A stretch of DNA of 31,606 nucleotides from NCBI GenBank assembly GCA_035528375.1, contig DATKYS010000098.1, positions 1 through 31,606 of the forward strand, given 5' to 3'. Below the pieces are notes generated by a model, which saw nothing but the letters and a program-made list of their open reading frames with translations, did no database searches and was not told the DNA's origin. The stretch comes from a bacterium (GTDB lineage Bacteria > RBG-13-66-14). Below are positions 1-31,606 of the stretch, in pieces; position 1 is the first letter of the stretch; the number at the start of each line of letters is the position of its first letter. The position numbers and the translations under genes were made by a program.

Positions 1-21
1 ATGAATATCGTGTAGCGCCTT

Positions 22-79
22 CCGTAGGGGCGGGTGTCCACACCCGCCCGCGGGAGGGTCTGGAGACCCTCCCCTACGG
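22..79. repeat. GTAGGGGC-type inverted-repeat element, complete copy
   Basis: The outer arms CCGTAGGGG (22-30) and CCCCTACGG (71-79) are perfect 9-base inverted repeats. Inside lie two further hairpins, CGGGTGT/ACACCCG and GAGGGTCT/AGACCCTC. A second full element with the same outer arms but a different interior lies at 27782-27851, and partial relatives lie near 5702 and 28464. It is in the leader of the leuD-type gene. This looks like a REP or MITE-like non-coding element; no transposase is visible. Confidence 0.7.
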
Positions 80-124
80 TAACGGAACGCAAACCTTTAG
101 TTAAAAATGCCGAGGTGCACCGAT

Positions 125-595
125 ATGAGCCGCGTTTGGAAGTACGGCGACGACGTGAACACGGACCAGATGTTTCCCGGCAAATACACCTACACCTGCT
201 CCACGCCCGAGGAAATCGCCCCGCACCTCTTTGAGGACCTGGACGCGGATTTCGCCAAAGAGGTCCGGCCCGAGGACCTCGTCCTGGCCGGGAAAAACTT
301 CGGCTGCGGCAGCTCCCGGGAGCACCCGGCCAAGGGGCTGCGCCACGTGGGCGTGCGGGCGGTCATCGCCGAGAGCTTCGCCCGCATCTTCTTCCGCAGC
401 GCCATCAACCAGGGCCTCGCGGTGATAGAGTGCCCCGCGGCCGTGGAGGCGTACCGGGAGGGGGACGCGGTGGAGCTCGACGAGGAGGCGGGCGTCGTGC
501 GCGTGGCGGGGGTGGAGTTCCGCTTCCCACCCTACCCGCCCGCGGTAAAGGCGATTCTGGCGGCCGGGGGCCTGGCGGCGTACCTCAGCCGTTGA
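125..595 (+). CDS. leuD: 3-isopropylmalate dehydratase small subunit (aconitase swivel domain)
   Basis: Small subunit of the two-subunit isopropylmalate isomerase, which interconverts 2- and 3-isopropylmalate in leucine synthesis together with the Fe-S subunit LeuC. The 156-residue product is almost entirely the swivel domain. It opens with the family segment YGDDVNTDQMFPGKYT and carries the signature GKNFGCGSSREHP near residues 57-69, followed by AVIAESFARIFFRSAINQGL. The length fits the short, archaeal-type LeuD class. I chose the ATG at 125 because AGGTG lies 8 bases upstream; an in-frame ATG at 107 lacks such a site. leuC is not in the window and may lie just left of it. The short class also includes homoaconitase and 2,3-dimethylmalate dehydratase small subunits, so the exact substrate is inferred. 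Confidence 0.85.
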   Translation: MSRVWKYGDDVNTDQMFPGKYTYTCSTPEEIAPHLFEDLDADFAKEVRPEDLVLAGKNFGCGSSREHPAKGLRHVGVRAVIAESFARIFFRSAINQGLAVIECPAAVEAYREGDAVELDEEAGVVRVAGVEFRFPPYPPAVKAILAAGGLAAYLSR

Positions 596-625
596 CCACC
601 CGTTCAGCTTTGACCTATAGAAAAA

Positions 626-652
626 GGCCGACCCGCAGGTCGGCCCAGTTTT
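626..652. terminator. Bidirectional intrinsic terminator
   Basis: Perfect stem GGCCGACC/GGTCGGCC (626-633, 638-645) with loop CGCA. It is preceded by five A and followed by a short T run, so it can end the converging leuD (+) and TPR lipoprotein (-) transcripts. Confidence 0.8.
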
Positions 653-672
653 ATCCTTGTCTCGGCCCGTCG

Positions 673-1362
673 CTACTCCCAGATTTTCCGCGCGGTTTCG
701 GAGATACGCTTGAACTCCGCAGAGCCGCGGATTTTATCCATGTCGTGGTCCTCCAGAAAACGCAGGAGCACCGACTTGAGGGCGACGCGGAGCCACTCGA
801 GAGCCGGTCCTTCGTTCCCCTGAAGGGCGTGGCAGCAGGCGGCGTTGAAGGCCGCCCGCTCGTTGGACTGGTCCAGCCGGAAAATCTGCTCCCACAGCCC
901 CGCCGATTTCTCGTACTCCCCGGCCAGATACGTGTCCCAGGCCTCGGTCGAGGTATCGTCCATCCCGCCGATCTTGGACGCGGGGACCTTGTCGTAGGCG
1001 AAGGAGGCGAGCAGCTTCAACTGCTGAAATTCCTCGTTCTTCGCCAGCGGCCCCAGGTCCGGATCGTCGAGCCGGGGGGTGAGGGCGAGCTTGATGGACT
1101 TGCGCAGCCAGTCGAGGGCGTTCTCCTCGTCGCCCAACCGGGCGTAGCAGCGCGAGATGTTGAAGGCCGTCTCGTCGGAGGTCGGGTCGAGCCCGAAGGC
1201 CTCCTCCCACGCGGCCAGAGCCCCCTCGAAGTCATCCTGCTTGAAGGCGGCCTCGGCGTTTTCGTTCGACTCCCTGAACTCCACGGAACCTTTGAGCTGT
1301 TCCAGCTCGGTGCAGGATGCGGCGACCAAAAGCACCGCTGCGAGGCAGAACATCCTGAACAT
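673..1362 (-). CDS. TPR-repeat lipoprotein with internal duplication
   Basis: Predicted envelope lipoprotein of 229 residues; the molecular function is unknown. From the chosen start the protein begins with a hydrophobic signal ending VAASC, with the lipidated Cys at residue 17. The rest is helical repeat. Two consecutive halves resemble each other: each has an Asp- or Gly-rich turn, an A..LWE/AWEE helix, F(G/R)LD, a long AAFN.(S/A)(R/C)C helix, AL(D/E)WLR and a tail containing EF(Q/K)(Q/R). This points to an old tandem duplication of a TPR pair. The longest open frame would start at 1479, but its first 39 residues look non-coding. The ATG at 1360-1362 has AAGGGGGT just upstream and a good promoter farther up. 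It diverges from lepA and probably is monocistronic. TPR proteins usually act as protein-interaction scaffolds. Confidence 0.8.
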   Translation of the reverse strand: MFRMFCLAAVLLVAASCTELEQLKGSVEFRESNENAEAAFKQDDFEGALAAWEEAFGLDPTSDETAFNISRCYARLGDEENALDWLRKSIKLALTPRLDDPDLGPLAKNEEFQQLKLLASFAYDKVPASKIGGMDDTSTEAWDTYLAGEYEKSAGLWEQIFRLDQSNERAAFNAACCHALQGNEGPALEWLRVALKSVLLRFLEDHDMDKIRGSAEFKRISETARKIWE

Positions 1363-1410
1363 CTGGACCCCCTTGCCGGAGATTGGGACCGACGGATTTT
1401 CTCCGTTCCG

Positions 1411-1439
1411 ATTGTACACTTTTAAGGCCGGCGGGCCAA
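1411..1439 (-). promoter_or_regulatory. Promoter of the TPR lipoprotein gene
   Basis: On the minus strand TTGGCC (1434-1439) and TACAAT (1411-1416) are separated by 17 bases. They lie about 50 bases upstream of the chosen ATG and back-to-back with the lepA promoter. Confidence 0.6.
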
Positions 1440-1446
1440 GCCTGCG

Positions 1447-1475
1447 TTGGACCGCCGGGGGCGGCGTGGTATAAT
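1447..1475 (+). promoter_or_regulatory. Promoter of lepA
   Basis: TTGGAC (1447-1452), a 17-base spacer and a consensus TATAAT (1470-1475). The transcript would have a leader of about 120 bases before the lepA ATG, including a small CCCGG/CCGGG hairpin near 1556-1572. Confidence 0.7.
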
Positions 1476-1604
1476 CCACTCACGAAAACGCAAGGTTGGG
1501 CGGGAGTCTGCGCCCGAAGGGAAAATCTGCGCCTCACGTCCCCGTGTCTCCGTACTCCCGGTTTTTGCCGGGAACGCCGACGCCGCACCCGGCATTAAGG
1601 TCGA

Positions 1605-3452
1605 ATGTCCACTCCGATAAAAAGCATACGTAACTTCTCGATAATCGCCCACATAGACCACGGTAAAAGCACCCTGGCCGACCGGATGCTCGAGCTCACC
1701 GGCACCGTGGACAAGCGCCTGATGCGCGAGCAGGTCCTGGACACCATGGACCTCGAGCGGGAGCGCGGCATAACCATCAAGGCCCAGAACGCCCGGATGA
1801 GCTTCACCACCGCGGGTGGCGAGACCTACGAGCTGAACCTCATAGACACGCCGGGGCACGTGGACTTCACCTACGAGGTGAGCCGGGCCCTGGCCGCCTG
1901 CGAGGGGGTGCTCCTCGTCGTGGACGCCACCCAGGGGGTGGAGGCGCAGACGGTGGCCAACATGTACCTCGCCGTCGCCCACGGCCTCACCATCATCTCG
2001 GTCATCAACAAGGTGGACCTGGACACCGCCCGGCCCGAGCACGCCGCCGAAGAGGTGCTCACGCTCCTGGGGAATCCCGACGCCCCCCTCTTCTTCGTGA
2101 GCGCCAAGACCGGCGAAGGGGTGCCCGAGCTCCTGCAGGGCATCGTGGACCTCGTGCCGCCGCCGGCGGGGAACATGGACGCGCCGCTGCGGGCCCTCGT
2201 TTACGACGCCTTCTACGACGACTACCTGGGTATCGTGACCGCTCTGCGCATCGTGGACGGCGTCCTCGCCAAAGGCGACGAGATAGAGTTCTATGCCCAC
2301 GGCGGTCGGTACGCGGTGAGCCAGCTCGGCTACTTCGCCGTGGAGCGGCGGCAGCTCGCCGAGCTCTCCGCCGGCGAGGTAGGTTTCTTCACCGGGGCGG
2401 TGAAGGAACTCGCCCAGGTCAAAATCGGCGACACTCTCATCCACTCCCGCCAGCATGCCAAGGTCGTACCGCTCCCGGGTTACCGCGAGCCGAAGTCCGT
2501 CGTCTTCTGCGGGCTCTACCCCTCGGACAACGACGACTACGACGACCTGAAGAACGCCCTGCAGAAACTGTCCCTGAACGACGCCAGCTTCACCTGGGAG
2601 CCGGAGACCTCGGAGGCGCTGGGGTTCGGCTTCCGCTGCGGATTTTTGGGAATGCTGCACATGGAGATCGTCCAGGAGCGCCTGGAGCGGGAATATGATC
2701 TGGACCTGGTCGCCACCACGCCCAACGTCATCTACGTGGTGACCACCACCGACGCCGTGACCCGGGAGTTCCACTCCCCCGTCGGTCTGCCCGACTTCTC
2801 CCGGATCGAGGCCATCGCCGAGCCGTACATCCGGGCCACCATCGTCACCCCGCCGACCTACATCGGCAGCATCATGCGGCTCTGCGAGGATAAGCGTGGG
2901 GGATACACGAACACGGAGTACCTGGACCCCGAACGCGTGCTGTTGACCTTCGAGCTGCCGCTGGCCGAGGTGGTGCTGGATTTCTACGACCGCCTGAAGA
3001 GCGTCACCCGCGGGTACGCCTCCTTCGATTACGACCTCATCGAGCCCCGGGTGAACGAGCTGGAAAAGCTGGAGATAATGGTCAACGGGCAGGCGGTGGA
3101 CGCCCTGTCCATCATCATCCACAAGGACAAGGCGTACCAGTACGGGCGGAACCTGACGCTGAAGTTGCAGAAGCTCATCCCGCGGCAGCTATTCGAGGTG
3201 GCCATCCAGGCCAGGCTCGGGGGGCGGATAATCGCCCGGGAGACCGTCAAACCGCTGAGAAAGGACGTCACCGCCAAGTGCTACGGCGGGGACATCACCC
3301 GCAAGCGCAAGCTCCTGGAGAAGCAGAAGAAGGGCAAGAAGCGGATGAAGATGGTGGGCACCGTCGAAATCCCCCAGAAGGCCTTCATGAGCGTCCTGGG
3401 CGTTGAGGAGGACCCCCACGAGATCCGGCAGAAGTACGGCCGGGGGCGATAG
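1605..3452 (+). CDS. lepA: Elongation factor 4 (LepA), back-translocating ribosomal GTPase
   Basis: Translational GTPase that acts on stalled or mis-translocated ribosomes and in ribosome biogenesis. The full G domain is visible: AHIDHGKS (15-22), the G2 region with LERERGITIK (50-59), DTPGHVDF (81-88) with the catalytic His, NKVD (135-138) and SAKTG (166-170). The LepA-specific C-terminal domain is present, including LEREYDLDLVATTPNV and the Lys-rich KKGKKRMKMVGTVEIPQ segment, ending in QKYGRGR. At 615 residues it is slightly longer than the usual ~600. The ATG is preceded by TAAGGT. It is transcribed alone from its own promoter, diverging from the TPR lipoprotein gene. Confidence 0.97.
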   Translation: MSTPIKSIRNFSIIAHIDHGKSTLADRMLELTGTVDKRLMREQVLDTMDLERERGITIKAQNARMSFTTAGGETYELNLIDTPGHVDFTYEVSRALAACEGVLLVVDATQGVEAQTVANMYLAVAHGLTIISVINKVDLDTARPEHAAEEVLTLLGNPDAPLFFVSAKTGEGVPELLQGIVDLVPPPAGNMDAPLRALVYDAFYDDYLGIVTALRIVDGVLAKGDEIEFYAHGGRYAVSQLGYFAVERRQLAELSAGEVGFFTGAVKELAQVKIGDTLIHSRQHAKVVPLPGYREPKSVVFCGLYPSDNDDYDDLKNALQKLSLNDASFTWEPETSEALGFGFRCGFLGMLHMEIVQERLEREYDLDLVATTPNVIYVVTTTDAVTREFHSPVGLPDFSRIEAIAEPYIRATIVTPPTYIGSIMRLCEDKRGGYTNTEYLDPERVLLTFELPLAEVVLDFYDRLKSVTRGYASFDYDLIEPRVNELEKLEIMVNGQAVDALSIIIHKDKAYQYGRNLTLKLQKLIPRQLFEVAIQARLGGRIIARETVKPLRKDVTAKCYGGDITRKRKLLEKQKKGKKRMKMVGTVEIPQKAFMSVLGVEEDPHEIRQKYGRGR

Positions 3453-3463
3453 GCGCCGTACCG

Positions 3464-3492
3464 TTGTAAGTTTCGCAGGAATGCGGTAGGAT
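3464..3492 (+). promoter_or_regulatory. Putative promoter of the DNRLRE-type gene
   Basis: TTGTAA (3464-3469), 17-base spacer, TAGGAT (3487-3492), just after the lepA stop. AAAGGA (3512-3517) is the ribosome site for the ATG at 3524. Confidence 0.45.
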
Positions 3493-3523
3493 TGCTGAAA
3501 ATAACCCGCTCAAAGGACACCCG

Positions 3524-4153
3524 ATGCGTTACACCCTGATTCTTCTGTTCATCCTCTCCGCCGTCGCTTCCGCCGAAGAGGTGACTATCCAGCCGGGCCT
3601 GGCCAAGGGCAAGGACGCCTTCTGCTGGGAGCAGCAGCCGAACACCAACTTCGGCGTCTCGTACTACCTCAAGATGTACACCTCGGATTCACCGAACCTG
3701 GGCTTCGCGAGCTTCATCGAGTTCATTGACATCAGTTACTACCGCGGTCGGTACGCCAATTCGGCGACGCTCTACCTCTATACCCAGGCCGTGCTCGGCA
3801 CGGGCGGGGAGGTGGAGTTCGGCGCCTCGGACGCCTTCTGGGATAAGGACCTCATAACCTGGAACAACATGCCCGACATCCACCCCCAGACCCTGGACTC
3901 CGCCGCCTACCCGACCACGGTCGGGGAATGGTGGGCCGTGGACGTCACGGACATCGTGCGGGGCTGGCTGGACAACACGCTGGCCAACCACGGTTTCAAG
4001 CTCTACGACGACGGGACCGGGAGCGTCGGCGCCACCTTCTACGCCAGCGAGTACATGGTGGACGAGACGTTGCGGCCCAAGCTGGTGATGGAGCTTTCCG
4101 AGGAGGGCGTTGAGGCGACATCTTTCGGTTGCATCAAGGCCCGGTACCGTTAA
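3524..4153 (+). CDS. Secreted DNRLRE-domain protein with C-terminal WG-K tag
   Basis: Exported protein of 209 residues, function unknown. It has a clear signal peptide (residues 1-17, cleavage after AVASA). The remainder resembles the DNRLRE / CBM96-like beta-sandwich found in secreted and cell-surface proteins of many bacteria: an early KGKDAFCWEQQPNTNFG, a central AFWDKDLITWNNMP and later VDVTDIVRGWLDN. The family is thought to bind carbohydrate or to be structural; no catalytic residues are visible. After the domain the protein ends in VEATSFGCIKARYR, a tail shared at the very C-terminus with the otherwise unrelated secreted protein at 27877-28413. It is a single gene with its own promoter and a palindromic terminator downstream. 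Confidence 0.75.
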   Translation: MRYTLILLFILSAVASAEEVTIQPGLAKGKDAFCWEQQPNTNFGVSYYLKMYTSDSPNLGFASFIEFIDISYYRGRYANSATLYLYTQAVLGTGGEVEFGASDAFWDKDLITWNNMPDIHPQTLDSAAYPTTVGEWWAVDVTDIVRGWLDNTLANHGFKLYDDGTGSVGATFYASEYMVDETLRPKLVMELSEEGVEATSFGCIKARYR

Positions 4154-4194
4154 ACCGGAACCCGATTCGTCGAGGGGTCGCCGTTACTAAGGAG

Positions 4195-4220
4195 ACAAGG
4201 GGTTTAAACCCCTTGTTTCT
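4195..4220 (+). terminator. Palindromic terminator, AAGGGG-repeat family copy 1
   Basis: Arms ACAAGGGG (4195-4202) and CCCCTTGT (4209-4216) flank TTTAAA and are followed by TTTCTATTTTT. Closely related palindromes lie at 23895-23914 and 30863-30884, so this is both a terminator and a member of a dispersed repeat family. Confidence 0.75.
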
Positions 4221-4232
4221 ATTTTTACCGCC

Positions 4233-4262
4233 TTGTCCGACGGTGGAGGCGGTTGGTATAAT
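4233..4262 (+). promoter_or_regulatory. Promoter of the NCS2 permease gene
   Basis: TTGTCC (4233-4238), 18-base spacer, consensus TATAAT (4257-4262). GGGAGG (4282-4287) lies correctly upstream of the ATG at 4292. No purine riboswitch is recognisable in the short leader. Confidence 0.6.
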
Positions 4263-4291
4263 CGAAAAATTCAACGTCCGCGGGAGGCGCG

Positions 4292-5680
4292 ATGGACCGC
4301 CTGTTCAAACTCGCCGAGCACCAAACGACGGTGAAGCGGGAGTTCGCCGCCGGGGTGACCACCTTCCTCACCATGGCCTACATCATCGCGGTCAATCCCC
4401 AGTTCCTGAACTTCTTCGGCGATCCGTCCCTGGCTAATATCGCCTGGCCCGTCTCGGCCACGGTGACCGCCACCTGCCTGGCCTCGGGCGTGATGTGCAT
4501 ATTCATGGGCCTCTACGCCAACTTCCCCATCGCCCTGGCCTCGGGGATGGGCCTGAACGCCATCGCCGCCTACGAGTTGGCCGCGCCGCTGGGCAGTTTC
4601 CCCGCCGCCATGGCGGTATTCGTCATCGAGGGCCTCATAATCGCCGTCCTCGTGCTGACCCGGATCCGCGAGAAGGTGATGGAGGCCATCCCACTGCCAA
4701 TGAAGCACGCCATCGGCGTCGGAATCGGGCTCTTCATCGCCTTCATCGGATTGGAGGAGGCGGGAATCGTGGTGAGCGACCCGGCGACCCTGGTGGGCGT
4801 CGGCGAGCTGTGGCGTTTCCCGGTTTTGATCGTCGTCCTCGGGCTCTTCGTCACCGCGGTGCTCATGAAATTCCGGGTGCCGGGGGCGATTCTGGTCGGC
4901 ATCGCCGCCACGACCATCATCGCCACGGCGGCCAACTACGTCGCCGGCTTCGGCACCGACGGCTCGTCCATGCTCGGCTTCGCCAAGGGGACGGCGGTCC
5001 TGCCCCAGGAAATCCTCGCCCTGCCCGATTTTTCCACCTTCGGCCGGGTGGACTTCGCCGGTGTATTCAAAGGCTTCGGCTGGCTCGGCGCGTCGCTCAC
5101 CATCTTCAGCGTGATGCTCTCCGACTTCTTCGACACCATGGGCACGGTGGTGGCCATCGGCGACCAGTCGGGGATGATGGACGAAAACGGGAGGATACCG
5201 CGCCTGCGGCGGATTCTTCTGGTGGACAGCCTGGCGGCGGCGGCGGGCGGAGCGGCGGGCGCTTCCAGCGTCACCTCCTACGTGGAGAGCGCCGCGGGCA
5301 TCGCCTCCGGCGGGCGGACCGGCCTGATGGTGGTCGTCGTCGGCGTCCTCTTCCTCGTGTCCATCTTCTTCCATCCGCTGGTGGCGGTGATTCCCGCCCA
5401 GGCCACCGCTCCGGCGCTCATCCTGGTCGGCTTCCTGATGGTCAAGCTCATCCGCCGGATAGATTTCGAGGAGCTGGACACGGCGCTGCCCAGCTTCTTG
5501 ATTATCATGCTGATGCCCCTGACTTACTCCATCACCAACGGCATCGGCGCCGGCTTCATCGCCTACACCTTCCTGAAGATGTTCCAGGGCAAGTTTTCCG
5601 AGGTTCACCCGCTGATGTACGTGGTCACGGTGGGGTTCATCGTCTACTTCGCCGCCCCGGCGATCGTGGGTGCGGTGTGA
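4292..5680 (+). CDS. NCS2-family purine permease (AzgA/PbuG-like)
   Basis: Inner-membrane transporter of the nucleobase-cation symporter-2 superfamily, AzgA branch, which imports adenine, guanine or hypoxanthine with protons. The 462-residue length and the family signatures fit: EFAAGVTTFLTMAYIIAVNP (17-36), ASGMGLNAI, SDFFDTMGTVVAIGDQSGM in the middle, and GASSVTSYVESAAGIASGGR. These are the segments forming the substrate site in this family. About 12-14 hydrophobic helices alternate with short loops, and the C-terminus ends in a hydrophobic stretch. The gene has its own promoter and strong ribosome site. It is not adjacent to purine metabolism genes, so the exact base transported cannot be read from context. 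Confidence 0.9.
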   Translation: MDRLFKLAEHQTTVKREFAAGVTTFLTMAYIIAVNPQFLNFFGDPSLANIAWPVSATVTATCLASGVMCIFMGLYANFPIALASGMGLNAIAAYELAAPLGSFPAAMAVFVIEGLIIAVLVLTRIREKVMEAIPLPMKHAIGVGIGLFIAFIGLEEAGIVVSDPATLVGVGELWRFPVLIVVLGLFVTAVLMKFRVPGAILVGIAATTIIATAANYVAGFGTDGSSMLGFAKGTAVLPQEILALPDFSTFGRVDFAGVFKGFGWLGASLTIFSVMLSDFFDTMGTVVAIGDQSGMMDENGRIPRLRRILLVDSLAAAAGGAAGASSVTSYVESAAGIASGGRTGLMVVVVGVLFLVSIFFHPLVAVIPAQATAPALILVGFLMVKLIRRIDFEELDTALPSFLIIMLMPLTYSITNGIGAGFIAYTFLKMFQGKFSEVHPLMYVVTVGFIVYFAAPAIVGAV

Positions 5681-5852
5681 GAGCGACCTGGTGTTTGTGT
5701 ATGTAGGGCGGGGATTCCCATCCCCGCCGCCGGAGATTTTCTGGTCAACCCCGACGACTGTTGGCAGGAAGCTGTTGTTTAAGTAGAGGACGACAATCTT
5801 CTGACTTGAGAAAAAATAGTATAGGTGAATATTGAATTTGTTTGGGGTGGGT
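5681..5852. other. Gap after the permease: partial repeat, otherwise nothing recognised
   Basis: The stretch starts at chromosomal GC content and then turns AT-rich near 5750. It holds the partial GTAGGG repeat at 5702-5726 and no convincing start-plus-ribosome-site combination on either strand. Confidence 0.5.
5702..5726. repeat. Partial GTAGGGGC-type element
   Basis: GTAGGG is followed by a perfect hairpin CGGGGAT (5709-5715) / ATCCCCG (5720-5726). It resembles the left part of the element at 22-79 but has no matching right arm. Confidence 0.4.
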
Positions 5853-5880
5853 TTATAAACCCACCCCACTTTTGTACTTT
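5844..5880 (+). terminator. 24-base perfect palindrome with T-rich tail
   Basis: GGGGTGGGTTTA (5844-5855) is followed directly by its exact complement (5856-5867), then ACTTTTGTACTTTTTT. On the plus strand it is a strong terminator-like hairpin that could end the permease transcript. On the minus strand the TAA stop of the 47-residue gene lies inside it (5853-5855). Confidence 0.7.
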
Positions 5881-5996
5881 TTTAAAAAATACTTCGCAAT
5901 CACGAGGATTGCTGCTCCAGCGGCGGCTTGAAATATAAAAGACCACCCCAGCATACCGCTTAGGAACATGATTACTAAAATAGCAATTGTATCCAT
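5853..5996 (-). CDS. Small hydrophobic membrane peptide, 47 residues
   Basis: Not a recognised family. ATG at 5994-5996 is preceded by a perfect AAGGAGG (6001-6007 on the plus strand, 4 bases spacing), and a near-consensus promoter with 17-base spacing lies about 110 bases upstream. The peptide begins MDTIAILVIMFLSGMLG. It stays hydrophobic to about residue 38, with an AAAGAA small-residue centre, and ends with a basic tail KYFLKKYKSG. One long or two short membrane helices with a cytoplasmic basic end are likely. The stop codon lies in a 24-base palindrome. The DNA is far more AT-rich than its neighbours and uses AT-ending codons, suggesting acquired DNA. Size and composition recall small regulatory or toxic membrane peptides, but nothing proves such a role. 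Confidence 0.6.
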   Translation of the reverse strand: MDTIAILVIMFLSGMLGWSFIFQAAAGAAILVIAKYFLKKYKSGVGL

Positions 5997-6029
5997 TAAG
6001 CCTCCTTATGATATGGCCAAGACTGACTG

Positions 6030-6068
6030 ATCTATATGGATTAGGCCACTTTATCCAAACATATAGAT
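6030..6068 (-). promoter_or_regulatory. Leader hairpin or operator upstream of the 47-residue gene
   Basis: ATCTATATG (6030-6038) and CATATAGAT (6060-6068) are a perfect 9-base inverted repeat. On the minus strand the pairing can be extended by GGAT/ATCC after a short bulge. It sits between the promoter at 6104-6132 and the ribosome site at 6001-6007, so it would fold in the leader RNA, or act as a dyad operator. It also overlaps a weaker alternative promoter (TTGGAT-16-TATAGA, 6031-6058). Confidence 0.5.
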
Positions 6069-6103
6069 ATTCCGCCAATCAAACCTCGAACTCAACACAA
6101 CAG

Positions 6104-6132
6104 ATTATAGCACATTCCGGGCCGTGCGTCAA
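6104..6132 (-). promoter_or_regulatory. Promoter reading toward the 47-residue peptide gene
   Basis: On the minus strand TTGACG (6127-6132), exactly 17 bases, then consensus TATAAT (6104-6109). This is one of the best matches to a sigma-70 promoter in the window, giving a leader of about 100 bases. Confidence 0.65.
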
Positions 6133-6197
6133 GTATATCCGTGGTCTATTGTTATATTATTTTAAACATAAAGAACAACTTACCAATAAATTGCAAT

Positions 6198-6354
6198 TTA
6201 TTTATTCAACAATGTCCCTATCGCTATTGTCTTAACTTTAATAGGCATATTTCTGTTAAAATTGAAGTCTAGCGATACTGTATTTGTTGTCTTTACAGCC
6301 AACTGTATTGTTATATCAACCTCGGATATTATCGTTAACTTGCATATGTTCCAT
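6198..6354 (-). pseudogene. Possible frameshifted micro-gene
   Basis: On the minus strand AAAGGTGG is followed 8 bases later by ATG (6352-6354), which reads MEHMQVNDNIRG and stops. One base shift in this region joins it to a longer open frame continuing VDITIQLAVKTTNTVS and ending in TLLNK then TAA (6198-6200). The total span is 157 bases, one more than a whole number of codons. The continuing frame has mostly purine first codon positions, as coding DNA does. It could be a decayed small gene, a sequencing or assembly error, or chance in AT-rich DNA; no homology was recognised. Confidence 0.3.
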
Positions 6355-6385
6355 TTCTTCAGCCACCTTTTTGTGGAGCTTATAA

Positions 6386-6414
6386 TTCTGTCAACGTTCT
6401 AGTCATGCTATAAT
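6386..6414 (+). promoter_or_regulatory. Putative promoter of trpS
   Basis: Consensus TATAAT (6409-6414) with a weak TTCTGT 17 bases upstream (6386-6391). It is the only good -10 element on this strand between the AT-rich island and trpS. The expected start point coincides with an ATG at 6422. Confidence 0.45.
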
Positions 6415-6568
6415 CCCCCCGATGCGTTACCGATACCTGCCCAGGAAATTTCTCGCCGTCGCGTACTGCTGGCGCACCTCCCGGCAGTAGTCACCCCCTT
6501 TTTACCATTTTCGGAAAAATCGCCGTGCGGGGCTTGCGTCCCGCCGCGGATACCGCTAGGATAGCGCC

Positions 6569-7606
6569 ATGAGCATGTACAAGGACAGCGAAGGCTACCT
6601 GACCTTCACCAACGACGCCGGGCGGATGCGGGTCTTCTCCGGCATTCAGCCCACCGGCGAGCTGCACATCGGCAACTACCTGGGCGCCATCTCGAACTGG
6701 GTGAAATTCCTGGACGAATTCGAGTGCTTCTTCTGCATCGTGGACCACCACGCCTCGACCATCGCCTACGACCCGCAGGATATGCCGGGTTGCGTATTCG
6801 ACGCGGCGGTGGCGAACATCGCCGCCGGCCTGGACCCCGACCGCTGCACCATCTTCGTTCAGAGCGAGGTGCCCCAGCACACCGAGCTGGCGTGGATCTT
6901 CTCCACGGTGACCCCCTTCGGCGACCTCTCGCGCATGACCCAGTTCAAGCAGAAGTCGCAACAGCACCTGGAGAACGTCAACGTGGGCCTCTTCACCTAC
7001 CCGGTGCTCCAGGCGGCGGACATCCTCGTGTACAAGGCCAGCATCGTGCCGGTGGGGGAGGACCAGGTCCAGCACATCGAGCTGGCGCGGGAGATAGCCC
7101 GCAAGTTCAACGCCCGCTACGGCGAGGTGTTCCCCGAGTGCCGCGTCTCCCTGACCCCGGCCAAGCGCATCATGGGGCTGGACGGCGAAAACAAGATGTC
7201 CAAGAGCCTGGGCAACGCCATCGGCATCCTGGAGGAACCGGGCAGCATTTGGCAAAAACTGGCGCCGGCCAAGACCGACGAGCGCCGCAAGCGCAAGAGC
7301 GACCCCGGCGTGCCCGAGGACTGCAACGTCTTCATGAGCTACCACCGCTACTTCTCGCCGCCCGAGGATTTAGCCTGGATTCGGGAGGGCTGCACATCGG
7401 CGGGCATCGGCTGCCTGGAGTGCAAGAAGAGGCTGGCGCAGAACATGGAAAAAGTTCTGGGGCCGATCCGGGAGAAGGCCGGGAAGCTGAGAGGCGACCC
7501 GGATTACGTCCACGGCGTGCTCGACCGGGGTGCGAAGAAGGCGCGGGGCGTCGCCGGGGCGGTCATCGCCGAGGCTTTAGGGGCGATGGGCCTCGAGCGG
7601 CGGTGA
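6569..7606 (+). CDS. trpS: Tryptophanyl-tRNA synthetase
   Basis: Class I aminoacyl-tRNA synthetase charging tRNA-Trp in the cytoplasm. The class signatures are both visible: HIGN (33-36) within FSGIQPTGELHIGNYLGA and KMSKS (209-213) within GLDGENKMSKSLGNAI. The Trp-pocket and dimer segments, for example FCIVDHHA and TYPVLQAADIL, are conserved. Length 345 is usual. The chosen ATG has AGGA 7 bases upstream. It gives a 19-residue extension relative to the common family start at the internal Met (6626), which has no clear ribosome site. An ATG two codons later (6575) is also possible. It is a stand-alone gene ending in a bidirectional terminator. No T-box sequence was seen upstream. Confidence 0.97.
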   Translation: MSMYKDSEGYLTFTNDAGRMRVFSGIQPTGELHIGNYLGAISNWVKFLDEFECFFCIVDHHASTIAYDPQDMPGCVFDAAVANIAAGLDPDRCTIFVQSEVPQHTELAWIFSTVTPFGDLSRMTQFKQKSQQHLENVNVGLFTYPVLQAADILVYKASIVPVGEDQVQHIELAREIARKFNARYGEVFPECRVSLTPAKRIMGLDGENKMSKSLGNAIGILEEPGSIWQKLAPAKTDERRKRKSDPGVPEDCNVFMSYHRYFSPPEDLAWIREGCTSAGIGCLECKKRLAQNMEKVLGPIREKAGKLRGDPDYVHGVLDRGAKKARGVAGAVIAEALGAMGLERR

Positions 7607-7615
7607 ATCCGATTC

Positions 7616-7647
7616 GATAAAAAAGAGGCGGGTGCGGACCCGCCTTT
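7616..7647. terminator. Bidirectional terminator between trpS and the lipoprotein operon
   Basis: GGCGGGT (7627-7633) / ACCCGCC (7638-7644) with loop GCGG, preceded by AAAAAA and followed by TTT. It serves trpS on the plus strand and the converging six-gene operon on the minus strand. Confidence 0.75.
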
Positions 7648-7664
7648 ACCATACCCCGGGAAAA

Positions 7665-8117
7665 CTACTCGGCGAAGGGCAGCTCGGTCAACCGCCAGCC
7701 GTCGGGCGTCCTGACGAGGGGGAGCCGGTAGGCCTCGACGCTCACTTCCTCGCCGTCCACCAGCAGCTCCGCGTCCACGCCGATGCGGGCGGTGTCCGGG
7801 TCGTCCCCTATGGGCGGCTCGACCCGGAGCAGCGTCACCGAGGCGACCTCCAGGCCATAGCTCTTCAATCTGTCCCAGTACTCCTCCCACTCGCGGTCGC
7901 CGATTTGTGTGAAATCCACGTAGGCCTTGGCCTCCGGCTCGTGGAGCATGGTGAGCTCGGCGAAGAAGCCGTCCGCCGCCGCCATGATCTCCCGCTCGAC
8001 CGCCGGGTCGAAACGCGTGGTGTCGCCGTCGCCCGTCTCCTCGACGGCCGGCTCCTCCTCGCAGCCGACGAGGAAAGAAAGGGTGAGTACCGCGACCGTC
8101 ATCATCTTGCTGAACAC
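7665..8117 (-). CDS. Lipoprotein of unknown function, possibly NTF2-like
   Basis: Last gene of the polyferredoxin/DUF4349 operon. The 150-residue product starts with a lipoprotein signal ending SFLVGC (Cys 19), so it should be membrane-anchored outside the cytoplasm. A helix containing AAADGFFAELTML, a middle stretch, and C-terminal beta strands ending in RTPDGWRLTELPF are typical of NTF2-like or DUF4878-like folds. That fold is an inference from the pattern. The start is GTG (8115-8117) with GAGGAGTGA upstream, overlapping the end of the previous gene, so translation is probably coupled; ATGs a few codons later are alternatives. No catalytic motif is visible. Confidence 0.65.
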   Translation of the reverse strand: MFSKMMTVAVLTLSFLVGCEEEPAVEETGDGDTTRFDPAVEREIMAAADGFFAELTMLHEPEAKAYVDFTQIGDREWEEYWDRLKSYGLEVASVTLLRVEPPIGDDPDTARIGVDAELLVDGEEVSVEAYRLPLVRTPDGWRLTELPFAE

Positions 8118-8121
8118 CGCG

Positions 8122-8343
8122 TCACTCCTCGGTGGTAAAGCCCCGCCTGCGGACGATGCAGCACGCGGCGGCCAGGGCCAGGCAGATGACCGTGCTCACG
8201 GGGGTGAAGGTGCAGTATGCCCGGTAGCCCAACAGGCACTCGTGGCTGGCCGTATCGCTCGGGAGGGCCGTCTTCACGGCGGCCAGGGTGAAGATGATGG
8301 ACAAGATGAGCAGGACCGTGTAGCCCCTCTTTTTTATCTTCAA
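8122..8343 (-). CDS. Small two-helix membrane protein with paired cysteines
   Basis: Product of 73 residues with two hydrophobic helices (about 9-27 and 48-65) joined by a loop with HECLLGYRAYCTFTPVST. The loop holds two Cys separated by seven residues, and I recall similar small proteins with an LGYxxxCxFxPxST loop, though I cannot name a family. If the loop is outside the membrane the two Cys could form a disulfide. The start is TTG (8341-8343) with GGAAGGGG upstream. It lies only 3 bases after the stop of the DUF4349 gene before it and 4 bases before the next gene, placing it firmly in the operon. Function unknown. Confidence 0.6.
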   Translation of the reverse strand: MKIKKRGYTVLLILSIIFTLAAVKTALPSDTASHECLLGYRAYCTFTPVSTVICLALAAACCIVRRRGFTTEE

Positions 8344-8346
8344 CGC

Positions 8347-9237
8347 CTACCCCTTCCCGACTTCGCCGGAGATGGTCTTTTTCGCGCGGGCCTTCTTCAC
8401 CGCCCGCCGGACCGGGAGATACACCGCCAGACCCAGCAGCCCCACCGGCACCCCGACGATGAGCACGATGATGATGACGCGCACCACGTTCATGAGGGCG
8501 ATGTAGCCGTCGGACACGCCGCGGTTGATGAGGTCGGTGCCCGGCTCGGGGATGATGCCCTCGTCCTCGGTGAGGGTCAGAAAGACTGAGGTCAGGCCGA
8601 CTTTTCCGTCGAGCTGGGGGTCGGTGATGAGGAGGTCGGCCGCCCGGCGCTCAAGGTCGGCCAGGTCCCGTTCGAGGCTCCGGATGCGGCCCGTCGAGGT
8701 TTCCCCGGCGAGCTCCCGCCTGAGCACCGTCATCCGGGCCCGCAGGTCCTCCAGCTCCCGCTCCTGGGCGTAGAAATCCTGGCTTACGTCGTTGCTGGTG
8801 CGCTCCTCCCGGATGATTTCCCCCAGGGCGGAGAGTTTCTTCACCAGGTCGTCGCGGATGTCCGTGCGGACCTGGAAGATGACCCGCCCCGCCGACGGCT
8901 CCTCGTAGGGGCGGATGTAGGAGAGCTGGGCGATGAAGCCGTCCTCACCTTTGAAGGCGCTCTGAATTTCGGTGAGCGCCCGGTTGAAGTCGTCAACCAG
9001 GACGATGAGGCCGACCTCGACCTCGATCATCCGCGGGCGGGTGACCGTCTCGTAGCCGATCTGGTCGCCGGGGAGCGGGAGGGTGAGCGTCACCTCGTCA
9101 CCGGCCGGCTCGGGGGAGCGGGCGTGGACGACGTCCGCCCAGTCCATAGTCTCCCCCGGCGCCGTCGCCAGGGCGAGGGCGGGGAAAAGAAGCAGCCCCA
9201 GGAATGCCGGGCCCGAAGTTTTTCCGGTTTTATACAT
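8347..9237 (-). CDS. DUF4349-type membrane protein, third of three
   Basis: Product of 296 residues with an N-terminal signal-like helix, an extracytoplasmic domain, a coiled coil and a C-terminal transmembrane helix. The order matches DUF4349: a beta-rich segment with VEVGLIVLVDDFNRALTEI (about 72-90), the RVIFQVRTD strand, LGEIIREERTSNDVSQDFY, then a Leu/Arg/Glu-rich coiled coil (about 155-200) and the helix NVVRVIIIVLIVGVPVGLLGL near 250-270 followed by a Lys/Arg tail. The ATG overlaps the stop of the previous gene by 8 bases and uses GGAGG within that gene, so the two are translationally coupled. The biochemical role of DUF4349 is not established. Confidence 0.7.
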   Translation of the reverse strand: MYKTGKTSGPAFLGLLLFPALALATAPGETMDWADVVHARSPEPAGDEVTLTLPLPGDQIGYETVTRPRMIEVEVGLIVLVDDFNRALTEIQSAFKGEDGFIAQLSYIRPYEEPSAGRVIFQVRTDIRDDLVKKLSALGEIIREERTSNDVSQDFYAQERELEDLRARMTVLRRELAGETSTGRIRSLERDLADLERRAADLLITDPQLDGKVGLTSVFLTLTEDEGIIPEPGTDLINRGVSDGYIALMNVVRVIIIVLIVGVPVGLLGLAVYLPVRRAVKKARAKKTISGEVGKG

Positions 9238-9916
9238 CCTTGCCTCCCCCGCGTTTGCCCACCAGCCGGCCCAGGAAGAAGGCCGCGATCAACAGGGCCA
9301 CCCCCGGCAGCACGATGGTGAAGAGCGCCTGTTCGATCTCGGTCATCCGGTCCACGTACCCCTCGACCAGGGTGACCTCGAGGGGGTACATCTCGGCATC
9401 GTTGAGGAGCTTGGTCAGAGCGCCCGATGCGCGCTCGAGCTCGCTGGATTCCCTCGACAGGTCGCGCTGGACGGCGATCCGGTCGTCCATCGTCATCCCC
9501 GTCCGGTCGGCCCGCTCCTCCAGTTCCGCGACACGGGCGGTGCGGCGGTCCACCTCCTCGCGCAGCTCGCCGACCCGTTTCGTGACGTCGGTGAGACCCG
9601 TCTCCTCCACTATCACCTCGCCCAGGGCGGTGAGTTTTGCTAAAAGCTCGTCGGCGTAATCCGCCCGGACGACGTACTCCAGGTAAATTTCGTCCAGATC
9701 GTCCTTGGTGCGGCTTTCCTCGATGTTCAGGAGCGTACCGCGATCGGAGGGGAGGGCCGCCTTGGCCTCCGCGGATGTTTTTGCGAAGTCGTCCACCATG
9801 ACCACCAGGCGGCCGGAGAAGGTCTGGTAGATTTCAGGCTCCCCTTTGGTCGCGGGTTCCTGGGCGAGGCCCAGTCCCGCGCACAGGACGGTCAGCACTG
9901 TCGTCAAGTGGTGCAT
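9230..9916 (-). CDS. DUF4349-type membrane protein, second of three
   Basis: Product of 228 residues, the shortest of three related tandem genes. A signal peptide (about 1-18) is followed by the DUF4349-like order: FSGRLVVMVDDFAKTSAEAK, LEYVVRADYADELLAKLTALGEVIVEETGLTDVTKRVGEL, a coiled coil (about 112-165) and a C-terminal helix ALFTIVLPGVALLIAAFFLGR ending in a short basic tail. Spacing to the upstream gene is 3 bases, with AAGGAG before the ATG. Sequence identity among the three is low while architecture is conserved, suggesting an old duplication followed by divergence. They may form a hetero-oligomer; this is inference. Confidence 0.7.
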   Translation of the reverse strand: MHHLTTVLTVLCAGLGLAQEPATKGEPEIYQTFSGRLVVMVDDFAKTSAEAKAALPSDRGTLLNIEESRTKDDLDEIYLEYVVRADYADELLAKLTALGEVIVEETGLTDVTKRVGELREEVDRRTARVAELEERADRTGMTMDDRIAVQRDLSRESSELERASGALTKLLNDAEMYPLEVTLVEGYVDRMTEIEQALFTIVLPGVALLIAAFFLGRLVGKRGGGKDV

Positions 9917-9919
9917 CGG

Positions 9920-11005
9920 CTACTCCTTGACGCGGGCCCGCTGCACCGACCGGACGATCCAGCGCACGAGGAGGAAGCTCGGCAGGAAGAGGAGCGCAAC
10001 CACGAGGCCCACGCCGACGATGATGATGACGAACTTCAGGATGTTGACGATGGCCTTGTAGGCGACGGTGAAGCCATCCTCGACCACGCGCCAGCCCGAG
10101 TAGCTGGAGGCCGGGTCCTTCTCCTCCAGGGTGAGGTAGATGGTGGGCAGGGTTATCAGGTCATCGAAGCCCTTGAGCTGGCCTTTGGTCTCGCCGAGCG
10201 ACTCGGCGATGCGCTCCATGTCGGCCTTCAGTCTCTCGAGCTCCGCGGCGCGGGCGCCCCGGGCCTCCGCCTCCGCGAAGGCGGCCTTGGCGATGGCGTA
10301 GTCGGCCTCCAGAAGATCCTGCTGCTTCTCCAGATCGTAGTAGCGCCGGGTGACGTCCTCCACGGTGGAATCCTCGGCCCACACCTCGCCCACTTCGCGC
10401 AGGGCCGCGACGACCCGCTCACGGACGTCGGCGTGGCATCGGATGGTGTAGTGGATGCGACCCACGCGGCCCACCTCGCGGTCCACCTGCTGCTGGGTGA
10501 TGAAGACCGGGGTGGTGCCCTCCTTGTGGTTGGCCTTGATGATTTCTTCCACCTTCTCCCGACCGTCGTCCAGGTCGTCCACCACCACGGTCATGGAGGT
10601 TTCGAAGATGAGCTTCCGCTCCATTTCGATGGTCTCGGTCTCGGTGGTGATGTCGGCTTCGACCTCGTCCCCGGCCGGACCGTATTCCTCTTCGACCGTT
10701 CCGGTGGTTCCGCGCTCGACTCCTGCGAACTCCGAATCCGGCATGACGGGTTCGCCGCCCATGCCTTCATCGGCGTAACCTCCGGTGGGCTCGGCGGCGG
10801 CGACGCCCCCGTAGGTACCTTCCAAGGCCTTCTCGACGGACTCCTGGTACTCCTCGACGGCCCGGTTCCGGTCCGCCTCCGCCGTGGTCGTGCCGCCCTC
10901 GTCGGAGTAGTATCTGGCGTATGGGTCCTCCGTCCCCTCGCTGCACCCCGACACGAGCGCCAGGGTAAAAACGAAAAGGAGTGCCGAGAAAATGCGGGTT
11001 TTCAT
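9920..11005 (-). CDS. DUF4349-domain lipoprotein, first of three
   Basis: The longest and most canonical of the three tandem DUF4349 proteins (361 residues). It begins with a lipoprotein signal ending LALVSGC (Cys 21) and a 110-residue acidic, Gly-rich, probably disordered stretch. The DUF4349 core follows: RKLIFETSMTVVVDDLDDG, RVGRIHYTIRCHADVRERVV, LREVGEVWAEDSTVEDVTRRYYDLEKQ, a coiled coil, and a C-terminal transmembrane helix with basic tail. Being both lipidated and membrane-spanning is common in this family. The ATG at 11005 has GGGAG 7 bases upstream; a GTG two codons earlier is too close to that site. It lies 46 bases after the polyferredoxin gene, probably in the same transcript. Confidence 0.8.
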   Translation of the reverse strand: MKTRIFSALLFVFTLALVSGCSEGTEDPYARYYSDEGGTTTAEADRNRAVEEYQESVEKALEGTYGGVAAAEPTGGYADEGMGGEPVMPDSEFAGVERGTTGTVEEEYGPAGDEVEADITTETETIEMERKLIFETSMTVVVDDLDDGREKVEEIIKANHKEGTTPVFITQQQVDREVGRVGRIHYTIRCHADVRERVVAALREVGEVWAEDSTVEDVTRRYYDLEKQQDLLEADYAIAKAAFAEAEARGARAAELERLKADMERIAESLGETKGQLKGFDDLITLPTIYLTLEEKDPASSYSGWRVVEDGFTVAYKAIVNILKFVIIIVGVGLVVALLFLPSFLLVRWIVRSVQRARVKE

Positions 11006-11051
11006 CTTCACGCTCCCTTACTTCCGTGGGTCGGACGGTGTTAACTTCCGG

Positions 11052-12425
11052 CTATTCACCCGGATCCGGCGATTCCGGCTCCGGGACCTCGGGCGGCGGA
11101 GTCGAGGCGCCGGCCCCGCCTTCGTGCTCTTCCGGCGTCGGGACCTCTTCCGCTCCTTCGTCCTCGCGGAGGGTCGTGTCCACGATCGGCTCGGTTTTAC
11201 GAGCGCTTTGCTCTTCCTGCGTCAGTTGGGTTTCGAGCCCGCCCGCCAGGCCGCTCGCCGCCACACCCACCTCGAAATCGAGCATCGGGAGCAGCTCGAG
11301 CACCTTGCGGGGTTTACCAATATACGTTCTGAGCGGTTTGAAGAGTTCCGCGTCGTAGGGGGTGGCCGCGGCGGGAACCGTGGGAGCGCCGGGGCGGAAG
11401 GCGTAAAGCGGTTCGTCCATCTGCCCGATCCGCGCCAGGTACTCCTCCCGCGATATCGGGTTCTCGAATCCGCCGCCGACGTACATCAGACCGACCCCCA
11501 GGACGACGATACCCACCACGGCGACGGGGACGATCCAACCGGGGAGCGGTTTCTTGAACGCCTTCAGCGTGAGCGCGCCCGGGGTGGGGCAGGCGTCCAG
11601 GCATCGCAGGCAGAGGTGGCATTCGTCGTGCAGGATGGCCCCCGGTTTCCTCAGGTTGACCCAGGCCGGACAGACACCGGCGCAATCCATGCAGCCGACG
11701 ACGCAGCGGGACTCGTCGCGGTGAATCTTCACCGGAGACGCGGTGGAGACGAGCCCCAGGAGCGCGCCGTAGGGGCAGACGTACCGGCAGATGAAGCGGG
11801 GGATGAAGAGGGAGAAAAGGATGAGGCCGCCGATGACGAACCACATCCACTCCGGGAACTCGGCGAAGAAGTGGAGGATGCGCAGGTCCGACAGCTTGAC
11901 CGCCGGGGAGAAGGCCAGTTGTTGGAGGGTCTCCAGGGTCAGGGTGGCCACCTTGATGAGGAAGTACCCGAGGAGGAGGTATTTGGCCAGCCTGAGGGGC
12001 AGGTCTATGAAAGCCGGCAGGCGCGGCTCGCGACCCCGGGTAACCTTCTTCCCCAGCCACCAGAGCCCCTCGCTCATCGTCCCCAGGGGGCAGAGGTGGC
12101 TGCAGAAGCCTTTTTTCACGAGGATGGACAGAACGATGAACAGGAGGAAAAATCCGAAGGCCGCGGGGTGTATCCCGGCGGAGTGGCCGCTACGGACGGC
12201 GTAGACGAGCTCGATGTACCCCAGGTGCGGGGTCAGCGCCTCGATGCCCGCCGGGCGCTCAATCCCCTCCTGTTCCCCCGTTTGCAGTGAGTGGGCGAAG
12301 AGGATGAAGAGGGTCGCGAGACCGGCGAACACCACCAGGGATGCCAGTTGGACGGCCAGCCGGTATCGGCTGAGCCTGGGTCTCTTCCAGATCGTCGTGC
12401 GCAGATCGCCCAAAGGGTCCGTCAT
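11052..12425 (-). CDS. Membrane polyferredoxin, NapH/MauN-like 4Fe-4S protein
   Basis: Integral membrane electron carrier of 457 residues. About five transmembrane helices occur (23-45, 86-103, 146-163, 193-209, 298-318). Two membrane-edge CxxxCP motifs (C108/C112, C213/C217) and two ferredoxin clusters (C241/245/248/252 and C269/272/275/279) are visible. This is the layout of NapH/NosR-type proteins that pass electrons from the quinone pool to periplasmic acceptors. A C-terminal tail of about 60 residues is Pro/Glu/Thr-rich. No nitrate, nitrous oxide or methylamine enzyme is nearby; instead three DUF4349 genes follow. I chose the ATG at 12425; the 45 residues in front in the longest frame are mostly encoded by a dispersed repeat. 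The start codon overlaps a five-codon leader frame (MPPAK) at ATGA. Confidence 0.85.
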   Translation of the reverse strand: MTDPLGDLRTTIWKRPRLSRYRLAVQLASLVVFAGLATLFILFAHSLQTGEQEGIERPAGIEALTPHLGYIELVYAVRSGHSAGIHPAAFGFFLLFIVLSILVKKGFCSHLCPLGTMSEGLWWLGKKVTRGREPRLPAFIDLPLRLAKYLLLGYFLIKVATLTLETLQQLAFSPAVKLSDLRILHFFAEFPEWMWFVIGGLILFSLFIPRFICRYVCPYGALLGLVSTASPVKIHRDESRCVVGCMDCAGVCPAWVNLRKPGAILHDECHLCLRCLDACPTPGALTLKAFKKPLPGWIVPVAVVGIVVLGVGLMYVGGGFENPISREEYLARIGQMDEPLYAFRPGAPTVPAAATPYDAELFKPLRTYIGKPRKVLELLPMLDFEVGVAASGLAGGLETQLTQEEQSARKTEPIVDTTLREDEGAEEVPTPEEHEGGAGASTPPPEVPEPESPDPGE

Positions 12426-12430
12426 TTCGC

Positions 12431-12475
12431 CGGGGGCATAGCTCGGTTCGCCGGGCGTTAATCGCTTCGCTTCGT
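12431..12475. repeat. TTCGC-rich dispersed repeat, copy A
   Basis: About 45 bases starting GGGGGCATAGCTCGGTTCG and ending in TCGCTTCGCTTCG. It aligns with 22801-22847 with only a few differences and a two-base gap. It lies in the leader of the polyferredoxin gene, immediately before its start codon. Confidence 0.55.
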
Positions 12476-12493
12476 TTTCCTGAATAGAGGTTA

Positions 12494-12522
12494 ATGGTAA
12501 AACATCGCCCGCCGTCCCGCAA
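12494..12522 (-). promoter_or_regulatory. Promoter of the polyferredoxin/DUF4349 operon
   Basis: On the minus strand TTGCGG (12517-12522), 17 bases, TACCAT (12494-12499). It diverges from the plus-strand promoter at 12532-12560, which uses the same -10 hexamer. Confidence 0.5.
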
Positions 12523-12531
12523 GGCCGTGTC

Positions 12532-12560
12532 TTGACAGGAACGGTGGGCGTGTCTACCAT
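12532..12560 (+). promoter_or_regulatory. Promoter of the AP-superfamily membrane protein
   Basis: Consensus TTGACA (12532-12537), 17 bases, TACCAT (12555-12560). AAGGCGG (12571-12577) is the ribosome site, so the leader is very short. Confidence 0.6.
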
Positions 12561-12580
12561 CGGCCGCGGGAAGGCGGTCC

Positions 12581-14236
12581 ATGGAAGACGGGCTGGACGA
12601 GATTCGCGCGCAACTGAGGGAACGGGGTTACCTGCACAACCCGGTGGCGCGTTTCGTGGCGGGCGGCGGCACGCGGCCCGGACCGGCCCAGCTCTGGACG
12701 GCCGCCTCGCGGGCCTGGCTGGTGGTGGGCGGCCTGTGGAGCGCCTGGCTCTCGCTGGCCCTCGTCGAGGCGAACTCGGCCTACCTGGGAAATATCGGCG
12801 AGGGTCTTCTCCTGGCCCTCTACGTTTTTTTCCCCGCCCTTCTCCTCTCGGCCGCGCTGATGGCCCTCGTCGGTCTGACCATCCAACTCGTCGGGCGGCG
12901 TCCCCTGCCCGAGAATGCGGCGGCGCGTCAACGCTGGGTCCTGGCGATAGCCGGCGGTCTGGCCTTCGGCGGCTCTCTGGCGGCGGTTTGGCTTCTGGGG
13001 AGGGTTTTCACACCCGCGCCGGCGGCGGATTGGCTGAGCGTTCTGTTCCTGGCGGCGGGAGCGGCCATCGGATTTTTGGCGCTCCGGCTCGTCGCCCTGG
13101 TCGCCGGGCTGTACCTGGGCGGAAGCTGGAAGGCCCGGCGCCGACTGCGTTCTCTTCTCCTCTTGGGCGGTTCGATCGCCGCCCTGGCCTTCGTGGTCAT
13201 TCTGGTCAACCTCGGCGCGGGGGGCACGGCGCCGGAGCTCCGGCTCGCCGATACGCCCCCCGTCGTGGCGGTGGCCGTGGACTGCCTCGACCCCGTCGCG
13301 CTGGATCCGTCCCGGACACCGCATTTATACGAACAACGCGATCGGTCGAGGGTTTACGCCCTGAATTTCCCGACCGCCTCGTCGCCGGCCGAGGTCTGGG
13401 CCACCCTGGCGACGGGGCAGCCGTCGGACCGTCACGGTGTGCGCGAGCTGGCCTCCCTGCGACTCGCCGGCATCCGGTCGCCGCTCCAGTTGCGCGGCGG
13501 GGAGCTGGGGTTCGCGGGCTACCTCGAGGCCGTCTGGACCGCCCTGGGGCCGGCCGAGCGGGTGCCGGTCACCAGCCGGGACTGGCGCGAGCCGCCGGTG
13601 TGGGACCTGATTACGCGCTCCACCGGTCCGAACAACCGCGTGGCCGTCTTCAACTGGTGGGCCACCTACCCCGCCGTGGGGCGCGGGGGGCTCTTCATCT
13701 TCACCGACGTGGCGCAGCAGGCTTCGGCCCGCGGTGAAACGCCGCCGCCCGATTCCATCTACGCCTCGGATTTCGGTGCGGATTCACCGGTCGGGGCGCC
13801 CCGGCTCACGCTCCAGCTCTTCAACGGCCGGGAGCGGGCGAGGCGTCTGGGCGCGCAGGAGCCGCCCCTCGAGGCGGTGGACCGGGCCTTCGCCGGGCTC
13901 TTGGAAAACTGGGCGAATCTGGCCTCATCGTTAGACGCGCCCGTCGAGCCGACCGTCTTCGTCGTTCTCCGGCCGGAATCGGGCGAAACGGGCGAGGTGT
14001 GGGTTTCGAGCCCCGAGCCGGGGTTCGAGTCGGATTCTCTCACCCTCTATGAGGCGGCGGCCCTCCTCTTCCATCTCTGCGGTCTCCCGCTGGCCCTGGA
14101 CCTGCCCGGCGCGGACACGGCTCCCGCGGACTGGCCCCGCGTCGCAACTTACGGGGATTACAGCCTGGAGGCGGTGACCCTGGAGGAGCTCGACCCGGCC
14201 CTGGACAACCTGCGCTCTCTGGGATACCTACAGTAG
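12581..14236 (+). CDS. Membrane protein with degenerate alkaline-phosphatase-superfamily domain
   Basis: Product of 551 residues. The N-terminal part has five hydrophobic helices (about 45-63, 74-105, 119-141, 151-180, 190-212). The C-terminal part resembles the type I phosphodiesterase/sulfatase branch of the alkaline phosphatase superfamily. VVAVAVDCLDP (228-238) occupies the place of the first metal-binding Asp, FPTASSPAEVWATLATGQPSDRHGV (263-287) that of the nucleophile region, RVAVFNWWATYP (353-364) is typical of the family, and the end LDNLRSLGYLQ is the common family terminus. The later DHG-type metal motif is not visible: the expected strand reads VFVVLRPESGETGEVWV. I therefore suspect a non-catalytic relative. 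It has its own promoter; nothing in the context reveals a substrate. Confidence 0.65.
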   Translation: MEDGLDEIRAQLRERGYLHNPVARFVAGGGTRPGPAQLWTAASRAWLVVGGLWSAWLSLALVEANSAYLGNIGEGLLLALYVFFPALLLSAALMALVGLTIQLVGRRPLPENAAARQRWVLAIAGGLAFGGSLAAVWLLGRVFTPAPAADWLSVLFLAAGAAIGFLALRLVALVAGLYLGGSWKARRRLRSLLLLGGSIAALAFVVILVNLGAGGTAPELRLADTPPVVAVAVDCLDPVALDPSRTPHLYEQRDRSRVYALNFPTASSPAEVWATLATGQPSDRHGVRELASLRLAGIRSPLQLRGGELGFAGYLEAVWTALGPAERVPVTSRDWREPPVWDLITRSTGPNNRVAVFNWWATYPAVGRGGLFIFTDVAQQASARGETPPPDSIYASDFGADSPVGAPRLTLQLFNGRERARRLGAQEPPLEAVDRAFAGLLENWANLASSLDAPVEPTVFVVLRPESGETGEVWVSSPEPGFESDSLTLYEAAALLFHLCGLPLALDLPGADTAPADWPRVATYGDYSLEAVTLEELDPALDNLRSLGYLQ

Positions 14237-14244
14237 AGTCGAGG

Positions 14245-14273
14245 TTGCGAAGAGGGATTTATTGCGCTATATT
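14245..14273 (+). promoter_or_regulatory. Promoter of the C25-like protease gene
   Basis: TTGCGA (14245-14250), 17 bases, TATATT (14268-14273), directly after the preceding stop codon. Confidence 0.55.
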
Positions 14274-14328
14274 GGCCTTGGACACACACGAACGTGTTTG
14301 ACTCGCATACGGATTCGGGAGGGTGAAA

Positions 14329-16137
14329 ATGAAACGGGCCGTGCCGCTTTTTCTCATGCTGATCGTGCCGGTCCTGGCGAACCCGGACGGCATCCCGATC
14401 ACCCGCCTCGCCGAGGGCGCGCCGCCGCTGGAAACGCGCGATGAGTACATGGCCCGGCGCACACCCTATGGCGAGCCCGATTTCGTCACCGTCCACCAGA
14501 GCCCGACCGGCCCCGGCGACGACCTCTACGTCCTGGTCAACGAGGACCTGTACCCCAAAATCACCGCGGGCCTCGACACCTGGGTCGCCGACCTGGAGGC
14601 GGAGGGCTATACCGTGACCGTGGCCACCTCGGGCGTCATCTCGCCGGAGGACCTCCGAGCCGAGTTGCAGGCCCGATGGGCCCTGGGAATGGACGGCGCC
14701 GTTCTCATCGGCGACTTCGACTCGGCCTGGTTCGAGGGCGTCTTCTGGACCGACATCGGCTACGAGAGCTTCCCCTGCGACCTCTTCCTGATGGACCTTG
14801 ACGGCCACTGGTCCGAAAAAGGCTCCCAGGATGGCGGATTCAACGGTATCTACGACATCCACACCGACGGCTCGGGCGACATGGAGCCCGACATCTACTT
14901 CGGCCGCGTGCCCGCCCACAACCTCAACCTCTGCGGCGACGAGGCCACGCTGGTGAACGCCTGGTTCGAGCGCGACCACGATTACCGCACCGGGGACTGG
15001 CCGCTGGACGACAACTCGATGACCTACGTGGATTACGACTGGGCGCCCTGGGGCGAAGCCTGGAGCGCCTACGTGGGCTACGTTTACCCGGACAACGAGA
15101 CCAACGTCTGGCCCGACGTCACCGCCCAGGGTTACATGGACCGGCTCAACGACGTCACCTACGAGCACATCCTCATGTGTTGTCACTCCTCGTGGTCGTT
15201 CCACTCCTTCCACACCGGCGGGAGCGTGACCAACGCCTACGTCAACTACACCAACCACCAGTGGGCGGTTCACAACCTCTTCGCTTGCTCGAACGCCCGC
15301 TACACCGAAGACAACAACATGGGCGGCGTCTACACTCTGGACCCTGACTCGAAGGGACTCATCTCCATCGGCTCGACCAAGACCGGCTCCATGCTCGAAT
15401 TCCAGGTGTTCTACGACGCCGTGCGGGACGGCATGACCTGGGGTGAAGCCTTCACCCACTGGATGGGCGAGGTCGCCGAGGGCGAGTACGGCGGCTGGAC
15501 GCAGCAGGACGCCCGCGGCTGGTTCTACGGCATGACCCTCATCGGCGATCCCACCCTCAAGCCCGACGTCATATCGCCCGTCGAGGTCGTCAGCTTCCGG
15601 GCTGATCCCATTGACGGCGGAGCCCTGGTCAGTTGGGCGGTGTCCAGGCCCGAGGAGGCCGCCGGCTACAATCTCTACCGTCTCTCCGGGGATGGGGAGA
15701 GCCGGGAAAGGCTCAACGAGAACCTCTTCTCCGGCGACGGACCCTGGCGTTATCTCGACACCGGGGCCGACACCGGCCGCGTGGCCTATCTCCTCGAGGT
15801 GGTCGAACCCGGCGGGGGCAGCCGGTTCTACGGTCCGGCCGAGTGCGAGATCTACGGCCGCGACATCGCCCACACCCGCCTGTTGGGCACCTACCCCAAC
15901 CCGGCCGGGGGGCTGGCCGCGGTGAGCTTCGAGCTGGCCGCCGCCGACGCGGGTGACGTGAGCGTCGTCGTTTACGACACAGCCGGGCGCCGGGTGATGA
16001 CCGTCCACTCCGGCACCCTCCCCGCCGGACGCCACGTCCTGGGATTCGATGCCTCGAGCCTGGCCGGCGGCGTGTACCTCCTCAAGCTCGAGACCGCCTC
16101 CGCGGTCCGGACGACCCGTCTGGTCGTGGTGCGGTAG
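14329..16137 (+). CDS. Secreted gingipain-like (C25) cysteine peptidase with C-terminal sorting domain
   Basis: Exported protease of 602 residues. A signal peptide (1-17, ending VPVLA) precedes a caspase-fold catalytic region with MCCHSSW (His 286) and, 34 residues on, NLFACSNARYTEDNNMGG (Cys 320), matching the His/Cys dyad order of the gingipain family. Earlier, DGAVLIGDFDSAWF and PDIYFGRVPAHN are family-typical. A fibronectin-III-like module (about 420-510, with GALVSWAVSR and AAGYNLYRL) follows. The last ~80 residues, LGTYPNPAGG...VVVYDTAGRRVM...SLAGGVYLLKLET, form a Por-secretion/FlgD-like C-terminal domain. The ATG at 14329 has GGGAGGG 6-7 bases upstream; a GTG two codons earlier is the alternative. 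Substrates are unknown; export to the cell surface is inferred from the sorting domain. Confidence 0.85.
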   Translation: MKRAVPLFLMLIVPVLANPDGIPITRLAEGAPPLETRDEYMARRTPYGEPDFVTVHQSPTGPGDDLYVLVNEDLYPKITAGLDTWVADLEAEGYTVTVATSGVISPEDLRAELQARWALGMDGAVLIGDFDSAWFEGVFWTDIGYESFPCDLFLMDLDGHWSEKGSQDGGFNGIYDIHTDGSGDMEPDIYFGRVPAHNLNLCGDEATLVNAWFERDHDYRTGDWPLDDNSMTYVDYDWAPWGEAWSAYVGYVYPDNETNVWPDVTAQGYMDRLNDVTYEHILMCCHSSWSFHSFHTGGSVTNAYVNYTNHQWAVHNLFACSNARYTEDNNMGGVYTLDPDSKGLISIGSTKTGSMLEFQVFYDAVRDGMTWGEAFTHWMGEVAEGEYGGWTQQDARGWFYGMTLIGDPTLKPDVISPVEVVSFRADPIDGGALVSWAVSRPEEAAGYNLYRLSGDGESRERLNENLFSGDGPWRYLDTGADTGRVAYLLEVVEPGGGSRFYGPAECEIYGRDIAHTRLLGTYPNPAGGLAAVSFELAAADAGDVSVVVYDTAGRRVMTVHSGTLPAGRHVLGFDASSLAGGVYLLKLETASAVRTTRLVVVR

Positions 16138-16154
16138 TTTTCCCGATACGGGAA

Positions 16155-16182
16155 GGGACCGTCGCAGACGGTCCCTTTTTTT
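16155..16182 (+). terminator. Intrinsic terminator of the protease gene
   Basis: Perfect nine-pair stem GGGACCGTC/GACGGTCCC (16155-16163, 16167-16175), loop GCA, then seven T. Confidence 0.9.
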
Positions 16183-16300
16183 ACGGTATCAACTGTTACC
16201 GACCCTCGAAAGAAGGTCTTTTCGCCCCGCAGAGCGGTGATGTGACCCGTCCCGGTTCCGCGACGTCGAATGACGGTCGTCCCGACGGCGCAGGAGAGGA

Positions 16301-17416
16301 TCAGAACTCGATCGGCTTCACGAAGCGGCCGTCGGAGTAAAAAACCTCGCCGTCGGCGGTGTAGCTCCCCCCGGTCCGCAGGTCGCAGAGCATGTCCCAG
16401 TGGAGAGTGCTCTGGTTGATCCCCCCGGAACCGGGCAGCGACTGGCCGATGGCGAAGTGGCAGGTGCCGCCTATCTTCTCGTCGAAGAGCATGTTCCTGG
16501 TGAACCGGGTGATGCCGTAGTTGGTGCCGATGGCCGCCTCGCCCACCCGCCGCGAGCCCTCGTCGGTGTCCAGGAGCGTCTGCAGCAACTCCTCGCCCCG
16601 GTCGGCGGAGGCGTCCACCACCCGGCCGTCCTTGAATTCCAGCCGGATCCCCTCGATCTCCTTCCCCATGAAGATGCCCGGGAAGCTGAAGGTGATGCGG
16701 CCCGAGACCGAATCCTCGACGGGCCCGGTGAAAACCTCGCCGTCGGGCATGTTGTTCTTCCCGCAGCAGTTGATCCAGACGCGGCCCTCGGCGCAGTACG
16801 AAAGATCGGTGCCCGCCGCCGTCACGCGGAAATCCTTCTTCGTCGCGAGGTAGGCGCAGATTTTTTCCTGTTTGTGTTCCACATCGCGCCAGGCCTTCAC
16901 CGGGTCGGGCTCGGTCAGGAGGCAGGCGCCCAGGACGAAGGCGTGGTACTCGTCCAGGCTCATGTTGGCCTCCTGGGCCGCGGCGTGGGTGGGGAACTGG
17001 CACATGCTCCACCGGAGCTCCCCCTGGACCTCGCGCTCGAAGTACCGCTGGACGATCTTGCTGTGGGCCTGCTGGTTCAGCCTCATCCGTTCCGCCGGGA
17101 TCCCCGAGAGGGCCTTGGTGTTCTCCGGGCTGCGGACCTGGAGCAGGCGGTCTATATGCTCCACGTCGTTTTTGGTGGAGCTCGCGACGTAGGTGAGCTG
17201 GTCGTCCGAGCCCTCCTTGTAGAGGATTTCCGCCAGGCCGTCGAGGCCGATCTGGGTTCTGGGATGGCCGCCGCTGGCCAGAACCTCGCGGTACATCTCG
17301 CGCACCAGGGGCGCGGCCAGGTGGGAGCCCGCAATCAGGACCTCGTTCCCCTTCTCCACCTCGAGGGCGTAGTTGACCATGAGCCTGGCGTAGCTCGCGA
17401 GTCGCGGGTCGTGCAT
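16301..17416 (-). CDS. M29-family metallo-aminopeptidase
   Basis: Cytoplasmic two-metal aminopeptidase of the thermophilic aminopeptidase (AmpS/AmpT) family, which removes N-terminal residues from peptides. Length 371 is within the usual range (about 370-410). The metal ligands of the family can be placed: Glu 227 in DGEVFTGPVEDS, Glu 293 in GEAAIGTN, His 320 in GGTCHFAIG, and His 339 with Asp 341 in LHWDM. AAGGAG lies 5 bases before the ATG. It is the last gene of a three-gene minus-strand group after the haem lipoprotein and the histidine kinase, separated from the kinase by 43 bases. The grouping does not suggest an obvious functional link. Confidence 0.92.
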   Translation of the reverse strand: MHDPRLASYARLMVNYALEVEKGNEVLIAGSHLAAPLVREMYREVLASGGHPRTQIGLDGLAEILYKEGSDDQLTYVASSTKNDVEHIDRLLQVRSPENTKALSGIPAERMRLNQQAHSKIVQRYFEREVQGELRWSMCQFPTHAAAQEANMSLDEYHAFVLGACLLTEPDPVKAWRDVEHKQEKICAYLATKKDFRVTAAGTDLSYCAEGRVWINCCGKNNMPDGEVFTGPVEDSVSGRITFSFPGIFMGKEIEGIRLEFKDGRVVDASADRGEELLQTLLDTDEGSRRVGEAAIGTNYGITRFTRNMLFDEKIGGTCHFAIGQSLPGSGGINQSTLHWDMLCDLRTGGSYTADGEVFYSDGRFVKPIEF

Positions 17417-17459
17417 GGAACTCCTTTTCTGCCGGTCAATAAATCGGGCGTTTGTGCGT

Positions 17460-18548
17460 TCAATCGCTTTTCGATAGCGGCAGATTCACCTCGAAGACCG
17501 CTCCCTTCCCCTCCCGGGGGACGTACCGGATGCCGCCCGAGCAGGTCTGGATCGCCTGGCGGGCCAGAAAGAGGCCGAGGCCCGTCCCGTTGGGTTTTGT
17601 GGTGAAGAAGGGCTCGAAGAGCCTTTTTTGGTCTTTCTCCCCCACGCCCGGTCCGTCGTCGGTGATGCGGATGAGCGCCTCGTCCCCCTCGGTGGCGAGA
17701 GTGACGTCAATCCGTCCCGCCGCCGCCTCGGAGGCGTTGACGAGGAGGTTGACCAGAGCCTGGCGGAGGGCGTCCGCGTCGCCTTTGACGCAGCAGTCCT
17801 CCGGCGTCGCATCCACCGTCAGCGAAAGGTTTCCCAGCCGGGGCCGGATGAGCAGGGCGGCCTCGGCGATGAGCTCCCCGAGCCTCACCCTCCCGCCTTC
17901 GGGTCTCCGCCTGCTCCGGCCGAGGAGCCTCTTCACCGCCGCGTCGGCGCGCCCCACCTCCTCGCAGATGACGCGGAAGGTCTCGCGGACTTCCGGCGTG
18001 AGCCCCTCCTGCGGGGTGACCTGCACGGTGGTCTTGATCGCGGCCAGGGGGTTCCGGATCTCGTGGGCCACGCCCCCGGCCAGGCGGTTCACCGATTCCA
18101 GCTTCTCGATGCGAGACACCCTGTCCCGCAGGCCGACCAGCTCCGCCAGCTCGGCGTTGGCCGAGCCCAGGTCGCGTGTCAGTCGGTCGGCCTCCGAGCT
18201 GCGGCGGCGGTGGTACTCCGCCATGAGACCGAAGCACCACCCCACCAGGTTCAGGGCGAAAAGCTCGCTCAGGTCCGCCCATCCGGCCGCGTCCAACTCC
18301 CCCACATAGTAGATGAGCTGGGGCGCCAGGGCCGCGGAGCCCACGATGGCGGAAACCGCCCCGCCGATCAGCCCGAAGCGCCACCCCGCCAGGAGGACCG
18401 GCAGGAAGAGCAGTTTGGGCCAAATCGCGCCCAGGTCGGTTTCTCCGCCGGCGGTGAGGTAGTAGAGCGCCGCCGTGCCCGCGATTAAAAGGAGCGCCAG
18501 GACGCCGAGGAGCCAATCGGCGGTGGAGTAGGTTTTTTTTATGTTCAT
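17460..18548 (-). CDS. Membrane sensor histidine kinase, orphan
   Basis: Two-component sensor kinase of 362 residues. The N-terminus has about four membrane helices (12-31, 44-62, 64-82, 94-111) with little periplasmic sequence, so it may sense something in or near the membrane. A short coiled coil (about 115-150) leads to the H box GGVAHEIRNPLAAI with phospho-accepting His 162. The ATPase part has the N box LVNLLVNASEA (265-275, Asn 271), G1 DDGPGVG (297-303), FEPFFTTKPNGTGLGL with G2 at 321-326, and ends in FEVNLPL. All catalytic boxes are intact. No response regulator lies in the window. It starts 21 bases after the haem lipoprotein gene and is probably co-transcribed with it. Confidence 0.92.
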   Translation of the reverse strand: MNIKKTYSTADWLLGVLALLLIAGTAALYYLTAGGETDLGAIWPKLLFLPVLLAGWRFGLIGGAVSAIVGSAALAPQLIYYVGELDAAGWADLSELFALNLVGWCFGLMAEYHRRRSSEADRLTRDLGSANAELAELVGLRDRVSRIEKLESVNRLAGGVAHEIRNPLAAIKTTVQVTPQEGLTPEVRETFRVICEEVGRADAAVKRLLGRSRRRPEGGRVRLGELIAEAALLIRPRLGNLSLTVDATPEDCCVKGDADALRQALVNLLVNASEAAAGRIDVTLATEGDEALIRITDDGPGVGEKDQKRLFEPFFTTKPNGTGLGLFLARQAIQTCSGGIRYVPREGKGAVFEVNLPLSKSD

Positions 18549-18569
18549 CCGCTGCGTGCCCGGACGGGG

Positions 18570-19613
18570 CTACTCCCCATCGCCCTGCACCTCGGGCCAC
18601 AGGAGCTGAAAGTCCAGCGCGTCCTCGGTCAAAAGGGACCTCCCCACTTCGATGGACCAGTAGCCGGCGCTGTACACGCCGCGCCCCCGCACGTCGGCCC
18701 GGGACCCGTCCGAAATCTGTAAAACGAACCCGGGCACCGTGTTCCCCCCGAGCCAGCCCTCGGGTCGGAAGGGAACCGCCTCCTCCTCGAAGAGGTAGTG
18801 GGCGTTGGCGTTGGGATCGTCGGTGTGCTGGTAGAGTGGGGTCCTGGGGACGAAGCCGTCGCCGGGGCGGTTGGCGAGGAAGGGCGCCGTGCCCACGTCG
18901 AAGCCCCAGCCGACGAAGGCCATCCAGCCGTCGCTCACCTGTTCCCGGGGGTTGGTGCGGCCGGCCCCCCAGACCCAGGCGTCTATGTAGGTTCCGCGCG
19001 GAGTTCCGTGGCGATACCCGCCTCCTTCCGCGTGGCAGGTGGCGGTGCATCCTTGCTGGTCGAAATCGGGGTAGGTATCGGGGTTGGGCCAGAGGAAGGC
19101 CAGCATGTCCTCGGCGATGAGCTCACCGTCCCCGTCGGGCTGGCCGTCCTCGTCGAACCGGTCGTACCACTCGCCCCCGGCGTACTTCCAGCGGCCGGGG
19201 ATGTCGCTGCCGGTGCCGGTGGGATCCTGCCAGCTGAGGAAGAAGAATATCTCTTCCTCGGTGTAGACGCACTTCACACTAACGGCGGCTATGCCGGTGC
19301 CCCCGTTGACGGGTTCGAGGATGAGGGTCGTCGCCCCGGCGTGGTCCCAGGCCCGGTCGTTGTCCCGCCCGTCCAGCACCGGCGGGGTGTCCACCTGCTT
19401 GGGCGCCACCACGTTCTCCCGAACCGTGCCCCCGAAGTCCAGCCTCACCAGCGCGGCTACGTCGTGGCTTTCCCAGGAGTTATCGGTCAGGGCGACGGCG
19501 AACCAAGTATCCTGGGGGTAGGTGGGTTCGGGGACGTTCGCCGGTTCCTCGCAGGCCGTCAGGAGCACCAACGTCGCCGCGAACGCGGCGGTCAAAAAGC
19601 GGTTTACACGCAT
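18570..19613 (-). CDS. Ethylbenzene-dehydrogenase-type haem lipoprotein
   Basis: Extracytoplasmic lipoprotein of 347 residues (signal ending VLLTAC, Cys 21). From about residue 75 it resembles the EB_dh / DMSO-reductase-family gamma-type haem-binding beta-sandwich: TPPVLDGRDNDRAWDHA, FFFLSWQDPTG, EDMLAFLW. Inserted is GCTATCH (Cys 189, Cys 193, His 194), a CX3CH motif that could attach haem c, followed by YIDAWVWGAGRTNP. As I recall, relatives usually have WHWK where this one has WVWG. Members are thought to carry electrons in the periplasm. The ATG at 19613 has GGAGGGGTGAG upstream; 17 upstream in-frame codons are unlikely. First gene of a group with a histidine kinase and an aminopeptidase. 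No partner oxidoreductase is visible. Confidence 0.75.
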   Translation of the reverse strand: MRVNRFLTAAFAATLVLLTACEEPANVPEPTYPQDTWFAVALTDNSWESHDVAALVRLDFGGTVRENVVAPKQVDTPPVLDGRDNDRAWDHAGATTLILEPVNGGTGIAAVSVKCVYTEEEIFFFLSWQDPTGTGSDIPGRWKYAGGEWYDRFDEDGQPDGDGELIAEDMLAFLWPNPDTYPDFDQQGCTATCHAEGGGYRHGTPRGTYIDAWVWGAGRTNPREQVSDGWMAFVGWGFDVGTAPFLANRPGDGFVPRTPLYQHTDDPNANAHYLFEEEAVPFRPEGWLGGNTVPGFVLQISDGSRADVRGRGVYSAGYWSIEVGRSLLTEDALDFQLLWPEVQGDGE

Positions 19614-19663
19614 CTCACCCCTCCGGGTTTTCCCTTCGGGCGCAGTAATCCCTTCTCGGTCCA

Positions 19664-19669
19664 ATTATA
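19664..19669 (-). promoter_or_regulatory. Possible -10 element for the haem lipoprotein group
   Basis: Consensus TATAAT on the minus strand 50 bases before the chosen start. No convincing -35 hexamer is found at 16-18 bases, so this may need an activator or be fortuitous. Confidence 0.3.
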
Positions 19670-19704
19670 GCCCATCGGAGTGGAGGGTTGTAGCGGCGAG
19701 GCGC

Positions 19705-19732
19705 AAAAAGGGGAACCGGATGCCCGGTTCCC
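19705..19732 (-). terminator. Terminator of the EF-G-like gene
   Basis: Stem GGGAACCGG (19711-19719) / CCGGTTCCC (19724-19732) with four-base loop. On the minus strand it is followed after one C by five T (19705-19709). Confidence 0.85.
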
Positions 19733-19759
19733 GCGAATGCCCGTCGAAGGGGAGGTTTG

Positions 19760-21802
19760 CTACTCCTTTTCCCGTTTGTGCTCCTCGACGATTCTCTGCT
19801 GGATTTCGCTCGGGGCCTGCTCGTAGCCGTTGAACTCCAGCGAGTAGGTCCCCTGGCCGCCGGTCATGCTGCGCAGCTCGGTGGAGTAGTTGGAGAGCTC
19901 GCCTTCGGGAACCAGGGCCCTGACCACCTGCATCTTGCCGCGCGGCTCCATGCCCAGAATCTTCCCCCGCTTGGAGCTGATGTCCCCGGCGATGTCACCC
20001 ATGAACTCGTCGGGGACGAAGACCTCAACGCGCATTATCGGCTCGAGGACCACGGGGGCGGCCCTGGTCATGGCGTCCTTGAAGGCCAGACTCGCGGCGA
20101 CCTTGAAGGCCATCTCCGAGGAGTCCACGCTGTGGTAGCTTCCGTAGAAAAGCCTGGCGTGGATGTCCACGATGGGGCAGCCGCAGAGGTATCCGTTGGC
20201 GTAGGCCTCGTTGAGCCCCTTCTCCACGGCGGGGATGAATTTGTTGGGGATGACGCCGCCCACGACGGCGTCCTCGAACACCACTCCCTTCCCCCGTTCC
20301 AGCGGCCAGAATTCGATCTGGCAGTCGCCGAACTGGCCGCGTCCGCCGGTCTGCTTCTTGTGGCGACCGTGGCCCTCGGCCTTCCGGGTGATGGTTTCCA
20401 GGTAGGCGATGCGGGGGATCTTGAGCTCGACGTTCACGCCGTACTTCTTCTGCAGCCTGGCGACGGCGACCTGCAAATGCTGGTCGCCCAGGCCGGCCAG
20501 GATCATCTCCTTGGTCTGGTCGTTGCGGGTCGAGTGCAGGGTGGGGTCCTCCTCCTGCAGGCGCGAGAGGCCGGTGGACATCTTGTCCTCGTCGCCCTTG
20601 GAGGCGGGGAAAACGGAGCGCTTCATCAGGGGTTGCGGCAGGGGCATTCCCGCGAAACGGGGCGACCCGGACTTCGCCAGGGTGTCGCCGGTGAGGGTGA
20701 GCTCGAGCTTGGCGATGGCGCCGATGTCGCCTTCGGTGAGCTCTCCGACGCTTTCCTGGCTGTTGCCGTGGACGTTGAAGAGGTTCGAGCAGCGCTCGTT
20801 TTTACCCCGGTTGACGTTGAAGGCCTCGCCCGAGAGCGTGCCTCGGAACACGCGTACCAGGGAGAGCTTGCCGGCGAAGGGGTCAACGGTTGTCTTAAAG
20901 ATTAAGGCGGCGAGCGCACCTTCAGGCAGCGCCTTCTCCTCGTCGCCGGCGAGCGTCCTGGGCGGCGGAACCTGGCCGGGTGCGGGAAAGTAGTCCGTGA
21001 TGGCGTCCAGAAGGGGTCGGCTGCCGATACCCAGCTCGGCGGCTCCCACGAAGATGGGGTGGATGGCTCCTTCGAGGAAGGCCTTGGCCAGCCCCCCGTG
21101 CAGCTCGGAGGCGGAGAGGGTGCCCTGATCCAGGTACTTCTCGATGAGGGCGTCGTCGGCGGCGGCCACGGCGTCTATGAGCTTCTCCCGCGCCTGGGCC
21201 ACGGCGTCCGCGAGCTCCGCTGGAATCTCGGTGACCTCGCAGTCGTCCGAGCCGTCGGTGGCGTAAACGTAAGCCTTGTTGGCGATCAGGTCCACCAGGC
21301 CCTTGAAGGACGTGTGGGCGCCGATGGGCAGCTGCACAGGGACGCAAGTCTTACCGAAGGCGGCCTGGCAGGTCTCCATCGCCTTGGCGAAGTTGGCGTT
21401 CTCGCGGTCCATCCGGTTGATGAAGAGCGCGCGGGGCAGGCCCCGATCGGTGGCGATGTCCCAGCAGCGGACGGTGCCGGTCTCCACGCCCGCCACGGCG
21501 GATACGAGGGCTACGGCGGCATCCGCGGCGTAAATCCCGCCCACGACCTCGCCGGAGAAATCCAGCGTGCCCGGTGTGTCTATGAGATTGACGACCTTCC
21601 CCGAAGTATTCAACCGCAGGAGGGAGGCGCTGATGCTGAAGTGGCGCGCTATCTCCTCGTCGTCGAAGTCGCTGGTGGTGTTGCCCTCGCCCACGCTTCC
21701 CCGGCGCTTCGAGGCGCCGGCGTCGAAGCTCATGCTCTCCGCCAGCGTGGTCTTGCCCACGCCTGAGTGGGAGACGAGGACTACGTTACGCAGCTCGGCC
21801 AT
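19760..21802 (-). CDS. EF-G-like translational GTPase (EF-G2-type paralogue)
   Basis: Protein of 680 residues with full EF-G architecture: G domain, domain II, and domains III-V, including the domain IV segment TGGRGQFGDCQIEFWPLE and the C-terminal VEVFVPDEFMGDIAGDISSKRGKILGM. The G domain has SHSGVGKT (11-18), EGNTTSDFDDEE (39-50), DTPGTLDF (75-82) and NRMD (129-132). In canonical EF-G the G3 reads DTPGHVDF with a catalytic His and G4 reads NKMD; here the His is Thr and the Lys is Arg. These changes and the EGNT.SD.D segment are typical of the EF-G-like/EF-G2 group rather than the main elongation factor. AAAGGAAAG precedes the ATG, and a promoter with 17-base spacing lies 60-90 bases upstream. 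Confidence 0.88.
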   Translation of the reverse strand: MAELRNVVLVSHSGVGKTTLAESMSFDAGASKRRGSVGEGNTTSDFDDEEIARHFSISASLLRLNTSGKVVNLIDTPGTLDFSGEVVGGIYAADAAVALVSAVAGVETGTVRCWDIATDRGLPRALFINRMDRENANFAKAMETCQAAFGKTCVPVQLPIGAHTSFKGLVDLIANKAYVYATDGSDDCEVTEIPAELADAVAQAREKLIDAVAAADDALIEKYLDQGTLSASELHGGLAKAFLEGAIHPIFVGAAELGIGSRPLLDAITDYFPAPGQVPPPRTLAGDEEKALPEGALAALIFKTTVDPFAGKLSLVRVFRGTLSGEAFNVNRGKNERCSNLFNVHGNSQESVGELTEGDIGAIAKLELTLTGDTLAKSGSPRFAGMPLPQPLMKRSVFPASKGDEDKMSTGLSRLQEEDPTLHSTRNDQTKEMILAGLGDQHLQVAVARLQKKYGVNVELKIPRIAYLETITRKAEGHGRHKKQTGGRGQFGDCQIEFWPLERGKGVVFEDAVVGGVIPNKFIPAVEKGLNEAYANGYLCGCPIVDIHARLFYGSYHSVDSSEMAFKVAASLAFKDAMTRAAPVVLEPIMRVEVFVPDEFMGDIAGDISSKRGKILGMEPRGKMQVVRALVPEGELSNYSTELRSMTGGQGTYSLEFNGYEQAPSEIQQRIVEEHKREKE

Positions 21803-21859
21803 TTATCTTTCCTTTGAAGGGTCCGAAACGGTAAGACCCCCTGAATCAAGGGGTTGGTC

Positions 21860-21888
21860 AGTTTACCCCCCTCCCGCCGGCAAGTCAA
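21860..21888 (-). promoter_or_regulatory. Promoter of the EF-G-like gene
   Basis: On the minus strand TTGACT (21883-21888), 17 bases, TAAACT (21860-21865). The leader carries a CCCCTTG...AGGGGG hairpin between promoter and start. Confidence 0.6.
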
Positions 21889-21930
21889 GGGCGGCGTGGG
21901 CCGCGCCATAGGCCGAGCCGTAGGTTAAAC

Positions 21931-22863
21931 CTACCAGGCGGGGAGGCTGTCGGAGGCGGTGTTGTCGGTGAGCTGCTTCTGCTCGGCGCCGTCGGCCTTC
22001 ATGGTGCAGATTTCCCAGTCGTCGGCCACCAGGCTCGCGTAGACGATCCGTTCTCCGTCCGCGCTCCAGCAGGGGTAACGCTCCTGGCCGTAGCCTTCGC
22101 CGCCGGTGAGGCGGACCGGTTTCGAGCCGTCCAGGGCGATGGTGTAGATGTCGTAGGTGCCCGCCTCGTCGCCGGAGAAGGCTATTAGCTTGCCGTCCGG
22201 GGACCAGGCCGGGTCGTTGCAGTTGAACGATGCGCCGCCGTAAAGCCGCCGCACGTCGGATCCGTCGGGTCCGGCCAGGTAGATGCCGAAGCGGCCGCCG
22301 CGCTCGCTGGCGAAGGCGACGAGCTTCCCGTCCGGGCTCCACGAGGAGCCCTCGTCTATGCCCGGTGAGTCGGTGAGCTGGGCGGCGTTTCCGCCGTCGG
22401 CGTCCATCACCCACAGCTCCCAGTCGCCGGTACGCTCGGAGTCGAACGAGATGCGGCCGTCCGGGGTGAAGACGGGGCGGTCCTCGTCCTCGGGGGTGAA
22501 GGTCAGCCGAACCGGTTCACCGCCCGCCGAGTCCATCACGTACACCTCGAGGTTCCCCTCCAGGTGGCATGAGACGAAGACCAGCCTCTTCCCGTCAGGG
22601 GAGAGGGCCGGGTACGGGTCCCAGTCGGGTTTCAGGTCCCGGGTCAGCTGTTTGAGCTCACCCCCCGCGGTGTTGATGACGAAGAGGTTGTTCCCCACGC
22701 CGTCCCGATTGGAGGCGAAGTAGATGTGATCGCTCTGCCGGGGCAGGCATCCGGAGATTAGAAGAACGGTCAGGGCGACGAGTGCGATGGGAGCGTTTTG
22801 CTGGGGCATAACTCGGTTCGCCATGGGCGTAGCTCGCTTCGCTCGGTTCGCTTCGGTTCGCAT
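21931..22863 (-). CDS. TolB-like PD40 beta-propeller lipoprotein
   Basis: Exported propeller protein, up to 310 residues, resembling the WD40-like (PD40) domain of TolB. The hydrophobic signal ends LLISGC. Repeats with SPDGK, DGRISF or ADGERI turns each contain an IYFASNRDG/LVAFASERGG/LIAFSGDEAG strand and an I(Y/C)T(I/M).LDG/ADG link, about six blades. It stops at DSLPAW, just before another blade's SPDG turn would be expected, so the last blade may be closed by the N-terminal strand. Three in-frame ATGs are possible (22863, 22824, 22809). The first 22 residues of the longest version are largely encoded by a dispersed TTCGC-rich repeat, so the true start may be one of the later ones. No tol/pal genes are adjacent, so this is not a clear TolB. 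Confidence 0.8.
   Translation of the reverse strand: MRTEANRAKRATPMANRVMPQQNAPIALVALTVLLISGCLPRQSDHIYFASNRDGVGNNLFVINTAGGELKQLTRDLKPDWDPYPALSPDGKRLVFVSCHLEGNLEVYVMDSAGGEPVRLTFTPEDEDRPVFTPDGRISFDSERTGDWELWVMDADGGNAAQLTDSPGIDEGSSWSPDGKLVAFASERGGRFGIYLAGPDGSDVRRLYGGASFNCNDPAWSPDGKLIAFSGDEAGTYDIYTIALDGSKPVRLTGGEGYGQERYPCWSADGERIVYASLVADDWEICTMKADGAEQKQLTDNTASDSLPAW
22801..22847. repeat. TTCGC-rich dispersed repeat, copy B
   Basis: Begins TGGGGCATAACTCGGTTCG, continues through CCATGGGCGTAGCTCGC and runs into further TTCGCTCGG-type units to about 22861. It matches copy A at 12431-12475. It covers the start region of the propeller lipoprotein gene. Confidence 0.55.
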
Positions 22864-22905
22864 GGGTTTCCCCCGGCGGGCGTTAGGCTTCGTTTCACGC
22901 GGTGG

Positions 22906-22934
22906 AGGATAACATATTTGGGGGGAGAGTTGAA
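22906..22934 (-). promoter_or_regulatory. Putative promoter of the propeller lipoprotein gene
   Basis: On the minus strand TTCAAC (22929-22934), 17 bases, TATCCT (22906-22911), divergent from the rsmI promoter. Confidence 0.4.
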
Positions 22935-22943
22935 CCGTCGCTC

Positions 22944-22972
22944 TTGTATTGGATTCGCACTGATGCTATACT
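22944..22972 (+). promoter_or_regulatory. Promoter of rsmI
   Basis: TTGTAT (22944-22949), 17 bases, TATACT (22967-22972). AGAGGTGG before the ATG at 23009 is the ribosome site. Confidence 0.6.
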
Positions 22973-23008
22973 GTGACGAGTTTCTGAGAAGATACCCGGG
23001 AGAGGTGG

Positions 23009-23887
23009 ATGGCTAAAAAGAAGGGTTGTCTATTCCTCGTCGGCACCCCCATCGGGAACCTCGACGACATAACCACGCGGGCCGTTGAGACCCTCAAGGT
23101 CGTAGACGTCATCGCCTGCGAGGACACCCGCCAGACCCGCAAGCTCCTCGCCCACTACAAGATCAACAAAAAGCGCCTTCTGCGCTGCGATCAGCACATC
23201 ACCTACGCCGTGGGCCGGGAGCTGGTCGAGCTCTTCAACCAGGGGCTTTCCATTGCCTACGTCTCCGATTCCGGGATGCCGGCCATCTCCGATCCCGGTT
23301 CCGCGCTGGTCCGGCTATGCGTGGACAACCACATAGACGTCGTTCCCATCCCGGGTCCCAACGCGGCCGTCACCGCCCTGGCGACCAGCGGCTTCTCGAG
23401 CTCGAGCTTCATCTTCGAGGGCTACCTGCCCCGTAAACCCCAGGAGCGCCTGGCGCGCATCCAGCGCCTGAAGAGCCTGGAGATGCCCGTCGTGGTTTAC
23501 GCCAGCCCGCACCGCATCAAGCGCATCCTCAAGGACATCGCCTCTGAGATGCCGGACCGGGAGGTCGTCATCTGCCGGGAGATGACGAAGATCAACGAAG
23601 AGGTGCTGCGGGGGACGGCGGAGGAGGTCAACCTCGAGCTGGACGAGGATCGCACACGGGGCGAGTTCGTCCTGGTCATTGACCGGGCGGCCGACTCCGA
23701 GGACAACCGCTTCGTGATGGACAACGTACCCTCGGACCGGGTCGAGCGGGCGCTGCGCATCTGCATCCAGAACTTCGAGATGAGCCCCAACAACGCCTCG
23801 AAGATCATCTCGGCCATCCTGGGAATCCCCAAGCAGGAGATATACCACCTGGCGGTCACGATTCCCCGCCGCCGTCCGCCGCGGTAG
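23009..23887 (+). CDS. rsmI: 16S rRNA (cytidine-1402-2'-O)-methyltransferase RsmI
   Basis: SAM-dependent methyltransferase that 2'-O-methylates C1402 in the decoding centre of 16S rRNA. The 292-residue protein has the tetrapyrrole-methylase-type fold and the RsmI signatures: LFLVGTPIGNLDDITTRAVE (8-27), ACEDTRQTRKLL, YVSDSGMPAISDPG and PIPGPNAAVTALATSGF. It continues through FEGYLPRKPQER and YASPHRIKRIL to a C-terminal helical region ending in Arg/Pro. Length and all core motifs are normal. It has its own promoter, diverging from the propeller lipoprotein, and ends in two successive terminators. Confidence 0.96.
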   Translation: MAKKKGCLFLVGTPIGNLDDITTRAVETLKVVDVIACEDTRQTRKLLAHYKINKKRLLRCDQHITYAVGRELVELFNQGLSIAYVSDSGMPAISDPGSALVRLCVDNHIDVVPIPGPNAAVTALATSGFSSSSFIFEGYLPRKPQERLARIQRLKSLEMPVVVYASPHRIKRILKDIASEMPDREVVICREMTKINEEVLRGTAEEVNLELDEDRTRGEFVLVIDRAADSEDNRFVMDNVPSDRVERALRICIQNFEMSPNNASKIISAILGIPKQEIYHLAVTIPRRRPPR

Positions 23888-23894
23888 GACGGGG

Positions 23895-23920
23895 CAAGGG
23901 GCTTAAGCCCCTTGTTTTTT
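23895..23920 (+). terminator. Terminator of rsmI, AAGGGG-repeat family copy 2
   Basis: Perfect palindrome CAAGGGGCTT (23895-23904) / AAGCCCCTTG (23905-23914) followed by six T, then ATCTCTTTTA. Same family as 4195-4216 and 30863-30884. Confidence 0.85.
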
Positions 23921-23955
23921 ATCTCTTTTATTTGAGCCCAAGGGAATGGAGTGCG

Positions 23956-23979
23956 GCAGGCCGGTCGGTCTGCTTTTTT
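23956..23979 (+). terminator. Second terminator between rsmI and smc
   Basis: Stem GCAGGCC (23956-23962) / GGTCTGC (23967-23973) with one G-T pair and loop GGTC, followed by six T. It backs up the terminator 40 bases upstream. Confidence 0.6.
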
Positions 23980-24099
23980 ATGCGATTGCACCTTCGGCTC
24001 GGATGGGCGTTCGGCCCCCCGCCGTCGGGGTTGCCACGCCCTCCGGTTTTCCTCCGAAGCCCATTTTCAGGTACAATAACGCCAACCCTGCGAGGCGAC

Positions 24100-27000
24100 T
24101 TGTTTCTGAAAAAGGTCTCCATCTCCGGCTTCAAGAGCTTCCCCGACCCCATCGAGCTGGGTTTCCGCGAGGGCGTCACCGCCATCGTCGGCCCCAACGG
24201 CTGCGGGAAGACCAACATCGCCGACGCCATCCGCTGGGCGCTGGGCGAGCAGCGGGTCAAGAGCCTCCGCGGCCGGCAGATGACGGACGTCATTTTCTCC
24301 GGCTCCGAGGCGCGCAAACCGGTGGGCATGGCCGAGGTTGCGCTCCTGTTGTCCAACGAGGACCAGGCGCTGCCCCTCGAGTACACCGACATCCTCATCT
24401 CCCGCCGCCTCTTCCGCTCCGGGGAATCGGCCTACCTTCTCAACCGCAACCCCTGCCGGTTGAAGGAGATCCACGACCTCCTCCTGGACACCGGCATCGG
24501 GATAAACACCTACGCCATCATCGAGCAGGCCCAGGTGGATCAGATTCTCTCCAAGGAACCGCTGGAGCGGCGGGAGCTCTTCGATGAGGCGGCGGGCATC
24601 GGCCGGTACAAAAAGAGCCGCGCCGAGGCCCTGAAGAAGCTCGCCGAGACCGATGAGGGGCTTCTGCGGCTGGCCGACCGTCTCGAGGAGCTGGAGGCCC
24701 AGCTCCGCTCGCTTCGGCGGGAGGTGAAGAAGGCGGAACGGCACCGCCTTGCCGGTGAGGAGCTCGCGCGCCTCGAGGCGTGGATAAGCCTCCACCACTG
24801 GCGGACCCACCAGGTCGCCGTCGAGGAGCTGGAGGGTTCCATCGCGGGGGCCGAGGATGACCGCATCGCGGTCTCGGCGGAGCTCTCGACCCTGGACGCC
24901 GAGATAACGCGGATCAGGGAGGCGCAGCTTGCGGTCCAGAACGAGCTGGGCGAGGCGGAGAACAGGCGGTACAGCTCCCTCACCAGGGTGAAGGACTTCG
25001 AGAACCGCCTGAGCGTCTCCCAGGAGCGTCAGGCGGGTCGCCAGCGCCGTCGGGTCCAGATAGAGGCCGAGTCCGCCCGCCTCAACGAGGAGCGGGAGGG
25101 GACGCAGACCCGCCTCACCGAGGCCGAGCGAGAGAAGAAAAAACTCGAGGACCGACTGGAGTCCGTGAACGCCTCCATCGAATCCCGGCGTGAGGCCCTG
25201 GAGGCGCTCACCACGAGTTGTGAAGACGCCGAGAAAGGCGTCTCCCGGCTGGGTTCCCGTCTGATCGAGCTGGCGGCGCTCTCCTCCGGCGGCGAGCGGG
25301 TGAAGATCGAGAGACTGGCGCGCACGGATGCCCTCGAGGGCGAGCTCGAGTCCCTGGCGTCGAGCGTCGAAACCGACCGGCGTTCTAAAGGGGAGCACGA
25401 GGGGCGCTTGAAGAAGGCCGCCTCCAAGGTGGAAAAGCTGGAGGGCCGCCTGGCCGCCCTCGAGGAGCGATGCGCCGAGACGATCGAGCTTCAGCGCAAG
25501 GTGAACGGCGAGCTGGTCGAGGCCTCGGAGGAGACCCGGCGGGCGCTCGAGCGGCTGAACCACGTCCGGGCCGAGTTGGAGAGCCAGGAGAAAATCCACG
25601 TCCGTCACGAGGGCTACCAGCGCGGCGTGACGGCGGTGCTAGCCTCCGCGGACAAGGGCGCGCTCTCCGGAATCGTCGGGACCCTGGCCCAGCTAGTGAG
25701 GACCGAGGAGAGGTACGAGGCCGCCGTGGAGGCCGCTCTCGGCGCCTCGGCCCAGGCGGTCGTCTGCCGGACCGAGGGGGACGTGCGGCGGGCGGTGGAC
25801 CTGTTGAACCGGCTCCGCGCGGGCCGGGTGCGTTTTCTCCCCCTGGACCTCATCCGCGCCCGGCAGCCGGTGAGGCGCGCCGCCGAGATTAACGCCGCCG
25901 GGCTCGTCGGCGACGCCCTCGACCTGGTCACATTCGACGACGGGGTGGCCGCCGCCGTGGAGTTCGCCCTGGGCGGCACGCTGGTCGCCGAGTCCCTCGG
26001 GGAGGCGGTGACGATACTCCGGGAGTGGCGCGACCGGGTCGCCTTCCGGCGCATCGTCACCCTCCAGGGGGAGGTGGTCGAGTCCGGAGGGGTCATCGTC
26101 GGGGGGATGCGGGAGGGGCTGGCCGAGGGTCTCCTGTCCCGGGTTCGGGAGCTGGACCGGCTCCGGGAGAACCTGCGGGAGGCGGAGGAGGCCTACCGGG
26201 TGGTCCACCAGAGCGAGGATGAGCTTCGCCGCCGCTTCTCCGCCACCGATCAGAGCCTCGTCGCCCAGCGTGAGCAGTCCACCGAGACGAGGCTTGAATT
26301 GGAGCGCGAGCGCCTGGAGGTTGAGCGACTGACCGCTGAACTTTCCCGCCTGGAAGAGACGATAAAGCGGTCCCTGGCCCGCACGGCCGAAATCCAGACC
26401 GAGCTGGCCGGGCTCGAGCCGCTCCCCGAAGGAGCGGAGGCGAACCCCGAGGAGGAGGCGGCACTGTGGGAGGAACACTCCGCCGCCCTCGCCGAGTCGG
26501 AGCGGCTGTCCGCCGAGAGGGACTCGGCCCGGAACGCGCTCGAAGAAGAGCGCCTGGCGCGCGGCAAGCAGGAGTCCCGGCTCGAGGTCCTGACCGGCGA
26601 GATCGAGCGTTGCGGGAGGGACCTGGCCGCCCTCGACGCCCAGACGGCGTCCCTGAGGGAGGAGCTGTCCGAGCTGGACCGGGAGTCGGAGGAAGCGGAC
26701 GCCGATCTGGAAAAGCTCACCTCGGCGGTGTCCGAGCTCACCCTGGGCTCCGACGACGAGGAGCGCAGGTTCCAGGACATCCACCGGAGGATGGGCGAAA
26801 TCGGCACCGAGCTGGGGGACAAGATGGGTGCGCGGGGTACCGTCGCATCGCGGGCCGCCGAGATCGAAAAAAAGCTCTCCGGCCTCCGGGAGTCGCTGAT
26901 CCGGGAAAGGGCCGAGCAGGACCGGCTGGTCATCGAGGCCCGGGAGCACACCGGTCACGACATCACCGGGATGGAGCTCGGGGAGGATTTCGACCTCGCC

Positions 27001-27717
27001 CTGACGCACAGGCAGGTCGAGCGCCTCCGTCACCACCGCGAAAGCCTGGGTGAGATCAACTACGCCGCCGTCTCCAGCTACGACGCCGCCTGCGAACGCC
27101 GCGACTTCTACCGTTCGCGCCGTGATGAGCTGGAGCGCGGGGCCGTGAGCCTGGGCGAATCCATCCGCCACCTGAACGCCGAGGCGAGCGAGCGGTTCCT
27201 GGTGACCTTCAACCAGGTGGTGGTCAACTTCGAGAGGCTGTTCCGGAACCTCTTCTCCGGCGGCGAGGCCCGGCTGACACTCACCGGGGGGGACCCGCTC
27301 GAGGGGGGGATCGAGGTGGACGTCCGGCCTCCGGGGAAGGGGAGCCAGCCGCTCATCGGCCGCTCCGGCGGCGAGAGGGCGCTCACCGCAATCGCCCTCC
27401 TCTTCGCCCTCTTCGAGGTCAAGCCCAGCCCGTTCTGCATTCTGGACGAGATTGACGCCCCCCTGGACGACGCCAACGTGGACCGCTACCTGAAGCTTCT
27501 GGCCATCTTCGCCCAGAAGAGCCAGTTCCTCGTGATCACCCACAACCGCCGCACGATGGAGGCGGCGGACACGCTGGTGGGGGTCACCATGGTGGAGGCG
27601 GGGGTGAGCCGCCTGTACACCCTGGCCTTCTCCGGCGGGAGACTGGTGACCGAGGAGGACCAGCGGTCTTTTTCACTGAAGAGAAAGAATTTGGGCGGGG
27701 GTCCGAGGAAGGGCTAA
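24100..27717 (+). CDS. smc: Chromosome segregation protein SMC
   Basis: Condensin ATPase organising and segregating the chromosome. From the TTG start at 24100 it is 1205 residues, normal for bacterial SMC. The N-terminal head opens FLKKVSISGFKSF with Walker A GPNGCGKTN (31-39); the Q-loop region is YAIIEQAQVDQI and FDEAAGIGRYKKS. A long coiled coil leads to the hinge (about 505-672, ending ESGGVIVGGMREG) and a returning coiled coil. The C-terminal head has the signature RSGGERA (1088-1094) and Walker B FCILDEIDAPLDD with Asp 1116/Glu 1117. The TTG start has GAGG 4 bases upstream; the 56 in-frame codons before it look non-coding and overlap a terminator. scpA and scpB are not in the window. 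Confidence 0.95.
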   Translation: MFLKKVSISGFKSFPDPIELGFREGVTAIVGPNGCGKTNIADAIRWALGEQRVKSLRGRQMTDVIFSGSEARKPVGMAEVALLLSNEDQALPLEYTDILISRRLFRSGESAYLLNRNPCRLKEIHDLLLDTGIGINTYAIIEQAQVDQILSKEPLERRELFDEAAGIGRYKKSRAEALKKLAETDEGLLRLADRLEELEAQLRSLRREVKKAERHRLAGEELARLEAWISLHHWRTHQVAVEELEGSIAGAEDDRIAVSAELSTLDAEITRIREAQLAVQNELGEAENRRYSSLTRVKDFENRLSVSQERQAGRQRRRVQIEAESARLNEEREGTQTRLTEAEREKKKLEDRLESVNASIESRREALEALTTSCEDAEKGVSRLGSRLIELAALSSGGERVKIERLARTDALEGELESLASSVETDRRSKGEHEGRLKKAASKVEKLEGRLAALEERCAETIELQRKVNGELVEASEETRRALERLNHVRAELESQEKIHVRHEGYQRGVTAVLASADKGALSGIVGTLAQLVRTEERYEAAVEAALGASAQAVVCRTEGDVRRAVDLLNRLRAGRVRFLPLDLIRARQPVRRAAEINAAGLVGDALDLVTFDDGVAAAVEFALGGTLVAESLGEAVTILREWRDRVAFRRIVTLQGEVVESGGVIVGGMREGLAEGLLSRVRELDRLRENLREAEEAYRVVHQSEDELRRRFSATDQSLVAQREQSTETRLELERERLEVERLTAELSRLEETIKRSLARTAEIQTELAGLEPLPEGAEANPEEEAALWEEHSAALAESERLSAERDSARNALEEERLARGKQESRLEVLTGEIERCGRDLAALDAQTASLREELSELDRESEEADADLEKLTSAVSELTLGSDDEERRFQDIHRRMGEIGTELGDKMGARGTVASRAAEIEKKLSGLRESLIRERAEQDRLVIEAREHTGHDITGMELGEDFDLALTHRQVERLRHHRESLGEINYAAVSSYDAACERRDFYRSRRDELERGAVSLGESIRHLNAEASERFLVTFNQVVVNFERLFRNLFSGGEARLTLTGGDPLEGGIEVDVRPPGKGSQPLIGRSGGERALTAIALLFALFEVKPSPFCILDEIDAPLDDANVDRYLKLLAIFAQKSQFLVITHNRRTMEAADTLVGVTMVEAGVSRLYTLAFSGGRLVTEEDQRSFSLKRKNLGGGPRKG

Positions 27718-27781
27718 ACCGGCCTTAGAAATACGGATGTCACTGTTGGCGGGAATGGTCTATACTATTCGTGACGAAACT

Positions 27782-27851
27782 CCGTAGGGGCGACCCGTAG
27801 GACGAGTCCTCCGCGGTCGCCCGCGGGTGGGGACGGAGCCCCGCCCCTACG
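27782..27851. repeat. GTAGGGGC-type inverted-repeat element, second complete copy
   Basis: CCGTAGGGGCG (27782-27792) and CGCCCCTACG (27842-27851) are near-perfect outer arms with a GC-rich, hairpin-prone interior differing from that of the copy at 22-79. It lies in the leader of the secreted protein gene. Confidence 0.65.
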
Positions 27852-27876
27852 AACAAAAGTGAGAGGTGGATTCACG

Positions 27877-28413
27877 ATGAGGAAGACTGTAGTCGTCATG
27901 CTAATCGCCGCCGCCTTCACCGCTGCCGAGACCCTTTGGGAAAATCCCTGGGGCGCAGATCAGTGGCAAACTTGGCGGACAAGTAGCGGTGATTATTATT
28001 GCCAGGATGATTTCGTGCTCAACAGTAACGCAACCATCGAATCTTTCGCTTGTTGGGGTATGATAGAGGTTGATATGGTCGAACCCTTTTACTTAGCTCT
28101 ATTCACCGACAACTACGGTCGTCCCGGCGCACGAATCTGGGAAACCACTATCTACGAATACGAACTTACACCCGCCGGAGATAATTATAGGATAGACATG
28201 CCTCTTCCCGAGCCGCTGATAATTGATACCGGGATATATTGGGTCGAGTTCTATTACACGGGGTTTCTATGGTGGTGGTGCGCGGGTGCCGACGGCAACA
28301 TGTACCAGGATGGAGTAGACACCGGTTACGACGCCTTCTTCGGTGTCTACGGCAATTACACCCCCGCCGTGGAAGAGACCTCCTGGGGCGCGGTTAAAGC
28401 CTTGAACCGTTGA
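27877..28413 (+). CDS. Secreted protein of unknown function with C-terminal WG-K tag
   Basis: Exported protein of 178 residues with a signal peptide (about 1-17, ending AFTAA). The mature part is aromatic-rich and looks like a single beta-sandwich: YYCQDDFVLNSNATIESFACWG, FYLALFTDNYGRPGARIWET, IDTGIYWVEFYY. DDF...W.I, D..G.PG and G.YWVE are features I associate with widespread uncharacterised secreted domains; no family is named. It ends VEETSWGAVKALNR, sharing eight of fourteen positions with the C-terminus of the protein at 3524-4153. The ATG at 27877 has AGAGGTGG 7 bases upstream; a GTG at 27859 would start inside that site. The middle of the gene is noticeably AT-richer than its neighbours. 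Confidence 0.7.
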   Translation: MRKTVVVMLIAAAFTAAETLWENPWGADQWQTWRTSSGDYYCQDDFVLNSNATIESFACWGMIEVDMVEPFYLALFTDNYGRPGARIWETTIYEYELTPAGDNYRIDMPLPEPLIIDTGIYWVEFYYTGFLWWWCAGADGNMYQDGVDTGYDAFFGVYGNYTPAVEETSWGAVKALNR

Positions 28414-28463
28414 CCTCCCCGCTCCACGACACTGATTACGCCGACGTATAAGCGGACCGACCT

Positions 28464-28496
28464 GAACGGCGCGCCGTCGGTCTGCCCCTACGAGTT
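28464..28496. repeat. Partial GTAGGGGC-type element (right half)
   Basis: A GACCGAC...GTCGGTC hairpin is followed by GCCCCTACGAG, matching the right arm of the full elements at 22-79 and 27782-27851. No left arm is present. Confidence 0.35.
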
Positions 28497-28514
28497 TTAC
28501 ATAGTTCAATGTCG

Positions 28515-28543
28515 TAAAAAAAACCTCCCGCGGGAGGTTTTTC
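28515..28543. terminator. Bidirectional terminator
   Basis: CCTCCCG (28524-28530) directly followed by CGGGAGG (28531-28537), flanked by eight A and five T. It separates the plus-strand secreted protein gene from the converging mrp gene. Confidence 0.8.
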
Positions 28544-28568
28544 GTTAAAAGTGGATGCCGCCCCGGCT

Positions 28569-29438
28569 CTAGGCCATATCCAGAATCGGCTTGAACGCGG
28601 CCAGCAGCGCCTTGGTGGCCGGGGAATCGGGCAGGCTCAAGACCATGGGCTTGCCCGAGTCGCCGACCTCGACCGCCCTGGGGTCCAGCGGCACGCTGCC
28701 GAGGAAGGGGACGTCTAATTCCCCGGCCAGCTTCTCGCCGCCACCGCGCTTGAAGAGGTCGATGTTCCCGCCGCAGTGGGGACAGACCAGCCCGGCCATG
28801 TTCTCGATGACCCCGACGACGGTCATGCCGACCTTGCGGGCGAAGCCGATACTCCGGCGCACGTCGTCGGTGGAGAGCATCTGGGGCGTGGTCACCAGGA
28901 GCCCCTGGGCCCCGATGACGGTCTGGGCGATGGAGAGCGGCTCGTCGCCGGTCCCGGGGGGCGAGTCGATGATGAGCCAGTCGAGGTCGAACTCTTCCCC
29001 GTCATCCTCCCCCCACCGGGTGTTGCCGATGAGCTGGTTGATGACGCCCATCTTCAGCGGACCGCGCCATATCATGGCCTGGTCGGCGTCGGGAATCAAG
29101 AGGCCGATGGAGACGACCTTCACCCCGCCCGGGCCGACGAGGGGGACCGCCCGGTCGCCGTCCACGTCCAGGAGCCTCCCGGCGAGGCCCATGAGGGTGG
29201 GGATGGAGGGGCCGTGGAAATCTATGTCCAACAGGCCGACGCGGTGACCCGCCAGGCCGAGTGTCACGGCCAGGTTCGCCGCCACGGTGGACTTGCCGAC
29301 GCCGCCCTTTCCGCTGAAGACCAGGAGCTTGCGCTTTATCCGGTCCAGGCTGCGGTTGACGGCCACCCGGAGCGTCCACTGCTTCTCGTCCTCGCCCTTG
29401 CGTCTTTCATCGCGGGGCGATAGTTTTTTTTCGTCCAT
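28569..29438 (-). CDS. Mrp/ApbC-family P-loop ATPase, Fe-S cluster carrier
   Basis: Cytoplasmic Fe-S cluster carrier/scaffold ATPase of the Mrp/NBP35 family, 289 residues. The deviant Walker A GKGGVGKST (43-51) follows a short basic N-terminal extension. LLDIDFHGPSIPTLMG (69-84), DWLIIDSPPGTGDEP (153-167) and the Cys pair CPHC (Cys 219, Cys 222) that binds a bridging cluster are all present. It lacks the N-terminal DUF59 domain found in many bacterial Mrp proteins. GGAGG precedes the ATG by about 10 bases, and a promoter lies in the gap before the upstream gene. It may also receive read-through from kdsB-folE2. Targets are unknown, but several Fe-S or haem electron carriers occur in the window. 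Confidence 0.92.
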   Translation of the reverse strand: MDEKKLSPRDERRKGEDEKQWTLRVAVNRSLDRIKRKLLVFSGKGGVGKSTVAANLAVTLGLAGHRVGLLDIDFHGPSIPTLMGLAGRLLDVDGDRAVPLVGPGGVKVVSIGLLIPDADQAMIWRGPLKMGVINQLIGNTRWGEDDGEEFDLDWLIIDSPPGTGDEPLSIAQTVIGAQGLLVTTPQMLSTDDVRRSIGFARKVGMTVVGVIENMAGLVCPHCGGNIDLFKRGGGEKLAGELDVPFLGSVPLDPRAVEVGDSGKPMVLSLPDSPATKALLAAFKPILDMA

Positions 29439-29476
29439 CGTACTATGCCCTCCATGAAGCAGTCATATCGTGAACA

Positions 29477-29506
29477 ATAATACGATAATTTTATCAAGAT
29501 ACTCAA
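29477..29506 (-). promoter_or_regulatory. Promoter of mrp
   Basis: On the minus strand TTGAGT (29501-29506), 18 bases, TATTAT (29477-29482). The -35 overlaps the stop codon of the upstream gene, and the gap is AT-rich. Confidence 0.5.
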
Positions 29507-30054
29507 GAAGACTCATTCTTACCCCTCCAAAAATCCACCGCCCGTTTCCGCCCGTGGGTTGCCACCCGATAACCCGCTACAATGAGGATGAGAAAAAGGA
29601 AACCGAAGCAAATACCGAGCGGAACGATATATAGAGGTCCTTTAGCCGGGAGGGTTATCAGCCCGTAGAGCGTCATCGCCAGATACAGAATAGGAAACTC
29701 GGCGTTGGCGATTAAACGCCCCAGAAAGGAGGTCTGGATGACGTGGGAACCGATCTGCGTTTCCCAGTTGAGACCTTCAAGCTGTGATTCCAGATGGACC
29801 TCGATGTAGGCCGCATTGCGGAAGATCGCCCGCAGGCGTCGGATCTCGTCGTACCAGAGAAAACTGATCACCAGAGCGCCGATAAGTGGTATTACGGAGA
29901 GTTCAAGTCCCACCCCGGCGCTCAACACACCCAAAGCAATCAGCATCGCGAACCGTTTATTCCTGTGGCGGAGATCCAACCAATACATGATTTCCGAGCG
30001 GAGTTGGCGGTACTCCTCCAACAACACCTCGACCTTCAGTTCCTCAGAATCCAT
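29503..30054 (-). CDS. Small multi-helix membrane protein of unknown function
   Basis: Product of 183 residues. A hydrophilic N-terminal helix with LLEEYRQLRSEIMYWLDLRHRNKR (11-34) is followed by two hydrophobic helices (about 35-68), a soluble middle segment (70-115, including NWETQIGSHVIQTSFLGRL) and two more helices (about 119-163) before a basic tail. I have seen similar short proteins with YxxLRxEI at the start of a membrane domain, but none with a known function. The ATG overlaps the end of folE2 by 11 bases, so the two are coupled. Codon choice is somewhat less GC-biased than in the flanking genes. Confidence 0.6.
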   Translation of the reverse strand: MDSEELKVEVLLEEYRQLRSEIMYWLDLRHRNKRFAMLIALGVLSAGVGLELSVIPLIGALVISFLWYDEIRRLRAIFRNAAYIEVHLESQLEGLNWETQIGSHVIQTSFLGRLIANAEFPILYLAMTLYGLITLPAKGPLYIVPLGICFGFLFLILIVAGYRVATHGRKRAVDFWRGKNESS

Positions 30055-30847
30055 GGGAGATGCTGGCGTAGGCGCTGTGGTTGTGGATGCTCTCGAAATT
30101 TTCGCACTCCACGCGGTAGGCCGTTACCCGGGGGTCGGTCTCCAGGGCGTGGGCCACCGTCCGGACGATGTCCTCGACGAAGCGGGGGTTGTCGTAGGCC
30201 GCCTCGGTGACCGCCTTCTCGTCCTCCCGTTTCAGGAGCGAGTAGAGGGGGGCGCTGCCGGCCGCCTCGGCAATCGCTACCAGCTCCTCGATCCAGACCA
30301 GCCGGTTGCCGGTCTTGATGCGCATCCGGACGACGGAGCGCTGGTTGTGGGCGCCCCGGTCGGATATCTCCTTCGAGCAGGGGCAGAGGCTCATCACCGG
30401 CACCGAGACCTCGAGCTGGATGTCGAAGTCGTTTCCCCGGGCGAAGGCGTGGAAACCGGCGCGGTACTCCATCAGCGAGGGCTCGCCGGAAACCGGGGCC
30501 CGCTTCTCGATGAAGTACGGGAAGCGGAGCTCCAGGTGCGCCTCCAGGGCCTCGAACTCCTTCCGGGTGGCCTTGACTATCTGGCGGATGGTCTCGAAGC
30601 TGATCCGGCCCCGGAAGCGGTTGAGAATCGCGATGAAGCGGCTCATGTGCGTGCCGCGGAACTCCCGGGGCAGGTCCACGTACATGTTGACCCGCGCCAC
30701 GGTGGACTGCCAATGGTCGTGACGGTCCAGGACCGTGATAGGGTAGAGGATGTGCTTGACGCCGACCTTGTCGAGCGGGATGTCGAAGGCGGGCTCTTCG
30801 TTGGCCACGTCGGGGAGGTTCGGGTGCATCGAGTGGTTATCGGGCAT
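30044..30847 (-). CDS. folE2: GTP cyclohydrolase FolE2 (type IB)
   Basis: Metal-dependent GTP cyclohydrolase I of the COG1469 (type IB) family. It makes dihydroneopterin triphosphate for folate and, through the shared intermediate, queuosine. The 267-residue protein has the family's tunnelling-fold segments, for example RVNMYVDLPREFRGTHMSRF. The active-site stretch MSLCPCSKEISDRGAHNQR (about 153-171) supplies the conserved metal-binding Cys and nearby His. The ATG at 30847 is preferred because AGGA lies correctly upstream; an ATG four codons earlier (30859) has no ribosome site. It follows kdsB by 23 bases and overlaps the next gene. FolE2 often replaces or backs up zinc-dependent FolE; I cannot see here whether FolE also exists. 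Confidence 0.94.
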   Translation of the reverse strand: MPDNHSMHPNLPDVANEEPAFDIPLDKVGVKHILYPITVLDRHDHWQSTVARVNMYVDLPREFRGTHMSRFIAILNRFRGRISFETIRQIVKATRKEFEALEAHLELRFPYFIEKRAPVSGEPSLMEYRAGFHAFARGNDFDIQLEVSVPVMSLCPCSKEISDRGAHNQRSVVRMRIKTGNRLVWIEELVAIAEAAGSAPLYSLLKREDEKAVTEAAYDNPRFVEDIVRTVAHALETDPRVTAYRVECENFESIHNHSAYASISHGF

Positions 30848-30862
30848 CGTCGTCCTCATGTG

Positions 30863-30884
30863 ACAAGGGGCTAAAGCCTCTTGT
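30863..30884. repeat. AAGGGG-repeat family copy 3, overlapping the end of kdsB
   Basis: Arms ACAAGGGG (30863-30870) and CCTCTTGT (30877-30884) with centre CTAAAG; one arm mismatch relative to copies at 4195 and 23895. On the minus strand it encodes the last residues NKRL and the stop codon of kdsB. Unlike the other copies it has no long T run. Confidence 0.6.
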
Positions 30885-31605
30885 TTCCCAAAAAGCTCTC
30901 CGCCCGGCGCAGGTCGTCGGGCGTATCCACGCCGATGCCGTTCCAGTCGGTGCGGATGCAGGCGATGGAAAATCCCGCCTCGAGCCAGCGGAGCTGCTCC
31001 AGCCCCTCGCGGCGCTCTAGCCCGCCTTCGGGCAGCTCCACGGCCGTCAGGAGCGCCTCCCGGGTGAAGCCGTAGAGGCCGACGTGGCGGTAAAAGCTCG
31101 AATCGGCACCGGATCCGTCGTAGGGCACGGGGGAGCGGCTGAAGTAGAGCGCGTTATTCCGGTCGTCCAAAACCGCCTTGACGCAGTTCGGGTCACGGTA
31201 CAGCGTGGAATCCGACGAGGCGTGCACCGCGGTGGCTATCGCGGCGTCCCCCTCCGCCAGGCGGGCGACCAGGGCGTTGAGAAGGTTCGGGTCCATGAAC
31301 GGCTCGTCGCCCTGGAGGTTGAGGACGAAGCGGCAGTTTATCTTCCGGGCGACGTGGGCCGCGCGGTGGGTCCCCGAGGGCAGCTCCGGGGTGAGTACGG
31401 CGTCGTGGCCGGCCTCGCGGACCACGCGGGCGACGCGCTCGTCGTCCGTGGCCACGACGGTCCAGTCAACGCTGGCCGCGGCCTCGGCCCTCTCGACGGT
31501 GTGGAGAATGAGCGGCCGACCGCCCAGGTTCTTCAAGGGCTTGCCGGGCAGGCGGGTGCTCGCATAGCGGGCGGGGATAACGCAGAGCGTCCGAGGGGAT
31601 TTCAC
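30871..31605 (-). CDS. kdsB: 3-deoxy-manno-octulosonate cytidylyltransferase KdsB
   Basis: Activates Kdo to CMP-Kdo for the inner core of lipopolysaccharide in the cytoplasm, so the organism should have an LPS outer membrane. Signatures: CVIPARYASTRLPGKPL (8-24, nucleotide binding), LQGDEPFMDP, ALYFSRSPVPY, and FYRHVGLYGFTREAL. The 244-residue length is normal, so the GTG start at 31603-31605 probably is genuine although it lies at the window edge and its ribosome site cannot be seen; an earlier start outside the window is possible. The last four codons and stop lie in a dispersed palindromic repeat. It heads a cluster with folE2 and a membrane protein. Confidence 0.95.
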   Translation of the reverse strand: MKSPRTLCVIPARYASTRLPGKPLKNLGGRPLILHTVERAEAAASVDWTVVATDDERVARVVREAGHDAVLTPELPSGTHRAAHVARKINCRFVLNLQGDEPFMDPNLLNALVARLAEGDAAIATAVHASSDSTLYRDPNCVKAVLDDRNNALYFSRSPVPYDGSGADSSFYRHVGLYGFTREALLTAVELPEGGLERREGLEQLRWLEAGFSIACIRTDWNGIGVDTPDDLRRAESFLGNKRL

Positions 31606-31606
31606 T

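Follow-up and report, generated by a model that had tools for sequence, protein, structure and literature searches.

C-terminal sorting tags define how bacterial surfaces are built, and through each of the tags recognized earlier (LPXTG, PEP-CTERM, and the T9SS domain) a new enzyme or a new machine for secretion came to light. In the GlyGly-CTERM system, a transmembrane helix is required after the Gly-Gly motif, and in type IX secretion (T9SS) the C-termini of the cargo are received by barrels of the PorV type. In PEP-CTERM and LPXTG proteins, the motif is followed by a transmembrane helix and then by a basic cluster (PMC1569441). As for the T9SS domain, its last residues are essential, a conserved Lys lies in its last strand, and C-terminal extensions are tolerated; the targeting signal of one T9SS cargo lies within its last 22 residues (PMC11285876).

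The DNA analyzed here (the window) is a stretch of 31,606 nucleotides from a bacterial genome whose phylum appears to be a Coatesbacteria lineage. The features concerned are the following:

3524..4153, + strand: exported DNRLRE/CBM96-domain protein of 209 aa with signal peptide MRYTLILLFILSAVASA and the tail (ORF; CBM96 E = 1.1e-17, DNRLRE E = 1.4e-26)
4109..4150, + strand: C-terminal tail, copy 1, VEATSFGCIKARYR, immediately 5' of the stop codon at 4151-4153 (ORF end, DNA pattern, and BLASTP)
14323..16137, + strand: exported protein carrying a canonical C-terminal domain of type IX secretion, given as context and outside the tail system (PF18962 Por_Secre_tail, E = 6.2e-7, residues 524-602)
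27877..28413, + strand: exported protein of no known family, 178 aa, ATG at 27877, with signal peptide MRKTVVVMLIAAAFTAA and the tail (ORF)
28369..28410, + strand: C-terminal tail, copy 2, VEETSWGAVKALNR, immediately 5' of the stop codon at 28411-28413 (ORF end, DNA pattern, and BLASTP)

A first-pass annotation of the window had proposed that these two secreted proteins, otherwise dissimilar, end in a common stretch of 14 residues closed exactly by the stop codon. BLASTP confirmed the stretch at its exact positions, with 8 of 14 residues identical (E = 0.044), and found no similarity between the two carriers outside it, so that they are not full-length homologues; the ends at the stop codons were verified for both ORFs. 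As a control for chance, eight or more identities were seen in 24 of 160,461 pairs of C-terminal 14-mers from non-tail proteins, some of these 24 probably being homologues. The protein at 27877-28413 had no match in Pfam or NCBIfam, and a distant relative in a Krumholzibacteriia MAG (locus L164; 25% identity, E = 5e-6) has the same kind of tail. No relatives of the DNRLRE protein were found among viral contigs in the scan. With the T9SS protein at 14323-16137, both kinds of C-terminus stand side by side in one window. By eye, the N-terminal part of this protein resembles a gingipain (C25)-type peptidase (CCHSSWSFH, LFACSNARY), and no C25 match was obtained in Pfam at 0.001. On the minus strand, 21931-22863 encodes a PD40 (TolB-like) propeller lipoprotein with no tail; related propellers carry the tail in genome G003 (L078), and a 66%-identical paralogue in L031 ends just before it.

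Degenerate DNA patterns applied to the whole 2.63 Mb genome gave seven matches for the Arg-ending form of the tail (none for the reversed control) and 34 for the main form in the genus of the window, WGxIKAx[FY]-stop, which lacks the final Arg (none for the control). The final Arg, present in both window copies, was discarded as a requirement because it misses most copies, the main form of the genus ending in Phe or Tyr. When the surrounding regions were read, at least 52 distinct tail proteins were counted in this genome. In a logo of 52 of these tails, the Gly, the Lys, an Ile/Val/Leu, and a Ser/Thr before the aromatic residue were found in all 52; the aromatic is Trp in 46 and Phe in 6, Val is at -5 in 48, and Ala follows in 45. 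The core [ST][WF]Gx[IVL]K[AST] occurred 54 times at four or fewer residues from a stop in 263 kb of the genome, versus a single time elsewhere in all six frames of the same DNA, itself five residues from a stop. Overall, the tail has the consensus V-x-x-x-[ST]-[WFL]-G-x-[IV]-K-[AS]-x-x-(R)-stop, in which the Gly and the Lys are invariant, an aromatic or aliphatic residue precedes the Gly, and Ile or Val stands two residues after it; TSWGxIKAxF and TSFGxVKALFR are typical forms of about 10 residues. Two to four residues follow the Lys-Ala in the 123 tail proteins of the wider set. Eight tandem tail paralogues are found on contig C100 of the window's genome, and tandem arrays with diverged bodies and conserved tails were observed at L088 and G000:C20, L104 and G000:C100, and L305.

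Genes were called by simple rules, and export by a simple hydrophobicity rule instead of SignalP. By this rule, 42 of the 52 tail proteins of the window's genome are exported, versus 21 of 183 other proteins (Fisher p = 2.5e-21), and in other genomes the proportions are 110 of 134 and 67 of 392, the sample being biased toward tail neighbourhoods. A signal-peptide-like start was also seen in 70 of 73 tail proteins from four of 19 further genomes. Most tail proteins have an ordinary signal peptide, and a lipobox is present in few. The bodies of the 123 tail proteins fell into 46 BLAST clusters, the largest of which (45 proteins) is chained via common beta-sandwich domains. Both the enrichment at the C-termini of signal-peptide proteins and the diversity of upstream domains, which the first-pass annotation had named as checks, were borne out. 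The recognisable carrier domains include Big_5, CBM96/DNRLRE, GDSL lipase, DUF2341, choice-of-anchor J (named for its occurrence with varied C-terminal anchors), CHRD, beta-helix, LTD, and others; most carriers belong to no family in Pfam or NCBIfam. Among the proteins that were checked individually, the tail region was covered by no model of Pfam or NCBIfam. A match to the NCBIfam model 'invert_tail' in one protein was internal (residues 114-134), below the cut-off, and not the tail. AlphaFold2 models built from two to three sequences were too poor for use (mean pLDDT 40 and 47), and a helix over the tail in one of them was set aside. Two-domain DNRLRE proteins of about 450 aa (L195, L196, L208, and L210), conserved phylum-wide, have a different, acidic/aromatic end and no tail.

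Strict patterns matched 13 of the 14 genomes of the phylum, with reversed controls essentially at zero. In the fourteenth (G001), the variants TSIGTVKALYR and SSVGAVKALFK were read directly in its DNRLRE proteins (L194 and L207), and the tail is thus present in all 14, 13 by pattern and one by reading. A blind scan of 84,980 species, one genome per species, with an exact pattern that under-counts variants, gave 64 matches in 61 stretches. Every one of the 64 is in frame at a stop codon; an ORF of at least 90 aa is closed by 60 of them, and 59 belong to proteins with a signal-peptide-like start. The records are mostly titled Krumholzibacteriia, Coatesbacteria, Fermentibacteraceae, or Aegiribacteria, and the few titled Zixiibacteriota, Verrucomicrobia, Gammaproteobacteria, Chromatiales, Gemmatimonas, or Fibrobacter may be mislabelled MAGs. 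Tail genes were observed on MAG contigs titled Gammaproteobacteria, Verrucomicrobia, Gemmatimonas, Chromatiales, and Fibrobacter (L133, L144, L150, L157, and L167), and the genomes of L144, L150, and L167, when searched, held 18-24 tail copies each, with SprA in two of the three. No record titled Bacteroidetes was among the exact-pattern matches from the 84,980 species, which should include many Bacteroidetes; T9SS alone, therefore, does not imply the tail. With a broader pattern, 2-45 copies were found in each of 19 genomes of other groups, labelled for the most part as Krumholzibacteria or Fermentibacteria, and none in the control for any of them.

The sequence of the tail tracks lineage more than protein family. 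Variable tail positions are shared at 43.6% between proteins with unrelated bodies within a lineage, a value that undetected paralogy could inflate, at 38.9% between related bodies across lineages, and at 32.5% between unrelated bodies across lineages; in a permutation of the lineage effect, none of 300 label shuffles reached the observed difference. As an example of this drift, Pro is at -3 in 100% of the tails of lineage g8 and 93% of those of g7; in no other lineage is it a leading residue. One shared receptor per lineage would be the simple explanation.

Taken broadly, the tail is very probably a C-terminal sorting tag. We also consider it probable, with somewhat less confidence, that it is a short linear sorting signal on Sec-exported proteins that is read by a receptor, with a PorV-like T9SS shuttle as the leading candidate. 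In such a mechanism, the C-terminus would be bound after Sec export by one shared periplasmic or outer-membrane receptor, which would then pass the protein to the cell surface or hold it there, the tail standing in, on secreted proteins that are mostly small, for the folded sorting domain of T9SS. If the receptor were a PorV-like shuttle working with the SprA translocon, the tail would make up a second class of signal for T9SS cargo, a minimal one; this version we put forward tentatively and rate as less likely than not. The earlier reading of the tail as a sorting, processing, or anchoring signal is supported by its enrichment, its export, and its independence of domain; the sorting part rests on this pattern, and the co-occurring processing enzyme that would have added support was not found beside the tail genes in the neighbour analysis.

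In that analysis, no gene for a dedicated receptor or enzyme recurred beside tail genes, and the only widely recurring neighbour family was that of the T9SS-domain proteins. Proteins with the T9SS domain (TIGR04183) number 23-67 per genome in all 14 genomes of the phylum, with 48 matches in that of the window. SprA (as a SprA_N match) was found in 11 of these 14, including the window's own, and in 17 of the 19 other genomes, and the PorV family has 6-14 genes per genome in 22 of 22 genomes. The PorV/PorQ family was observed to be strongly expanded (G000-G027, with 14 matches in G000), several members lying in frames of 650-720 aa. Because T9SS is common to the whole group, its co-occurrence with the tail proves little. 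PorV and tail genes share some contigs, at a frequency not clearly above chance in a rough count on one single-contig genome. The tail and the T9SS domain were never seen on the same protein (0 of 123 tail proteins; NCBIfam E <= 0.1, Pfam 0.001), and among the fetched loci there were no homologous bodies in which one had been swapped for the other. Given the published data on T9SS C-termini and the fixed Lys near the end of the tail, it is reasonable to suppose that another PorV paralogue reads a minimal signal. In the window's genus, most tails have dropped the final Arg, which the T9SS domains encoded in the same genomes have kept; this argues against one shared binding pocket.

This loss is also among the points that favor a docking or retention peptide working apart from T9SS, which would dock by non-covalent binding on an abundant scaffold of the outer membrane or surface, in the manner of a minimal dockerin, and so keep small exported proteins on the cell. 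The short fixed core followed by two to four residues, the lineage drift expected for the ligand of one receptor, and the absence of the tail from T9SS-rich named groups in the exact-pattern scan point in the same direction. However, no scaffold was found and no dedicated neighbour recurs beside the tail genes, and we regard docking as possible but rather doubtful. Cleavage by a dedicated protease or transpeptidase that would also join the freed C-terminus to a molecule of the envelope, in the way of sortase, exosortase, or PorU, is unlikely. It would fit fixed residues near the C-termini of many exported proteins and the presence of choice-of-anchor J, DNRLRE, and CHRD domains, which are typical of anchored proteins, but none of the 123 tail proteins has a transmembrane stretch in its last 50 residues, unlike LPXTG and PEP-CTERM proteins, and no enzyme gene adjoins the tail genes.

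That the tail is the element closing a beta-sandwich fold common to its carriers, or that these are all distant homologues, is very improbable and has been largely refuted. The cluster of 45 of the 123 proteins, chained via Big_5, DNRLRE, and similar beta-sandwich domains, could suggest such a fold, but the same tail is found on a GDSL lipase, beta-helices, and CHRD, LTD, and DUF2341 proteins, and it follows lineage more than family. In addition, tail-less relatives end just before the point at which the tail would begin (L031 and L195), and there are two-domain DNRLRE lipoproteins with no tail, so that the tail is not needed for the fold. Finally, a repeated DNA element or chance, as two copies in one window could suggest, is refuted by the codons at matching tail residues, whose third positions are identical at 0.60 versus 0.96 for positions 1 and 2, so that synonymous codons vary freely and the tail is a protein motif, as well as by the near-zero reversed-pattern controls and by a position always in frame and at the stop.

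Our preferred reading, a linear signal recognized by a receptor, may amount to a new sorting system, although we rate this a little below an even chance: a linear peptide of ten residues at the C-terminus, with neither a membrane helix nor a folded domain, which would direct dozens of exported proteins per cell to a destination via a putative receptor in Coatesbacteria, Krumholzibacteriota, and Fermentibacterota. A search of the open literature, incomplete in its coverage and missing most subscription papers, turned up no description of the motif or of T9SS in these phyla. In each genome, the tag is borne by dozens of proteins, the majority lacking a family name, in phyla that are little or not cultivated. 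With a profile of the tail, a large number of unknown exported proteins could be annotated in one step, and it would become directly testable which further proteins are carried by the type IX machinery or its outer-membrane shuttles.

Among the known C-terminal systems, the beta-signal of outer-membrane beta-barrels resembles the tail in its Gly and C-terminal aromatic residue. Its spacing, however, differs by one from that of the tail, the tails of most lineages end in Arg, and the recognisable carriers are soluble domains (lipase and CBM-like modules) instead of barrels, most carriers having no family. The tags of GlyGly-CTERM/rhombosortase are likewise short, C-terminal, and on exported proteins, but their transmembrane helix is absent from the tail proteins. 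PEP-CTERM/exosortase and LPXTG/sortase resemble the tail in that a short conserved motif marks the C-termini of dozens of exported proteins in each genome, with many unrelated proteins among them. They differ from the tail in that, over their last 50 residues, none of the 123 tail proteins has a hydrophobic 15-mer above 1.6 and no enzyme gene adjoins, and the motif of the tail is [ST][WFL]GxIK instead of LPXTG. With no transmembrane-like stretch in the 123 carriers, the architectures of LPXTG, PEP-CTERM, and GlyGly-CTERM are excluded, and the first-pass annotation was right to assign the tail neither to these nor to the T9SS domain. The latter (TIGR04183/PF18962 Por_Secre_tail) shares with the tail its C-terminal position, Sec export, diverse bodies, and presence in the same genomes. 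It is about 70 residues long, in contrast to about 12-15 for the tail, which has no YPNP...GxY...R pattern and whose final Arg is dispensable in the genus of the window.
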